Made by a program: the position numbers and the translations under genes. Below are positions 1-64,000 of a DNA stretch of 64,000 bases, piece by piece. A model generated the notes under the pieces. It was not told the DNA's origin. It worked only from the letters and a program-made list of their open reading frames with translations, and made no database searches. The DNA comes from Alphaproteobacteria bacterium. GTDB taxonomy: Bacteria; Pseudomonadota; Alphaproteobacteria; JAJTHO01; CANGXP01. Where the stretch lies: contig CANGXP010000004.1 of the NCBI GenBank assembly GCA_947457935.1, forward strand, positions 1 through 64,000. Direction: 5' to 3'. The first letter of the stretch is position 1; each line of letters starts with the position of its first letter.

Positions 1-366
1 TGGGAACATCTTTACAAAAGTACATATCAAAAAAATACGATAGACGACTTTTTTTTGCTTCAACATCAACGCAATACGCTATGCGCGAGGCTTTCTGCGG
101 GTCAGAGGCAGATTTTGTCATTAAGCCGTTTATTGTTTTTCGCCTCAAACCCAGCAAATCTGTGGCTTTTGGACGAACCAACCACCGCATTAGATAGTGT
201 TGCAGAAAAAAAATTCTACACACTATTGGCTGAGAACAAGCAAAAAGGCGGCTCTTGTGTCATCGCCACCCATCAAAATCTTGAGATAGAAACAGATAAA
301 ACCATTGAATTACAACGATTTACACAAAATTCCTCAGAAGATATTTTTGCAGCGTGGCAATCATGA
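1..366 (+). CDS. ccmA: CcmA, heme exporter ATP-binding subunit (5' end missing)
   Basis: ATPase of the CcmAB ABC complex, which releases holo-CcmE during cytochrome c maturation at the inner membrane. The frame is open from base 1, so the N-terminal half with Walker A lies outside the window. Visible are the ABC signature LSAGQRQ, Walker B LLDEPTTALD and the switch histidine in VIATHQ. The short C-terminus ending in AAWQS fits CcmA, which is a small (about 200 residue) ABC ATPase. The stop codon overlaps the ccmB start (ATGA), so the two are translationally coupled. Family assignment rests on these motifs plus the following ccmB-ccmC-ccmD-ccmE; confidence is high. Confidence 0.93.
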   Translation, partial: WEHLYKSTYQKNTIDDFFLLQHQRNTLCARLSAGQRQILSLSRLLFFASNPANLWLLDEPTTALDSVAEKKFYTLLAENKQKGGSCVIATHQNLEIETDKTIELQRFTQNSSEDIFAAWQS

Positions 367-998
367 TTTTTTTGGCGATGAAAAATGACCTAAAACGCTT
401 GATACGCAACCCTTTCAGCGTATTCCTGCCGCTGATTTTTTTCGTTATGGTGCTTACTATTCAGGTTTTTACAATTCAAAATGACTTGAAACCCGCTCAA
501 AGCCTTGGGTACAGCCTGTTGTTTGTAGCAATTCTCCTCGCTTTATTCTTGCAACACGGCACCCTGTTTGAATTTGATGCAGAGAAGGGAATCTTAGAAG
601 AACTTTATCTGCAAAAAGTCCCCTTAGAAAGTATTTTTATTGCTAAAACCCTTGGATTATGGGCGTTTCAGGCGATACCCCTATTGCTGTGTACGCCGCT
701 TGCCGCAGTATTGTTGGATATAAAAATCACGCTAGAATTATTATGCAGCCTGTCGCTCACTAGCCTAGGACTGGCTGTTTTGCTCGCTTTTGGCGCGGCA
801 ATCAGTTTAAAAAGTACAGCCGCACAACTCCTCGTCCCCGTTTTACTCTTGCCTTTAGCAACCCCTGTGCTTATTTTCGGATTGGGTGCTGTCCTCGCGC
901 CGAATGCCGCAGCGTTGCTGTATTTAGCGGGGTTGGTGTTGGGACTCTGTGCCATAACACCGTGGCTTGGCGCACTCGCTTTGAAAAATTCTTTATGA
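363..998 (+). CDS. ccmB: CcmB, heme exporter permease subunit
   Basis: Membrane partner of CcmA. The protein has about 211 residues, close to the usual 220, with roughly six hydrophobic segments (for example residues 18-37, 50-67, 93-118, 125-150, 157-180 and 185-205). The start is taken at the ATG that overlaps the ccmA stop (ATGA); a GTG nine bases upstream is also in frame but would lie further inside ccmA. The cytoplasmic stretch EFDAEKGILEELYL is typical of CcmB. Its 3' end overlaps the ccmC start by four bases, continuing the tight ccm operon. Confidence 0.92.
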   Translation: MIFLAMKNDLKRLIRNPFSVFLPLIFFVMVLTIQVFTIQNDLKPAQSLGYSLLFVAILLALFLQHGTLFEFDAEKGILEELYLQKVPLESIFIAKTLGLWAFQAIPLLLCTPLAAVLLDIKITLELLCSLSLTSLGLAVLLAFGAAISLKSTAAQLLVPVLLLPLATPVLIFGLGAVLAPNAAALLYLAGLVLGLCAITPWLGALALKNSL

Positions 999-1711
999 AA
1001 AAAAACTGGCACTTTTTTGCAAATCCGAAAGTCTTTTTAGCGTTCAGCAAACGCTGGAAACCCGTGTTCGGCATCTCAGGATTATTCTTAATTATCATTG
1101 GGTTATACTGGGGTTTGTTCGTTGCGCCTGCTGATTATCAGCAGGGCGAGTATGTGCGTATTATGTATCTGCATGTGCCATTTGCATGGCTTGGCATGGT
1201 TGGATATGCAGCACTATCAATATGTTGTGCGAGTTTCCTCATCTGGAAACACCCGCTTGCGCTCCTATCCGCCAAGGCAATCGCCCCGATTGGCGCGGTT
1301 TTCACGGCATTATGCCTCATCACAGGCATGATTTGGGGAAAACCAACTTGGGGCACTTGGTGGGTGTGGGATGCACGGCTTACCTCTATGTTATTGCTGA
1401 TTTTTTTGTATTTTGGCTTCATGCTGCTGGAGGCATCGTTTGATAATACGGAAAAAGGCGGGAAAGCCGCTTCAATCCTTGCGTTGGTAGGTGTTGCGAA
1501 CCTGCCTGTTATTAAATTTTCGGTGAATTGGTGGAACACGCTACATCAACCTGCCAGCATTATGCGCTTTGCGAAGCCCGCCATTGATCCATCCATGCTG
1601 TATCCCTTGCTTTCTGCGGCGTTGGGGTTTACTTTACTGTTTGTTTTTCTGACGCTTTTGCGTACCGAAACTGAACTTTTCACCATGAAACAGCAACGGC
1701 GGCAACCATGA
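995..1711 (+). CDS. ccmC: CcmC, heme-handling membrane protein
   Basis: CcmC presents heme to the chaperone CcmE at the periplasmic face of the membrane. The 238-residue protein carries the tryptophan-rich heme-binding motif (WGTWWVWDARLTS) and the conserved flanking histidines in LHVPFAW and WWNTLHQP, with six predicted membrane segments. The start is set at the ATGA overlap with ccmB; an upstream GTG would read back into ccmB. Length and motifs match the family closely. It overlaps ccmD by four bases (ATGA). Confidence 0.95.
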   Translation: MKKNWHFFANPKVFLAFSKRWKPVFGISGLFLIIIGLYWGLFVAPADYQQGEYVRIMYLHVPFAWLGMVGYAALSICCASFLIWKHPLALLSAKAIAPIGAVFTALCLITGMIWGKPTWGTWWVWDARLTSMLLLIFLYFGFMLLEASFDNTEKGGKAASILALVGVANLPVIKFSVNWWNTLHQPASIMRFAKPAIDPSMLYPLLSAALGFTLLFVFLTLLRTETELFTMKQQRRQP

Positions 1712-1818
1712 ACACTGTTTATCTTGCCTATACCCTCAGTATCCTTGTAATCTGCGGCTTTTCGGCATTTTCTGTGTGGCAATATCGCCGTGCCAAGAGG
1801 CGAGTGCATGAAGCCTAA
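1708..1818 (+). CDS. ccmD: CcmD, small membrane protein of the heme exporter
   Basis: A 36-residue protein with one hydrophobic segment (about residues 3-22) followed by a very basic cytoplasmic tail (QYRRAKRRVHEA). That is the classical CcmD pattern: a tiny single-span protein that ties CcmE to CcmABC. The ATG overlaps the ccmC stop, and its own 3' end overlaps the ccmE start by 11 bases. The call comes from size, topology and position between ccmC and ccmE, because CcmD proteins have little sequence conservation. Confidence 0.85.
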   Translation: MNTVYLAYTLSILVICGFSAFSVWQYRRAKRRVHEA

Positions 1819-2260
1819 AAATTTTCGCCTCATTTTGGTGCTGTGTTCCGTTGTTTTCCTGAGTCTTGCGGTGCTGTTAGTGCTGCAAGGCATGAAGCAG
1901 GGGATTGTGTATTTTTATAGCCCTAGCGATGTATTACGCGCTGAAAAAAATAAAAAAATCATTGCAGAACAAAAGACTATCCGCATTGGGGGACTTGTCG
2001 CAAAAGGCAGTGTAAAAAGCCAAGGCACAACGCACTATTTTTCTATCACCGATAAAAATGAAACTATCGACGTTATCTATCAAGGGCTGCTGCCTTCCTT
2101 GTTTCGCGAGGGGCAGGGGGTGATTGCGGATGGCATTCTTGATGTTGAAAACGTGCTCAACGCCCAGTCAATTCTTGCAAAACATGATGAAAACTATATG
2201 CCTAAAGAGGTGTATAAGGCGTTGCGGGAATCTGCAGAACAGGAAGCACTCGAGGAGTAG
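1808..2260 (+). CDS. ccmE: CcmE, periplasmic heme chaperone
   Basis: CcmE binds heme covalently and passes it to apocytochrome c. The 150-residue protein has an N-terminal membrane anchor (about residues 6-26) and an OB-fold domain with the motif LAKHDENYMPKEV near the C-terminus; His126 is the expected covalent heme ligand and Tyr130 the axial one. The ATG at 1808 is preferred over an upstream in-frame GTG because it follows an AGAGGCGAG ribosome-binding site and starts with the basic-then-hydrophobic pattern of the family. It is the last gene of the compact block; the next 50 bases carry a promoter and a toxin-antitoxin module. Confidence 0.95.
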   Translation: MKPKNFRLILVLCSVVFLSLAVLLVLQGMKQGIVYFYSPSDVLRAEKNKKIIAEQKTIRIGGLVAKGSVKSQGTTHYFSITDKNETIDVIYQGLLPSLFREGQGVIADGILDVENVLNAQSILAKHDENYMPKEVYKALRESAEQEALEE

Positions 2261-2286
2261 ACTTTTTAATAGCTTTGTGCTATAAA
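2258..2286 (+). promoter_or_regulatory. Candidate promoter of the relBE-like module
   Basis: TAGACT (2258-2263), a 17-base spacer and TATAAA (2281-2286) lie just ahead of the antitoxin ribosome-binding site AGGAG (2296-2300). This would let the toxin-antitoxin pair be transcribed on its own although it lies inside the ccm cluster. The -35 box is only a partial match, so the assignment is tentative. Confidence 0.4.
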
Positions 2287-2307
2287 AGTGAAGTTAGGAG
2301 ATTTTCT

Positions 2308-2520
2308 ATGCAGTTACATTTTAATGAAAGCCTCAACCAAAAAGTCACAGCTTTTGCCCAAGAAAAAGGCATTAAGGAGTCCAAAATTATTGAAATGGCT
2401 CTTGAAGAATTTTTTGATGATTGGGAAGCAGAGAAACGCGCAGAAAAAATCTGGCGTGACAATAGCCGCGTATGGACAATGGAAGAGGTAAAGCAAAGTC
2501 GTGACCTCTTGGACAGTTGA
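2308..2520 (+). CDS. RelB-like antitoxin (ribbon-helix-helix type N-terminus)
   Basis: A 70-residue acidic protein. The N-terminus (MQLHFNESLNQKVTAFAQ) has the strand-helix pattern of a ribbon-helix-helix DNA-binding domain, followed by ESKIIEMALEEFF and an acidic tail ending in RVWTMEEVKQ, where such antitoxins grip the toxin. The ATG follows a clear AGGAG site at 2296-2300; a TTG start further upstream is in frame but lacks support. It overlaps the following toxin by 20 bases. Antitoxin function is inferred mainly from the adjoining RelE homologue. Confidence 0.85.
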   Translation: MQLHFNESLNQKVTAFAQEKGIKESKIIEMALEEFFDDWEAEKRAEKIWRDNSRVWTMEEVKQSRDLLDS

Positions 2521-2770
2521 ATGGAAAGACGATGCTTTAAAAGCACTGCGTAGACTTGGGAAAACAACACAAGCAAAGATTTTTCGATACCTAGAAACGC
2601 GTTTGGAAACAGAAGAAGATCCACGGCGTTTTGGAAAGCCGTTGCGTTGTGATTTAAGTGGATTTTGGCGGTATCGCGTTGAAGATTACCGGATTATTTG
2701 TCGACTTGAAGAGGGGAAAATGATAGTTCTGGTGGTTGGTGTTGACCATCGCAAAGATATTTACGAATAA
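2501..2770 (+). CDS. relE: RelE-family mRNA interferase toxin
   Basis: An 89-residue basic protein with strong RelE signatures: WTVEWKDDALKALRRLG at the N-terminus, the middle motif GKPLRCDLSGFWRYRVEDYR, and the terminal VVGVDHRKDIYE. RelE toxins cleave mRNA in the ribosomal A site; the basic and tyrosine residues used are present here (Arg in YRVEDYR, Arg in DHRKDIY). The GTG start lies inside the antitoxin gene, which couples translation of the pair. The module lies between ccmE and ccmG, a position where cytochrome maturation operons normally have no such gene, so it is probably a later insertion. Confidence 0.93.
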   Translation: MTSWTVEWKDDALKALRRLGKTTQAKIFRYLETRLETEEDPRRFGKPLRCDLSGFWRYRVEDYRIICRLEEGKMIVLVVGVDHRKDIYE

Positions 2771-2786
2771 CCGTATTGAGCCTCCC

Positions 2787-3317
2787 ATGCCCCCTAGAAA
2801 AACTCTCTATTTCCTGCCATTTATTGCCTTGCTGTTGCTGGGCGGGATGATGGGATCACGGCTATTGGCGGCGAAAGATGACACCGAAAATGCGGCTGTT
2901 GTTACCGCGCTGAAACCCGCGCCGAGCCTTACGGGCGTGATGTATCCTGAGAATAGCGCTGCCTTTACGGAAGCGAATTTCAAAGGACAGTATACGGTGG
3001 TGAATTTTTTTGCCTCATGGTGTGCACCGTGCTTAGTGGAATTTCCGTTGCTGAAAAAGCTACAGGCAACAAACGCGCAAGTTGTGGGCATTGCGTTTCA
3101 AGATCCACCCGCGCGCCTTAAAACATTGTTTACAAAAAATGAAAACCCGTTTCAGCATATTGTTTTGGATGAAAAAGGCACGATTGGCATCAACTGGGGC
3201 ATCAATGGCTTGCCCGCAACCTTTCTGATTAACCCTGAAGGGCAAATTGTTTGGCAGTATTTGGGTGAGTTGGAAGAGAAGCAGCTTAAGGAAATTAGTA
3301 AGATTCTTCAGCAATAG
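2787..3317 (+). CDS. ccmG: CcmG/DsbE-type thiol:disulfide oxidoreductase
   Basis: A membrane-anchored periplasmic thioredoxin that reduces the CXXCH motif of apocytochrome c. An N-terminal anchor (about residues 6-27) is followed by a thioredoxin fold with the active site WCAPC at Cys79/Cys82 and the cis-proline loop GINGLPATFLI typical of CcmG. Length is 176 residues, as usual. The ATG at 2787 is chosen because the upstream in-frame start would read through the toxin gene. It belongs functionally with ccmABCDE but is separated from ccmE by the relBE-like pair. CcmF and CcmH are not in the window. Confidence 0.92.
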   Translation: MPPRKTLYFLPFIALLLLGGMMGSRLLAAKDDTENAAVVTALKPAPSLTGVMYPENSAAFTEANFKGQYTVVNFFASWCAPCLVEFPLLKKLQATNAQVVGIAFQDPPARLKTLFTKNENPFQHIVLDEKGTIGINWGINGLPATFLINPEGQIVWQYLGELEEKQLKEISKILQQ

Positions 3318-3327
3318 GTGTAAATTT

Positions 3328-4770
3328 TTATACCTCCCCCGCTGCAACCAACACCGCCTTTGCTTTATTGCATGTCTCTGTGAACTCACTGGTGGGATTG
3401 CTATCTGCGACAACGCCTGCCCCTGCCTGAACATGCAGCGTGCCGTCTTTGATAAGGGCAGTGCGAAGGGCGATGCAGGTATCCATATCACCATTGGCAG
3501 AAAAATAACCGACTGCCCCTGCATAAAAGCTGCGTTTTACGGTTTCAAGCTCATTGATAATCTCCATGGCGCGGACTTTGGGTGCGCCTGAGGTGGTGCC
3601 CGCGGGAAAGCCTGCCCACAGCGCATCGAGGGCATCTTTATCATCCGCAAGCGTGCCTTCCACTTGGGAGACAATGTGCATGACGTGCGAATACTGCTCG
3701 ATGGTGAATTGTTGGGTAACGTGCACGGTGCCCGCTTTTGCAACGCGCCCGACATCATTGCGCCCTAAGTCTAGCAACATGAGATGCTCGGCGCATTCTT
3801 TAGGATCATTGAGTAAGTCTGCTGCAAGGGCGGCATCCTCTAGCGGGGTTTTGCCACGGGGGCGCGTGCCCGCAATGGGGCGAATTGTCACGGTGTTCTC
3901 TGCTACTTTCACGAGAATTTCAGGGCTTGAGCCGACAAGCTGAAATTCTCCGAGATTAAGGTAAAATAAATAGGGCGAGGGATTGAGGCGGCGCAAGGCG
4001 CGATAGAGACTAAAGGGGGCAGCGTGGTAGGGCTGTTCAAAGCGTTGCGAGAGCACGCCTTGGAAAATATCCCCCGCTTTGATGTAGTCTTTGGTGGTGT
4101 TGACGATTTTCTCAAAGTCTGGTTGAGAAAAATTAGAAGTGGGATGTATGTTTTCTGGCTTGTTTGTTGGGCGTGCATAGTGCGGTTCTGCAAGGGGTTT
4201 TTGCAACGCGGTAACCGCTGCGTTAAGCGTTTCAACACCGCGAGTGTAGGCATCCTCAGTGGATGTTGCAGCATCATAATACAGCGGCGTAAAAAATTGC
4301 AGGGTTTCGGCAACGTGGTCAAACACGCCTAATAATTGCGGGCGGATGAGGACGGCATCGGGAATGCCGAGGGGATCAGGCTTTGCGGGCGGCAAGGCTT
4401 CAACGTGCCGCACCATGTCATACCCTAAAAAGCCGAACACACCCGCTGCCATGACAGGGATATTTTCAGGCAACGGAAAGGCGGCGGCGTTGATAAAAGC
4501 GCGTAAAGAGTTGATGACGGCGGCACTGTCTTTTTCATCGTTAGGGGCGTGCCACAAGGCATCAGGATCACAGCCGAAAAAGGAGTATCGACCACGAAAT
4601 TTCCCGCCCTCGACTGATTCAAACAAAAAGCTATGGGGCTTGTCTTGGGCAACTTTAAGATAGGCGGCAACAGGGGTTTCCACATCCCCCGCAACGGTGC
4701 AGGAAAGGACGCTGGATACGCCCTGTTCCCACGTTGTTTTGAAGGTTTCGAAAGGGGGCGTAATCAGCAC
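3328..4770 (-). CDS. trpE: Anthranilate synthase component I
   Basis: Converts chorismate to anthranilate, the first step of tryptophan synthesis, using ammonia from TrpG. The 480-residue protein shows the chorismate-binding enzyme signatures: GSSPEILVKV, IRPIAGTRPRG, LLDLGRNDVGRVA, FPAGTTSGAPKVRAMEII and ALRTA near the end. The N-terminal LFESVEGG resembles the LLESAE element involved in tryptophan feedback inhibition. The GTG start shares one base with the ppiD stop, so translation is likely coupled to ppiD, a pairing known in alphaproteobacteria. trpG does not follow; the gene runs convergently into ccmG with a 10-base gap. Confidence 0.95.
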   Translation of the reverse strand: MLITPPFETFKTTWEQGVSSVLSCTVAGDVETPVAAYLKVAQDKPHSFLFESVEGGKFRGRYSFFGCDPDALWHAPNDEKDSAAVINSLRAFINAAAFPLPENIPVMAAGVFGFLGYDMVRHVEALPPAKPDPLGIPDAVLIRPQLLGVFDHVAETLQFFTPLYYDAATSTEDAYTRGVETLNAAVTALQKPLAEPHYARPTNKPENIHPTSNFSQPDFEKIVNTTKDYIKAGDIFQGVLSQRFEQPYHAAPFSLYRALRRLNPSPYLFYLNLGEFQLVGSSPEILVKVAENTVTIRPIAGTRPRGKTPLEDAALAADLLNDPKECAEHLMLLDLGRNDVGRVAKAGTVHVTQQFTIEQYSHVMHIVSQVEGTLADDKDALDALWAGFPAGTTSGAPKVRAMEIINELETVKRSFYAGAVGYFSANGDMDTCIALRTALIKDGTLHVQAGAGVVADSNPTSEFTETCNKAKAVLVAAGEV

Positions 4771-6629
4771 TATTCCGCCTCAGCTTTTTTGAAAAAGCTG
4801 TCGTACACGGCATCATTCACCACCACAGGGAATTGCGTGCGGAGGGCTGTTTCAAACTGTTGTTTGTTATCAGAACCAATGGCTTGTTGCAGGTTGTCTT
4901 TCAGCGCGTTTGTTGCGGCTTCTTCCGTGATGGGCACAATTTTTGTCTCCCGCACTATTGCAACCACAATTCCTTTGAGCGTGGGGTGTGTGAACACCTT
5001 TTTAGGGGAGAAAGCAAAGGCTTGGGTTACCAACGTATCGGGCAATGCTTCTAGTTTTTGTCCGCGTTGCAGAAAATCGGTTTGTTGTTCTTGCAATCCT
5101 GCCGCAACAACCGCTTCTGCAAAGGTTTTGCCGTCTGTCACCGCTTTGCTAATCGCGTTTACTTGCTCACGCGCTTTGCCATTCGCGGTTTGTTCTGCAA
5201 CGGCTTTGGCAACCTCTGGTTTTACATCCGCAAAAGGTTTGGGGGTTGAAGGGGTGATGCTATCTAATTGCACAAGCGCAACCGCGCTATTTTTGAGGTC
5301 AAGCAACCCGCTTGTTTGCTTCACATCCAGTTTAAAAATTGCCTCTAACAGGGCAGGGTTTTCCTGTAACAGAGGAGAGGTGTTTTTTGTGGAAAACACC
5401 GCGCCTGACAGTTTTTGGATGGCAAGATTTTTCGCCGCTGCGGCTGTTTCAAGGCTTTGTCCGTTGTAGACACTGTCTTCCATATCGCTGCCGATGGCAT
5501 AGACTTTTTCTATCGCGTGCGTTTTTTTCAAGGTTTCAAGAATACCTGCTTTTGCCTCCGCAAAGGCTTTGGTGTTTCCTGTTTTAATGTTGCTTACTTT
5601 TAAAACGTGCAATCCAAGCGGGCTTTCGACAACGCCTGACACGCCGCCTTCGGGCAGTTGAAACGCGGCATCGGTAAGTTCACTTAATAAATCGGTTTTG
5701 CCCACTTCGCCTAAATCGTTTAATTTTGCGCTGGGCACTTGCTTAACAATCTCCGCAAATGTAGTGCCTTTAGCGGCTAAATCTGCTGCTGTTTTTGCAT
5801 CCATTTCGTCATCAAACAACAGTTGTGTAACGGTGCGTTTTTCAGGCGTTGAAAACAGGGCGGTATTTTCATCGTAGTATTTTTGCGCCTGTTCATCCGT
5901 GATGCTGATGTCTTTTGCAAGGACAGCGGGGTCAACAATTACATAAGAAATGTTACGTTGTTCTTCGGTGACAAAACGGTTTTTGTTGGCTTCATAATAG
6001 GTATTGAGGTCGGTTTCAGAGATTGTTTTTTCATCCACCACAGGGAACGGCACAAGGCTATAGCTTAATTTGCGTTGTTCGCCTGCAAAAGTTTGCAGTG
6101 CCTCTTGCAACACGGTGGGGACAATGGTTGTGGTGCGGAATACTGTGCTGAAATATTGCGTGTTCAAGCCACTGCGGAGTTGGTTTAACAGTTGCTCTTC
6201 GGTTAGTTGCAGATTTTGCAGCGTCAACATATAGCGCGTGCGCTCAAACTGCCCTTTTTCGTTTTGAAAGGCAGGAGTTTTCGCAATTTCTTGTTGCAGC
6301 GTGCTTTTTGCCAGCACAAGCCCTTGGGTGCGGGCAAATTCTGCATACAATTTTTCATTGATGAGGGTCTGCAAGCTGTTTTGGGCAATTTGTGGTAGGA
6401 ATTGGCGGAGGGCGGATTTATCGCCAATCATCCGCTCAACCCGCTGAATTGCTGTGCCAAATTCTTGAGGGGTGATTTCTGCATCACCAACCGTTGCAAC
6501 CGCTTGTTGTTTGCTGCTTGTTGTTTGGCTGCCTGTGTCCATGCTGCCTATCACAAAGGCGATGGCGATGAGTGCCAACAGGGCTTTGACGACAAGTCCA
6601 GAAATTTTATCGCGGAAGAATTGAATCAT
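4770..6629 (-). CDS. ppiD: PpiD/SurA-type peptidyl-prolyl isomerase, membrane anchored
   Basis: A periplasmic chaperone for proteins leaving the Sec translocon. The 619-residue protein starts with one membrane segment (about residues 12-30) and a SurA-like N-terminal domain (QEFGTAIQRVERMIGD, TLINEKLYAEFARTQGL). A parvulin-type domain follows at about residues 255-345, recognisable by TPEKRTVTQLLF, FAEIVKQ and ESPLGLHVLKV. A long C-terminal chaperone region completes it. PpiD parvulin domains are often inactive and this cannot be settled here. It is divergent from tpiA; three copies of a 12-base direct repeat lie immediately upstream of its start. Confidence 0.9.
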   Translation of the reverse strand: MIQFFRDKISGLVVKALLALIAIAFVIGSMDTGSQTTSSKQQAVATVGDAEITPQEFGTAIQRVERMIGDKSALRQFLPQIAQNSLQTLINEKLYAEFARTQGLVLAKSTLQQEIAKTPAFQNEKGQFERTRYMLTLQNLQLTEEQLLNQLRSGLNTQYFSTVFRTTTIVPTVLQEALQTFAGEQRKLSYSLVPFPVVDEKTISETDLNTYYEANKNRFVTEEQRNISYVIVDPAVLAKDISITDEQAQKYYDENTALFSTPEKRTVTQLLFDDEMDAKTAADLAAKGTTFAEIVKQVPSAKLNDLGEVGKTDLLSELTDAAFQLPEGGVSGVVESPLGLHVLKVSNIKTGNTKAFAEAKAGILETLKKTHAIEKVYAIGSDMEDSVYNGQSLETAAAAKNLAIQKLSGAVFSTKNTSPLLQENPALLEAIFKLDVKQTSGLLDLKNSAVALVQLDSITPSTPKPFADVKPEVAKAVAEQTANGKAREQVNAISKAVTDGKTFAEAVVAAGLQEQQTDFLQRGQKLEALPDTLVTQAFAFSPKKVFTHPTLKGIVVAIVRETKIVPITEEAATNALKDNLQQAIGSDNKQQFETALRTQFPVVVNDAVYDSFFKKAEAE

Positions 6630-6639
6630 GGTGAAATCT

Positions 6640-6677
6640 CATTTGTGGGGGCATTTGTGGAGGGTATTTGTGGGGGG
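6640..6677. repeat. Three-copy 12-bp tandem repeat upstream of ppiD
   Basis: The word CATTTGTGGGGG occurs three times in slightly varied form (about 6640-6650, 6651-6662 and 6663-6674), only 10 bases from the ppiD start codon. On the ppiD strand it is C-rich and occupies the place where the ribosome-binding site would be. It resembles the other short tandem-word repeats found at gene borders in this window. Confidence 0.7.
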
Positions 6678-6745
6678 CTTGCATTCCCTCTTCATTGTGT
6701 CTAGGAACATAGCCTGATAAAATCAAGTTTTTTGAAGGATACACC

Positions 6746-7495
6746 ATGACGAAAAAATTTCTGATTGCGGGAAACTGGAAAATGCACGGCACGCTCGCGT
6801 TTACAGAAACGCTGTGCTCTGAGGTTGCCGCTTTGCTTAAAAAAGAGCCGTTGAAACAGGTTGACTTGCTGGTGTGTCCTCCGTTTACCGCGTTAAGTGG
6901 TGCATTAAAAACCTTGCAAAAAAGTGGCGTGTTGGTGGGCGGGCAGGATTGCCACCATGAGCCACACGGCGCGTATACAGGCAACATCAGCCCTGTTATG
7001 TTAAAAGATTTAGGCTGCACACACGTTATTGTGGGGCATTCAGAGCGGCGGCAATATGAGCGGGAATCAAATGCCCTTGTGAAAGAAAAGGCAGAGGCAG
7101 CGTTAGCAGCGGGGCTTATCCCGATTATTTGCATTGGCGAGACATTAGAAGAGCGGGAAACATCGCAAACTTTGGCGGTGATTGAACGGCAACTTGAAGG
7201 GTCTGTCCCCCGTGATGCAACAGTTGTTATTGCATATGAGCCTGTGTGGGCAATTGGCACAGGGCGCGTGCCGACTATTGACCAAGTGACAGAAGTACAT
7301 GCGGCTATTGCGAAAAAACAAAAAAGTTTTGGCAGTGTTTCAGGCACTGCGAAAATTCTCTATGGCGGGTCTGTTAAGCCGAGTAATGCAGCGGCATTGC
7401 TGAACGTGCCACACGTTGATGGCGCGTTAGTGGGCGGCGCAAGTTTAGAGGCGGCAAGCTTTTTCGCTATTGCCAAGGCAGCGGCAGGTCTGTAG
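6746..7495 (+). CDS. tpiA: Triosephosphate isomerase
   Basis: Interconverts dihydroxyacetone phosphate and glyceraldehyde 3-phosphate in glycolysis. The 249-residue protein has all three catalytic motifs: the lysine in AGNWKM (Lys12), the histidine in VIVGHSERR, and the glutamate in AYEPVWAIGTG. The phosphate-binding loop ILYGGSVKPSNAAALL is also intact. A GAAGGA ribosome-binding site precedes the ATG. It heads a run of plus-strand genes (secG, pyrG, kdsA, eno) conserved in alphaproteobacteria, from which it is separated by a palindromic repeat at 7501-7605. Confidence 0.97.
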   Translation: MTKKFLIAGNWKMHGTLAFTETLCSEVAALLKKEPLKQVDLLVCPPFTALSGALKTLQKSGVLVGGQDCHHEPHGAYTGNISPVMLKDLGCTHVIVGHSERRQYERESNALVKEKAEAALAAGLIPIICIGETLEERETSQTLAVIERQLEGSVPRDATVVIAYEPVWAIGTGRVPTIDQVTEVHAAIAKKQKSFGSVSGTAKILYGGSVKPSNAAALLNVPHVDGALVGGASLEAASFFAIAKAAAGL

Positions 7496-7500
7496 AAGAT

Positions 7501-7605
7501 ATAGCCATCCTCATTTAGATTGATACATTGTCAGCCTTCGGCTCATGTATGTTTAGATACACATCGCCTTGCCTTCCTTGTGTCAATCTAAAGCAGGATG
7601 GCTAT
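7501..7605. repeat. Palindromic element between tpiA and secG
   Basis: Two 27-base arms (7501-7527 and 7579-7605, beginning ATAGCCATCC and ending GGATGGCTAT) pair with only a few mismatches. The space between them holds two smaller hairpins, one with a TTC loop (AGCC-TTC-GGCT) and one around TGTATG/TACACA. RNA or single-stranded DNA would fold into a three-way, clover-like structure. It could act as an attenuator or mRNA-processing site. Its inner core resembles that of the element at 29724-29853. Confidence 0.85.
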
Positions 7606-7623
7606 AATATTTGGAGAAGTTTT

Positions 7624-7947
7624 ATGGTACACGCGCTACTTGTTATTCATCTTATTGTTACCCTGTTGTTGATTGGGGTTATTCTGGTGCAAAAAAGCTC
7701 CAGCGGTGCATGGGGCAGCGGCGCGAGTGTTTCTAGCGGCGTGATGACAGCGCGGGGCACGCAAAATTTCTTCACCAAAACCACCTCTATTCTCGCAGGG
7801 ATATTTTTATTTTTAAGTTTGGGACTGGCTGTTCTCTCAAAAACAGATGGCGGTGCGCGTAATTCTATTGTGGATGACATTGCTGTACAACCCGCAAAAA
7901 CTGAGCCGCTTGTACCTGCAGTTCCTAGCGTTCCTGTGGCAAAGTAA
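7624..7947 (+). CDS. secG: SecG, preprotein translocase subunit
   Basis: Small accessory subunit of the SecYEG channel. The 107-residue protein has two membrane segments (about residues 2-22 and 56-75) joined by the conserved loop VLVQKSSSGAWGSG, followed by a disordered proline- and valine-rich tail. The ATG at 7624 follows a GGAGAAG site; a start further upstream would place the palindromic repeat in the coding sequence and is rejected. It has the usual position between tpiA and pyrG. Confidence 0.95.
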   Translation: MVHALLVIHLIVTLLLIGVILVQKSSSGAWGSGASVSSGVMTARGTQNFFTKTTSILAGIFLFLSLGLAVLSKTDGGARNSIVDDIAVQPAKTEPLVPAVPSVPVAK

Positions 7948-9585
<1,638 letters not shown>

Positions 9586-9603
9586 GCTTTTTTGCGGTTG
9601 GGG

Positions 9604-9632
9604 TTTACATTTTTTGTAAAGAATGATACGAT
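9604..9632 (+). promoter_or_regulatory. Promoter with overlapping operator for the vapD module
   Basis: TTTACA (9604-9609), a 17-base spacer and TACGAT (9627-9632) form a good promoter. The -35 box is the left arm of an inverted repeat TTTACA-N5-TGTAAA (9604-9620), so a repressor bound there would block polymerase. Nearly the same 29 bases recur at 10161-10189 ahead of the next toxin-antitoxin pair. An autorepressor role is inferred from the normal behaviour of such modules. Confidence 0.65.
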
Positions 9633-9659
9633 ACACTCTTGAATAAACAAGGAGTTGTT

Positions 9660-9860
9660 ATGCAAGTTGTGGAAGTTGCCCCTGTTATTGCACCGTCTAC
9701 CATCAAGAGTTTTGGTGCTTTTGGCCCGAAGTATGAAGTTCTGAACCCATTGCATTGTTTAGAAAATGGTGACTGGTTATTTGCCGTTAAACTAATAGAA
9801 ACAGGCGAAGAAGTGACCTATAATTATGCTGATATTCAAAATGATCCAGAGGCAGTTTAA
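9660..9860 (+). CDS. DUF5397-type small protein, probable antitoxin partner of VapD
   Basis: A 66-residue acidic protein with the pattern IKSFGAFGPKYEVLNP, then GDWLFAVKLIETGEEVTYNYADI and an NDPEA end. From memory this matches the DUF5397 family, whose members precede vapD-type genes and serve as the antitoxin (VapX in Haemophilus). The ATG at 9660 follows an AAGGAG site; a TTG 21 bases upstream is in frame but weaker. Its stop codon abuts the vapD start. Family name is from recognition, not a search. Confidence 0.72.
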   Translation: MQVVEVAPVIAPSTIKSFGAFGPKYEVLNPLHCLENGDWLFAVKLIETGEEVTYNYADIQNDPEAV

Positions 9861-10139
9861 ATGTATGCTGTAGCGTTTGATTTGAGTGTTGACCAAACAA
9901 AATTGCACCATCCTAAGGGGGTATCCCAAGCCTACGCAGATATTGGTGCCGTGCTGCAAAAGCATGGTTTTCGACGCGAGCAGGGAAGCCTTTATGTTAC
10001 AGATAAAGAGGATATGGGCTTGCTATTCTTAGCGATACAAGCGTTAAAAGTGTTGCCGTGGTTTCCAAAATCAGTGCGAGATATTCGTGCATTCCGCGTG
10101 GAGCAATGGTCTGATTTTACAACCGTAATAAAGTCGTGA
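9861..10139 (+). CDS. vapD: VapD-family endoribonuclease (toxin)
   Basis: A 92-residue protein beginning MYAVAFDLSVDQ, with AYADIGAVLQKHGFRREQGSLYV and a C-terminal SVRDIRAFRVEQWSDFT. This is the VapD pattern: a ferredoxin-like fold related to Cas2, with the early aspartate in AFDLSV as the likely catalytic residue. VapD proteins act as RNases and are linked to persistence in Haemophilus and Helicobacter. It directly follows the DUF5397 gene and is followed by a second toxin-antitoxin pair. Confidence 0.85.
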   Translation: MYAVAFDLSVDQTKLHHPKGVSQAYADIGAVLQKHGFRREQGSLYVTDKEDMGLLFLAIQALKVLPWFPKSVRDIRAFRVEQWSDFTTVIKS

Positions 10140-10160
10140 TGTTTTTTAAGGGTGGCGAGG

Positions 10161-10189
10161 TTTACATTCTTTGTAAAAAATGATAGTCT
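10161..10189 (+). promoter_or_regulatory. Promoter with overlapping operator for the phd-vapC module
   Basis: TTTACA (10161-10166), a 17-base spacer and TAGTCT (10184-10189). TTTACA-N5-TGTAAA forms the same inverted repeat as at 9604. The antitoxin ATG lies only seven bases past the -10 box, so the transcript would begin at or next to the start codon, and no ribosome-binding site is visible. That predicts a leaderless mRNA. Confidence 0.6.
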
Positions 10190-10196
10190 CCTAATT

Positions 10197-10439
10197 ATGT
10201 TAGAAGTTTCCTATTCAGAATTTGCCGCAAGTTTGCCAGAGTTTTTTGCTCGTGCCAAAGCAGGGGAAGATGTTGTTGTGGTACAGGCAGGAGAGCGATT
10301 GACATTGAGTTCCTTGCCTCAACAAAAAGCCGATCGTAAACGCGCCTTGGATGAATTTGTTACATTTTGTAAAGAACATAAATTTGGATTATCTCCCGAA
10401 GAAGTGAAAGAATCGATTGCAGAAGGACGGAAGTATTGA
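10197..10439 (+). CDS. Phd/YefM-type antitoxin
   Basis: An 80-residue protein. The N-terminal half (MLEVSYSEFAASLPEFFARA then GEDVVVVQAGERLTLSSLP) follows the Phd/YefM fold that binds DNA. The acidic C-terminal half (FVTFCKEHKFGLSPEEVKESIAEGRKY) is the usual toxin-binding, protease-sensitive region. It overlaps the PIN toxin by four bases. The in-frame start upstream at 10152 would place the promoter within the gene and is rejected. Family membership is based on pattern and context. Confidence 0.8.
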   Translation: MLEVSYSEFAASLPEFFARAKAGEDVVVVQAGERLTLSSLPQQKADRKRALDEFVTFCKEHKFGLSPEEVKESIAEGRKY

Positions 10440-10855
10440 AATCGCTCGTTCTTGACTGTTCCGTTGTGTTTGGCTTCCATTTTTCAGACGAAAAAAATCA
10501 GTACTGCGATGCTGTAAAGTCTGCTTTACAAGACGGTTGTACTGCGCTTGTACCAGCGTTGTTTGTGCAAGAAATATCTAATGTTTTACTTGTAAATGAA
10601 CGGAAGGGGCGTTGGTCTTTTTTAGCGATACGAGATTTTCTCGGGCATCTTGACGGTTGGTCAATACATGTTGCGTCTCATCTTCCCCTTATTGCCGTAA
10701 CGTCGCTATTCCAACTCGCCCAACAACACACTCTCACCACCTACGATGCAACATACCTTGAACTTGCCCTGCGAGAAGGTGTGCCCCTAGCCACACAGGA
10801 TAAAGCATTACAGAATGCTGCTATCAACACAGGTTGTTTTTTCACAGGAATTTAA
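10436..10855 (+). CDS. vapC: VapC-type PIN-domain ribonuclease toxin
   Basis: A 139-residue PIN-domain protein. Acidic residues expected to bind Mg2+ are all present: Asp7 in LVLDCSVV, Glu46 in FVQEISN, Asp104 in TYDATYLELA and Asp122 in ATQDKAL. VapC toxins cleave tRNA or rRNA. The TTG start overlaps the antitoxin stop. It is the second toxin-antitoxin module in a row, starting 57 bases after vapD. Confidence 0.92.
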   Translation: MKSLVLDCSVVFGFHFSDEKNQYCDAVKSALQDGCTALVPALFVQEISNVLLVNERKGRWSFLAIRDFLGHLDGWSIHVASHLPLIAVTSLFQLAQQHTLTTYDATYLELALREGVPLATQDKALQNAAINTGCFFTGI

Positions 10856-11209
10856 ATGCCCCACATCATTCTTGACCATGCAGCCCCCGTTGCCGAACGG
10901 GTGGATTTACCAAAATTATTAAAAGACCTAACACACGCTTTAGCGGGAATTGAGACATTCGATATTGCCGCGATTAAAGCGCGTGCGGTGGCGTTGCAAA
11001 CCTATAGTGTAGCAGGGCAAGAACCTGCTGCCCTGTTCGCGCATCTCTCCATCAATATTATGGAAGGGCGCACACCTGGCGTTTTAGAGCAAGTGCGGGA
11101 AAAACTGTTTGCCATCTTGCAAAACGGGATTGCGGCGGGTTATAGTGCTGCTGAATGCGCGATTAGCCAAGAAGTGCGCGAGATGAACAAAAACCTTTAT
11201 AAAAAGTGA
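10856..11209 (+). CDS. 5-carboxymethyl-2-hydroxymuconate isomerase-like (tautomerase superfamily)
   Basis: A 117-residue protein that starts MPHIILDHAAPV, giving the N-terminal proline that is the catalytic base of tautomerases. It continues with DLPKLLKDLTHAL, IKARAVALQTYSVAG and LSINIMEGRTPGV, as in CHMI of homoprotocatechuate breakdown. No other gene of that pathway is nearby, so the physiological substrate is uncertain. It begins right after the vapC stop and ends eight bases before kdsA. Confidence 0.8.
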   Translation: MPHIILDHAAPVAERVDLPKLLKDLTHALAGIETFDIAAIKARAVALQTYSVAGQEPAALFAHLSINIMEGRTPGVLEQVREKLFAILQNGIAAGYSAAECAISQEVREMNKNLYKK

Positions 11210-11216
11210 ATAGGCG

Positions 11217-13401
<2,185 letters not shown>

Positions 13402-13406
13402 TATAA

Positions 13407-13436
13407 AGGGAATAGAGTTTTGGCATTAGGGAATAG
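13407..13436. repeat. Direct repeat of AGGGAATAG between eno and the YgjP-like gene
   Basis: The 9-base word AGGGAATAG occurs at 13407-13415 and 13428-13436. The second copy supplies the purine-rich ribosome-binding region of the next gene. It is similar in kind to the short tandem-word repeats at other gene borders here. Confidence 0.45.
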
Positions 13437-13440
13437 GAAG

Positions 13441-14133
13441 ATGCCCCAACTCACCTTCAACGGTCTGTCTATCGACGTTACCCTCAAGAAGATAAAGGGG
13501 ATGCGCCTTGTGGTTTCAGCCCCTGAGGGGCGGGTGCGGCTGTCTGTTCCCTTGCGGACGACAGAAAGTGCCATGCGCACCATGCTGCAACAGCATTGGG
13601 CGTGGATTCAGCAAAAACAGGCTGCCTATCAAGCCCTGCCGCGCCCTTCAACACACACTTTTACCGAGGGTGAGTTGCATCCGTTTTTGGGGCGATTATA
13701 CCCCTTAAAGATAGTGCCTACTTCCAAGCGCTCAAAAATTTTATTCCATAACAATGGATTAGAGATGCATACGGCAAAGACAAGCTCCGTGTTTCAACGA
13801 TCGGCGGTGTTGACACGGTGGTATCAAACAGAATTGCAAAAACTATTACCACCGATGATTGCCGAATGGGAGCAGGTGATTGGTGTTAAAACGTCGGGGT
13901 TTGTGATTCGGCAGACAAAATCCCGCTGGGGCAGTTGCAACATCCGCACGCGGCAGATTATGCTCAATCTTGAACTGATGAAAAAGCCGCTGCATTGCCT
14001 TGAATACGTGGTGGTGCATGAGCTTGTGCACCTGTTAGAAGCCAGCCACAATGCACGGTTTAAGGGCTTTATGGATCAGTTTTTGCCGCCGTGGCGGGAG
14101 TATAAGAAAGAACTGAATGGCGGACATTGTTAA
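13441..14133 (+). CDS. YgjP-like (DUF45) zinc metallopeptidase
   Basis: A 230-residue protein with the zinc motif VVHELVHLLEASHN: the HExxH-like histidines are in HELVH and the third ligand is the histidine of ASHN. A typical YgjP motif TKSRWGSCNIRTRQIMLN sits upstream, as does the N-terminal LRLVVSAPEG-type strand with RVRLSVP. These proteins are related to SprT/WLM peptidases; their substrate is poorly known. The ATG at 13441 follows GGAATAGGAAG; an upstream TTG is less likely. It ends just before a palindromic repeat. Confidence 0.85.
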   Translation: MPQLTFNGLSIDVTLKKIKGMRLVVSAPEGRVRLSVPLRTTESAMRTMLQQHWAWIQQKQAAYQALPRPSTHTFTEGELHPFLGRLYPLKIVPTSKRSKILFHNNGLEMHTAKTSSVFQRSAVLTRWYQTELQKLLPPMIAEWEQVIGVKTSGFVIRQTKSRWGSCNIRTRQIMLNLELMKKPLHCLEYVVVHELVHLLEASHNARFKGFMDQFLPPWREYKKELNGGHC

Positions 14134-14137
14134 CGTA

Positions 14138-14303
14138 TTATACCAAGCACATTAAATTTCTAAAGAATTTCTGGATACCAGCTTTCGCTGGTAATTCGCA
14201 CCACAGGCAGTCGCTTCTGGAGTGGCGAATCACCAGCGAAAGCTGGTGTCCAGTTATTTTTCTTATGATACGTTCCTTTAAGAATTTAATTGGCTTGGTA
14301 TTA
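14138..14303. repeat. Nested palindromic element (CTGGATACCAGC family)
   Basis: A near-perfect inner palindrome has arms 14171-14199 and 14225-14253 (CTGGATACCAGCTTTCGCTG... and its complement). An outer pair of arms around TTATACCAAGC (about 14138) and GCTTGGTATTA (ending 14303) encloses it, giving a structure of about 166 bp. The last three bases provide the stop codon of the hisN-like gene. Shorter relatives occur at 57587-57666 and 63509-63586. It lies between convergent genes, where it may also serve as a bidirectional terminator. Confidence 0.85.
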
Positions 14304-15089
14304 CATCGCCTGTAACAGCCGCAACGCTTTTTGATGCAGCGTACCACTGCTGGCGGCAACAAGACTACCATCCCACTCTTGCGTTAGGGAATTTCCCATC
14401 CAGTCGCTCACCACACCGCCTGCCCCTTCAATGATGGGGATGAGGGCAACGACATCATGGAGTTTAAGGTTGGCTTCAATAACAAGGTCAATAGTGCCCA
14501 TGGCAAGCAAACCATAGTTATAGCAATCCCCGCCATAGACAGGAAAGCGCACGCGATTGGCAATAAACGTGAAAATATTGTTTTGGTCAGCGTTAAAATT
14601 ATGGGGGCCTGTACTAGCAAGAATGGCTTGGGAAAGTTCTAAACAAGCAGAGGTGCGGATAGATTTCTTGTTAAGCAGGGAAATATTATCCTTCATCCCT
14701 ATCCATAATTCATCCAAGATGGGCTGATACAGAACGCCCACAACGGGTATGCCTTTGTGTAGCACACCGATGAGTGTGCCAAAGCTGGGCTTGCCGCTGA
14801 TAAAGGCTTTCGTGCCGTCTATGGGGTCAATAACCCAAACAAACTCGGCTTCGGTGTTCTCACTCCCGTATTCCTCGCCAATAATGCCGTGAGTGGGAAA
14901 AGTATCAATAATAATTTGGCGAATACGTTGCTCGGCTTTTTGATCGGCGATGGTAACGGGCGTTTCGTCTTCTTTGTCGTGCTGCATCAACGGCTTGCGA
15001 TAGTAGCTACTGATTACCTTGCCACCCGCTCGTGCGGCTTTTTCAGCGCACTTTGCAATTTTTGCATAAAGAGTCGCGTCAAATGACAT
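14301..15089 (-). CDS. hisN: Inositol monophosphatase-family protein, likely histidinol-phosphatase
   Basis: A 262-residue member of the Mg2+/Li+-sensitive phosphatase family. Metal-binding motifs are GEEYGSEN, WVIDPIDGTKAFISGKPSFGTLIG and the C-terminal YNYGLLAMGTIDLVIE. The spacing after DPIDGTKAF and the motif GGDCYNY resemble HisN, which dephosphorylates histidinol phosphate, but inositol- or nucleotide-specific members cannot be excluded. The ATG overlaps the cytochrome c stop (TAATG), so they form one unit. Its stop codon lies in the edge of the palindromic repeat. Confidence 0.82.
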   Translation of the reverse strand: MSFDATLYAKIAKCAEKAARAGGKVISSYYRKPLMQHDKEDETPVTIADQKAEQRIRQIIIDTFPTHGIIGEEYGSENTEAEFVWVIDPIDGTKAFISGKPSFGTLIGVLHKGIPVVGVLYQPILDELWIGMKDNISLLNKKSIRTSACLELSQAILASTGPHNFNADQNNIFTFIANRVRFPVYGGDCYNYGLLAMGTIDLVIEANLKLHDVVALIPIIEGAGGVVSDWMGNSLTQEWDGSLVAASSGTLHQKALRLLQAM

Positions 15090-15640
15090 TATTTTGCAGG
15101 TTCTGGCAGTGGCGCGGGGCTATCACTGAGCGTTCTCATATACGCAATAATATTTGCCCGTTCTTGTGCGGTTTTAAAGCCCGCAAAGTTCATTTTTGTA
15201 CCCGCAATATAGCTTTTCGGCTGATACAAGAAATGGTTGAGTGAATCGTAAGACCAAGTGCCCCCTTTCGCACGAAGTGCATCAGAATACGCATAATCTG
15301 TTACGTGCGCTTTTTCGCGGTTTACCGTATCCCACAAATGTGGTCCTACTTTGTTGGGCCCGCCTTTTTCAAAGCTATGACAGGTAAGGCATTTTTTATG
15401 CAACACTTCGCCTGCCGCAACATCCGCCGTTGCAAGCAGTGCCTCAATGGGTTCAGGTCCTTTGGGTGTATTATCCGCAATCTCAACGGGCGCAGATTCC
15501 ACCCATTTATAGGCGTGTTCTTTGTGTTCGCCATGATGTTCATCGGGGAAGAATTGGCGGCTGAGGATGCTTGTGCCCAGCGTGATGACACCTGCAAGCA
15601 AAAGTGCACCAGCGATTTTGTTACCTTCAAAGAAATTCAT
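15089..15640 (-). CDS. Membrane-anchored c-type cytochrome (CycM-like)
   Basis: A 183-residue protein with an N-terminal anchor (about residues 9-28), a charged histidine-rich linker (DEHHGEHKEHAY) and a class I cytochrome c domain. The heme site is CLTCH and the distal ligand is the methionine of GTKMNFAG. It fits the membrane-bound cytochrome c552/CycM that links complex III to terminal oxidases in alphaproteobacteria. It would need the Ccm system encoded at the start of the window. The ATG at 15640 is preferred to one 48 bases upstream because it starts directly before the anchor. The gene is divergent from pheA. Confidence 0.9.
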   Translation of the reverse strand: MNFFEGNKIAGALLLAGVITLGTSILSRQFFPDEHHGEHKEHAYKWVESAPVEIADNTPKGPEPIEALLATADVAAGEVLHKKCLTCHSFEKGGPNKVGPHLWDTVNREKAHVTDYAYSDALRAKGGTWSYDSLNHFLYQPKSYIAGTKMNFAGFKTAQERANIIAYMRTLSDSPAPLPEPAK

Positions 15641-15705
15641 AATGACTGCATTTTGTTTAGTGTTAAAATTTGCAATACTCAAACTCATATAATACTAGTA
15701 TCAAG

Positions 15706-16560
15706 ATGACAATAATCAATTCACCTATCGTGGCGTTTCAAGGGGTGGCGGGTGCCTATTCCGACCTTGTGAGCCGCACACTCTTTCCCAACGCAAAAAC
15801 CCTGCCCTGTGCGGCTTTCGATGATGTTTTTGCCGCTGTAATATCGGGTAAAGCGGATGTTGCCGTTATTCCTGTGGAAAATTCTGTAGCGGGACGTGTT
15901 GCCGATGTGTATCACCTGCTCCCCGATGCAGGGCTGTTTATTCACGCGCAGCACTTCCAAAAAATCACACATTGTTTGTTGGGGGTGAAGGGAGCAGGGA
16001 TTGCAGACATAAAAAATGTGTATAGCCATGTGCAGGGACTTTCCCAATGTCGCGGCTATTTGCGGGATAAGAAATTTACACCAGTTGTGCATGTTGACAC
16101 GGCGGGGGCTGCAAAAGACGTTGCATTGTGGGGCGATAAAACTAAGGCGGCGATTGCCTCTAGCCTTGCTGCTGAGATTTACGGACTTGATATTCTAGCG
16201 ACCGATATTGCTGATGCCGCCCACAACACCACCCGCTTTTTGGTGTTGACCCGCGATAAGGCAATCCCTGTTGATGATGGCGGCGATTTTGTCACCACGT
16301 TGGTGTTTGAAACACGCAGCGTCCCCGCCGCACTCTATAAAGCCCTTGGTGGATTTGCGACAAACGGCGTGAATCTCAGCAAAATTGAGAGCTATTTACT
16401 CGACGGCAATTTTAATGCCGTGCAATTTTATGTGGATGTGGAAAGCCACCCCGAACGCGACGCTATGCGCCATGCACTGGAAGAACTAAGATTTTTTAGT
16501 AAGGATGTGCGGGTATTGGGGGTTTATCGTAAAGAAAGAAGCGATACAGAAACGGGTTAA
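15706..16560 (+). CDS. pheA: Prephenate dehydratase
   Basis: Turns prephenate into phenylpyruvate for phenylalanine synthesis. The 284-residue protein has the catalytic domain with FQGVAGAYSD, IPVENSVAGRV and the active-site region HNTTRFLVL. A C-terminal ACT domain with the KIESYLLDG motif (a variant of the ESRP effector-binding motif) follows. No chorismate mutase domain is fused. The ATG at 15706 is chosen over one 36 bases upstream because it starts at the first conserved segment. It is divergent from the cytochrome c gene, a neighbourhood common in alphaproteobacteria. Confidence 0.93.
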   Translation: MTIINSPIVAFQGVAGAYSDLVSRTLFPNAKTLPCAAFDDVFAAVISGKADVAVIPVENSVAGRVADVYHLLPDAGLFIHAQHFQKITHCLLGVKGAGIADIKNVYSHVQGLSQCRGYLRDKKFTPVVHVDTAGAAKDVALWGDKTKAAIASSLAAEIYGLDILATDIADAAHNTTRFLVLTRDKAIPVDDGGDFVTTLVFETRSVPAALYKALGGFATNGVNLSKIESYLLDGNFNAVQFYVDVESHPERDAMRHALEELRFFSKDVRVLGVYRKERSDTETG

Positions 16561-16624
16561 GTATTAAGGCAAAACTCATAATACAGCACCTCATCATTTA
16601 TTAACCATTCTTGCTTATAAGTAC

Positions 16625-17365
16625 ATGATGGATAGAATTGAGCGCGAACGACTTTTTCACGACAACCGTGTTGCAAGCAACTCAGAAAATCGTGATGCAC
16701 AGCAAAAATATTACTTTGCCGTTGCGCCTTGCTATGAAAACTTCGCCGCCCGCATAACCAAACAAGCACTGGGAAAAGACGTGTTGGAATATGGTTGTTT
16801 TACAGGCGATAAAAGTCTGTCGCTCGCCACATCTGCCCACACCGTAACTGGTATTGATATTTCAGAAGCAGCTATTGCAACAGCAACGCAACAAGCAACG
16901 CTACAACGTCGAGATAATGCCTTTTTTCATGCCATGAATGCAGAGAGTCTCTCTTTTGCCGACAATAGTTTTGATTTTATATTTGGGACAGGTATTTTGC
17001 ACCATCTTGATTTAAACCGTGCATACCAAGAGCTTTCACGCGTATTGCGCCCAAATGGCGTTGCTTTATTTATAGAACCGTTGGGACATAACCCCGTTAT
17101 TAATGCCTATCGTCATTGTACTCCTGATGCGCGCACAGATGACGAGCATCCTTTGTTGCGCAAAGATATACGATTAGCGCATGAATACTTTTCAAGTGCT
17201 ACTATTCAATCAGCAGGCTTGTTGACTTTAGGAGTAGTACCACTGGGACAACAGAAAGCAGGACGCATCGCACGCGATTTTTTGACTGTTGCAGACAAAA
17301 TTCTGCTTAAAATGCCTATTTTAAAATGGCAGGCGTGGATTGCTGTGTTGGAACTACGCCGCTAA
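16625..17365 (+). CDS. Class I SAM-dependent methyltransferase (polysaccharide locus)
   Basis: A 246-residue protein with methyltransferase motif I VLEYGCFTGDKSL, the acidic ribose-binding residue in VTGIDISEAAI, the post-motif SFADNSFDFIFGTGILHHL and RVLRPNGVALFIEP. This is the Methyltransf_11 pattern used on small molecules or sugars. The acceptor is unknown; the position beside a polysaccharide export cluster suggests modification of a sugar or its carrier lipid. Its last 50 bases overlap the 3' end of the O-antigen ligase gene on the other strand. Confidence 0.82.
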   Translation: MMDRIERERLFHDNRVASNSENRDAQQKYYFAVAPCYENFAARITKQALGKDVLEYGCFTGDKSLSLATSAHTVTGIDISEAAIATATQQATLQRRDNAFFHAMNAESLSFADNSFDFIFGTGILHHLDLNRAYQELSRVLRPNGVALFIEPLGHNPVINAYRHCTPDARTDDEHPLLRKDIRLAHEYFSSATIQSAGLLTLGVVPLGQQKAGRIARDFLTVADKILLKMPILKWQAWIAVLELRR

Positions 17366-18560
17366 CCAACACCACAAGCACCCACAAATAATTACTAAAC
17401 GAGAACGCTTCTACCTGCCCGATAATAAGAATATACAACATAATAGCAAGATACCAGTAACGTGCTGCCCACGGCTGGCTGATGCTATAGATAATGCTTC
17501 GAATGAACGCTTGCAGAAGAACAAACAGGAGCAAAAAAACGCCTATTATCCCTCCATCCAACATCATTTCAATAAAAATATTGTGACTGTGTGCGGGAAC
17601 GCGTCCTTGTAGTATTTGTTGAAACAGCATTTGCACGTCTGGTTTCGCAAAAAAAACACGATAGCCATGTCCCCGCCAAAAGTTATCTTGGATATAATAT
17701 TCCACTAAACTCCAAATTTCTGAACGGTTTGTCAGGGTTCCATCCCGCCCCATGAAGCTTAAAATAGCCTCAAAATTAGCGACTACACCTGTAATGGTAA
17801 TGATGATACTAATAATGGAGAGGGTAAGAAACAGCGGTAATCGCGTGGGAGCGACAGAACGAATCGCACTAAAAATACAGACAAACAATAGTGTTAGCAC
17901 CGATGCAGCGAGTGATGACTTTGCATTACTAAGATACAACATAGCAAAACAACAGAGTGCGAGTGCTATATCTTTTTGGGAACGGCTTGTCATCGCCTTG
18001 AATAAAAAGGTTATACAGCCAATCCCTAACACAAGCCCTAAAGCATTTTTAGTCTGAAAAACACCATTCCAACTCCCTCCATAAAGCCCCCCACTACTGA
18101 TTGCCAAAGACGGTATCAACAATACAAACAGTAAACTTCCCAACAATAAAATCGTAACTGTAACACTAAAAAAATGCATTATTTGTTCTGCTGAGCAGCG
18201 CATACTGAGATATACTGCAAACAGTGTTGTAAGCAACGCAGACACCGCTCTAAAAAGGGTTATCTCTGGAAATTGCGACCACGCCGTAGAGACGATTAAA
18301 TACCCTAACAGCACAAAAACAGTTGCCAAACGTCTAATTTTTATAAAAAATTCACGCCAGTTCCACGCAAGATATATCAGCGGAAAAATATATGTTAGCA
18401 ACAGAAGTGGAGGCAAAATCACAGAATTTTCTCTGTTAGTTTGATCCACTGCTCCTAATTCCAACAACGGAATAAACGCCTTCATCATCAACAGAAAACT
18501 GAAAATGATGAGGCTTTTTTCCCACCATGGCAGGTCTATTGATGCGTGTGATTGCGCCAT
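17316..18560 (-). CDS. O-antigen ligase/polymerase family membrane protein (Wzy/WaaL type)
   Basis: A 414-residue polytopic protein with about 10-12 membrane segments and a large loop near the C-terminal third. The loop contains the GRDGTLTNRSEIWSLVEYYI and GHGYRVFF region and the motif VPAHSHNIFIEMMLDGG, characteristic of Wzy_C/O-antigen ligases; the R-x-x-W and H-x-H-N residues belong to the active site region. Whether it polymerises repeat units or ligates glycans to lipid A cannot be decided from sequence. The ATG at 18560 overlaps the flippase gene by 25 bases. Confidence 0.85.
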   Translation of the reverse strand: MAQSHASIDLPWWEKSLIIFSFLLMMKAFIPLLELGAVDQTNRENSVILPPLLLLTYIFPLIYLAWNWREFFIKIRRLATVFVLLGYLIVSTAWSQFPEITLFRAVSALLTTLFAVYLSMRCSAEQIMHFFSVTVTILLLGSLLFVLLIPSLAISSGGLYGGSWNGVFQTKNALGLVLGIGCITFLFKAMTSRSQKDIALALCCFAMLYLSNAKSSLAASVLTLLFVCIFSAIRSVAPTRLPLFLTLSIISIIITITGVVANFEAILSFMGRDGTLTNRSEIWSLVEYYIQDNFWRGHGYRVFFAKPDVQMLFQQILQGRVPAHSHNIFIEMMLDGGIIGVFLLLFVLLQAFIRSIIYSISQPWAARYWYLAIMLYILIIGQVEAFSFSNYLWVLVVLVSGVVPTQQSTPAILK

Positions 18561-19831
18561 AATAGCCCTAAAAAACAAAAATATATAAGTTGATAACAAA
18601 GATACGCCAGCGCTGCCCCGAATGTTTGCAATACTGGAATTAATACAGCAAGACTTATCCCATATAACGCCGTTGCAATACCAAGAGCACGCATAATGCA
18701 TTGAGGATAATTGCTACTTAAAATATAGGCGTGCGTTGGCAATAACGCCAAACTAAGCAATGTGCCTGATAAGTAAACAATCATGCTTTGATACCCCTCG
18801 CTCGGTGCATTATTTGTGATGATAGCAAGAACAGTGGGGGCGAATACAGCCAACCCTATACCTAAAATAAGAGCGATTGCCCCATGTGCGACTAACAATA
18901 ATCGCATGAGAGTAGCTAGTTTTTGTGGTGCATCTTTCCGTGTTTTTGTGAGGAGGGGATATAAAAATTCTTTAAGCGGTGTTTGAACACTGTAAATAAC
19001 AGAGGCCAAGTTTTTAATGATTTTGAATGCCCCCACTTGCTGTGTTCCTAAAAATACGCTGATGACAAATACATCCCCAAATTGCACAATGTTATGCAGC
19101 ATGTTTTGGCTCGCGCTGGTACGAATATACCGCCACCAACTTTCTTTTTGCGCCGCATCAGGCACCATGGCGGCAGGGGATTGCGGCAATTTTTTTTGAG
19201 CAAGATGATAATATCCCAAACAAATTAAACTCAAGAATTCTATGGCGCGGACAATACCGTAACAGAGCAGGAGTGTTTGCCAATCAACTGAAATCCAAAC
19301 AAGGTAGGAGATGGCGATTGTGAGGAAAATAGCCGTAATAGTTCTATGCCATGATAAAATATCGAATCGATTTAAGGCACGCAAAATGCCGAGGGGAGTA
19401 TTTGCCAAATGCTGCAAAGGCAACAGTAGTGCATAAAGGGCGGTGGCGCTGAGTAATTCAAAAGACCAAATATCAAGTTGATGGATTGCCCCTAATCCTA
19501 ATAGAACGAGTATTATGCCTATCGCACTAGTGCGCATATCCAGTATTTTGCACCACTGAATAACCTGTCCGCTTAATTGTGGTTGTATTGCAAAATGCGT
19601 AAATTTAATAATCGCGTGCCAAGAGGCGGCGTTGGTAAGACTAATGCATAAAAAAACATAGGTCTGCACCAAAACAATATTGCCATAGCCCGCTATTCCC
19701 ACAGCACGGATGATAAGCACCATGTTCAATAATGCCAAAATGGCCGTGAGTTGCGTTGCTGCAACCCATCCTCCCACCCGTTTCAGAGTAGGTTTATTCA
19801 AAGCATGTACGGCTCTTTGCAGCAGGCTCAC
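18536..19831 (-). CDS. Wzx-like polysaccharide flippase
   Basis: A 431-residue protein with about 12 hydrophobic segments spread over its length and few charged residues, beginning with LKRVGGWVAATQLTAILALLN. The central DVFVISVFLGTQQVGAFKIIKNLASV matches the MOP-superfamily flippases that move undecaprenyl-linked oligosaccharides across the inner membrane. Specificity cannot be predicted. It overlaps the Wzc-like gene by four bases and the ligase gene by 25 bases, so the four minus-strand genes form one operon. Confidence 0.85.
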   Translation of the reverse strand: MSLLQRAVHALNKPTLKRVGGWVAATQLTAILALLNMVLIIRAVGIAGYGNIVLVQTYVFLCISLTNAASWHAIIKFTHFAIQPQLSGQVIQWCKILDMRTSAIGIILVLLGLGAIHQLDIWSFELLSATALYALLLPLQHLANTPLGILRALNRFDILSWHRTITAIFLTIAISYLVWISVDWQTLLLCYGIVRAIEFLSLICLGYYHLAQKKLPQSPAAMVPDAAQKESWWRYIRTSASQNMLHNIVQFGDVFVISVFLGTQQVGAFKIIKNLASVIYSVQTPLKEFLYPLLTKTRKDAPQKLATLMRLLLVAHGAIALILGIGLAVFAPTVLAIITNNAPSEGYQSMIVYLSGTLLSLALLPTHAYILSSNYPQCIMRALGIATALYGISLAVLIPVLQTFGAALAYLCYQLIYFCFLGLLWRNHTHQ

Positions 19832-21852
19832 TTTTGTAGCACTAGATATAAGGGGGTAATTCCTGCATGGCTTAGAGAGGCGATTATTTGCTTTAAAGCA
19901 TGCAGTTTGTCGCCTCGTTGCACAAATATTATCGTGCTTTGGGCAAAAGTAAGTACTTCAAAATTTGCGGCCGTTTGCGCCAACGCAGGCCACGATACAA
20001 CAGTGCTGTTAAATCCTTGTGATAACGTGGCTATCAGTTTTGGAACTTTGCCACCATTACGATTTAACAAATTATAACTGGGGGTTGGCGTGCCAGAAAA
20101 TAGTACCGTTAGATTATTTTTACTCGTGTGCAACGCCTCTCGCACATCAAATGATGCTAATAACACATCCGTCAAGCCTTTTTTGGCACAAGGTTTTTTA
20201 ATATTTGCATCCACAAACAGCGTTGTAGAACTTTGTGCAATCTCTATGGCAATCGCAGAAGCGAAGCTGCAACTTTTAGGCGTTGAGGTTAAACTTGTAA
20301 CAAGGAAAATTGGCGACTTAACATTGTTTGTCATCAACATTTCACGATTGTTCGCAACCATTGCCGCAAAAGTAGGCATTTTTTGCTTAGAGCGCGGTAA
20401 AACATGTAACAGTGTTGCCTCTGTAAACTGCTCCAACTGTTTTGCGGCGGTGATACGCGCAAAAGCAGGAATTGCACCCAAAAGTAGGTATAAAAATCCC
20501 CCCATGGTTGTTGCTATCGTAACAATAAGCATCAAACTTGCCACATTTGTGAGCCGCATTCCCCCTGCAATATTTGGGAATTGAAGCACTTCAACATGTT
20601 TTGCGATGCCTTTTAGCTGGGTTTCTGCTTTTCTTTGCTCATCTTTTGTTCGCTCTAAAAGATTCACCATTAACTCAATATCGCGCTCTAAACGCACTAT
20701 TTCTTTTTGCGCTAATGGTATGCTGTCAATCATCGTTTTATTTCTAGTAATTTCTTGGCGCACACGATTCATTTGATCACTCACAGCCTTTAATGCTGGA
20801 TTATCAGGCGCAAGAGACACTGCCATTTTGCGGCGATCCTGCTCTAGTATCATCAGATCACTTTGTAATTTCGCGCCCTGCTCAAGGCTAAGCCTTGCCT
20901 CTGTAGGAATATCAATACTTTGATGCAACAGCCGCTGCGCTGCTAACTCTGCACGCGCTTCTGTTATTCGTTGCTCCAGCGTATTTACCTCTGCCGTAAG
21001 ATATTCTAACACCTGTTTGGGTGCGGAAAGGTTTTCGTTTGCAGTAACATTCATATAATGATCGAGCAACATCTGAACAAATTGCTGCGCAAAATAAGGG
21101 TCTTTATCTTTGAAAGTAAGTGTTAATCTGCCGCCTGATTGTAGAAAGCTATTTTCTTTTACAACAAGATTTCTCGAGAGATTCTCCGCAAAATAATTCT
21201 TTGATCGGGGAAATAAAATAAATGATTGTGAGAAAGGCGGGCTGTTTTTAGGGCGTGATAACGTCATTTCTATGCGTCCGCTGGACGTAGTGAGTACCGT
21301 CATTTTCCCTAAATGTCCCCTACCTAAGGAAACATTATTTTTATCAAATACTTCAAATGTACCTGTGTCGCTAACGTACACTATCAGTTGTGCGCCATAA
21401 TATAGTTCAGAGGCTGTGAAATGATCCACCATTAAGGAAGGTGTTAGACTGAGCCATTCTGGGGCTTTTTCTTTCCGTTTCCAGTATCCTAATACCGAAA
21501 AAAAACTCGTGACGCGTTCACCAAAGTATGCGGGTTTGTAGCGAACATCAACAGGTCTATCTAGTTTTTGTAACACCTCATCAACAAGTTTTCGACTTGC
21601 CAGCAGGCTTGATTCCGCCCCCACAGTGATGGTGCTTTGCCCGAAACTTATATCAGGCTTAATACGCAACATTGTGGTTACAGTATAGGAGGACGGCATT
21701 AAAATAAATATCAATCCAGACATGCACCCCACTATCACAGCAATGATGAGAACAATCCAGCCACGCGTAATAAGTAGTCTTCTGCAGAAATAACCAACAT
21801 CTAAAACATCTGTCCATTTGGGGGGCGGAGGAGGGGTAATGGTACTAATCAT
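19828..21852 (-). CDS. Wzc-like chain-length/co-polymerase protein with degenerate kinase domain
   Basis: A 674-residue inner-membrane protein. There is a Wzz segment with a first transmembrane helix at about residues 31-53, a long periplasmic coiled coil (about 270-400), the GNVR-type region, and a second helix at about 435-460. The C-terminal cytoplasmic domain (about 490-674) aligns in layout with tyrosine autokinases: LVTSLTSTPKS stands where Walker A should be and LFVDANIKKP matches Walker A'. The GKS/T of Walker A, the Walker B aspartates and the tyrosine cluster are missing, so ATP hydrolysis and autophosphorylation are unlikely. It overlaps wza by eight bases. Confidence 0.85.
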   Translation of the reverse strand: MISTITPPPPPKWTDVLDVGYFCRRLLITRGWIVLIIAVIVGCMSGLIFILMPSSYTVTTMLRIKPDISFGQSTITVGAESSLLASRKLVDEVLQKLDRPVDVRYKPAYFGERVTSFFSVLGYWKRKEKAPEWLSLTPSLMVDHFTASELYYGAQLIVYVSDTGTFEVFDKNNVSLGRGHLGKMTVLTTSSGRIEMTLSRPKNSPPFSQSFILFPRSKNYFAENLSRNLVVKENSFLQSGGRLTLTFKDKDPYFAQQFVQMLLDHYMNVTANENLSAPKQVLEYLTAEVNTLEQRITEARAELAAQRLLHQSIDIPTEARLSLEQGAKLQSDLMILEQDRRKMAVSLAPDNPALKAVSDQMNRVRQEITRNKTMIDSIPLAQKEIVRLERDIELMVNLLERTKDEQRKAETQLKGIAKHVEVLQFPNIAGGMRLTNVASLMLIVTIATTMGGFLYLLLGAIPAFARITAAKQLEQFTEATLLHVLPRSKQKMPTFAAMVANNREMLMTNNVKSPIFLVTSLTSTPKSCSFASAIAIEIAQSSTTLFVDANIKKPCAKKGLTDVLLASFDVREALHTSKNNLTVLFSGTPTPSYNLLNRNGGKVPKLIATLSQGFNSTVVSWPALAQTAANFEVLTFAQSTIIFVQRGDKLHALKQIIASLSHAGITPLYLVLQK

Positions 21853-22606
21853 AACGATTTGGATCTATTACGTTGCTAAATCCACTGGGGAAAAGCTGGT
21901 TTATTGTACGGCTCCAATCTGTCACAGGGCGTGTTGTAACCCACACGGTGTCTTGCTGTTGTAATTTGAATTGGCTAGCAGCGGCATAATTGGTTGTTGT
22001 TGCAAGCGGCATTTGATAAATTTCAGGCTCAAGATTGGGGCGTTGTGGTGGTCTTATAACATAAATGTACTCAAGATCTGCTGTTACGCGGTCTACTTTC
22101 CCCGCAACAAGCGCATCTGCAAGAGTTGTACCGCTTTCAGAAAGAGGAATGCTTTGTGGTTGCACTATTTCCCCTTGGATATAGGCAATGTTGCGTGAAT
22201 CAAGTACCGTTACGGTAACATTCGGCATATTGTAAATACGTTTATAGCGTTCGGTGAGAAGCTGCTCTATTTCTGCTCGCGTCCTCCCTTGCACCACAAC
22301 AGACGATTGCAATCCAGTGACACTTATTGTCCCTTCAGGCGTGACAGAAAACGGCTGATACCCTTTATTATTCAGGCTTTTTTCTGAGGGAATGACACTT
22401 TCATATCCTCCTAAGTCTTTAAGTGACGGTACAGATAACGAAATACCGAGGGTATCTCCTGCACCAATTCTATATAATATTGGGGGCTTCAACAAAGCAT
22501 CAGAGGCATTTTGAATAGTATATTGCTTGGCTTCAAAAGCAGCATTGTGCTGCGCGCACCCCATCAACAAGGAGCAAAAAACAAAAGCGGCATAGACTTT
22601 CGCCAT
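21845..22606 (-). CDS. Wza-type polysaccharide export outer-membrane lipoprotein
   Basis: A 253-residue protein with a lipoprotein signal (lipobox LLMGC, Cys16) and the Poly_export domain starting YRIGAGDTLGISL. One SLBB-like region follows (IAYIQGEIVQPQSIPLSESGTTLADALVAGKV). It would form the outer-membrane exit channel that works with the Wzc-like protein. At 253 residues it is shorter than E. coli Wza (about 380), consistent with fewer SLBB domains. It is the first gene of the minus-strand operon; 219 AT-rich bases separate it from the divergent glycosyltransferase and should hold both promoters. Confidence 0.88.
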   Translation of the reverse strand: MAKVYAAFVFCSLLMGCAQHNAAFEAKQYTIQNASDALLKPPILYRIGAGDTLGISLSVPSLKDLGGYESVIPSEKSLNNKGYQPFSVTPEGTISVTGLQSSVVVQGRTRAEIEQLLTERYKRIYNMPNVTVTVLDSRNIAYIQGEIVQPQSIPLSESGTTLADALVAGKVDRVTADLEYIYVIRPPQRPNLEPEIYQMPLATTTNYAAASQFKLQQQDTVWVTTRPVTDWSRTINQLFPSGFSNVIDPNRYD

Positions 22607-22825
22607 ATTTTTTCATTCCTTGTGAGATGTTGAAATCATTCTTGTATTTTCCCGAAAGAACATACAATTGGTTGTTCGGGTTATCCGAAGATAAATCTTT
22701 TGATTGTTTAATTTTCTTTAGCAAGGCGGCAATAAAGCAACAAATAATATCATTTTAAACCAAAAGCGCACCTTAGTCATGCCCTGTTAAGGATTCACTA
22801 ACAAATACAAATGTATGTATAGCGG

Positions 22826-24076
22826 ATGCACATCATGCTCATTACAGAAGGGTTTTTCCCTGAAACAGATGCACGCGCATCGCGCTCTTTTGATCATGCC
22901 GTTGCTTGGGCAAAAACAGGGCACAGTGTTACTATTTTAACTAAAGCCCCTAACTTTCCAGCTGGAAAGGTCTTTGCAGGATATAATAATCGCTGGCGGC
23001 AACACGAGCAGATAGAGGGAGTAGACGTGTGGCGTGTGTGGTCATATCTTACCGCTAACAAAGGTATTATCAAACGACTATTGAGTTTTCTAAGTTTTAT
23101 GTTTGTCATTCCGTGGCATGGCTGGCGGCTATGCAGGAAAACGCGTAAACCTGATGTGATTATTGGTACCTGCCCGACGTTATTTGCACCACTTGGAGCA
23201 TGTCTCCTTGCAAAAATCCTACGAGTTCCGTTTGTATTTGAAGTGCGTGATTTATGGCCAGAATCCGCTGTTGCTGTGGGAATGTTGCGTGAAAAAAGTC
23301 TTGGATACAAAATATTCAACGCTATTGCCCATTATCTCTATCATCAAGCGAAACTTATTGTCCCCGTGGGGGAGGGATATAATGCGCAAATTTTAGAAAA
23401 TTACCCGCAAGCCCTAGGCAAATGTCTGATTATTCCCAATGGGTTTCGCCCTGACATCTTTGTGCCTGAACCAGAAACGACAACGGCACGAGAAACACTG
23501 CAATTACCGGTGGATAAAATTATTGTGTTGTATATCGGCACAATAGGGCGCAGTCAAAAACTAGAGACGGTTTTTGAGGCCGCAAAATTGCTAGAAAAGC
23601 AAGAAAATATATATTTTGTCATTGCAGGAGACGGGGAAGAACAAGAATACTTACAAGGGTATCTTCAAAAAAATCCGATGCGAAATGTGCAAATGATGGG
23701 GGCACAACCCAAAGATCTTGTTCCTGTGTACTATAATGCATCTGATATTGCGCTATCTCCCCTTAGAAAGTCAGACGTGTTCAAAGGACGCTATCCTGCG
23801 AAAATGTTTGAGGTGATGGCAATGGCAAAACCACTGGTTTTAGGCGGAGAAGGCATTAGTTGTGATCTCCTGCATACTGCACAAGCAGGGATTGCAGTAG
23901 AGCCCGAAAATGCCCCTGCATTAGCAAACGCAATTCTCCATCTAGCTAACAATGCTGCATTGCGACAAGAATTGGGAAAATCGGGCTATGATTATGTACA
24001 AACACGCTATGCTCGCCCCGCTTTAGCCGCGCTTTATGCAAAGGGCTTAAGCGATTTAATCAAAGTGAGTATTTAA
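22826..24076 (+). CDS. Glycosyltransferase family 4 (WbuB-like)
   Basis: A 416-residue GT-B glycosyltransferase. The N-terminal domain has ITEGFFPETDARASR and FEVRDLWPESAVAVGML; the C-terminal domain has VLYIGTIGRSQKLETVFEA, VIAGDGEEQEYL and the nucleotide-sugar motif around DVFKGRYPAKMFEVMAMAKPLV. This order is typical of WbuB/L-fucosamine transferases, but the donor sugar cannot be told. It is divergent from the export operon and is followed by a terminator-like hairpin at 24110. Confidence 0.88.
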   Translation: MHIMLITEGFFPETDARASRSFDHAVAWAKTGHSVTILTKAPNFPAGKVFAGYNNRWRQHEQIEGVDVWRVWSYLTANKGIIKRLLSFLSFMFVIPWHGWRLCRKTRKPDVIIGTCPTLFAPLGACLLAKILRVPFVFEVRDLWPESAVAVGMLREKSLGYKIFNAIAHYLYHQAKLIVPVGEGYNAQILENYPQALGKCLIIPNGFRPDIFVPEPETTTARETLQLPVDKIIVLYIGTIGRSQKLETVFEAAKLLEKQENIYFVIAGDGEEQEYLQGYLQKNPMRNVQMMGAQPKDLVPVYYNASDIALSPLRKSDVFKGRYPAKMFEVMAMAKPLVLGGEGISCDLLHTAQAGIAVEPENAPALANAILHLANNAALRQELGKSGYDYVQTRYARPALAALYAKGLSDLIKVSI

Positions 24077-24109
24077 ACCTAGACGATGTAAGTGCGGCGC
24101 AACAGCACG

Positions 24110-24163
24110 CATAGATTGTAATAAAAAATATAAACAATCTATGGTTTTATATTTAATTTTTAT
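24110..24163 (+). terminator. Terminator-like hairpin after the GT4 gene
   Basis: CATAGATTGT (24110-24119) pairs perfectly with ACAATCTATG (24134-24143) and is followed by a T-rich run (GTTTTATATTTAATTTTT). The stem is AT-rich and the loop 14 bases, so it may be weak. Confidence 0.5.
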
Positions 24164-24215
24164 TATGTTTCGCAACTAATAATTAACTTTTGTTATGCAT
24201 ACAATAATGTGTAAA

Positions 24216-24288
24216 GAAAAAGTTTTATTTCCTCTATAAGTTTTAATATTTCTAAAAAGCAAGTGTTTTAAACGGATAAAACTTTTTC
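24216..24288. repeat. Perfect 13-bp inverted repeat ahead of the sugar transferase
   Basis: GAAAAAGTTTTAT (24216-24228) and ATAAAACTTTTTC (24276-24288) are perfect complements separated by 47 bases. The right arm ends nine bases before the AACAGGAG ribosome-binding region. It could be an operator or an mRNA leader hairpin; no protein is known to bind it. Confidence 0.55.
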
Positions 24289-24311
24289 CTGCGAATAACA
24301 GGAGTTTTTTT

Positions 24312-24998
24312 ATGCATATTCATCAAAACATTGTTGCAGCCAATCAAGTAACTGATTTTAAAAAATACTCCACGCACACTCTCTATTCGAACACCTGCAA
24401 AGTGCGTGCCATCGCGAAACGCTGTTTTGATCTAATGGTTGCGAGCAGCATACTTCTAGCATTTAGTCCTGTCATGCTCATCATCGCTTTGGCAATTACG
24501 CTTGAAGGTAAGGGGAGTGTTATTTTTTCTCAACAACGCACAGGAAAAAATTGCACGCCTTTTGCGTTTTACAAATTCCGTAGCATGGTGCCGCACAACA
24601 CACCCAGTACAAAACTTGATTATGTGCGTGATACCGATCCAAGAATAACGAAAGTGGGGAGTTTTTTGCGTAAAACGAGCTTAGACGAACTACCGCAACT
24701 TTTTAATGTTTTGAAGGGAGATATGTCCTTGGTAGGCCCTCGCCCACAACCTGTTTGCCACTTGGAGCATTATGGTACTAAAATTGATGATTATGCTTTA
24801 CGCCACAGTGTTCGCCCTGGTATTACAGGACTTGTACAAATATCTCCGCTCCGCGATGCCGATGAATACTTTGAAGATTTAGTCAAACGCGTAAAGTTAG
24901 ATTTACACTATGTTAGCAACTTTTCCTTAGAACAAGACATTCGCATTCTGTTTATAACAGGATTGAAAGTTGTTAATCGCGCAAAAAAGCTATTATAA
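24312..24998 (+). CDS. Bacterial sugar transferase (undecaprenyl-phosphate phosphosugar transferase)
   Basis: A 228-residue initiating transferase that loads the first phosphosugar onto undecaprenyl phosphate. It has the single re-entrant membrane helix after [14 protein letters not shown], then the catalytic motifs [42 protein letters not shown] and SLVGPRPQP. It is a minimal protein equal to the C-terminal part of WcaJ/WbaP, without the extra N-terminal membrane domain. A clear CAGGAG site precedes the ATG. It starts the pathway whose later steps are encoded at 16.6-24 kb. Confidence 0.92.
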
Positions 24999-25134
24999 AA
25001 CTACAAAAAGTTATCTGTTAAGTCTTATTTGTGTCGTTTAGTGCTTGGCATGAGTTCGCTGTTATAACCACTTATCTTATTATTAAGCATTCATCGAATA
25101 CACTAACGTGTGAATTTACAAAAACATATGAGAT

Positions 25135-28100
25135 TTACACCGCCTCTTGTAACGCATTCACCCCTAAATCCCCTGATTTCATGGCGGCAATGGCAGCGGC
25201 TGTTGCTTTTGCGCCCGCAATGGTGGTGATGCACGGAATGCTGTTATTAACACAGGTGCGGCGGATGGAGAAGCTATCCGAAATCGCTTGTTTGCCGCTG
25301 GTGGTGTTAACCACCAAGTGGACATCGCCATTTTTTAGGCTATCCACAATATGCGGGCGACCTTCTGCCACTTTATTGATGCTGGAGACGTCAGCACCGT
25401 TGTTTTGTAAAAAAGCGGCGGTGTTGTGGGTGGCACACACTTTAAAGCCAAGGCGCAGATATTCTTTCACCAACTCTACGATTTTCGGTTTGTCATCATC
25501 TTTAACAGAAATAAACACCGTGCCTGTGGTGGGCAACACGTTGCCTGCCCCCAACTGCGCTTTGGCGTAAGCACGGGCAAAATCACTATCAAAGCCCATC
25601 ACCTCGCCAGTAGATTTCATTTCGGGCCCTAAGAGAGGATCAACGCCTGTGAAGCGGGAGAACGGAAACACCGCCTCTTTCACTGCAACATGTTTGAGGG
25701 TGAGTTCTTTCAACCCAAACGACGCGAGTTTTTCACCCGCCATAACTTTTGCGGCAATTTTTGCAACCGTAACCCCTGTGGCTTTCGCAACAAAAGGAAC
25801 AGTGCGGGAAGCGCGGGGGTTAACTTCAAGAATATATATTTGAGACTCGAGGTGCGAGGCGCGAGGCGCGAGAGGGGAAGAAGTTTTGGAGGTGTTGCTA
25901 GAATTTTCTTCTTCCTCGTGCCTCGTGCCTTGCGCCTCCTCTCCGCCCTTCACCGCAAACTGCACGTTCATCAACCCCACCACCTGCAACGCTTTAGCAA
26001 GTTTCTCGGTTTGCACTTTAATTTCTGCGACAATTTCTGGGGCAAGCGAGTAGGGGGGCAGGGCACAGGCAGAGTCGCCTGAGTGAATACCCGCTTCCTC
26101 GATATGCTCCATAATCCCTGCAATGTGGACGGTTTCGCCATCACTAATCGCATCCACATCCACCTCAATCGCATCTTTAAGGTAATAGTCTATAAGGATA
26201 GGATTATCCCCAAATTCTTTCAGGGCTTTTTGCGCGTAGGTACGCAAGCCCTGCACATCGTGGACGATTTCCATCGCCCGCCCGCCCAACACATAACTCG
26301 GGCGGATGACAACAGGATAGCCGATGTCTGCGGCAACAGCTTCGGCTTGTTCTATCGTTAAGGCCGTTCCATTGCGCGGTTGTTTCAGGTTGATTTTTTG
26401 GAGGAGTTGCTGGAAGCGTTCCCTGTCTTCTGCCAAGTCAATCGCATCAGGAGACGTGCCGAGAATAGGAATGTTGGCGGCTTCCAAGGCTGCTGCCAGT
26501 TTCAGCGGGGTTTGTCCGCCAAACTGCACAATCACGCCTTTGAGCGTGCCTTTGGATTGCTCTTTGCGACAGAGTTCCAGCACATGCTCAGGGGTAAGCG
26601 GCTCAAAATAGAGCCTGTCTGAGGTGTCATAGTCGGTAGAAACCGTTTCAGGGTTGCAGTTCACCATGATGGATTCTAAGCCCATTTCCCGCATTGCGTA
26701 GGCTGCATGGACGCAACAATAGTCAAACTCAATCCCTTGACCTATCCTGTTTGGTCCACCGCCCAGAATAATGACCTTTTGCTTACCAGAGACGTTCGCC
26801 TCACACACGGTTTGCCCGTTAAACGCCTGCTCGTAGGTGGAGTACATGTAAGACGTATTGGTTTTGAACTCACCCGCGCAGGTATCAACCCGTTTATACA
26901 CAGGGTTTACGCCCGCTTTGTGGCGCAATGCTGTAACCTGTGTTTCAGGGATAGCGAGGAGTTTTGCAAGACGCGCATCAGAGAAACCAAGTTGCTTGAT
27001 GGTGAGCCACTCATTAGGGGTAAGGGTTTCTTCGCGAGGCCCGCTTCTAAGCCACTCCTCAATATTCACAACATGCTGAATTTTCTCTAAAAACCACGTA
27101 TCAATTTTGGTGATTTTATAAATCTCTTCAACGGTTAAGCCCTTGCGAAAGCCTTGTGCGACATGCAAAATGCGGTTTGGCACAGGCGTACCGAGCGCTT
27201 GGCGGAGTTCTTCTACTGTAGAATCTTCCATGATTTCATCAAAGCCCGTTAGCCCAATTTCCATGGACACCAAGGCTTTTTGCACACTTTCTGCAAAGTT
27301 GCGCCCAATGCTCATCGCTTCCCCCACAGATTTCATGGAGGTGGTTAAGAGTGCATCCGCCCCTGGGAATTTCTCAAACGTAAAGCGCGGCATTTTGGTG
27401 ACGACATAATCAATCGACGGCTCAAATGAGGCAGGCGTGGTCACAGTAATATCATTTTTCAGTTCATCCAGCGTGAAGCCTACCGCCAGTTTTGCGGCGA
27501 TTTTCGCAATGGGGAAACCTGTTGCTTTTGACGCCAGCGCCGACGAGCGGGACACACGCGGGTTCATCTCAATCACCACCAAGCGCCCGTCTTTCGGGTT
27601 TACCGCGAACTGCACGTTACTGCCGCCCGTTTCAATGCCAATTTCCCGCAATACGGCAAGCGAGGCATTGCGCATAATCTGATATTCTTTATCAGTCAGC
27701 GTGAGGGCAGGGGCAACGGTGATGCTATCACCTGTGTGAATGCCCATGGGGTCAATGTTTTCGATGGAGCATACAATAATGGCGTTATCCGCCTTATCGC
27801 GCACCACTTCCATCTCATATTCTTTCCAGCCGAGCACCGATTCCTCCACCAATGCCTCATGGGTGGGGGAGAGTTTTAGACCGTTGGAGATAATATCAAC
27901 GAACTCTTCACGGTTATAGGCAATGCCGCCGCCTGTACCCGCGAGCGTAAAAGAGGGGCGAATAATGGCAGGGAGTCCCACGACATCTAGGGCTTTCAGG
28001 GCTTCTTCCAACGAGTGCACCAACACACTTTTAGGGGATTCTAAGCCGATTTTGTCCATGGCATCGCGGAATAAGAGTCTATCTTCCGCTTTGGCAATCG

Positions 28101-28464
28101 CGTGCTCATCCGCGCCGATGAGTTCAACATTATATTTCTTCAAAACACCGTTTTTGGAAAGCGTCAGTGCGGTATTCAGCGCCGTTTGTCCGCCCATGGT
28201 GGGGAGAAGAGCATCAGGGCGTTCTTTGGCGATCACCTTTTCGACAAATTCGGGGGTGATGGGTTCAATGTACGTTGCATCCGCCAAGTTGGGATCGGTC
28301 ATAATCGTGGCAGGGTTAGAGTTCACCAATACCACACGATAGCCTTCTTCGCGCAAGGCTTTGCAGGCTTGTGCGCCCGAATAATCAAACTCGCATGCTT
28401 GCCCGATAATAATGGGCCCTGCGCCGATGATAAGGATGGTTTTGATGTCTGTACGTTTGGGCAT
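25135..28464 (-). CDS. carB: Carbamoyl-phosphate synthase large subunit, with in-frame palindromic insertion
   Basis: Makes carbamoyl phosphate for pyrimidine and arginine synthesis. The 1109-residue protein has the two homologous ATP-grasp halves ([20 protein letters not shown] in the first, [20 protein letters not shown] in the second) and a C-terminal MGS-like regulatory domain ([20 protein letters not shown]). Residues about 842-872 ([19 protein letters not shown] and neighbours) are encoded exactly by a 93-bp palindromic repeat. They interrupt the segment that in other CarB proteins reads VQFAVKNNEVYLIEVNPRA. Without them the length is about 1078, the family norm. The insert lies at a beta-hairpin turn before the metal-binding EVNPRA, so the active site is probably kept. 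Confidence 0.97.
25849..25941. repeat. Palindromic tandem-word element inside carB
   Basis: A 93-bp (31-codon) imperfect palindrome. The left arm is built of GAGGCGC/GAGGTGC words, the right arm of CTCGTGC words, and the centre is T- and A-rich. It matches the organisation and wording of the intergenic copy at 35559-35663, where the word is GAGGCACGA. It is in frame and free of stops. Confidence 0.88.
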
Positions 28465-28499
28465 GGTTCGGGTTTCAGGTATGGGGTTTCGGGGTTCGG
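28465..28499. repeat. GGGTTTCG-type tandem-word repeat between carA and carB
   Basis: Directly upstream of the carB start codon lies a stretch of GGTTCGGGTTTC, GGTATGGGGTTTC and GGGGTTCGG. The same words in both orientations form a palindrome after cysQ at 56094-56159. On the mRNA strand it is C-rich and leaves no good ribosome-binding site for carB. Confidence 0.6.
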
Positions 28500-28508
28500 A
28501 AGAATTTA

Positions 28509-29708
28509 CTATACGATATGCGCTGCACGATGCGCCACTTCTGCGCCCTGCATCATTTCTACAAACTGCTGAAATAAATATGCGCTATCTTCAGGGCCAG
28601 GGCTGGCTTCGGGGTGTCCTTGTACGGCAAACACGGGTTTATCGAGGCACTTAAAGCCTTGCAGTGTTCCATCAAATAACGAGATGTGCGTTGCTTCAAC
28701 CGTTGTGGGCAGGGAATCGCGCACCACATGAAACCCGTGGTTTTGACTGGTTATTTCTACTTTGCCTGTGTGTAAATCCTGAACGGGATGATTTGCGCCA
28801 TGATGCCCCAACGGCATTTTCGCTGTTTTTGCGCCTAATGCGAGCGCAAGCAGCTGAAATCCTAAGCAAATACCAAAAATGGGTTTGCCGCTGTTCAGCA
28901 ACTCTTTGATAATGGGGAGGGCGTATTGCCCCGTGGCGAACGGGTCTCCAGGGCCATTAGAGAGGAAAATGCCATCAGGATTGTGTGCCAAAATTTCTTT
29001 GGCAGGTGTTGTGGCTGGCACAACCTCGACTTCACATTGTACATTAACTAAATTTCTTAATATATTGTATTTTATACCGTAATCAACACAGACAACTTTG
29101 TATTTTCCGCCACGTTGTTCGGGGTAGCCCGTGCCAAACTGCCATAAGCCTTGATGCCAAGGGTGTGCTTTTTCCGTGGTGACATCCTTAGCCAAATCTA
29201 GCCCCACCAGCCCTTGCCACGCCTTCAATGTCGTTTGATGCTGTGCGGTATTAAAATTGCCGTCTGCTGCATGGATAATAATGCCATTCGGGGCTACTCC
29301 GCCATCACGGATAGTTTGGGTGAGCGCACGGGTATCAACGCCACAAATTCCCACAATATTATGCGTTTTTAAATAGGCATCAAAGTGTTGCAGATTGCGA
29401 TAATTCGCAGGATTAGTGATGCTCTCGCGGATAACAAGCCCGCTTGCAACAGGCTTTGCCGATTCAACATCTTCCGCGTTCGTGCCCACGTTGCCGATAT
29501 GCGGAAAGGTGAATGTGATAATCTGCCCTTTGTATGAAGGATCGGTGAGAATTTCCTGATAGCCCGTCATCGCGGTGTTAAAACAAAGCTCGCCTAACGC
29601 GCTGCCAGTTGCTCCAATGCCATATCCCTCAATAATCATACCATTTGTAAGCAGCAGTTGCGCCGTTCTTACGGCTGAAAAGGCAAGGGGATTAGGCGTG
29701 TTTGTCAT
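28509..29708 (-). CDS. carA: Carbamoyl-phosphate synthase small subunit
   Basis: Glutaminase subunit that passes ammonia to CarB. The 399-residue protein has the CarA-specific N-terminal domain ([37 protein letters not shown]) and a class I glutaminase domain with the nucleophile in [14 protein letters not shown] and the His-Glu pair in [13 protein letters not shown]. All catalytic residues are present. It is upstream of carB with a 44-base spacer that holds a short repeat, and is itself preceded by a 130-bp palindromic element. Confidence 0.96.
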
Positions 29709-29723
29709 TAAAAAATACCAGCT

Positions 29724-29853
29724 ATAGTTATTTCACTTTAAAATACCCCATGCCTGCAAACTGCCTTTAGCGTCTCTCATGTACAAGTTAAGGTACACTT
29801 CGAGCCGCTGCAGTTGTTTTCGACTATGGGGTATTTTAAATTGTAACAACTAT
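29724..29853. repeat. Palindromic element upstream of carA
   Basis: Two 28-base arms (29724-29751 and 29826-29853) share the perfect core TTTAAAATACCCCAT/ATGGGGTATTTTAAA. Inside is a second hairpin TGTAC...GTACA within CTCATGTACAAGTTAAGGTACAC. That inner part resembles CTCATGTATGTTTAGATACAC in the element at 7501-7605, so both may belong to one family with diverged arms. It ends 15 bases before carA on the minus strand and would lie in the carA leader or promoter. Confidence 0.85.
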
Positions 29854-29914
29854 GAAAATCCGCAGAGTATTAGCTGATGTATGCGATATCGTCAAGGTTT
29901 GTGTGCAATAAAAA

Positions 29915-30445
29915 CTACACCCGTTTCGCCAAAAATATCGCTGTCTTTGAGCCAGTGCGAATAACTTGCCGCAATAGCGGATAAAACGGGGCTTTTTTCC
30001 CCTCTTGCGCCTCTGCTGTGTCTTTGTGCTCCAGTTCTTCCGCGCGAAATTTTTGTAGTGTGGGAATAAGCGGGGAGGTGGGGTCATTCTTTTCTAAATC
30101 GGCGATTTGTTCTGCATAATGCTCTTCAATCACTTCTTCCACCGCGATGGTGCACGCCATTGCCGCTTTTTTGCCCAGTAACGCCGTGCCTGCACCCAGA
30201 GCAAACCCTGCCACGTGCCACAAGGGATGTAACGCTGTGGGGCGCACGCGATGTTCAACAATCAGTTGATTAAAGGCATCAAGATGCACTTGTTCTTGGG
30301 CTTCCATATGCTGCAAGGTGGGCGCAATGTCCGTTTTGCCCAACACGGCAAGTTGCCCCCGATAGATACGCTTTGCACCATATTCACCCGCCTGATTGAC
30401 GCGAATAAGCTGCTCGAGACGCTGTTTTTCAGAGAGATTTTGCAT
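29915..30445 (-). CDS. coq7: COQ7-family demethoxyubiquinone hydroxylase
   Basis: A di-iron monooxygenase in ubiquinone synthesis. The 176-residue protein has the expected ligands spread over a four-helix bundle: Glu in RVNQAGEYGAKRIYRGQ, EAQEQVHLDAF, VEEVIEEHYAEQ and AEELEHKDTA. The start at 30445 has an AGAAGG site seven bases ahead; a longer form is in frame but begins inside dsbB in a non-homologous stretch. It overlaps dsbB by 17 bases, so the two are cotranscribed. Confidence 0.93.
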   Translation of the reverse strand: MQNLSEKQRLEQLIRVNQAGEYGAKRIYRGQLAVLGKTDIAPTLQHMEAQEQVHLDAFNQLIVEHRVRPTALHPLWHVAGFALGAGTALLGKKAAMACTIAVEEVIEEHYAEQIADLEKNDPTSPLIPTLQKFRAEELEHKDTAEAQEGKKAPFYPLLRQVIRTGSKTAIFLAKRV

Positions 30446-30905
30446 CTTTTTTCCTTCTAAAAAAGAAATAGAGACAGTGCCCCGCCAAAACAAGACTCAA
30501 TACACTATTATAATTTGCCATACTCAAGCCGAACAGTTCCCACTGCACGGCATCACAGCGCACAATCGGCGCGGCGGCAAGGGCGGCACGAAGTTGTTCA
30601 ATAGTTGTTGCAGTAATACTTGAAGAACAACTGCTAAATCCTTGCCATAATTGCAATTCTATTCCACTATGAAAAATGGCTAAACCTGCACTGGCAACAT
30701 ATATACTCGCGCACAACACAATATAAACACGCGCTTTTTGGGGGTAACAAAACCCTAAAAGAGCACTGAGCGCGGCGGCAACATAGACATATCGCGCGTG
30801 CATACACAAATCACACGGCGACAATTGCAACAACCGTTGCAGACTCACCGCCAACAACAACAACAGGATGCAAACAAGCAAATGCGCTAAAAAAAACAGT
30901 TTCAT
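30429..30905 (-). CDS. dsbB: DsbB-like disulfide bond formation protein
   Basis: A quinone-linked inner-membrane protein that reoxidises DsbA. The 158-residue protein has four membrane segments, the first cysteine pair in SPCDLCMHARY (Cys31/Cys34) and a second pair on the next periplasmic loop (FSSCSSS and VRCDAVQW). That is the four-cysteine layout of DsbB. It adjoins the quinone biosynthesis gene coq7, which fits its need for ubiquinone. Confidence 0.88.
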   Translation of the reverse strand: MKLFFLAHLLVCILLLLLAVSLQRLLQLSPCDLCMHARYVYVAAALSALLGFCYPQKARVYIVLCASIYVASAGLAIFHSGIELQLWQGFSSCSSSITATTIEQLRAALAAAPIVRCDAVQWELFGLSMANYNSVLSLVLAGHCLYFFFRRKKDAKSL

Positions 30906-30965
30906 AATGTTATTTCAATTTGGCATTGACGATACCACAAAGCCGCTGCAAATGTCATGTATATC

Positions 30966-31060
30966 TATTGCACATGAAGAATGTGCAATATTTCGCTCAA
31001 ACGCCGCGCGGGCTTAATACTGCTCGCAATATTTCAATCTCCTCCAAGTGCGAGCAGTAT
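30966..31060. promoter_or_regulatory. Two perfect inverted repeats in the ntrY leader
   Basis: TATTGCACAT (30966-30975) pairs with ATGTGCAATA (30981-30990), and ATACTGCTCGCA (31017-31028) pairs with TGCGAGCAGTAT (31049-31060). The second right arm ends four bases before the ntrY start codon, so a hairpin in mRNA would occlude ribosome binding. GCAATATTTC also occurs twice (30985 and 31026). Function is inferred. Confidence 0.6.
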
Positions 31061-31064
31061 AACA

Positions 31065-33266
31065 ATGATAGAAAAAAAACAATCCTCCTCGCGCCGTTTT
31101 AAGCTGTGGTTTTACAAAAGCCACATTAGCCAAAAGGTAAGCGTGTGGATTATTGCGCTTTCTGTGCTTGCGGTTATCGCCACCATTGGCATTTTTGCAG
31201 GCTTTCCGCCGCTGGGGCCTAAACCCAGCACTGTCATCATTATTGTGGCGATTGATAGCATTCTACTGCTCTCGCTTTCCATCATTGTTTTTAAACAAAT
31301 TATTGAGCTGTGGGTTAAGCGGAAAAAGGGAATTAACGGCACAAAACTTTACTCTAGGTTGGTGATTTTATTCTCCCTGATTGCCGTCTCTCCCTCGGTC
31401 ATTCTCGTCACGCTTTCCACGGTTTTTTTCAACTTCGGGATTGAACAGTGGTTCACCAAAAGGGTGACAACGGCGTTGCAAGAATCCCTTGAGGTTGCTG
31501 ATGCGTATTTGCAAGAACATCGCAACGCCATTCGCGGGGATGCGCTTGGCATGGCGAACGATTTGGGCAATCAAGCAACGCTGCTGGTGCAAGATGCCAA
31601 TGCGTTTAGCAAAATGGTGCAAGGACAAATGGGCGCACGGGGCATTTCAGAAACCCTTATTTTTGATAGCCGTTTTAATATTATTGCGCGGGGATCGTAT
31701 ACGTTTACCCCGTTTGTGCCAAATATTCCCGAGGCAACCATGCGACTCGCGCGGGAAGGGGCGGTGATTGTGCTCAAAGAAAATGCTGCCGACACAGACC
31801 GTGTGTATGCCCTTGTGAAAATCCCGAATTTTGTGGATTCTTTTCTTTATGTGGGCAGACCTGTTGACCCCCGTGCTGTTTACCACGTTCAAAAAACCCG
31901 CGAAACCGTGGAAGCCTATCAACAGGTGGAACGTCACCGCACAAAGCTGCAAATCGCCATTTCTTTTTTGATTATTGTGATGGCATTATTGTTGTTGCTT
32001 GCCGCTGTGTGGGTGGGCTTGCTTATTGCCCATCGCTTGTTGATGCCCATTGCGGCAATGGCGGATGCAGCAGAAAAAATTGCGCAAGGAAATTTTGAGA
32101 TTAAAATTCCGCTCAGTACACATCATGATGAACTTAGAACATTAACAGTTGCGTTTAACCGCATGGCAGGACAGCTTTCTACCCAAAGACAAAAACTTGT
32201 TGATACTAATGACCAGCTCGACAGCCGCCGCCGTTTTATGGAAGCCGTGCTTGCAGGGGTAAGTGCGGGCGTGATTGGGCTGGACGAGCACGGCAACGTG
32301 CAAGCAATAAACCCGCGTGCCCTCTCGCTGTTGGGCAAAACGGGGGCAGGGGATGATTTTGGCGCACCGATAGATGCGCTTTTCCCTGAGTGCCTTGATT
32401 TATTAAAAGAACTCTACACCACAAACTCGCGTATTCGGGAACGCCAAATCACGATTATTCGCGGAAACATCCACAAAACTTTGTTTGTGCGGGTGGCAGC
32501 AGAGTATGACGAAACGGACGTTGTGGGATATGTCATCACCTACGATGACATGACAGATTTTATTCGTGCCGAGAAAACAGCGGCATGGAGTGACGTTGCG
32601 CGTCGTCTTGCCCACGAAATTAAAAACCCGCTCACCCCCATTCAGCTCTCTGCAGAACGATTAGAACGTCGTTTTCTCAAGCAAGTCACGGCAGAAGAAG
32701 GGGAAGTTTTCAGCCAATGCACCCGCACCATCATCAGACAAGTTGAAGACTTACAACGGCTTGTTGATGAATTTTCGTCTTTTGCGCGAATGCCAACCCC
32801 GAAAAAAATCAAAGAAGATTTCACGCAACTGTGCCGCGATATGCTTGCGTTGCAACAAAGTGCCCACCCAGAAATACACTATGTTTTTAACGCACCTGAT
32901 ACGCCGTTATTATGGTTTTATGATGGCGGCATGATGCGCCAAGCATTAACAAATTTACTTAAGAATGCCGCAGAAGCTATTGAAGAAAAACGAAAAACTT
33001 CGGAAATTTCTGGAGAAATTATGTTGACCTGTACACAGGACACCAACACCCTTACGCTCACCTTAGATGACAACGGCAACGGCTTAACGCAAGATGACCC
33101 CGAGAAATTATTAGAGCCATATGTTACCACAAAAACCAAAGGCACAGGCTTGGGTTTAGCGATTGTCAAAAAAATAGTTGAAGAACACGACGGAATTTTG
33201 AAAATAGAGGCTCGCCAACCACACGGCGTTAGGGTAACACTGTTGCTGAAAAACAGTACACTATAA
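31065..33266 (+). CDS. ntrY: NtrY-type sensor histidine kinase
   Basis: Membrane sensor of the NtrYX system, linked to nitrogen metabolism, redox and envelope control in alphaproteobacteria. The 733-residue protein has an N-terminal membrane region with three to four helices, a periplasmic domain and another helix (ISFLIIVMALLLLLAAVWVG). Then come HAMP (RLLMPIAAMADAAEKIAQG), PAS (FMEAVLAGVSAGVIGLDEHG), the phosphoacceptor motif ARRLAHEIKNPLTP (His517) and an ATPase domain (LLKNAAEAIEE, GTGLGLAIVKKIVEEH). The ATG at 31065 is preferred; a longer frame would translate two hairpins. It is followed by ntrX after 31 bases. Confidence 0.94.
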   Translation: MIEKKQSSSRRFKLWFYKSHISQKVSVWIIALSVLAVIATIGIFAGFPPLGPKPSTVIIIVAIDSILLLSLSIIVFKQIIELWVKRKKGINGTKLYSRLVILFSLIAVSPSVILVTLSTVFFNFGIEQWFTKRVTTALQESLEVADAYLQEHRNAIRGDALGMANDLGNQATLLVQDANAFSKMVQGQMGARGISETLIFDSRFNIIARGSYTFTPFVPNIPEATMRLAREGAVIVLKENAADTDRVYALVKIPNFVDSFLYVGRPVDPRAVYHVQKTRETVEAYQQVERHRTKLQIAISFLIIVMALLLLLAAVWVGLLIAHRLLMPIAAMADAAEKIAQGNFEIKIPLSTHHDELRTLTVAFNRMAGQLSTQRQKLVDTNDQLDSRRRFMEAVLAGVSAGVIGLDEHGNVQAINPRALSLLGKTGAGDDFGAPIDALFPECLDLLKELYTTNSRIRERQITIIRGNIHKTLFVRVAAEYDETDVVGYVITYDDMTDFIRAEKTAAWSDVARRLAHEIKNPLTPIQLSAERLERRFLKQVTAEEGEVFSQCTRTIIRQVEDLQRLVDEFSSFARMPTPKKIKEDFTQLCRDMLALQQSAHPEIHYVFNAPDTPLLWFYDGGMMRQALTNLLKNAAEAIEEKRKTSEISGEIMLTCTQDTNTLTLTLDDNGNGLTQDDPEKLLEPYVTTKTKGTGLGLAIVKKIVEEHDGILKIEARQPHGVRVTLLLKNSTL

Positions 33267-33297
33267 TAAAATACGACTTACGCGAAAGGATGACGAC

Positions 33298-34701
33298 ATG
33301 CTGCATGACATTTTAGTTGTTGACGATGAGAGCGATATTCGAGAACAAATCAAGGGCATCCTTGGCGATGAAGGGCTTGAAGCACGCACCGCTGCAAACA
33401 GCGAGGACGCGCTAAAGTGCATCCATGAACGCTTACCCAGCCTTATCATTCTCGATATTTGGCTACAAAACAGCAAAATGGATGGGCTGGAGCTTCTTTC
33501 CGCGATTAAAAAAGAATCGCCGCAAATCCCCATTATTATGATTAGCGGACACGGCACCATTGAAACCGCCATTAGTGCGCTAAAAAAGGGTGCAGTCGAT
33601 TTTATTGAAAAACCTTTCAAAACCGACCGACTGTTACTTGTCATTAACCGCACTTTAGAAGCAGAAAAATTGCGCAAAGAAAATGCAGAATTGCGCCTCA
33701 GAAGCAGCAGTGATGAGGAAATGGTCGGGCAATCCCCCGCCATGCAGCAGCTTCGTCAATCTGTTGAAAGAGTTGCGCCCACCAACAGCCGCGTGATGAT
33801 TACAGGCGAGGCAGGATCGGGGAAAGAAATTGTCGCCCGTGCCATCCATGCAAAATCTAAACGTGCTCAATCGCCGTTTGTGGTGGTGAATTGTGCCCTC
33901 ATGACCCCTGATAAATTAGAAGTAGAACTCTTCGGCACCGAACCGGGGTATATCAGCGGGCAACCGCGCAAAGTGGGTGTGTTTGAAATAGCGCATAAAG
34001 GCACACTATTGCTGGATGAAGTGGCGGACATGCCACTGGAGACGCAAGGAAAAATCCTCCGTATTCTACAAGAACAAAAATTTACACGGGTGGGCGGCAA
34101 CGCACCAGTGCAAGTGGATGTGCGCGTCATGGCAGCCAGCAACAAAGATCTTGCGCGCGAAATTTCCGCAGGACGCTTGCGCCAAGATTTGTTTTATCGC
34201 CTGAGTGTCGTGCCGATTGCCGTGCCGTCTCTTAAAGAACGCCGTGAGGATATTTCCAAACTGGCGAGTTACTTTATCAACAAAGCCTCGAAAGCAGCAG
34301 GCGTTCCAGCACGGCTATTATCGCAAGATGCTGTTGCCGCCCTGCAATCCTATCCATGGCCGGGGAATGTGCGGCAATTAAAGAATGCGATGGAATGGTT
34401 GCTGATTATGGCATCAGGTAGCCCGAAAGACCTTGTGACCACAGAAATGTTGCCGCCTGAGCTATACGGCAGTGCGCCACCCTTGTTAAAAACAGAGCGC
34501 AACGATGAAATTATGACACTCCCGTTGCGGGATGCCCGCGAGTTGTTTGAAAAGCAATACCTCCTTGCCCAAGTCACCCGTTTTGGCGGAAATATTTCAA
34601 AAACCGCTACGTTTGTGGGGATGGAGCGTTCTGCGCTGCACCGCAAACTGAAAAGTTTAGGCGTATATCAACCAGAAAAATCTGAAAGAGAAGCGGCGTA
34701 A
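33298..34701 (+). CDS. ntrX: NtrX-type response regulator
   Basis: Partner of NtrY. The 467-residue protein has a receiver domain with phosphoacceptor Asp53 (LIILDIWLQ), an AAA+ domain with GEAGSGKEIVARAIH and GTLLLDEVADMPLETQGK, and a Fis-type helix-turn-helix (GGNISKTATFVGMERSALHRKL). The GAFTGA loop needed to remodel sigma54 is replaced by GTEPGYISGQPRKVG, as is usual in NtrX, so direct sigma54 activation is doubtful. It is followed after one base by dat. Confidence 0.95.
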   Translation: MLHDILVVDDESDIREQIKGILGDEGLEARTAANSEDALKCIHERLPSLIILDIWLQNSKMDGLELLSAIKKESPQIPIIMISGHGTIETAISALKKGAVDFIEKPFKTDRLLLVINRTLEAEKLRKENAELRLRSSSDEEMVGQSPAMQQLRQSVERVAPTNSRVMITGEAGSGKEIVARAIHAKSKRAQSPFVVVNCALMTPDKLEVELFGTEPGYISGQPRKVGVFEIAHKGTLLLDEVADMPLETQGKILRILQEQKFTRVGGNAPVQVDVRVMAASNKDLAREISAGRLRQDLFYRLSVVPIAVPSLKERREDISKLASYFINKASKAAGVPARLLSQDAVAALQSYPWPGNVRQLKNAMEWLLIMASGSPKDLVTTEMLPPELYGSAPPLLKTERNDEIMTLPLRDARELFEKQYLLAQVTRFGGNISKTATFVGMERSALHRKLKSLGVYQPEKSEREAA

Positions 34702-34702
34702 A

Positions 34703-35551
34703 ATGGCGCGAATTACATATGTGAATGGGGCATACTTGCCGCATGACAGGGCAGGGGTGCATATTGAAGATAGAGGCTTTCAATTTGCCGATGGCATTTA
34801 TGAGGTGGTGCAGGTTGCGAACGGGATTATTGTTGATTTAGACTGGCATCTAGACCGTTTTGAATACTCCCTAAACGAGCTTAAAATCCCGATGCCGATG
34901 ACACGCGCCGCTCTCATGGTGGTGATGAAAAACATCATCGCCAAGAACTATCTCCCCTATGGCGTTGTGTATATGCAAGTCACACGCGGCGTTGCAAAGC
35001 GTGATTTTGCTTTTCCTAGGGACGTACAGCCTAGTCTTGTTGTGGTTGCCATGCGGATGAAACCGTGGCCAGATGCGATGATAGAGAATGGGGTGAAAGT
35101 TATAACTCTGCCCGATATTCGCTGGAAACGCTGTGATATTAAATCCGTCTCGTTGCTTGCGCCTGTGTTGGGCAAACAACAAGCCAAAGAAGCAGGCGCG
35201 TTTGAAGGCTGGATGGTGGATGAAAACGGGTTTATCACCGAAGGCACATCCAGCAACGCGTTTATTGTCACGAAAGATAAGGAAATTATCACCCGCGCTA
35301 AAGACCATCGGATTTTGGGCGGCATCACTCGTGCTAGATTGCTCGTCATCGCCCAAGAGCACGGCTATATACTTAAGGAACGTCTCTTCACGGTTGCGGA
35401 AGCCAAAGCCTCCTCTGAGGCGTTTATAAGCAGCAGTAGCACGTTTGTTATGCCTGTGGTGCAGATTGATGACGCTGTTGTGGGTGATGGCAAAGTGGGG
35501 GCTATTTCCAAAGCACTCCGCAAGGCGTATCGGGAGTTTGCGGGGATATGA
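34703..35551 (+). CDS. dat: D-amino-acid transaminase (fold type IV PLP enzyme)
   Basis: A 282-residue aminotransferase that makes D-alanine/D-glutamate-type products for the cell wall. It shows VNGAYLPHDRAGVHIEDRGFQFADGIYE, the PLP lysine in RCDIKSVSLL (Lys147), and GFITEGTSSNAFIV for cofactor phosphate binding. Branched-chain or aminodeoxychorismate specificity is possible within the fold but the start motif best fits DAAT. Its place right after ntrX is common in alphaproteobacteria. An intergenic palindrome follows. Confidence 0.88.
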   Translation: MARITYVNGAYLPHDRAGVHIEDRGFQFADGIYEVVQVANGIIVDLDWHLDRFEYSLNELKIPMPMTRAALMVVMKNIIAKNYLPYGVVYMQVTRGVAKRDFAFPRDVQPSLVVVAMRMKPWPDAMIENGVKVITLPDIRWKRCDIKSVSLLAPVLGKQQAKEAGAFEGWMVDENGFITEGTSSNAFIVTKDKEIITRAKDHRILGGITRARLLVIAQEHGYILKERLFTVAEAKASSEAFISSSSTFVMPVVQIDDAVVGDGKVGAISKALRKAYREFAGI

Positions 35552-35558
35552 AGAGAGA

Positions 35559-35663
35559 GGGGATAGGCACGAGGCACGAGGCACGAGGGGAAAAAGGAAG
35601 TAATCTAAAAACTTTCTTCTTGCAATTCCTCATGCCTCGTGCCTCGTGCCTCGTGCCCCTATC
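35559..35663. repeat. Palindromic tandem-word element (GAGGCACGA) after dat
   Basis: The left arm repeats GAGGCACGA three times; the right arm is its complement (CCTCGTGCCTCGTG...), with an AT-rich centre containing ACTTTCTTCTTGC. Outer ends GATAGG and CCCTATC also pair. It is the noncoding sister of the element inside carB (25849-25941). It may also terminate ntrYX-dat transcription. Confidence 0.88.
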
Positions 35664-35675
35664 AGGGTGTTGCTG

Positions 35676-36365
35676 ATGCTTTCTGTTTTGCCTCCCATTC
35701 CCACCGCCATCCTCTTCGACTGGGACAATACGCTGGTTGACACCCTCCCCGTGATTCATGCCGCCGTGAATGCAGCGTTTGCGGCGATTAACAAGCCATT
35801 ATGGACGTTAGAGCAAACGCGCATCGGTATTCACCGTTCAGGGCGCGATGCAAGAGAGCATTTGTATGGCGATCAATGGCAAATCGCCGAGCCTATTTTT
35901 TACAAAGTTTTCAAAGAGCAGCACTTGGCGCAACTCACCCCCATGGAAGCGGAAACAGCGGCGACATTACAAAAATTACAACACTATCCTTTGTTTTTAG
36001 GGGTGGTGAGTAACAAACGGGGCGATACCTTGCGAACAGAAGCCGCACATTTAGGGTGGACAAACTATTTCCAGCGGATTTTGGGAGCAACAGATGCAGC
36101 ACACGATAAGCCAGACCCCGCGCCCGTGCATAAAATACTGGAAAATACAGGACTAACGCCTTCAAAAGGCATCTGGTTTGTGGGCGATAGCATTTCTGAT
36201 ATGCATTGCGCCCATAATGCAGGGCTTACCGCTGTGTTGTATAAGACACACCCAACGGCAGAAGAAATCGTAAAACCCTATTCTCCCGATTTTTCTATCG
36301 AAAAATTGCCTGAGTTAACCAAAATTTTAGACCAGATGGGTTTACATAGCACAGACGCGCTATAA
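35676..36365 (+). CDS. HAD-superfamily phosphatase (phosphoglycolate phosphatase-like)
   Basis: A 229-residue haloacid-dehalogenase hydrolase. Motif I is ILFDWDNTLVDT (nucleophile Asp), motif II GVVSNKRGDTL, motif III around KPDPAPVHK and motif IV FVGDSISDMHCA. The cap domain type matches Gph/PGP-like enzymes that dephosphorylate phosphoglycolate or pyridoxal phosphate; the substrate cannot be fixed. The ATG at 35676 is chosen because an upstream in-frame GTG would translate the end of the palindromic element. It ends shortly before the hfq promoter. Confidence 0.85.
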   Translation: MLSVLPPIPTAILFDWDNTLVDTLPVIHAAVNAAFAAINKPLWTLEQTRIGIHRSGRDAREHLYGDQWQIAEPIFYKVFKEQHLAQLTPMEAETAATLQKLQHYPLFLGVVSNKRGDTLRTEAAHLGWTNYFQRILGATDAAHDKPDPAPVHKILENTGLTPSKGIWFVGDSISDMHCAHNAGLTAVLYKTHPTAEEIVKPYSPDFSIEKLPELTKILDQMGLHSTDAL

Positions 36366-36376
36366 TTAGTTGCGTC

Positions 36377-36410
36377 AGTATCGTGTTTCGCGATACTATA
36401 TGTCTATAAT
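36377..36410 (+). promoter_or_regulatory. Hairpin and -10 element upstream of hfq
   Basis: AGTATCG (36377-36383) and CGATACT (36391-36397) form a seven-base inverted repeat with a seven-base loop. A perfect TATAAT follows at 36405-36410, 17 bases before the hfq ATG. No good -35 box is visible at standard spacing, so an activator may be needed. Confidence 0.4.
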
Positions 36411-36426
36411 AAGAAAAAGGTACGAT

Positions 36427-36702
36427 ATGGCTGGCGAGAAAAATAACTTACAAGATGTGTTTTTAAATCATCTTAGAAAAAACAAAGTCCCTGTGACCGT
36501 GTTCCTTGTGAATGGCGTTAAACTACAGGGCAATATTACATGGTTTGATAATTTCTCGATGTTGCTGCGCCGCGATGCCTATGTGCAGCTTGTCTATAAG
36601 CACGCAATTTCCACGATTATGCCTGTAACCCCTATTCAGCTTTTTGAAGGCGATGGCGGCAAGGGCGAAGAAGGCTCAACAGAGGGTGAAGCCACTGCTT
36701 AA
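36427..36702 (+). CDS. hfq: RNA chaperone Hfq
   Basis: Hexameric Sm-like protein that pairs small RNAs with mRNAs. The 91-residue protein has the Sm1 motif ([30 protein letters not shown]), the Phe-rich [10 protein letters not shown] and the Sm2 motif YKHAISTI. A short acidic, glycine-rich tail follows. The ATG at 36427 has an AAAAAGG site; longer in-frame starts are not homologous. hflX follows with overlap, the normal pairing. Confidence 0.96.
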
Positions 36703-37975
36703 ATCTACGGCCGCTGTTATCTGCCCCATTCTAAAAGGCGACATTACCGAAAAGCGTTTGCCTGAACATCGTCTTGAAGAGGCGGTGCGCCTTGCACAGG
36801 CGATTGACCTTACTGTTGTCTTTCAACAATGCTATAATCTCAGCCGTTATCGCCCGTCCCATTTATTGGGGGAAGGGGTGGTTGAGGAATTGCACGCGCT
36901 TGTTGAAGAGCAGAAAATCACGGTGGTGATTGTGGATGCAACCGTATCCCCCGTGCAACAGCGCAACTTGGAACGCGCTTTGGGCTGCAAAGTCATTGAC
37001 CGCACGGGGTTAATTCTAGAAATTTTCGGCAAACGCGCACAAACCTTTGAAGGAAAATTGCAGGTAGAACTTGCCGCCCTTTCTTATCAAAAAAGCCGTT
37101 TAGTTCGCTCATGGACGCACCTTGAACGGCAACGGGGCGGATTCGGTTTCCTTGGCGGGCCGGGGGAAAGCCAAATTGAATTAGACAGACGAATTATTGG
37201 CGACCGCATCACAAAAATCAAAAAAGACCTCGACGGCGTGAAGCGCACACGCGGCATTCAACGCGGAGCACGTCAAAAAGTCCCGTATCCTGTGGTGGCA
37301 TTGGTGGGCTATACCAATGCGGGAAAATCAACGCTTTTCAATGCGTTATCACACGCAACCGTGCTCGCAAAAGACATGCTGTTTGCAACGCTTGACCCCA
37401 CCATGCGCGCAATTACTTTGCCATCAGGGCAAAAAATTATTGCCTCCGACACGGTGGGATTCATTTCTCATCTGCCCACTACGCTGGTAACGGCGTTTCG
37501 CGCCACGTTGGAAGAAGTGTTGGCGGCAGACGTGATTTTGCACGTTCGCGACATTGCTCACCTTGAAACAGAGCAGCAAAAACAAGATGTACTCTCTATT
37601 TTGCGGGATATTGGCATTGACGAGGAAATTTTAGAACATCGTCTGATTGAGGTGTGGAATAAAAGCGATTTACTCCCCACTAACGCTAAAAAAGCCCTGA
37701 ACGTCAAAGCAAAAAATGCTGCGTTTTGCATCGCCGTTTCAGCGCGAACAGGGGAGGGCATCGCCGCCTTAAGTGAAGCGATTGAGCAACGCTGCACCAA
37801 AAATTGGCACACCCTCACCGTCAATATTCCGCACGATAACGGGGCAGCGTTCGCATGGCTGCATCAGCATGGTAAAATTTTAAAATCCCGCACCGCGCAA
37901 AAACACACCCGCCTCACCGTCCAACTCTCCCCGCAGAACCTAAAGCGATGGGAAAGTGGAGCCGAAAATTCTTGA
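36686..37975 (+). CDS. hflX: GTPase HflX
   Basis: Ribosome-binding GTPase that splits stalled ribosomes. It has an N-terminal HflX domain ([30 protein letters not shown]), a coiled-coil linker with [20 protein letters not shown], then the G domain: G1 [15 protein letters not shown]3 [11 protein letters not shown]4 NKSD, G5 SARTGEG. The start is uncertain: GTG at 36686 gives 429 residues and an overlap of 17 bases with hfq, while in-frame ATG 36653 or TTG 36644 would add 11-14 residues of low-complexity sequence. The C-terminal domain is complete. Confidence 0.94.
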
Positions 37976-38040
37976 ATATGGGTGTGTTCCCTTCTACCAT
38001 AGTTTAGCAATAAACTGACCTGCTAGGAAACACGCATAAC

Positions 38041-39324
38041 ATGAAGAAATTTTCCTACAAAATTGATTTTCAATACTTTTTATCAGAAGATGCATTGCTG
38101 CAATGTGCATTATTGCTCATAAGTTTGCTGCTCGGCATGGCGTTACGCACCGTGGTGCAACGGTATGATAAGACACACCAAAATGCAAAAAACCCCTTAA
38201 AAATTCTTGCGATTGTGCCCTTTATTGTGCCACTCGTTAGCACGGTGCTGATTGCTGTTTTTAGTACGGTTTTAGAGCAATCGGGTATTGCACCAAAAAT
38301 CCTTAGTCCCGCACAACAGTTGGTATTTGGCTGGATTGCGGTTATCAGCATTCGGCGTATCACGGAAAGCCAAGCGGCAACATGGTTTTCAGGACTCATC
38401 ATTTTGCCCGTCACCCTGATGCATGTTGTGGGTATTTGGGGCTACCTTGTTAAATACTTGAATAGTCTTTCTTTTGCGGTGGGGGATAGCACCGTCACAC
38501 TCTACCGCTTTCTCTCAACGCTGGTGGCATTGGTTGCGCTACTGTGGCTTGCAAAAAGTCTTACGCATAGTTTTGAAACGCGCCTCAAAAAAACCAAAAC
38601 CGTGCGTGCCAGCACCCGTGCGTTGATTATTAAAATCACGCAAATTTTTTCGTATATCGTTATTTTTCTTTTCACGCTTGATAGTGTGGGCGTGGATTTA
38701 AGCGTGCTTGCCGTCTTCGGGGGCGCATTGGGGGTAGGGCTTGGGTTTGGCTTGCAAAAAGTTGCCTCCAATTTTATCAGCGGGATTATTTTGCTGTTTG
38801 AAAAATCTATTGAACCCGAAGATTTAATTGAACTCAGCGATGGCACAACAGGCACGGTGAAGCACACAGGCGCACGCTACACCCTTCTTGAAACCATTGA
38901 TGGACGCGAGATTCTTGTTCCCAATGAAGATTTTATCGTGCAACGCGTTACCAACTGGACATACAGCAACAAAATTGCCCGTGTTGAAATCGCCGTTGGC
39001 GTTGCCTATGATAGTGATTTTAACAAGGTCAAAGAAATTTTGCTTACCGCCGCACAGCAGCACCCGCTCTGCTCTAAGAAAACGAAACCTAATGCTTTTT
39101 TGCGCACTTTCGGTGATAGTGCCGCAAACTTCGTACTGTATTTCTGGATTGATGATGTAACCAATGGTCGCCTAGAGCCACAAAGCGATGTGATGCTGGC
39201 TATTTGGCAGCGTTTTCAGGAAGAGGGAATCAAAATACCTGTCCCACCAAGAGAATATCAACTAAGACTTGCGAATATGGACACTGTAGATATTCCACCA
39301 AATCCAAAGAAACCTCTGGGGTAA
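38041..39324 (+). CDS. MscS-family mechanosensitive channel
   Basis: A 427-residue channel with about five N-terminal membrane helices. The pore helix has the glycine/alanine pattern AVFGGALGVGLGFGLQKVASNFISG, and the beta domain contains LIELSDGTTGTVKHTGARYT and LVPNEDFIVQRVTNWTYS. This is larger than E. coli MscS (286) and similar to YbdG/YnaI-size paralogues. It releases solutes under hypo-osmotic shock. No operon partner is evident; a lipoprotein gene follows after 90 bases. Confidence 0.9.
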   Translation: MKKFSYKIDFQYFLSEDALLQCALLLISLLLGMALRTVVQRYDKTHQNAKNPLKILAIVPFIVPLVSTVLIAVFSTVLEQSGIAPKILSPAQQLVFGWIAVISIRRITESQAATWFSGLIILPVTLMHVVGIWGYLVKYLNSLSFAVGDSTVTLYRFLSTLVALVALLWLAKSLTHSFETRLKKTKTVRASTRALIIKITQIFSYIVIFLFTLDSVGVDLSVLAVFGGALGVGLGFGLQKVASNFISGIILLFEKSIEPEDLIELSDGTTGTVKHTGARYTLLETIDGREILVPNEDFIVQRVTNWTYSNKIARVEIAVGVAYDSDFNKVKEILLTAAQQHPLCSKKTKPNAFLRTFGDSAANFVLYFWIDDVTNGRLEPQSDVMLAIWQRFQEEGIKIPVPPREYQLRLANMDTVDIPPNPKKPLG

Positions 39325-39414
39325 TATTTCATAAATAATTGCTCTTGATGCCGCATACTTTGTATTATAATATTAATTTATCACTATTCTCACCACTTAT
39401 AATGGAACCTTTCA

Positions 39415-40161
39415 ATGTTCGTTGCTGTTTTGCGTGCTTGTTGTGTTGTTTTAATGCTCTCTGCCTGTGTAACGGTGCCACCGCCTATACCTAAACAGAA
39501 CGTTTATAATTTGGATAAAAAAACAGCACCCTTAGTATCGAAAGACTATGGTATTCTGGTTGCAAAAACAACGGGAGATCAGGGTGGGGTTTCGTATATA
39601 ACTTTCAAGCCTTATGATCGAGCCAGCAACAAATTCATACCGATTAACGAAGATCCAAACATAAAAACCGCAGACCTCCCCTTGCAAAAAGGGGATAGAA
39701 GCTTTCGCTTTGAGCCAACTGATGATGGCTATCAAGTAATTGCCCTTAAACCAGGCTATTATGTTATAGAACGTATTCTTTTGGGAGATTTTTCGGCAAC
39801 AGGCGGTGTTCACCCTGTTACTCATAAGCCGTTATATGGAGGATTTGAAATACAAGCGGGTGAACTGCTTTACATAGGGGATATTCATCTTACGACGGAT
39901 AGATTAGGTTACAAAAATCCAAAGATGATCTCCGAGCAACAAAGTCCGCTGGGCATGCTAATCGGAGTCGTGGTGTATGCTGCGACACATACCTTCACAG
40001 ATGATGATTTTGCGTTGGGGGTTGTCAACGACACCGCAGCTGCAAAAAATCATGTTGCGACAAATATTCCCATGATGATGCGACCTTTGGTGTATCGTCC
40101 TCTCACCCTAGGATACTACGCACACCAAAATCATGGCAGTAATTCAAAAGAAAAGTTTTAG
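39415..40161 (+). CDS. Hypothetical lipoprotein
   Basis: A 248-residue protein with a lipoprotein signal: hydrophobic AVLRACCVVLMLSAC with the likely lipidated Cys18, then VTVPPPIPKQN. The rest is a soluble beta-rich domain with GDQGGVSYITFKPYD, LKPGYYVIERILLGDF and GGFEIQAGELLYIGDI. The pattern of a pay-out domain ending in an exposed loop is seen in uncharacterised lipoproteins of Legionella- and alphaproteobacterial-type genomes. I do not recognise a named family. Role unknown. Confidence 0.75.
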   Translation: MFVAVLRACCVVLMLSACVTVPPPIPKQNVYNLDKKTAPLVSKDYGILVAKTTGDQGGVSYITFKPYDRASNKFIPINEDPNIKTADLPLQKGDRSFRFEPTDDGYQVIALKPGYYVIERILLGDFSATGGVHPVTHKPLYGGFEIQAGELLYIGDIHLTTDRLGYKNPKMISEQQSPLGMLIGVVVYAATHTFTDDDFALGVVNDTAAAKNHVATNIPMMMRPLVYRPLTLGYYAHQNHGSNSKEKF

Positions 40162-40341
40162 GTTGTGCCATTAACCAAAACAGTTGCATTATTGCAATGC
40201 CTCTCAAAATTTGATACTAGCATTTGTGATGAAATGTTGTATAAGTTCGTGAAAGTCTAGAAAATCAAAGTATGAGGGCTATGCATCTGTGTGCAGCCTC
40301 CGTCGCAAAATTAGAAAATATCAAACATAAGGGTTATTGAG

Positions 40342-40950
40342 ATGAATTTATCTTCCTCTATCAAATCGGGCGTTTATGCCGCAGCAATCAGCGTATTCAT
40401 GGCAGGCAGCGCATTTGCTCAAAACACCAACGATGCAATTTACGACAAAAACAACACGCACGTTCTCGATACCCGTGGTAATTGCGTGCGTAGTGCCAAT
40501 CAATTAAATGCTACCGATGCTTGCGGTACAGCGACAGCTGTTGCAGCAGCAGCAGAAACAACACGCGGCGTTGCAGACCTCAACAAAGAAGAACTGGTTG
40601 TTTATTTTGATTTCGACAAGTCTTTCCTCAAAGCATCTGAAAAAGAAAAGCTAGACCGTCTTGCGCAAATCTTAAAAGAAGCAAAAGAAGTGTCTGGCGC
40701 GAAAGTTATCGGCTATGCTGACCCCATTGGTACACCAAAATACAACGTGGCATTGTCTGAAAGACGCGCAGCAGCTGTTGAAGCATACCTCAATGGCAAA
40801 GGCTACCAAAACACCGAACTCGCTTCTGTTCAAGGTTTGGGCGAAACCAATGCATATGCACGGTGTGAAGGCGTGAAAAAACGCGCTTCTCTCATCAAGT
40901 GCTTTTGGCCAAACCGTCGCGTAGAAGTGTCTTTGGAATACAAAAAGTAA
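40342..40950 (+). CDS. OmpA-domain periplasmic/outer-membrane protein
   Basis: A 202-residue protein with a cleavable signal peptide (cut likely after AGSAFAQ), a short variable region with two cysteines, and a C-terminal OmpA domain. The domain shows ELVVYFDFDKSFLKASEKEKLD, GYADPIGTPKYNVALSERRA and NRRVEVSLEY, where the Asp and Arg bind peptidoglycan. No beta-barrel is present, so it links the envelope to the cell wall like small OmpA-like proteins. A strong Rho-independent terminator follows, consistent with a highly expressed single gene. Confidence 0.9.
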   Translation: MNLSSSIKSGVYAAAISVFMAGSAFAQNTNDAIYDKNNTHVLDTRGNCVRSANQLNATDACGTATAVAAAAETTRGVADLNKEELVVYFDFDKSFLKASEKEKLDRLAQILKEAKEVSGAKVIGYADPIGTPKYNVALSERRAAAVEAYLNGKGYQNTELASVQGLGETNAYARCEGVKKRASLIKCFWPNRRVEVSLEYKK

Positions 40951-40990
40951 CTTTTACAAAACGCTTGTGAAATATAGGACAAAATATAAG

Positions 40991-41019
40991 AAGGGCGGTA
41001 CATCAGTATCGCCCTTTTT
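40991..41019 (+). terminator. Rho-independent terminator after the OmpA-domain gene
   Basis: AAGGGCGGTAC and GTATCGCCCTT form an 11-pair stem with one G-T pair and a four-base loop (ATCA), followed by a run of T residues. It lies 40 bases after the stop codon and 15 bases before rdgB. Confidence 0.88.
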
Positions 41020-41034
41020 CCATGGAATATCTGT

Positions 41035-41637
41035 ATGACTAGCTCCCTCATCCTCGCCACCCACAATCAAGGCAAAGTGCGTGAATTGGGCGCACTGTTG
41101 CAACCGCTGGGCTTTAGCGTCACGGCCGCTGGCAATCTCGGTGTCACAGAACCCGAAGAAACAGAAAATACCTTTGCAGGCAATGCGCTTTTAAAAGCAA
41201 AACATACCTGTAACGCAACAAATCTGCCGTCTTTAGCCGATGACTCAGGACTGTGCGTTCCTGCCCTTAACAACGCCCCTGGTATTTATTCCGCCCGTTG
41301 GGCAGGCGAACACAAGGACTTTACGCTTGCGATGCAGCGTGTAGAAAACGAGCTGAAAGCCTTGCAAAATAACGATTACAGCGCATATTTTGTTTGCGCT
41401 TTGGCATTATGCTTACCAAATGGTGAGCAGCACGTTTTTGAGGGCAGAATTGACGGGACACTTACCTTCCCACCCCGCGGCGATAAAGGCTTTGGCTATG
41501 ACCCGATTTTTATTCCAACGGGATATACGCAAACATTCGCGGAAATGAATCCTGCGGAAAAACATGCTCTAAGCCACAGAGCGCGGGCGTTTGAGAAGTT
41601 TGTGGCGTTTATTGCTGCAAATAAAACAGTCGTTTGA
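41035..41637 (+). CDS. rdgB: XTP/dITP pyrophosphatase (RdgB/HAM1)
   Basis: Removes noncanonical purine triphosphates from the pool. The 200-residue protein has LILATHNQGKVRELGALL, GNALLKAKH, SLADDSGLCVPALNNAPGIYSARWAG, the loop FPPRGDKGFGYDPIFIP and the terminal LSHRARAFEKF. All family signatures are present. In alphaproteobacteria it often adjoins rph or hemW, which are absent here. Its 3' end overlaps the convergent GT2 gene by 29 bases. Confidence 0.95.
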   Translation: MTSSLILATHNQGKVRELGALLQPLGFSVTAAGNLGVTEPEETENTFAGNALLKAKHTCNATNLPSLADDSGLCVPALNNAPGIYSARWAGEHKDFTLAMQRVENELKALQNNDYSAYFVCALALCLPNGEQHVFEGRIDGTLTFPPRGDKGFGYDPIFIPTGYTQTFAEMNPAEKHALSHRARAFEKFVAFIAANKTVV

Positions 41638-42526
41638 TTTCCTTGCGCGACCGCGCCAAGCTATCTAGAATCATCCCGCAAAAAAAACTTAAAAACGCCA
41701 GAATCATAATTCCTGTTGCAAGAATAGCTGTCGGAAAACGCGGAACCAGACCCGTTGCAAGATACTCGCTAATGACGGGAATGCTCAATAGAATAGATAT
41801 ACTCGCAAGGCATATAGCCCCCAAACTAAAAAATAAGAACGGGCGTACTTCTTTAAACAACACCATAATACGTAAGAGGATCCTAAAACCATCTCGAAAG
41901 GTGCGGAGTTTACTGGTTGATCCTTCAGGACGCGCTGCATACTCCAGCGGCACTTCCATGATAGGGAGCTTTAGCTCAAGGGCATGAATACTCAAATCTG
42001 TTTCCACCTCAAAGCCCACGCTAGACTTAGGAAATGTTTTGACAAACCTACGGGAAAACACCCGATACCCTGAAAAAATGTCTTTCAAATTACTCTGGAA
42101 CAAATGACGAAACAGGCGGTTAAACACGCGATTACCAAACTGGTGATAATGCCGAAACGCGGCATCTGCCAGTGGCTTTCGTGCGCCAATAACCATGTCA
42201 AGCTGGTTATCAATCAACAGCTTAATGAGCATGGAAGCCTTGCTGGCATCGTAGGTTAAATCCCCATCCGCCATGACGTAAATATCGGCCTCAATATCCG
42301 CAAACATACGGCGCACCACACTGCCCTTGCCTTGCCGCAATTCTTTGCGCACAATCGCCCCTGCTTTGGTTGCCTCAGCAATGGTGTTATCTGTTGAATT
42401 GTTATCGTACACATACACCAACGCGCCCGCCAAGTGCTGCTGAAAACTTTTTACAACGGCGGCAATCGTCTTTTCCTCGTTATAACAAGGCAATAAGACG
42501 GCAATTTTTTGTTCTGTTAAAATCAT
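41609..42526 (-). CDS. Glycosyltransferase family 2 with C-terminal membrane helices
   Basis: A 305-residue protein. The GT-A domain has AVLLPCYNEEKTIAAVVKSF, the DxD-like MADGDLTYDAS and the region FSGYRVFSRRFVKTFPKSSVGFEVETDLSIHAL. Two C-terminal membrane helices follow (about residues 225-250 and 262-290). This matches DPMS/ArnC-like transferases acting on polyprenyl phosphate. The donor and product are unknown; it could serve LPS or the polysaccharide made from the 16-25 kb locus. It runs away from the parS site and glmU. Confidence 0.87.
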   Translation of the reverse strand: MILTEQKIAVLLPCYNEEKTIAAVVKSFQQHLAGALVYVYDNNSTDNTIAEATKAGAIVRKELRQGKGSVVRRMFADIEADIYVMADGDLTYDASKASMLIKLLIDNQLDMVIGARKPLADAAFRHYHQFGNRVFNRLFRHLFQSNLKDIFSGYRVFSRRFVKTFPKSSVGFEVETDLSIHALELKLPIMEVPLEYAARPEGSTSKLRTFRDGFRILLRIMVLFKEVRPFLFFSLGAICLASISILLSIPVISEYLATGLVPRFPTAILATGIMILAFLSFFCGMILDSLARSRKEIKRLFYLQQ

Positions 42527-42584
42527 AGCTAATCGTTAATTTTACCCTGCGCGAACCCATTATATTTATCCAGCATTGAAAATA

Positions 42585-42600
42585 TGTTTCACGTGAAACA
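42585..42600. promoter_or_regulatory. parS centromere-like site (ParB binding)
   Basis: The 16-base perfect palindrome TGTTTCACGTGAAACA is identical to the bacterial parS consensus bound by ParB (Spo0J) with CTP. A chance occurrence in 64 kb is very unlikely. parS sites usually lie near the replication origin, so this region is probably origin-proximal although parAB is not in the window. Confidence 0.9.
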
Positions 42601-42673
42601 TTGTTTTCACGGCAGAATAGAGCCAAATTTTTGGAAATTCATGCTTTTTTAACAAACACGATTTTCCCGTATC

Positions 42674-42702
42674 TTGACATAAAAAGGTTAATCTAACGTA
42701 AT
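42674..42702 (+). promoter_or_regulatory. Candidate promoter of glmU-glmS
   Basis: A perfect TTGACA (42674-42679), a 17-base spacer and CGTAAT (42697-42702). Transcription would begin about seven bases inside the palindromic element that starts at 42703, making that element the 5' untranslated leader of glmU. Confidence 0.6.
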
Positions 42703-42825
42703 GCAGGTGAAGTATTTTTGAGGAATTTTTAGGCAGACAAACACGAAAAAGCGGAGTGTATTAAATATACATGAGCATTTTGAGTGGTTGTCTAACAACA
42801 AAATTACCAAAAAGACGAGCACTGC
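42703..42825. repeat. Palindromic element (GCAGGTGAAG family) in the glmU leader
   Basis: A 123-bp sequence beginning GCAGGTGAAGTATTTTTGAGG and ending AAAAAGACGAGCACTGC. Its halves are imperfect inverted copies. A sister with the same ends and about the same length lies at 49324-49463 between the two secretion genes. It follows the promoter and ends 46 bases before the glmU ATG. Confidence 0.82.
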
Positions 42826-42871
42826 CAAGGAGAGCTTGCACAATTTGCGTAAATCCGTCAAATATTCTACC

Positions 42872-44212
42872 ATGGAATCACTCAACTTTTCTGTTCTTGT
42901 GCTGGCGGCGGGCAAGGGGACGCGGATGCGCTCAACGCTGCCAAAAGTGATGCACCCGTTAGCGGGCTTGCCGCTTATTCGCCATGTTCTGAACGCCGCA
43001 GAAACGCTTACTCCCAAGCAAATTTCTGTGTTGATTGGTGAAGAAATGGCGGATGTTGCCGCAGTGTCAAAACCGCATAAAACACTTCTACAAAAAGATC
43101 GCCTCGGCACAGGGCACGCGGTGCAGCAAGGCGTTGCAGGCGGCGCATTGGCGGAGGCAGAGGCGTTGGTGGTGCTCTATGGCGATACGCCGCTCATCAC
43201 GCCCGATACCATTCAAGCAATGCTTGCAAAATTATCACAAAATCCTGAAGCAGCGCTTGTTGTATTGGGATTTCACACGGCAACACCAACGGGCTATGGG
43301 CGATTAGTGGTGGAGCATGGCGCATTACAACGGATTGTTGAAGAAAAAGAAGCCTCTGAAGTTGAGAAAAAAATCACCTTCTGCAACGCAGGGATTATGC
43401 TGTTTAGAAGCAACGTGTTGCCCGAACTCCTCGCAAAACTAGATAATAATAACCAGAAACAAGAATATTACCTTACCGATACTATCCACCATGCGCGCAA
43501 CGCGGGGTATACCTGCCTCACGGTAGAGGCAACAGCAGAAGAAGTGTTGGGCATTAATTCCAAGGCGGAATTGGCGCAAGCAGAAAACATTCTGCAGCAA
43601 CAGCTTCGCGCACAAGCCCTTGAACAGGGCGTTACATTGATTGTCCCTGAAACGGTGTTCCTCTCAAAAGACACCACCTTTGGGGGTGACGTGGTAATTG
43701 AACCGAATGTGTTTATTGGCGCAAACGTGCATTTAGCAGATGGCGTGCATATCAAGGCATTTTCCCACCTTGAGGGGGCAACTATCGGTGCACATTCAAC
43801 AGTAGGGCCTTTTGCGAGACTCCGTGCAGGGACTGTATTAGGCAAAAACGTCAAAATCGGTAATTTTGTTGAAACCAAAAAAGCCACTTTTGGCGATGAA
43901 GCGAAAGCCAGCCATTTAAGCTACATTGGCGATGCAACGGTAGGTAACCATGCCAACATTGGTGCGGGCACGATAACCTGTAATTACAATGGCTTTACCA
44001 AGGCGGAAACGGTGATTGGGGAGGGCGTTTTTGTGGGGTCAAACACCGCGCTTGTTGCGCCCATCACCCTTGAAAAAGGAGCGATTATTGGCGCAGGCAG
44101 CACCATTACCCAAAATGTACCAGCGGATAGTCTGAGCCTTACCCGCCCCCCGCAAACAATCATAACAGGCTGGGCAACAGCATTTCGAGCACGATTTAAA
44201 AAAGAGATATAA
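42872..44212 (+). CDS. glmU: Bifunctional UDP-N-acetylglucosamine pyrophosphorylase / glucosamine-1-phosphate acetyltransferase
   Basis: Makes UDP-GlcNAc for peptidoglycan and lipid A. The 446-residue protein has the N-terminal uridylyltransferase domain (VLAAGKGTRMRSTLPKVMHP, VVLYGDTPLI, GYGRLVVE) and a C-terminal left-handed beta-helix with hexapeptide repeats and the active-site GNFVETKKATFGDEAKASHLSYIGDA. The ATG at 42872 fits the family start; a start 84 bases upstream would add 28 residues translated partly from the repeat. It is followed four bases later by glmS. Confidence 0.97.
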   Translation: MESLNFSVLVLAAGKGTRMRSTLPKVMHPLAGLPLIRHVLNAAETLTPKQISVLIGEEMADVAAVSKPHKTLLQKDRLGTGHAVQQGVAGGALAEAEALVVLYGDTPLITPDTIQAMLAKLSQNPEAALVVLGFHTATPTGYGRLVVEHGALQRIVEEKEASEVEKKITFCNAGIMLFRSNVLPELLAKLDNNNQKQEYYLTDTIHHARNAGYTCLTVEATAEEVLGINSKAELAQAENILQQQLRAQALEQGVTLIVPETVFLSKDTTFGGDVVIEPNVFIGANVHLADGVHIKAFSHLEGATIGAHSTVGPFARLRAGTVLGKNVKIGNFVETKKATFGDEAKASHLSYIGDATVGNHANIGAGTITCNYNGFTKAETVIGEGVFVGSNTALVAPITLEKGAIIGAGSTITQNVPADSLSLTRPPQTIITGWATAFRARFKKEI

Positions 44213-44216
44213 ATTT

Positions 44217-46052
44217 ATGTGTGGCATCATCGGCATTATTTCCAAAGCAACCCCTGCTACCCCGATGATTGTGGAGGCATTGAAACGCCTTGAGTATCGC
44301 GGGTATGACTCCGCAGGGATTGCAACGCTTGACAACGGGCATATCACCCGTGCGCGCGCCATGGGCAAAATCACGAACCTTGAAAAAGTCCTACAAGAAC
44401 AGCCTTTACACGGCACTATCGGCATTGGGCATACCCGTTGGGCAACGCATGGCGCACCCAGTGAAAATAACGCGCACCCCCATGCAACGGAGAAAGTCGC
44501 CGTAGTGCATAATGGGATTATTGAAAATTTCGCCGCCCTCAAGGCAGAATTGGTTGCAAAGGGGCATGTTTTTACGAGTGAGACAGACACGGAAGTTGTC
44601 GCGCATCTCCTGACTGATTTTCTGAATAATGGGCATAGCCCCGAACAAGCGATGGCAGCGACGACTAAACATCTGCATGGTGCATTTGCGCTTGCTGTGT
44701 TGTTTAAGGGGCATGAAGAAATGCTGATGGGCGCGCGGCGGGGCAGTCCGCTGGTGGTGGGCTATGGCGATAACGCCATGTATTTAGGATCAGATGCGCT
44801 CGCCCTTGCGCCGCTCACGCAACGCATCAGCTACCTGCAAGAAGACGATTGGGTGATTCTTCGCAGCGATGGCGTAGAGATTTTTGATAGCGCAGGAACA
44901 CCCGTTCATCGGGAGATTGTCTTGAGTGGTTTGACGGGGGCGATGATTGGCAAGGGTCGGCATCGACACTACATGCAAAAAGAAATTTATGAGCAACCCA
45001 CCGTGTTGGGGGATACGCTGCAAGCGTTTCTCAACCCTGTGGATAGCAGGTTGCGCTTGCCTCATATGCCGTTCGCGCTCAATGATTTTGACGATGTCTC
45101 TATCATCGCGTGCGGCACGTCGTTTCATGCAGGGGTTGTCGCGAAATATTGGTTTGAACAGGTGGCGGGATTGCGTACACGGGTTGATATTGCCTCCGAA
45201 TATCGCTATCGTCCGTTTGTGGAAAGCCACCGCACCCTTTGTATCTTTATTTCTCAATCAGGGGAAACAGCGGATACACTGGCAGCGCTTCGGTATGCCA
45301 AAGAAAACGGGCAGAAAACCCTTGCGATTGTGAACGTGCCCAGCAGCACCATGGCGCGAGAGGCAGATAGCGTTCTCGTGACACTGGCAGGCCCCGAGAT
45401 TGGCGTTGCTTCCACCAAAGCCTTCACAACGCAGCTAATGATTCTCGCCATTCTTGCCATGCGCTTTGCGGTGGAACGGCAGAAAATAACCGCGCAAGAG
45501 GCAGTTCTCCTTACTGATGCTTTATTGAAACTCCCTGAGCAATGCAGCTGCATTTTAAAACTCAATACGGATTTCCTAAGAATTGCCGAAGAAATACTGC
45601 ACGCTCGCGATGTGTTGTTTATTGGGCGCGGCGGGCAATATCCCATTGCCTTAGAGGGTGCGTTAAAACTGAAAGAATTATCGTATATTCATGCAGAGGG
45701 GTTGGCGGCGGGGGAATTAAAACACGGCTCTATCGCGCTGATTGATGAAGCGGTGCCGATTATCGCTCTTGCGCCCAAAGACGCGCTGTTTGAAAAGTCC
45801 GCCAGTAACATTCAAGAAATTATCGCTCGCAAAGGCAAAGTGATTTTGCTGAGTGATAAAGAGGGACTTGCCGCGTTTGCAGCGGAAGGCAGCACACTCC
45901 TTGCTACTGTTGCGTTGCCAACCGTTCACAGCTTTACCGCACCGATTATCTACACCCTGCCTGTGCAATTCCTTGCTTATCACATTGCCGTGCTAAAAGG
46001 CACGGATGTTGACCAACCACGGAATTTAGCAAAAAGCGTCACGGTGGAGTAG
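44217..46052 (+). CDS. glmS: Glutamine-fructose-6-phosphate aminotransferase
   Basis: Makes glucosamine 6-phosphate, the entry to amino sugar synthesis. The 611-residue enzyme has the N-terminal glutaminase domain with nucleophile Cys2 (MCGIIGIIS) and motifs YRGYDSAGIA and GHTRWATHG. Two SIS domains follow, with CGTSFHAG, SQSGETADTLAAL and the terminal LAKSVTVE. All parts are complete. It is coupled to glmU, which uses its product after one more step. No glmS ribozyme or leader is possible in the four-base gap. Confidence 0.97.
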   Translation: MCGIIGIISKATPATPMIVEALKRLEYRGYDSAGIATLDNGHITRARAMGKITNLEKVLQEQPLHGTIGIGHTRWATHGAPSENNAHPHATEKVAVVHNGIIENFAALKAELVAKGHVFTSETDTEVVAHLLTDFLNNGHSPEQAMAATTKHLHGAFALAVLFKGHEEMLMGARRGSPLVVGYGDNAMYLGSDALALAPLTQRISYLQEDDWVILRSDGVEIFDSAGTPVHREIVLSGLTGAMIGKGRHRHYMQKEIYEQPTVLGDTLQAFLNPVDSRLRLPHMPFALNDFDDVSIIACGTSFHAGVVAKYWFEQVAGLRTRVDIASEYRYRPFVESHRTLCIFISQSGETADTLAALRYAKENGQKTLAIVNVPSSTMAREADSVLVTLAGPEIGVASTKAFTTQLMILAILAMRFAVERQKITAQEAVLLTDALLKLPEQCSCILKLNTDFLRIAEEILHARDVLFIGRGGQYPIALEGALKLKELSYIHAEGLAAGELKHGSIALIDEAVPIIALAPKDALFEKSASNIQEIIARKGKVILLSDKEGLAAFAAEGSTLLATVALPTVHSFTAPIIYTLPVQFLAYHIAVLKGTDVDQPRNLAKSVTVE

Positions 46053-46061
46053 GGGGGGGGG
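46052..46061 (+). repeat. Run of ten G residues at the glmS stop codon
   Basis: The last base of the glmS TAG stop begins a run of 10 G. Such tracts are prone to slippage, but here a length change would fall after the stop and would not alter the protein. It is the longest G run I see in the window. Confidence 0.8.
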
Positions 46062-46064
46062 CTG

Positions 46065-46574
46065 TTAGTACGCTTTCTGTTGTTGCCAAATGACAGGGGC
46101 AGGAGAAGATGGTTGAGTCCCTGCGTCAAAGAAAGTCGTATGGGGATAAAATTGCCTCAGAACAGCATTAGTAGCGGTTACTTTCCCCACAAGAAGATCC
46201 GTTTTACCGTCATCAAGCATCACGTTTGGTACTTGATTTGTCACTGCATTTAATACGCAGCGTTCGGCAATCCTGCTGCCGTTGAATAATTTAGTTATTT
46301 TTGATCTAGGAATCCCTTTTTCTCCTTCTTCAGTCTTCTCAAAGTCATCCGCATCATAAGTTACTAGAAATTCATTTACTGCTTTTTGTATTGCGGCAGG
46401 CTCACCTTTTAGACTAATAGCTTGACGACACACTTGATTCGTTCTTTCGCCTTCTTGATGTGCATTCCAAAGATAATACCCTGTTCCTGCTATTATTGTT
46501 ATTCCTATTCCTAGGATAGACGACGTTACTTTTAAGGGGAATCTTTGAAAGGGGGTTGAAGGTTGATTTTTCAT
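46065..46574 (-). CDS. Hypothetical single-span membrane protein
   Basis: A 169-residue protein with one N-terminal membrane helix (about residues 16-36, VTSSILGIGITIIAGTGYYLW). A periplasmic domain follows with two cysteines (NQVCRQAISL and AERCVLNAVTN) that could form a disulfide, and a proline-rich end. The ATG at 46574 is preferred to one 81 bases upstream in an AT-rich stretch. No family is recognised. It is convergent with glmS and divergent from the YejE-like gene. Function unknown. Confidence 0.65.
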   Translation of the reverse strand: MKNQPSTPFQRFPLKVTSSILGIGITIIAGTGYYLWNAHQEGERTNQVCRQAISLKGEPAAIQKAVNEFLVTYDADDFEKTEEGEKGIPRSKITKLFNGSRIAERCVLNAVTNQVPNVMLDDGKTDLLVGKVTATNAVLRQFYPHTTFFDAGTQPSSPAPVIWQQQKAY

Positions 46575-46699
46575 GATATGCGAATTTTTATAAAAAACTA
46601 AATATGCTTGATATATAACACATAAAAAATAATTTGCAATACTTTTTATATACAAATTTTCTTATTGCTCTAAAAAAACAGTCTCGCTAGGAAAGAAGC

Positions 46700-47722
46700 A
46701 TGGTGTTTACAGTCTCTCCCCTCACACAGCGTCGGCTGCAGCGTTTTAAAGCCAATAAACGCGGGATGATCAGCTTGTGGATTTTTCTCACACTCTTTTT
46801 TGTTAGCTTACTATCTGAAATCATTGCAAATAACAAGCCGCTTTTAATTGCGCATCAGGGAAGTTTGTATTTTCCGTTTCTACAAGCCTATCCTGAAACC
46901 ACGTTCGGCGGAGATTTTACCACGGAGGCAGACTATCACGATCCGTTCCTGCAAGAAAAAATCGCTAAAGATGGCTGGATGGTGTGGGCACCCATACGGT
47001 TTTCTTATAACACGATCGATTATGAACTTGACCAACCTGCGCCCGCGCCGCCCTCTGCCAAACATTGGCTGGGCACGGATGATCAGGGGCGCGATGTGGT
47101 GGCGCGATTGCTGTATGGGTTTCGACTGTCTGTATTGTTTGGGCTTGCGCTCACGCTGATTAGCTCTGTGATTGGTATTATGGCGGGCGCAATTCAAGGC
47201 TTTTTTGGCGGTATCACAGATTTGATTTTTCAGCGTTTTATTGAGATTTGGAGCGGCTTGCCCACGCTCTATATCCTGATTATTCTTGCGAGTTTCATCA
47301 CGCCCACATTCGGCTGGCTGTTGTTAATTATGATTTTGTTTAGCTGGATGAGTTTAGTGGGGGTTGTTCGTGCAGAATTCTTGAAAGCGCGAAACTATGA
47401 CTTTGTCCGCGCCGCAAAAGCCCTCGGCGTGCCGAGTTTCACCCTGATGCATCGGCATATCCTCCCCAATGCCATGGTGGCGGCTCTTACATTCTTACCC
47501 TTCATTCTTAATGGGGCAATTATCACCCTCACTGCCTTGGATTTCCTAGGGTTTGGGCTGCCTGCAAGCTCTCCCTCGCTCGGCGATATTGTGGCGCAAG
47601 GCAAAGCGAATCTGCAAGCACCATGGCTCGGCATATCTGCTTTTCTAACGCTCGCTATACTACTCAGCACCTTGATTTTTATTGGCGAAGCGGTGCGCGA
47701 TGCGTTTGATACGCGGCGGTAG
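46700..47722 (+). CDS. yejE: YejE-like ABC transporter permease (oligopeptide/microcin C type)
   Basis: A 340-residue inner-membrane permease. It has the N-terminal OppC_N helix (RGMISLWIFLTLFFVSLL), a periplasmic region HDPFLQEKIAKDGWMVWAPIRFSYNTIDY typical of YejE, then HWLGTDDQGRDVVARLLYGFRLS and the permease EAA loop region KALGVPSFTLMHRHILPNA. In other bacteria it works with YejA, YejB and YejF, but none of these flanks it here. It therefore either partners with genes elsewhere or is a separated part of the operon. Confidence 0.9.
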   Translation: MVFTVSPLTQRRLQRFKANKRGMISLWIFLTLFFVSLLSEIIANNKPLLIAHQGSLYFPFLQAYPETTFGGDFTTEADYHDPFLQEKIAKDGWMVWAPIRFSYNTIDYELDQPAPAPPSAKHWLGTDDQGRDVVARLLYGFRLSVLFGLALTLISSVIGIMAGAIQGFFGGITDLIFQRFIEIWSGLPTLYILIILASFITPTFGWLLLIMILFSWMSLVGVVRAEFLKARNYDFVRAAKALGVPSFTLMHRHILPNAMVAALTFLPFILNGAIITLTALDFLGFGLPASSPSLGDIVAQGKANLQAPWLGISAFLTLAILLSTLIFIGEAVRDAFDTRR

Positions 47723-47732
47723 AAAACCTTAT

Positions 47733-47855
47733 ACCAACCCAAGAAAATTTCTGATATTTAGGCGAGCGGATCTAAGCTAAATGGAGTTGGCTAAAGCCAA
47801 TGACTGCAGCCGAAAATGTGGCGCAGCCAAATAGCAGGAATTTAATGGGTTTGGT
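47733..47855. repeat. Palindromic element (AGAAAATTTC family), intergenic copy
   Basis: A 123-bp palindrome with ends ACCAACCCA and TGGGTTTGGT and a central hairpin TTGGCTAAAGCCAA. About four of five positions are shared with the copy inside the pyrC-like gene at 53982-54108; the stretch CCGAAAATGTGGCGCAGCC is identical. In the reading frame used there this copy contains TAG and TAA stops. It fills the gap between yejE and hlyD, which converge. Confidence 0.92.
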
Positions 47856-47857
47856 TT

Positions 47858-49312
47858 TTACTTCTCCCGCGCTGCTTCACTCAACGTGCCCACAATCGGT
47901 GATAACAAGAAATTGATAATACGGCGTTTCTCAATTTTTATCTCAATCGTTATTGCCATCCCCGGTTGCAGCAACACGGTTTCACCTTTTCCAAAGAGCG
48001 TATTTTTCTCCATCGAGGCATTGATTTTGAATAAATACCCTAGCTTATCATCTTTAATCGCATCATTGGAAACATGCAGTACTTTTGCGGGGATGGTGCC
48101 ATAGGACGTAAACGGAAACGCCTCAACCTTCACGGTTGCTTCATTGCCAGCGCGAATACCGCCCCTATCACGGTTTAAAAGCTGCGCTTCTACTTCTAAT
48201 TTTGCATCAATCGGCACAATAAACAGCAAGTCTTGGGCGGGATTCACAACGGAACCAACGGTGGTTACAACGAGCTGCTGTACATAACCATCTATCGGCG
48301 CGGTAAGGCGTGTTTGGAACGATCTGTCTTCTGCTTTCAAGAGTTCTTGCTTGAACGCAATAGATTTATCTTGTGCCTCGCGCAACTCTTGCAGGCGTGT
48401 ACGCTTAAATTCACTTTCGGCTTGCGCTAGTTTTTGCCGTTGCTGTTCAACTTGTTCTATCACAGACGCAAGTTTGCTCTTGCTCACTTCCAAATCTTGC
48501 TGGGCTTCCACGAGTTGCTGTTGAATTTCAAGCGCATTGGCACGACTCGAAAGGCGTTTGTTGGATAAAGACATGCTACTTTCCGCCCGTTCTCGTATCA
48601 GCGGAATGGTCGCTTGCAAGCGTTTAATATCTGCGCCTAATCCTTTTTTCTCTGCCTCGCCTTGGCGCACGGCAGCCGCTAAATCTGCCGCTCTTGCTTT
48701 GAATTCTTGAGATTGCGAAAGCATCAACGATTCTTGCGTGGTAATTTGCGCCGCATTTGCTTCAACAGGCGGTTTAAAATGCTTTTGTGGATTGAGCGGG
48801 TTTTCTGCTAACGCTGCCAACCGCGCTACATCTAAAGTAGACAGAATATAGCTTTCCTTGAGGCGCGCTTTATCCGCATTACTATCTGTGGGGTTAAGCT
48901 CAATCAGCACATCGCCTTTTTTAACACGATCCCCCTCTTTCACATTAATGGCGTTCACAATGCCGCGCTCAAGCGGTTGAATCACCTTTGTGTAGCCTGA
49001 AGGAATAATTTTGCCTTGCGCTGTTACCACCACATCCGTTGTGCCAAAAATTGACCACACCAATGCAAAGGTGAACATACTGATAATAATCCAAATCGTC
49101 CACCGTGCGGTAGGCGAGGGGGGTGTTTCGATAATCTCCACCGCCGCTGGCAAAAATTCCAGTTCATGCTTGGTGCGTTGCAAAATAACGCGCTGATTAT
49201 CATCTATACGCGCTTGCTTCCACACGTCTACATAGCCTGCCAATTTGCTGTAAGCATACCATTCCTGCAGTCGTTCTTTATAGTTTTTATAAATCGTTTT
49301 GATTTTTTTCAT
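47858..49312 (-). CDS. HlyD-family membrane fusion protein of a type I secretion system
   Basis: A 484-residue periplasmic adaptor. It has one membrane helix at about residues 70-92 (IWIIISMFTFALVWSIFGT), a lipoyl half-motif (GKIIPSGYTKVIQPLERGIVNAINVKEGDRVKKGDVLIEL), a long coiled coil (about 195-330) and a beta-barrel with the terminal QPGMAITIEIKIEKRRIINFLLSPI. It joins the ABC exporter at 49472-51745 to a TolC-like outer-membrane channel, which is not in the window. A palindromic element separates the two genes. No RTX-type substrate is visible. Confidence 0.93.
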   Translation of the reverse strand: MKKIKTIYKNYKERLQEWYAYSKLAGYVDVWKQARIDDNQRVILQRTKHELEFLPAAVEIIETPPSPTARWTIWIIISMFTFALVWSIFGTTDVVVTAQGKIIPSGYTKVIQPLERGIVNAINVKEGDRVKKGDVLIELNPTDSNADKARLKESYILSTLDVARLAALAENPLNPQKHFKPPVEANAAQITTQESLMLSQSQEFKARAADLAAAVRQGEAEKKGLGADIKRLQATIPLIRERAESSMSLSNKRLSSRANALEIQQQLVEAQQDLEVSKSKLASVIEQVEQQRQKLAQAESEFKRTRLQELREAQDKSIAFKQELLKAEDRSFQTRLTAPIDGYVQQLVVTTVGSVVNPAQDLLFIVPIDAKLEVEAQLLNRDRGGIRAGNEATVKVEAFPFTSYGTIPAKVLHVSNDAIKDDKLGYLFKINASMEKNTLFGKGETVLLQPGMAITIEIKIEKRRIINFLLSPIVGTLSEAAREK

Positions 49313-49323
49313 AATTCATGACG

Positions 49324-49463
49324 GGAGTTACGCAGGTGAAGAATTTTTTGATGATTTCAAGGAAGAAAACTACGAAAAAACGTAAGTTTACACAAGGTAA
49401 ATGCGGCTTTTGAGAAGTTTTCTAACGATGAAAGGGCAAAAAAGACGAGCACTGCGTAACTCC
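49324..49463. repeat. Palindromic element (GCAGGTGAAG family) between the secretion genes
   Basis: Perfect 12-base ends GGAGTTACGCAG (49324-49335) and CTGCGTAACTCC (49452-49463) bound an imperfect palindrome. The core (49332-49455, GCAGGTGAAGAATTTTTTG ... AAAAAGACGAGCACTGC) is the sister of 42703-42825. It lies within the presumed hlyB-hlyD transcript. Confidence 0.85.
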
Positions 49464-49471
49464 TTGCATTT

Positions 49472-51745
49472 CTATTTCGATTGCAACGCATGTAGTTGTG
49501 CATAGCGACCTTTTGTTTTCAACAGTTCTTCGTGCGTGCCGTCTTCCACTAATCGCCCCCGTTCAATGGTAATAATGCGATCGGCATCGCGCACGGTGGA
49601 AAGGCGGTGAGCAATAATAAACACCGTTCTGCCCGCGCAAATATTTTTCATGTTTTGCTGGATGATATGTTCTGATTCATAATCAAGCGCAGAGGTGGCC
49701 TCATCAAAAATCAAGATGCTGGGGTTTGTGACCAACGCCCGCGCCATGGCAAGGCGTTGCCGTTGCCCGCCTGACAAGTTTGCTCCCCGCTCTTCTAAAA
49801 TCGTGTCGTAACCTTGGGGGAGTTCCAAAATAAATTCATGTGCCCCCACCAGTTGCGCTGCTTGAATAACCCGCGCTAAGTCCATTCCAGGATCTGCCAA
49901 AGCAATGTTTTCGCGCACGCTGCGGTTAAACAAGAAGTTGTCCTGCAACACAACACCCACTTGACGGCGCAACCATGCGGGATCAATCATCGCTAAATCC
50001 GTGCCGTCAACCAACACGCGCCCGCCTTCAGGGCTATACATCCGCTGCACCAATTTTGTGAGCGTGCTTTTGCCCGAACCAGAAGGCCCTACAATGCCAA
50101 TCACCTCACCTGCTTTCACATCGAAATGAATATCTTTGAGAATTTCTTGCCCGTCTAACGCATAGCGAAACGAGACGTGCTCAAACGAAATATTCCCCTT
50201 AATAGCGGGTAACCTTACGCCGCCTGCACCACTAGACGGCTCAGGCGGTGCATTCAACACATCCCCCAACCTGTCAACAGAAATGCTGACCTGTTGGAAA
50301 TCTTGCCACAATTGCGCCATGCGTAAAATAGGCCCACTCACCCGCCCTGCCATCATGTTAAACGCAACCAACTGTCCCACAGACAGCGTGCCTTCCATCA
50401 CCGCCAGTGCACCCACCCACAACACAAGGGCAGTCACTAATTTGTTGATGAACTGGGCTATTTGCTGCCCCACAACGCCCACTTGAGTTGACGTAAAGCC
50501 AGAGGCAACATAGCCCGCTAATTGCTCTTCCCATTTGCGCTGTGCTTGCGGTTCAATCGCAAGGGCTTTGAGGGTTTCAATCCCCGTGATGCTTTCTACC
50601 AAAAATGACTGGTTTTCCGCACCCCGAAAAAACTTCTCATTCAAGCGTTTTCTTAAAATCGGCGTAATAACCCATTGTAACAGGAGATAGCAAGGAATTG
50701 AGCACAAAACGATAAGTGTCAATATCGGGCTATACATATACATCACGATAAAGAAAATCAGCGTGAAAAAGCTGTCAATGAGGACGGTAACGGCCGAACT
50801 CGTCAAGAAATTGCGGATGTTCTCCAACTCGCGCACTCGCGCCACCGTATCCCCCACACGCCGTGAAGAGAAATACCGCAACGGCAGGGAAAGCATATGC
50901 CTGAAGAGCCTTGCCCCCAACTCCACATCAATACGGCTGGTGGTATGGTTAAACACATACGTTCGCAAGCCGCCCAATATCGTTTCATAAAGTGACGTTA
51001 CAATCAGTGCAATCATCAAGACGTGCAGGGTTGTAACCCCATTATGCACTAACACTTTATCAATGATAACTTGGAAAAATAGGGGGCTAATGAGGGCAAA
51101 AAGCTGCAAGAAAAATGAAATTATCAGCACTTCAGAGAGCAATTTCCGATAGCGATAAATAACGGGCAGAAACCAACTGAAATCAAACTTGCGCTGCTCG
51201 CCTGCAATCCGCGCACGGCTGGTCAGCAAAATAAGCGTGCCATCCCATCCTTCTAAAAAGGACTCTTTTTCAACAATTTCTGGCTGTTTTCGTAACGGAT
51301 GGTGAATCAACACCTTATCAGGTGCCGCCTTGGCAATAATAACAAACTCGCCATTTTTAAGGCGAGCAATAGCAGGTAACTGAACGTGGTTAAACCGCTC
51401 CCATTTTGTTTCAATATACCGCGCTTTCAGCTCTAACTGCTTTGCAAGGCGCAATAAAACGGTAACGCTTGCCTTATCAGAGCCAACGCCTGATAAATGC
51501 CGCAAATGCTCAGGGTCAGCAGGAATGCCTAAGAACCGCGCCACCATGGTAAGCGCAAGCAAGCCCGTATCTAACTTGCTTAGCTGATCATCAGGAACAA
51601 TATTTTTGCTTGATTGCGTATTGGCAACCTCTTCTGCTGGTTCTGCAGTCTGCACAACGGGCGTTGCAGCGGCTTTTTTACTGCTATCTCTAGCAGTTTT
51701 TTTCTCTGGTTGTGTGCTCTCATCGCCTAGAATGTCATCGGTCAT
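49472..51745 (-). CDS. HlyB-like type I secretion ABC transporter with C39-like domain
   Basis: A 757-residue exporter. After a charged linker, residues about 65-185 form a peptidase C39-like domain; the place of the catalytic cysteine reads LDTGLLALTMVARF, so it is a non-cleaving domain as in HlyB. Six membrane helices (about 205-490) and an ATPase domain follow, with Walker A GPSGSGKST, signature LSGGQRQRLAMARAL, Walker B ILIFDEATSALD and the histidine in IIAHRLS. It would export a protein with a C-terminal signal. The ATG at 51745 is preferred to one 60 bases upstream. Confidence 0.94.
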   Translation of the reverse strand: MTDDILGDESTQPEKKTARDSSKKAAATPVVQTAEPAEEVANTQSSKNIVPDDQLSKLDTGLLALTMVARFLGIPADPEHLRHLSGVGSDKASVTVLLRLAKQLELKARYIETKWERFNHVQLPAIARLKNGEFVIIAKAAPDKVLIHHPLRKQPEIVEKESFLEGWDGTLILLTSRARIAGEQRKFDFSWFLPVIYRYRKLLSEVLIISFFLQLFALISPLFFQVIIDKVLVHNGVTTLHVLMIALIVTSLYETILGGLRTYVFNHTTSRIDVELGARLFRHMLSLPLRYFSSRRVGDTVARVRELENIRNFLTSSAVTVLIDSFFTLIFFIVMYMYSPILTLIVLCSIPCYLLLQWVITPILRKRLNEKFFRGAENQSFLVESITGIETLKALAIEPQAQRKWEEQLAGYVASGFTSTQVGVVGQQIAQFINKLVTALVLWVGALAVMEGTLSVGQLVAFNMMAGRVSGPILRMAQLWQDFQQVSISVDRLGDVLNAPPEPSSGAGGVRLPAIKGNISFEHVSFRYALDGQEILKDIHFDVKAGEVIGIVGPSGSGKSTLTKLVQRMYSPEGGRVLVDGTDLAMIDPAWLRRQVGVVLQDNFLFNRSVRENIALADPGMDLARVIQAAQLVGAHEFILELPQGYDTILEERGANLSGGQRQRLAMARALVTNPSILIFDEATSALDYESEHIIQQNMKNICAGRTVFIIAHRLSTVRDADRIITIERGRLVEDGTHEELLKTKGRYAQLHALQSK

Positions 51746-52022
51746 AAAATTTTTCGCAGTGGCAGTGTATGTATAAAGGTGATAAAAAGTCTGTATTACA
51801 CGCATATCCGCGTGTTTAAAACTTTTTAAAACAGATGTCTTATGCTTAGTTTAAGGGCTGCAACATAAAAATCACGAAAAAACGTGTTAAAAAGTTGAAT
51901 ATCTATTACACTTATGGTAAAAGGTCATCCGTCATTGTTAAAAAAAATATTACTTTGCACCCTGTTGTGGTAAAATGTTAATACTTGTGTCGTATCGTTT
52001 TTAAAAAATAGGTTATATTACT

Positions 52023-52799
52023 ATGATGTTATCCTTGGCAAGTGAATCAGGGTTTCAGGAAGAAAGAAAACTGTTGGAAGACGTTTTCGAGCCTGAACAA
52101 CGCCCTGATGGTAGCTATTTCGTTTATACATATGACCAACGCTACTACAAGGTGCTTTCTGCTTGCGCAAAATTGCGCCTGAAAACACGGAATTTGCCCG
52201 AAGGCAATCCTAGCTACATTGAAATTAGTGCTGCTGATTGGGAAGCCGTTTTTGGCGGCATTACGATTGTTGCACCCGCACAAGAGCAACAAAACCGCGT
52301 TTCATTGTCCCCCGTTACTTCAGCACCTGCTGTGGAAGAAGACGAAACAACCGATTTTAACATTGAAGAAGCCGTAGAAGAGCTTGCACAAGCATCAAAG
52401 GCGGAATCTTCTTTTGCCGACCAGCCTGCCCCCCAACCTGAACCGAGAAAGAGCGTTACCATGGAAGCCGTAGATTTAGAACAGCGTCAAAAAGAGACAT
52501 ATCGTGCGCGTACAGAGGCACTGCAATCGCGAGAAGAAGCGATTAACAGTCGTGAAGATGCCGTTCGTTCTCGCGAAGATGCTGCTAAAAATCGTGAAAG
52601 CAGCATTAGCGCTTTAGAACGTGAAATTGCGGCAAGTGAAGCAACCTTCACCGAAAAAGAAAAAGAAATTGAAGCGCGCTATGAAAAATTAGAGCGTCAA
52701 CGCATTGAGCTTGAAGATCAAGCAGCACTACTGCAAAAACAAAAGCAGCAACTTGCAGACCTCGCAGCGCATTTGCGTGGCGTAGCAGACGCGTTATAA
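52023..52799 (+). CDS. Hypothetical coiled-coil protein with SREDA repeats
   Basis: A 258-residue protein, cytosolic as far as can be seen. The N-terminal part (about 1-85) is a small globular segment with GSYFVYTYDQRYYKVLSACAKL. A disordered acidic, proline-rich linker (about 90-150) follows, then a long coiled coil (about 155-255) that opens with seven-residue repeats (QSREEAINSREDAVRSREDA, then AKNRESSIS). The C-terminus ends LAAHLRGVADAL. No family recognised; the repeats suggest a scaffold or filament. A long AT-rich promoter region precedes it, so it is probably transcribed alone. Confidence 0.75.
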   Translation: MMLSLASESGFQEERKLLEDVFEPEQRPDGSYFVYTYDQRYYKVLSACAKLRLKTRNLPEGNPSYIEISAADWEAVFGGITIVAPAQEQQNRVSLSPVTSAPAVEEDETTDFNIEEAVEELAQASKAESSFADQPAPQPEPRKSVTMEAVDLEQRQKETYRARTEALQSREEAINSREDAVRSREDAAKNRESSISALEREIAASEATFTEKEKEIEARYEKLERQRIELEDQAALLQKQKQQLADLAAHLRGVADAL

Positions 52800-52870
52800 T
52801 TATCTATTACTTAAGTATTTTTCGGCTACACTAACGGCTCATAGATTATTCCCTTCAACACAGTTGTGTA

Positions 52871-53848
52871 ATGTCTAAAATACTTCAAAAAACACCGCTG
52901 CAGCATTTGTTGGCGATTGAGGATCTGAGCGTGGCGGATATTACTGCCCTGTTGGATCGCGCTCAATTTCTGCAAGACCAACAGCTTGACTATAGCCGCA
53001 TCAACAGTCCGCTGCACCAGCGCACTGTCATCAACATGTTTTTTGAAAATTCTACCCGCACCCGCACGTCATTTGAGTTAGCGGCGCAAAAACTGGGCGC
53101 GGATGTTATCAGCATGTCGGGGGATAAAAGCTCCACCAAAAAAGGGGAAACCCTGCTTGATACCGCACTCACACTCAATGCCATGAAACCTGCCATTTTG
53201 GTTGTGCGGCATAGTGATAGCGGGGCGGCGCACCTTCTTGCCAGCAAAGTAAAATGCGGCGTGATTAACGCAGGGGATGGATTGCACGAACACCCCACCC
53301 AAGCATTGCTCGATGCCCTCACCATTCGCCGCAACAAGGGCAAAATTGCAGGGCTGAAAGTAGCGATTTGCGGGGATATTCTGCATAGCCGTGTGGCGCG
53401 GAGCAATATTTTCCTGCTCACCAAAATGGGTGCAGAAGTGCGCGTCATTGCCCCGCCCACCCTCATGCCTGCCTTTATTGAACAACTCGGCGTGAAAATA
53501 TTTTATACCCTGACAGAGGGCATTCAAGATGTGGATGTGGTGCTGATGTTGCGCTTACAGCTTGAACGCATGAACGGACAATACTTCCCTTCCTTAAAAG
53601 AATTCTTCTATTTTTATGGGTTAGATAGACAAAAACTAGAGCTCGCCAAGCCTGATGCGATTGTCATGCACCCCGGCCCCATCAATCGCGGCGTGGAAAT
53701 TGACAGTGAAATTGCGGATGACATTAACCAAAGCGTTATCACGCAACAGGTGGAATTGGGCGTTGCGGTGCGGATGGCGTGCCTTGAAAGTCTTGCTTTA
53801 TATACTCCTCCCATCACCGTTCCTAAAAAAGGATCGTTGTTAAAATGA
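52871..53848 (+). CDS. pyrB: Aspartate carbamoyltransferase catalytic subunit
   Basis: Joins carbamoyl phosphate (from CarAB) to aspartate, the committed step of pyrimidine synthesis. The 325-residue protein has the carbamoyl-phosphate loop [40 protein letters not shown], the [12 protein letters not shown] motif and [15 protein letters not shown]. All are intact. It overlaps the next gene, pyrC-like, by four bases, the usual alphaproteobacterial pair in which the second protein holds PyrB in a complex. No regulatory pyrI is present. Confidence 0.97.
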
Positions 53849-55257
53849 GACAAAAGAATCGCACCCTCTATAAAAATGCGCGACTACTTGACCCCGCAAC
53901 GGGGCTAGACATCATCGGCGATGTGCTGGTGGAAGGGATGCTCATCAGTGACTTTGGCGCGAATCTGCACCAAACCCTTTCATCCCAGCCCGAGAAAATT
54001 TCGGATATTTCGGCGAGCGAATTGAGGCGGAACGGAGTTGGCTTAACGCCAATGACTGATGCCGAAAATGTGGCGCAGCCAAATAGCAGAGATTTAATGG
54101 GCTGGGATATTGTTGACTGCACGGGGCTATGCCTCGCCCCCGCCTTAGTCGACATGCGCGCCTACTTATCAGGCGACAATGAACGGCACAAAGAAACACT
54201 GGAAACAGCCTGTAACAGCGCGGTTGCGGGCGGTATTGGCACGGTTGTTGCCTCCAGCGATAGCAATCCTATTATTGATAACACCGCCGTTCTTGATACC
54301 TTCCTCAGAAGAGGGCGCGAAATCGGCACGGTATCGCTGCTCAGTTATGCCGCCATCACGAAAAATATTGAGGGCGAGCACCTCACCGATATGGGCACGC
54401 TGTATAGCAGCGGGTGCGTGGGTTTTATGGATGGACAACGCGCCATTCAAAACCCCCGTGTGCTGCTGAATGCCATGAAATACGCAAAATTCTTTAACGG
54501 ATTGGTGTTGCATCATCCAGCAGATGCGTTGCTAGCAGGCAGCGGTGTGATGAACCAAGGGCTCACCGCCACAAAACTGGGCTTAGGCGGCATTCCCCCC
54601 ATCGCGGAAAGCATGATGGTGGAGCGGGATATTGCCCTTGCGGAAGCAAGCGGGGCGCGGCTGCATTTGTGTCACTTAAGTACGGCAAAGTCTTTCAATG
54701 CTGTGCGTCGTGCTAAGAAACGGGGAGTTAAGGTTACCTGTGATACCGCGCCGCATTATTTCGCGCTCACCGAAGAAGCCGTGTTGGGCTATCGCACGTT
54801 TGCCAAAGTGAACCCGCCCTTGCGTTCGGAAACAGACCGCCTTGCGGTGATTGCCGCCCTGCAAGATGGCACGATTGACGCGATTGTAAGTGACCATTGC
54901 CCGCAAGACCAAGACAGCAAGCGCGTGCCCTTCGCGCAAGCAGCAAACGGTGCAGTGGGCTTTGAAACGCTGTTTGCCGTCACCTTAGGACTCGTTCACC
55001 AACAAAAACTCTCGCTGCTAGAAGCATTGAAACCGCTTACCTGTGCGCCTGCCGATATTTTGCGCCTCAAAGTAGGTCGCATTGCCCGCCGTCATGCCGC
55101 CGATTTAATACTCTTTGACCCTAATCATGTTTGGACGCTTGACCCCGCCCACCTCAAAAGCAAATCGAAAAACACCCTGTTCGGGGAACACACCTTCAAA
55201 GGACGGGTGCTTGCCACCATCAAAGCGGGGAAAAAAGTGTATAGTGTGGGGGAGTAG
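53845..55257 (+). CDS. pyrC: Dihydroorotase-like protein (PyrC/PyrX) with in-frame palindromic insertion
   Basis: A 470-residue amidohydrolase-fold protein coupled to pyrB. The N-terminal beta-sandwich [21 protein letters not shown] leads to [16 protein letters not shown] and later [21 protein letters not shown] and [13 protein letters not shown]. The first metal motif, HxH in active dihydroorotases, reads [10 protein letters not shown], so catalysis is doubtful and a separate dihydroorotase may exist, as for PyrX. Residues about 46-88 ([16 protein letters not shown] onward) come entirely from a 127-bp palindromic element; without them the length is about 428, the family norm. The insertion lies between the N-terminal strands and the barrel. 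Confidence 0.92.
53982..54108. repeat. Palindromic element (AGAAAATTTC family) inside the pyrC-like gene
   Basis: Ends ATCCCAGCCC (53982-53991) and GGGCTGGGAT (54099-54108) are perfect complements. The centre repeats GTTGGCTTAACGCCAA. It aligns from end to end with the intergenic copy at 47733-47855. Where that copy has the stops TAG and TAA, this one has TCG and TTA, so the frame stays open. Confidence 0.93.
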
Positions 55258-55312
55258 GGAGAACAACAAATTTCCCTTTACCCGTTCCCCCTTACCTCCT
55301 AAACATTCCCTT
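55258..55312. repeat. Short-word repeat between the pyrC-like gene and cysQ
   Basis: The spacer consists of TTTCCCTTTACCCGTTCCCCCTTACC-like words; on the other strand it reads GGGTAAAGGG and GGTAAGGGGGAACGGG, similar to the GGGTAAG words at 61631-61666. It leaves no ribosome-binding site for cysQ. Confidence 0.45.
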
Positions 55313-56113
55313 ATGACCTTCCCCTTAAAAGACTACTGCACCACGCTTATCCCCACCGCTCTTGAGGCAGGGGATGCGATTATGCACCACTATCAAACAG
55401 ACGTGGATGTAAAACGCAAAGACGATGGCTCGCCCACCACGTTGGCAGACAGCGAAGCCGAAGCGATTATCCTCAAAGCACTTGCTGCGCTTACGCCTGA
55501 CATTCCCGTTGTGGCGGAAGAATCCATGGCAAAAACCATCGCGCCACTGATTAAAAACGATACGTTTTGGCTGGTTGATCCCCTCGATGGCACCAAAGAG
55601 TTCCTCAAAAAAACTGATGAGTTCACCGTCAACATTGGCTTGATTGTGGCGGGCATCCCCGTGCTGGGCATTATTTTTGCACCCGCTTTAGGCGACCTTT
55701 ATTATGGTTTTGGTGATACGGTAACGCATGTCAACAGGGCAGGGGAGACACGCACCCACAGCGCAAACACCGTGCGCCCTAAACCCGATGCACTCAGGGT
55801 TGTTGCCAGCAAGTCCCATGCCGACAAAGAAAAACTATTAAAAATGTTGAACGGCACGGAGATTGAATCGTTTGTGAGTGCGGGCAGCTCCCTCAAATTC
55901 TGCCTTGTGGCGATTGGCGCAGCGGATCTCTATCCCCGCACAGGCCCCACGATGGAGTGGGACACCGCAGCAGGCGATGCGATTGTGCGTGCTGTTGGCG
56001 GACAGGTCTGCACCTACGATGGCAAGCCACTCGCCTATAATAAACCGACGTTTTTAAACCCTGCTTTTGTGGTGCGTGCGGGGAATGTTGCGTGGGGTTC
56101 GGGTAGCGGGTAG
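55313..56113 (+). CDS. cysQ: 3'(2'),5'-bisphosphate nucleotidase CysQ
   Basis: Hydrolyses PAP, a by-product of sulfate assimilation. The 266-residue protein belongs to the inositol monophosphatase family, with VVAEESM, WLVDPLDGTKEFLKKTDEFTVNIGLI and PTMEWDTAAGDAIVRAVGG. The DGTKEF wording separates CysQ from the HisN-like paralogue at 14301-15089. The ATG at 55313 is chosen because earlier in-frame codons overlap the pyrC-like gene. The final residues WGSGSG and the stop come from the GGGTTCGG-type repeat that begins at 56094. Confidence 0.92.
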   Translation: MTFPLKDYCTTLIPTALEAGDAIMHHYQTDVDVKRKDDGSPTTLADSEAEAIILKALAALTPDIPVVAEESMAKTIAPLIKNDTFWLVDPLDGTKEFLKKTDEFTVNIGLIVAGIPVLGIIFAPALGDLYYGFGDTVTHVNRAGETRTHSANTVRPKPDALRVVASKSHADKEKLLKMLNGTEIESFVSAGSSLKFCLVAIGAADLYPRTGPTMEWDTAAGDAIVRAVGGQVCTYDGKPLAYNKPTFLNPAFVVRAGNVAWGSGSG

Positions 56114-56159
56114 CGTTCAAAAATACTCACGAAACCCGACACCCCAAACCCGAAACCCC
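56094..56159. repeat. GGGTTCGG/CCCGAAAC palindrome at the end of cysQ
   Basis: GGGGTTCGGG (56094-56103) and CCCGAAACCCC (ending 56159) pair, and the words GGGTAGC and ACCCCAAAC are repeated inside. It forms the last codons and stop of cysQ. The same words occur ahead of carB at 28465-28499. It may work as a terminator. Confidence 0.7.
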
Positions 56160-56299
56160 ATCATTTCTTTTTCCTTGCATTCCTCCCCAAACTCCTATAC
56201 TATTCTTGAACATTGACAGCTTAGCATTTTTTGCAAGCCTTTCACCCGTTCGGGTATTGTCATTTTTTTCTCTCACACATTAAAGAACTCCCCTCATTT

Positions 56300-57556
56300 A
56301 TGCATCTTAAAGACCTGAAGGCGCAAACGCCTGCCGCCCTGTTGGCAAAAGCGCAAGAACTTGGCATTGAAAACAGCCTTGGGATGCGGAAGCAAGAATT
56401 GATTTTCGCCATCCTCAAACAACTCGCGCAAAACGAGGTGAGCATTTTCGGCACGGGCGTGTTGGAATGTCTGCAAGATGGCTTCGGCTTTTTGCGCTCG
56501 CCTCAATCAAATTACCTTGCAAACCCTGATGATATCTACATCGAACCCGCGCTTATTAAGCGCTATGGACTTCGCACGGGTGACACCCTAGAAGGCGAAA
56601 TTCGTGCCCCCAAACACGGCGAACGCTATTTTGCGATGACAACCGTTAATGCCATTAACTTTGCTGATCCTGATAGCATTCGCCAGCGTGTCCATTTTGA
56701 CAACCTCACGCCGTTATATCCCCAAGATAAGTTGATGCTTGAGGTGCAGAACTCTGCAACAAAAGATTTTACACCGCGTGTACTCGACCTCATTTGCCCC
56801 CTCGGCAAAGGGCAACGCGCCCTGATTGTTGCGCCGCCGCGTACGGGGAAAACCGTGATGCTGCAATCCATCGCGCATTCCATTTCCACCAACCACCCCG
56901 ATGCATTCCTGATTGTCTTATTAGTAGACGAACGCCCCGAAGAGGTGACGGACAACATTCGCTCTGTCAAAGGCGAGGTGATTAGCTCCACCTTTGATGA
57001 ACCCGCCCATCGCCACGTGCAAGTGGCGGAAATGGTGATTGAAAAAGCCAAACGCCTTGTGGAAAACAAGCGCGATGTGGTGATTTTGCTTGATTCCATC
57101 ACGCGCCTTGCCCGTGCCTATAACACCGTTGTGCCGTCTTCAGGGAAAGTGCTCACTGGCGGTGTGGATGCAAACGCGCTCCAACGCCCGAAACGCTTTT
57201 TCGGGGCGGCGCGAAATATCGAAGAGGGCGGTTCGCTCACCATCATTGCAACCGCGCTAGTTGATACTGGCTCGCGCATGGATGAAGTGATTTTCGAGGA
57301 ATTTAAAGGCACAGGGAATAGCGAGATTGTGCTAGATAGAAAACTGTCTGACAAGCGCACCTTCCCGTCGATTGATGTCACCAAATCGGGCACCCGCAAA
57401 GAAGAATTACTGGTGGATAAAGGCACGCTCTCAAAAATGTGGGTGCTCCGCCGTGTCCTCATGCAAATGGGGCCCAGCGATTCCATGGACTTCCTGCTCG
57501 AGCGCATCAAAGATTCCAAAACCAATGATGATTTCTTTGAGTCGATGAATACGTAA
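56300..57556 (+). CDS. rho: Transcription termination factor Rho
   Basis: Hexameric RNA helicase that ends transcription. The 418-residue protein has the N-terminal Rho helix domain ([20 protein letters not shown]), the RNA-binding cold-shock-like domain ([20 protein letters not shown]), and an ATPase with Walker [28 protein letters not shown] and the Q-loop region [18 protein letters not shown]. Length and motifs are normal, with no extra insertion. The ATG at 56300 starts the conserved domain; a TTG 69 bases upstream is in frame. A palindromic element follows. Confidence 0.97.
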
Positions 57557-57586
57557 TATCAGTTCATTTAGTAATCAGAAGCATTT

Positions 57587-57666
57587 CTAGACCCCTGCCT
57601 TCGCAAAGGGATTCTCCTAAGTAATCGACCACTCCGAGCGAATCCCCAGCGAAGGCTGGGGTCCAT
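57587..57666. repeat. Palindromic element (CTGGACCCC family) after rho
   Basis: Arms 57588-57614 and 57640-57665 (CCCTGCCTTCGC and its complement GCGAAGGCTGGGG) pair with a few mismatches. It is a relative of 14138-14303 and 63509-63586 and lies 30 bases after rho. Confidence 0.83.
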
Positions 57667-57741
57667 TTTTCCTCTGGGTTTCAACGATGGGTGGTGTTAT
57701 TTTTTGGTTTCGGAATAATTACTCAGGCAGAAAGCTGCCAC

Positions 57742-57935
57742 TCAATCGTCCAAACCACAGATTCTTTTGACCTCTTGGTGGGAATACGTTGGCTCTCCAG
57801 AAGCCAGCACTGCTTCTGCTATGGCAACATCCTGTAAATCTTGAATAACGTCCTCTAACGCTTCTTCAACAACGCGTTGAGGATTTAAACCACGCCTGCA
57901 AGGGAATCGGGCACAGTGAGGGATTGCGTAATCAT
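57742..57935 (-). pseudogene. Remnant of a RelB-like antitoxin gene
   Basis: An ATG at 57935 opens MITQSLTVPDSLAGVV and then stops; in another frame the sequence continues RVVEEALEDVIQDLQ, DVAIAEAVLASGEPTYSHQE and VKRICGLDD before a proper stop at 57742. That C-terminal part is the typical toxin-binding end of antitoxins of the RelB/DUF6290 kind. A frameshift or short deletion separates the halves, and no toxin gene follows. The rest of the 411-base gap between rho and the next gene holds the palindrome at 57587 and nothing else I can name. Confidence 0.55.
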
Positions 57936-57967
57936 TTAACGATTATACAATAAAAACAGCAGGAAGT

Positions 57968-58150
57968 CTAATGTCTATTTTTAGCCACTTTTTTCTTTGT
58001 AGCGGGTTTCTTCGCAGTGATTTTACCCACCCCCGACTTCTTTTTCACAGGTTTCGCCGCTGCCAACATCTCTAACGCTTGTTCCAGCGTGATGGACTCT
58101 AGCTTCAAACCCTTTAAAAGCGTTCCGTTAAACTTTCCCGTGCAAGGCAC
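57968..58150 (-). pseudogene. Detached topA-like C-terminal fragment
   Basis: The 60-residue reading frame contains GLKLESITLEQALEMLAAAK and a lysine/alanine tail (ITAKKPATKKKVAK). It mirrors two parts of TopA at 59100-61628: GLKPETITFEQAEKLL and the tail TLEQALEMLVFAKPPKKK with AKKPAAKKKV. Identity is clear but incomplete, so the copy is old or came from a related topA. It has no catalytic region. An orphan gene lies between this fragment and topA and overlaps its 5' end. Confidence 0.7.
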
Positions 58151-58971
58151 ACTTGGCTATATTGTTGAAAGCTGTTTACAACTTCTGGATATTCATCCCC
58201 TAAAATCCTTTGTGCACATTCATCAGCCGTTGGCGCTGGTGCATACTGACTATAACTAACATGTGTGCGAATACTGGATGTTAAACTTTCTAACGCCGCG
58301 CTTGAAGCTTGTTGTTGCGTGGATTGCTCTTCTTGAGAAGATTCAAACTGTCCATATTGTACGGCTAACCCTGCAGCAAAAACCCCCGCATATTTTCTAT
58401 GTGACTCAAGGTATCTTTGGATAGGGCTTAATGTATTGGACACCCCGCAATTCCCCGATGAATACTCGCGAATATAATCAGCAGCATTAGTTTCGCAAAT
58501 CTGAATCAAAGACAGGATGCGCTGTGGCGTCATGTTGTCTTCTGCTATTTTAATATATACGTTTTCTTGGTAGCCCTTCAAAAGCGGGGCGATTTCATTT
58601 AATGGTAGACGTTGATGCGCACCCAGTAGCGTATCAATTTTTGGTATCACTTCTTCCGTTATTATGTACTCATTCAATTCATCTAAAGTATTCGCGCCCG
58701 CTAAAATAGCAGTTTTGTAAGCCAGCAGCGCCTCTGAAGAAATTTGTAAGTAGGGAAAATCAGATGGGTTGAGCTCGGCAAGAGTGGATACACTAGAGAG
58801 GCGTTCTATAACTTGGCGACCCTCACGAGACGGTATCAGGACTTCATGATCAAATGCAAGTTCAAGGAGTTCGTTGTCAATCTTGGTTGCTTGTATAGCG
58901 ACTCTTACCTCCCTTAAATAAAGAATAAGTTGCTTCGAACTTTCTCTAGGATCTTGATCATGGGGATTCAT
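58114..58971 (-). CDS. Orphan hypothetical protein between topA and the topA-like tail
   Basis: A 285-residue soluble protein, mostly helical by eye, rich in Glu, Gln and Ser, with no signal peptide or membrane segment. Recognisable stretches are RVAIQATKIDNELLELAF, EVIPKIDTLLGAHQRLPL and a Gln/Ser-rich segment (about 215-235, SSQEEQSTQQQASSAALE). I know no family. The final residues (CLARESLTERF) overlap, in another frame, the start of the detached topA-like tail. AT-rich DNA of 128 bases separates it from topA. Its placement suggests insertion at the topA 3' end. Function unknown. Confidence 0.7.
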   Translation of the reverse strand: MNPHDQDPRESSKQLILYLREVRVAIQATKIDNELLELAFDHEVLIPSREGRQVIERLSSVSTLAELNPSDFPYLQISSEALLAYKTAILAGANTLDELNEYIITEEVIPKIDTLLGAHQRLPLNEIAPLLKGYQENVYIKIAEDNMTPQRILSLIQICETNAADYIREYSSGNCGVSNTLSPIQRYLESHRKYAGVFAAGLAVQYGQFESSQEEQSTQQQASSAALESLTSSIRTHVSYSQYAPAPTADECAQRILGDEYPEVVNSFQQYSQVCLARESLTERF

Positions 58972-59099
58972 AAATTACATCTTTTTAATAAATAATTTTA
59001 AAATAAATAATAAGTTAATTTTAGTCTTTAGCATCAACAAATCACTAATATATATATAAAATTAATCGCATTGTCAATGCAATTCTTGTGTGAAAACAC

Positions 59100-61628
59100 C
59101 TACTTTTTAACCACCTTTTTCTTTGCAGCAGGTTTCTTCGCAGCGGTTTTTCTCGCCCCCGCCTTTTTCTTAGGCGGCTTCGCAAACACTAGCATCTCTA
59201 ACGCTTGCTCCAGCGTGGCGTTGGCGGGGTCGAAATTTTTCGGGGCAGCGATTTTGGTTTTGTTATGAATAATCATATAGCCAAAGCGGCTTTTGAAGGC
59301 TTTGACTTCCGCGCCATCCTTGGGGTGTAGCCCTAAAACGGTGGTGCGTTCTTTGTTTTTTATAATTGAGGTGGCAATGAGATCGGTAGCGCGATTGAGT
59401 CCTACTGTGTAGACATCATCCTCTTTGCCAAGGTTAGCAAAGGTTTCACCCATTTTTAGATATGCACCAAACATGCCGATGTTCGCAATAATCATTTGCC
59501 CTGTATCGGCGTAAATCCCGACGTCTCGGGGCAAAATCAGTAATTTTTCCGCTTGTTCAAACGTGATAGTTTCGGGCTTCAAACCCTTAGTAAGTGAGGC
59601 TCTGCGCGGTTTTTCTCCTTCAGGCGGTTCGCCTGCCTGCACGTAAAACCCGTAAGGCCCTTTCTTTACAACGATTTCACGCCCTTCTTTATCAACACCG
59701 AGCAATCTATCCCCGTTCGCGGTCATCTCGCCACTCGGCACAGTGCCTGCGCCAAGGGGGCGGGTGAACTTGCACTCAGGATAATTATTGCAACCGATGA
59801 AAGCCCCGAATTTGCTGAGTTTCAGCCCTAATTTTCCTGTTGAACAGGCCCTACATTGATTGCTTCCATCAGGGAATAATAGCCGTTCGAGTTTTTTGTT
59901 TAACTCATCAATAACATCAGTAATTTTCAGATCATTGGTGCCTTGAATAGCGGCATTAAAATCTTGCCAAAAGGCACGGAGAACCGCTTGCCAGTTTATT
60001 TTCCCGTCGGCAATATCATCCAGTTTTTCTTCTAAATCTGCCGTAAAGCCATACTGCACATAGCGTTCAAAGAAACTTTCTAAGAAGCTGGTAACGATGC
60101 GTCCTCTGTCTTCAGGGATAAATCTTTTTGCCTCCAAACGCACGTATTCCCTGTCTTTCAGCACTTGAAGAATGGATGCGTAGGTAGACGGGCGACCAAT
60201 GCCCAACTCTTCCATTTTTTTCACCAAACTCGCCTCCGAATAACGGGGTGGCGGCTGTGTAAAGTGTTGTTCTGGCAGGATTTTTTTTAGGTCTAACGCT
60301 TCCCCCACCACAACTTCAGGGAGTTTCTTGCTGTTCTCGTCTTCTGTGTCCTCGTCATCGTCGGTATCTTCAATATACAGCTTCAAAAAGCCGTCAAACT
60401 TAATCACAGAGCCATTTGCGCCGAAAACATGCTTATCATCTGCGGAGGCAATATCAACCGCCACCGTGTCCATGATCGCGCTTTCCATCTGACACGCAAG
60501 GGTACGCTTCCAAATCAAGTCATACAGCCCGAGATGTTGTTTATCGAGGTCGCCTGAAAGTTGCACAGGCGCGCGGAATAAATCGGTTGGACGGATGGCT
60601 TCGTGCGCCTCTTGGGCGTTTTTTGCCTTGCTTTTATAGACACGCGGGGAATTTGGTACATATTTTTCGCCGAACTCTTGCCCGATATAGCGACGTGCCG
60701 CAGCAATCGCTTCCCCTGCCAGCGTCACCCCATCCGTTCGCATATAGGTAATAAGCCCGCGCTCATAGAGCGTTTGCGCTACTTTCATGGTGTTTGAGGC
60801 AGAAAGCCCGAGTTTGCGCGAGGCTTCTTGCTGCAAGGTGGAGGTGATAAACGGCGGGAACGGATGCCGCTTGACCTCTTTTTTATCCACTTTTTTGACG
60901 CTGTACGCCAAGCCCTGCAAAGCTTTCACGGCATTTTCTGTGAGGTCTTTATTGGGCAGACTGAATTTTTCTAGTTTTTTGCCGTCTAATACCTTGAGGC
61001 GGGCAGGCAACATTTTGCTATTGGCTTTGAAAAAATGCCCGTCAATCGTCCAGTATTCCTCAACAATAAACTGCTCGATTTCCTGCTCCCGCTCACAAAT
61101 GAGGCGCAAGGCAACCGATTGCACGCGCCCCGCCGATTTACTGCCCGGTAATTTCCGCCACAACACAGGGGACAGGGTGAAGCCCACGAGATAATCGAGC
61201 GCACGGCGCGCAAGGTAGGCTTCCACCAACTCTTGATTCACATCACGGGGATGCTTCATCGCCTCGACAATCGCGCCTTTGGTGATTTCATTAAACACAA
61301 TGCGTTTGACGGGCTTGCCGCTGCTCGCTTTATTTTTCGCCAGAATTTCTTGGAGATGCCATGAAATGGCTTCGCCCTCACGATCAGGGTCAGTCGCCAA
61401 GAATAATCTATCGGCTTTTTTCACCATCTGGGTGATTTCCGCGATGCGCTTTTTGGCGCGGTCGTCCACCTCCCACAGCATCGCAAAATTATTATCAGGA
61501 TCTACCGAGCCGTTTTTCGATGGCAAATCGCGAACGTGCCCGAAACTTGCTGTCACCTCATAATCACCCCCTAAATACTTCTGGATGGTTTTTGCTTTGG
61601 CGGGCGATTCAACGATGACAAGTTGCAT
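59100..61628 (-). CDS. topA: DNA topoisomerase I
   Basis: Relaxes negative supercoils. The 842-residue protein has the TOPRIM domain (MQLVIVESPAKAKTIQKYLG, FLATDPDREGEAISWHL), the catalytic tyrosine in GLITYMRTDGVTL, and GYIGQEF-like and EAHEAIRPTD motifs. One zinc ribbon is present (CRACSTGKLGLKLSKFGAF with CNNYPEC). The C-terminal topoisomerase-like repeats end in a long lysine/alanine tail (KPPKKKAGARKTAAKKPAAK) typical of alphaproteobacterial TopA. It follows dprA in the usual plsY-dprA-topA order, with parDE inserted between. Confidence 0.97.
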   Translation of the reverse strand: MQLVIVESPAKAKTIQKYLGGDYEVTASFGHVRDLPSKNGSVDPDNNFAMLWEVDDRAKKRIAEITQMVKKADRLFLATDPDREGEAISWHLQEILAKNKASSGKPVKRIVFNEITKGAIVEAMKHPRDVNQELVEAYLARRALDYLVGFTLSPVLWRKLPGSKSAGRVQSVALRLICEREQEIEQFIVEEYWTIDGHFFKANSKMLPARLKVLDGKKLEKFSLPNKDLTENAVKALQGLAYSVKKVDKKEVKRHPFPPFITSTLQQEASRKLGLSASNTMKVAQTLYERGLITYMRTDGVTLAGEAIAAARRYIGQEFGEKYVPNSPRVYKSKAKNAQEAHEAIRPTDLFRAPVQLSGDLDKQHLGLYDLIWKRTLACQMESAIMDTVAVDIASADDKHVFGANGSVIKFDGFLKLYIEDTDDDEDTEDENSKKLPEVVVGEALDLKKILPEQHFTQPPPRYSEASLVKKMEELGIGRPSTYASILQVLKDREYVRLEAKRFIPEDRGRIVTSFLESFFERYVQYGFTADLEEKLDDIADGKINWQAVLRAFWQDFNAAIQGTNDLKITDVIDELNKKLERLLFPDGSNQCRACSTGKLGLKLSKFGAFIGCNNYPECKFTRPLGAGTVPSGEMTANGDRLLGVDKEGREIVVKKGPYGFYVQAGEPPEGEKPRRASLTKGLKPETITFEQAEKLLILPRDVGIYADTGQMIIANIGMFGAYLKMGETFANLGKEDDVYTVGLNRATDLIATSIIKNKERTTVLGLHPKDGAEVKAFKSRFGYMIIHNKTKIAAPKNFDPANATLEQALEMLVFAKPPKKKAGARKTAAKKPAAKKKVVKK

Positions 61629-61630
61629 GG

Positions 61631-61666
61631 GAAGGAGGGGTAAGGGTTAGGGGGTAAGGGCTAAGG
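61631..61666. repeat. GGGTAAG-type tandem-word repeat upstream of topA
   Basis: GAAGGAGGGGTAAGGG, TTAGGGGGTAAGGG and CTAAGG lie directly ahead of the topA start. On the mRNA strand the leader is therefore C-rich and without a ribosome-binding site. The words resemble those at 55258-55312. Confidence 0.6.
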
Positions 61667-61725
61667 TTGAGTATCCTTAACGGAGGGTTGCTGTTCGTGC
61701 AAGGATTAAAGGGGGCGTATCAAGC

Positions 61726-62040
61726 TCAGTTTCCATTGCCATTATCATATTGCACCATACGATGCACACTCGGAAATCCGATAATCTCAATCGTTTTGAT
61801 CTCTTTGTAAACACGATATGCAACCATATTTCCCTTGTAACGGCGCATACGCACACCCTGACCGCAATCTTCCCGCAAAGGAGACGCAAACGGCGCAACG
61901 GCTATTTCCTTCACAACGGCACGCAAGGCACGCGCATAGTGTGCAGCGTGGCGTTTTCCCCAGAAAGAAGCAGAATACTCAATTTCTCGTTTAAACTCTG
62001 CCTCCGCATTTTCAAGAATAATGAGGCGATACGGGGTCAT
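61726..62040 (-). CDS. parE: ParE/RelE-family toxin
   Basis: A 104-residue protein of the RelE/ParE fold, with PYRLIILENAEAEFKREIEY, ALRAVVKEIAVAPFASPLRED and the core MRRYKGNMVAYRVYKEIKTI followed by GFPSVHRMVQYD. ParE members inhibit gyrase, RelE members cut mRNA; the absence of the RelE basic/tyrosine C-terminus and the ParD partner favour ParE. It overlaps the antitoxin gene by four bases. It sits between topA and dprA. Confidence 0.88.
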   Translation of the reverse strand: MTPYRLIILENAEAEFKREIEYSASFWGKRHAAHYARALRAVVKEIAVAPFASPLREDCGQGVRMRRYKGNMVAYRVYKEIKTIEIIGFPSVHRMVQYDNGNGN

Positions 62041-62294
62041 TCGGGCATTGCCTCAATCTGCTTATCCATTTCATCAAAAAATGCGTCTGCATCCCGAAAC
62101 TTAGCTTTGCCGCTCTCTATCAACGCCACACGGCGGCGCATTTCCGCTGCAATCCATGCGGGTTCTTCTTGAGGCGCAAAAAAACGACGCAACGCTTCAC
62201 GCACCACTTCGCTTGCTGTGCCATACATGCCTTTAGCAACCTCTTCTTGCACCAGTTTTTCCAAACCATCGGGCAATGAAACATGCAACGCCAT
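62037..62294 (-). CDS. parD: ParD-type antitoxin
   Basis: An 85-residue protein. The N-terminal ribbon-helix-helix (ALHVSLPDGLEKLVQEEVAK, GMYGTASEVVREALRRF) is typical of ParD/CC2985-family antitoxins. The C-terminal helix (ALIESGKAKFRDADAFFDEM) is the toxin-binding arm. It should autorepress the operon. A 68-base gap separates it from dprA, leaving room for its own promoter. Confidence 0.9.
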   Translation of the reverse strand: MALHVSLPDGLEKLVQEEVAKGMYGTASEVVREALRRFFAPQEEPAWIAAEMRRRVALIESGKAKFRDADAFFDEMDKQIEAMPE

Positions 62295-62362
62295 CTGAAT
62301 ACTCTCTCAATATGCCTCAGAATATCTCATAATCTGAGCAAAAATGCAAGGATTTGTAGAGT

Positions 62363-63472
62363 TTAATAAACCCGTACCACGGTATTCCCCGTCACCCGCT
62401 CCACGCGCCCTGCTAATTCCAGTTCCAACAGCACAGCATGACACAAAGAGGGGGGCAAGTTCGCCATGCGAATCAGAAAATCGATGGCAAACGGGGTGGT
62501 GGTGAGGAGATTAATAATTGCCTCCCGCGCCGCATTAAGCTCAGCCGCCTCAAACTGCGGAATATTGCCTGTTAGCGGGGGCGTGGTGGATTCTTTGAGC
62601 AAGCTGGGGTGTTGCTGTAACACAGCCAATACATCGGCGGCGGATTCCAGCAACGTTGCCCCCTCTTTTAGCAATTTGTTGGTGCCTGTGCAGCGTGGAT
62701 CAAGGGGCGATCCGGGGACGGAGAATACCTCGCGTCCCTGTTCTGCCGCAAGCCGTGCAGTAATCAGCGAGCCAGATTTGAGGGTTGCTTCCACCACCAC
62801 CAACGCTTCAGCAATGCCGCTGATAATACGGTTACGGCGGGGGAAATGCCGTGCTTGCGGCACGCTGCCTAACGGATTTTCAGAAACAACACAGCCATGG
62901 CTGATAATTTTCTCATATAACGCTTTGTTTTCAGGCGGATAGATGTGATCAACACCGCCTGCTACCACGGCAATAGTGCCTGTGGTGAGGCTCCCCTCAT
63001 GGGCTGCGGTATCAATCCCCCGTGCCAGTCCTGAGACAACCGCAAAGCCCTTTTTACCCAGATCTATCGCGATCGTTTTGGCAAAGCGTTGTCCGTTGCC
63101 TGAGGCATTCCGCGACCCCACCAACGCTACACTACGCTGTTGCAACGTTTTCACATTCCCCAACGCAAATAATAGCGGCGGGGTGTCATCAATATGTCGC
63201 AATAACGGGGGATAGTCTGGTTCAACTGATGCGATCAACGCAACACCCGCTGCCACGCACGCGTCAAGCTCTTTTTCCGCACTCGCTTTAGAGGGCACGT
63301 TGAGGGGCTTTGTGCGCCCACCCCGTGCCGCCAGCATGGGTATTGCTTCTAATGCCGCAACAGCACTGCCGAATTGCCGCAATAACGCGGCAAAGGTTAT
63401 GTTGCCCACATTCTCGGTGCGAATGAGCCGCAACCATGCCAGTTTTTCATGCGATGAGAGGGAAGATGACAT
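62363..63472 (-). CDS. dprA: DNA processing protein DprA
   Basis: Loads RecA on incoming single-stranded DNA in transformation. The 369-residue protein has an N-terminal helical domain (EKLAWLRLIRTENVGNITFAALL), the Rossmann DNA-binding core (VALVGSRNASGNGQRFAKTI, SGLARGIDTAAHEGSL, SGSLITARLAAEQGREVFSVPG) and a C-terminal winged-helix region (FAIDFLIRMANLPPSLCHAVLLELELAGRVER). The ATG at 63472 is chosen; one 18 bases upstream is also possible. No other competence gene is in the window. Confidence 0.95.
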   Translation of the reverse strand: MSSSLSSHEKLAWLRLIRTENVGNITFAALLRQFGSAVAALEAIPMLAARGGRTKPLNVPSKASAEKELDACVAAGVALIASVEPDYPPLLRHIDDTPPLLFALGNVKTLQQRSVALVGSRNASGNGQRFAKTIAIDLGKKGFAVVSGLARGIDTAAHEGSLTTGTIAVVAGGVDHIYPPENKALYEKIISHGCVVSENPLGSVPQARHFPRRNRIISGIAEALVVVEATLKSGSLITARLAAEQGREVFSVPGSPLDPRCTGTNKLLKEGATLLESAADVLAVLQQHPSLLKESTTPPLTGNIPQFEAAELNAAREAIINLLTTTPFAIDFLIRMANLPPSLCHAVLLELELAGRVERVTGNTVVRVY

Positions 63473-63508
63473 TGTTCTAAGCGCTCTCAAAAGGGAGAAA
63501 AAAAGAAA

Positions 63509-63586
63509 CTGGACCCCTGCCTACGCAGGGGATTCGATGCGTTTCTGCATACTCACAGCGAATCTCTTGCGTAGGCAGGAGTCCAG
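63509..63586. repeat. Palindromic element (CTGGACCCC family) between dprA and plsY
   Basis: Arms 63509-63536 and 63559-63586 (CTGGACCCCTGCCTACGCAG and its complement) pair over 28 bases with few mismatches around a 22-base loop. Sister of 57587-57666 and of the inner part of 14138-14303. Confidence 0.88.
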
Positions 63587-63634
63587 AAATTCTTTGGATT
63601 GCTAACCAGAATATTAAACAACGAAATTTTATCA

Positions 63635-64000
63635 TCATTTCTTTCCAAACTTAGGCTCGGTGCGGGTGAGTAGCCGCTTGATATTGTCCTTGTGTCGCCA
63701 AACAATCAAGCCGCTGATAGCACTGCTGAGGAAGCCTTGCAGCACACCTGCCATCACGAACGCTAACAACGGCAGCACCGCAAACGCTGTGAGCGCAGAC
63801 AGCGAGGAATAGCGCGTTTTATAAAACACGCCCGCCCATATCGCACAAGCGATAATACCCAACGGGGGGTTGAGTGCAAGCCAAATTCCTAAACCCGTTG
63901 CAACGCCTTTTCCCCCTTTAAATTTCAACCAAACAGGGAACGTGTGCCCCAACAACGCGCAGAATCCTGCAAGAGCGGGCAAAAGAGCATTTTCAGGATA
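63635..64000 (-). CDS. plsY: Glycerol-3-phosphate acyltransferase PlsY (5' end missing)
   Basis: Transfers the acyl group from acyl phosphate to glycerol 3-phosphate in phospholipid synthesis. The C-terminal 122 residues are in the window. The motif GHTFPVWLKFKGGKGVATGLG carries the family's glycine-rich loop. Membrane helices follow (LGIIACAIWAGVF, SALTAFAVLPLLAFVMAG), and the end IVWRHKDNIKRLLTRTEPKF is typical. The frame is open to the last base, so the start lies outside. It precedes dprA as in other alphaproteobacteria. Confidence 0.93.
   Translation of the reverse strand, partial: YPENALLPALAGFCALLGHTFPVWLKFKGGKGVATGLGIWLALNPPLGIIACAIWAGVFYKTRYSSLSALTAFAVLPLLAFVMAGVLQGFLSSAISGLIVWRHKDNIKRLLTRTEPKFGKK

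What the first reader, a model, noticed from the sequence alone, without database searches (positions are those of the whole stretch)
42585..42600. Perfect parS site between a GT2 gene and glmU
TGTTTCACGTGAAACA is the exact ParB-binding consensus. It places the window in the origin domain of the chromosome and marks a likely loading point for ParB and SMC. parA, parB and gidAB are not here, so it is a satellite site.
Basis: partly seen in the sequence, partly recalled or inferred. Interest (0 to 1): 0.6.

Follow-up and report, generated by a model that had tools for sequence, protein, structure and literature searches.

The report
Centromere site inside a dispersed cassette
The 16-letter chromosome-segregation (parS) site is real, and it is one of seven identical sites in this bacterium that all sit inside copies of a roughly 125-base cassette found in none of the 384 other genomes searched; the data do not support placing this copy at the replication origin.

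Summary
The site is exact: TGTTTCACGTGAAACA at 42585-42600, about 2e-5 expected by chance in 64 kb. The genome (1.83 Mb alphaproteobacterial draft) holds seven exact copies, no 1-mismatch copies, and one chromosomal parAB locus whose ParB keeps the parS-reading residues.

All seven parS sites lie in copies of one asymmetric cassette: a weak left arm (about 25 bp), parS (18 bp invariant), and a right arm conserved for about 45 bp that fades by about 90. A model of the right arm without parS finds exactly these seven places. The composite is absent from 384 other alphaproteobacterial genomes, and a same-order relative has bare parS sites. The right arm is more constrained than the left.

The origin-domain claim is not supported. 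Gene-strand-independent GC skew on this contig switches from + to -, the polarity of a terminus or a rearrangement. glmU lies 48-93% of a half-chromosome from parB in five one-contig relatives. Only the C2:93010 copy is tied to the origin region by synteny. SMC loading is unsupported: no SMC gene reached the family cut-off, although parts of the assembly are masked.

Best reading: a genuine ParB-nucleation site in a lineage-private, duplicated composite parS cassette; the right arm's function is inferred.

The parts
42585..42600 (.). parS, exact 16-bp palindrome TGTTTCACGTGAAACA (18-bp dyad ATGTTTCACGTGAAACAT, 42584-42601)
   Evidence: invariant in all 7 genomic copies
42560..42583 (+). left arm of the cassette, weakly conserved (mean pairwise identity 0.53 among 7 copies against 0.32 in shuffles)
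42602..42644 (+). conserved core of the right arm: T.TTT...CGGCAGA.....GCCA..TTTT..AAAT (identity 0.77 among 7 copies; 22 of 43 columns invariant)
42645..42697 (+). distal right arm: two subtypes in the genome; the window copy is the most diverged, closest to the C9 and C2:110058 copies
41609..42526 (-). family 2 glycosyltransferase, start codon 58 bp from parS
   Evidence: Pfam PF00535, E 6.9e-15
42871..44212 (+). glmU (longest ORF starts at TTG 42788; ATG 42871 is the likely start because homology begins at residue 33)
   Evidence: NCBIfam NF010933, 599 bits

Best explanation
The site is a genuine chromosomal parS bound by the single ParB of this genome. It is one of seven copies of a composite parS cassette: left arm, parS, and a conserved right arm of about 45 bp that fades by about 90 bp. 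The cassette was copied to intergenic positions in this lineage, and parS has been kept letter-perfect by selection while the arms diverged. Proposed working: ParB-CTP loads at parS and slides outward. The right arm, an AT-rich imperfect dyad (GCC-ATTTTTnnAAAAT-CGGC) behind CGGCAGA, most likely holds a site for a second DNA-binding protein or a roadblock that shapes loading or spreading. Shown here: the sequence, the seven copies, the parS-arm linkage, lineage privacy, and unequal constraint on the arms. Inferred: ParB binding, the function of the right arm, and the duplication route.
For: Seven exact copies where 5e-4 are expected, and no near-miss copies. One ParB in the genome, next to parA and rsmG, aligned to Caulobacter ParB (6t1f) with R173, T179 and G201 kept; R173 and G201 are reported as absolutely conserved in ParB orthologs (PMC7383237). 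A sequence model of the right arm without parS gives exactly 7 strong hits in the genome (E <= 4.7e-15), each abutting a parS; the next hit is 0.007. parS core 0/18 variable columns against 21/42 in the arm (Fisher p 8e-5). Left arm 4/24 invariant against right arm 22/43 (p 0.008), which plain hitchhiking would not predict. Composite pattern present in 0 of 384 other alphaproteobacterial genomes apart from one 3-mismatch hit that matches mainly the parS half. Same-order G003 has 3 parS and G008 has 9, all without the arm.
Against: No binding data. Columns are not independent and the copies may be related by gene conversion, so the p-values are rough. The left arm may not be homologous in every copy, which would weaken the argument from unequal constraint. 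No terminal inverted repeats, so the copying route is unknown. No conserved RNA fold, Rfam match or promoter match, so the right arm has no independent functional evidence. The draft has 72 contigs and at least one long masked stretch, so further copies may exist.
Confidence: 0.6

Rival explanations
1. The arms are only relics: the parS locus was duplicated with its flanks, parS is selected, and the arms are decaying passengers with no function.
For: Arms differ by up to 17 of 42 positions between copies. Subtypes look like two copying lineages, and conservation fades distally. About 16 of 42 invariant columns would be expected from the mean identity alone under a star tree (my estimate, not run), not far below the 21 observed.
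Against: The right arm (0.77) is much more conserved than the equally close left arm (0.53; Mann-Whitney p 8e-4). No arm has lost its parS, and no parS lacks an arm.
Confidence: 0.3
2. A bare parS in the origin domain of the chromosome, a satellite of an origin cluster and an SMC loading point.
For: [quoted passage not shown] The C2:93010 copy sits by phoH-miaB, which in G003 lies about 15-18 kb from parAB.
Against: It is not bare. Four-fold-site GC skew of contig C4, averaged over both gene strands, is +0.19 at 0-15 kb and negative beyond (-0.02 to -0.16). The rpoBC/r-protein cluster lies on the G-rich strand, so + to - is terminus-like polarity. glmU is 48, 65, 67, 91 and 93% of a half-chromosome from parB in five one-contig relatives. 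No SMC over cut-off.
Confidence: 0.2
3. The cassette is a mobile element of MITE or integrative type that uses parS or ParB for its own spread.
For: Dispersed, intergenic, 7 copies, lineage-private. Type II toxin-antitoxin genes lie beside the C36 and C52 copies.
Against: No terminal inverted repeats above shuffles, no parS-less remnants, no exact hit to the composite in viral contigs and no convincing hit in plasmids or phages.
Confidence: 0.1

Closest known systems
Chromosomal parS of ParABS systems (consensus TGTTNCACGTGAAACA, e.g. Caulobacter, B. subtilis)
   Same: Exact 16-bp palindrome, several copies, chromosomal parAB-rsmG locus, ParB with parS-type specificity residues
   Different: Every copy carries the same asymmetric conserved arm; no copy at the parAB contig; copies are dispersed next to varied genes, with at least this one not shown to be near the origin
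Bare parS sites of the same-order relative G003 (three in 21.5 kb, two of them read here inside rsmG and lnt coding sequence)
   Same: Same 16-bp motif and same ParABS family
   Different: No arm; clustered at parAB; at least two inside coding sequence
Noc-binding sites (NBS) of Firmicutes
   Same: Widely dispersed ParB-family sites (PMC7383237)
   Different: Different motif and protein; this genome has one ParB, carrying R173 and G201 rather than the Noc residues
MITE or REP-type intergenic repeats
   Same: Short dispersed intergenic repeat
   Different: No terminal inverted repeats, no conserved hairpin, always linked to a functional-looking parS, only 7 copies

Membership tests
Chromosomal ParABS parS site | Exact or near-exact match to TGTTNCACGTGAAACA | tested here: met
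   0 mismatches
Chromosomal ParABS parS site | Cognate ParA and ParB encoded in the same genome | tested here: met
   parA, parB and rsmG on C55
Chromosomal ParABS parS site | ParB HTH with parS-specificity residues R173 and G201 | tested here: met
   Alignment to 6t1f: GKSRSH and SAGH; rule from PMC7383237
Chromosomal ParABS parS site | Location in the origin-proximal domain (the usual case, not strictly defining) | tested here: inconclusive
   GC skew and glmU position lean against; the draft cannot be closed
Chromosomal ParABS parS site | ParB binding in vivo | not testable with these tools
   needs ChIP-seq or EMSA
SMC-ScpAB loading site | SMC present in the genome | tested here: not met
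   TIGR02168: three weak hits (best E 9.4e-7, 25.6 bits, none over cut-off), while the control search is over cut-off in 10 of 14 genomes; masked or missing sequence could hide a gene
MITE-type mobile repeat | Terminal inverted repeats | tested here: not met
   Left-right comparison no better than shuffles in any copy
Structured RNA or cis-regulatory RNA | Conserved secondary structure or Rfam match | tested here: not met
   z-scores -1.0 to +0.3, alifold 3 pairs with no compensatory change, no Rfam hit

The most novel reading that the evidence does not exclude
A composite centromere: in this lineage ParB loading needs parS plus an adjacent conserved arm bound by a second protein, and such composite sites are spread well beyond the origin domain, including toward the terminus, so that the ParABS system here organises the whole chromosome, possibly without a canonical SMC.
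Probability: 0.15. Interest if true: 0.75.

Novelty: new variant of a known kind. Interest (0 to 1): 0.5.

Why it matters
parS is normally treated as a self-sufficient 16-bp site whose surroundings do not matter. A genome in which every parS carries the same constrained neighbour, and in which parS appears to have multiplied as a cassette, offers a natural case for two questions: how chromosomes gain new parS sites, and whether flanking DNA modulates ParB loading or sliding. If copies lie far from the origin, it also bears on why most bacteria confine parS to the origin domain.

Tried and rejected
Conserved RNA or hairpin in the arm: rejected. Promoter in the arm: no sigma-70-type match near glmU. 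Intrinsic terminator as the common role: rejected, since in two copies the arm lies upstream of divergent genes (C4, C9) and no terminator pattern was found in the window arm. MITE: no terminal inverted repeats. Phage or plasmid origin: only short weak hits in the plasmid and phage collections, none in viral contigs. dif site to locate the terminus: best match has 7 mismatches of 28 in the 0.67 Mb scanned, so uninformative. Joining contigs by end overlap: only one shared end sequence, between C16 and C52, in repeat orientation. Named relatives by glmU: nothing closer than 51% identity, so no syntenic GT2-glmU spacer to compare. A direct test of whether each of the other six copies lies near the origin was not possible.

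Full report
OBSERVATION. TGTTTCACGTGAAACA lies at 42585-42600 on both strands (it is a perfect palindrome) with no other match in the window at up to 3 mismatches. Chance expectation for an exact copy is 1.8e-5 in 64 kb and 5e-4 in the 1.83 Mb genome. The genome holds seven exact copies: C2:93010, C2:110058, C4:42585 (the window), C9:14582, C16:23620, C36:13717 and C52:8705. None has one mismatch and two have two mismatches. The genome is a 72-contig draft, 99.58% complete, the only member of its family held, with three other genomes in its order.

COGNATE SYSTEM. There is a single ParB-family gene, on contig C55, directly beside parA and rsmG, near coaE, aroE, maf and ppsR. The protein matches ParB_N and HTH_ParB and aligns with Caulobacter ParB 6t1f (E 7.6e-57). 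It keeps R173, T179 and G201 and has Q for A184 (residue positions counted by me from the alignment). Positions 173 and 201 are reported as absolutely conserved in ParB orthologs, and 179 and 184 as variable (PMC7383237). ParB of this genome should therefore read the canonical site. Binding itself is inferred. The 9.2-kb parAB contig has no parS even at 3 mismatches.

THE CASSETTE. When the seven sites are laid in one orientation, their flanks are alike. Mean pairwise identity is at background beyond -25, 0.53 in the 24 bp left of parS (shuffles 0.32, none of 2000 as high), 1.0 in the 18-bp core, 0.77 from +18 to +60 (shuffles 0.26), 0.49 from +60 to +84, and near background by +110. The right arm reads T.TTT...CGGCAGA.....GCCA..TTTT..AAAT, then splits into two subtypes: A (C4, C9, C2:110058) and B (C2:93010, C16, C36, C52). 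A sequence-only model of the right arm, built without parS, finds exactly seven strong places in the whole genome, each abutting a parS; the next hit has E 0.007 and no parS (sequence). Arm and parS are thus linked seven for seven in both directions.

CONSTRAINT. None of 18 core columns varies against 21 of 42 arm columns (p 8e-5), so parS is held by selection while the copies diverged. The two arms are not equal: 4 of 24 left columns are invariant against 22 of 43 right columns (p 0.008; identities 0.53 against 0.77, p 8e-4). Simple decay of duplicated flanks would affect both sides alike, so the right arm probably has a function. The argument is limited by few copies, possible gene conversion and uncertain homology of the left arm.

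PRIVACY. The composite pattern (parS half plus arm motif, up to 3 mismatches) occurs in the seven places here and in none of 384 other alphaproteobacterial genomes, apart from one 3-mismatch hit (G339) that matches mainly the parS half. Other alphaproteobacteria typically have about two bare parS near gidA/parAB. G003 of the same order has three in 21.5 kb, two of them read here inside rsmG and lnt. G008 has nine, without any shared arm. Viral contigs have no exact match, and plasmid and phage records only short weak matches.

NEIGHBOURHOODS. All seven cassettes are intergenic: GT2|glmU, prpE-like acyl-CoA synthetase|phoH, mlaF-like ABC gene|flippase-like gene, phoU|mtaB, accA|small pair-pstB, glnE|Phd/YefM-PIN, and an unnamed gene|parDE-like pair. 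Names for glmU, phoH, miaB, phoU, pstB, mtaB and ybeY are from NCBIfam; those for the Phd, PIN and ParE families are from Pfam; the rest are my reading of the sequences. In four copies the right arm ends within about 15 bp of the 3' end of a neighbouring gene; in C4 and C9 it lies upstream of a gene. No single promoter or terminator role fits all.

WHERE IN THE CHROMOSOME. Skew at four-fold sites, computed separately for genes on each strand, shows that C4 goes from +0.19 (0-15 kb) to negative values. The rpoBC/ribosomal-protein cluster on C1 lies on the G-rich strand, as expected if the leading strand is G-rich. A + to - switch is what a terminus or an inversion gives, not an origin. C9 also has such a switch, so at most one is the terminus and the test is weak. 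In five one-contig relatives, glmU is 48-93% of a half-chromosome away from parB (genome sizes rounded). The copy at C2:93010 is next to phoH and miaB, which in G003 lie with ybeY-corC-lnt about 15-20 kb from parAB, so that copy is probably origin-proximal. For the window copy the evidence leans against the origin but does not settle it.

SMC. A search with the prokaryotic SMC family finds only weak hits, none over cut-off, while the control search is over cut-off in 10 of 14 genomes. Part of contig C3 reads as N (73% of the 90 kb taken), so a gene could be hidden. An SMC-loading role should not be claimed.

CONCLUSION. An ordinary ParB-binding motif in an unusual setting: a lineage-private composite parS cassette in seven copies. 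Confidence that it is a working parS is high. That the right arm is functional is more likely than not, and its role is unknown; a second protein site or a roadblock to ParB sliding is my best guess. The literature searches made here did not turn up a described equivalent, but most subscription papers are not held.

Noticed in passing
G000 contigs C55 and C2 against G003 C19 (L095, L085, L113, L114): miaB-phoH sits on C2 ending at a parS cassette, while ybeY-corC sit on C55 near parAB. In G003 miaB is followed within about 1 kb by ybeY, corC and lnt. The order in G000 therefore appears broken exactly at a cassette.
   Followed up: partly
G000 C16:23620 and C9:14582: pstB and phoU, usually neighbours in one operon, are on different contigs, each beside a parS cassette; this may reflect rearrangement between cassettes.
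   Followed up: no
G000 C36:13796-14436, C52:8005-8304, C16:23677-24280: Type II toxin-antitoxin genes (Phd/YefM-PIN, ParE) lie beside two cassettes, and an unassigned small gene pair beside a third.
   Followed up: partly
G000 whole genome: No SMC_prok_B match over cut-off in a genome called 99.6% complete; either a real absence or hidden by masked or missing sequence.
   Followed up: partly
window 1-64000 (contig C4): GC skew independent of gene strand changes from + to - near 15 kb, a terminus-like or inversion-like polarity switch.
   Followed up: partly
L113 522-1142 and L114 1358-2971 (G003): In the same-order relative two parS sites lie inside the rsmG and lnt coding sequences, both read as VSRET.
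   Followed up: no
G000 C3:20001-90000: Much of this contig reads as N in the copy served (73% of the 90 kb taken); not looked into further.
   Followed up: no
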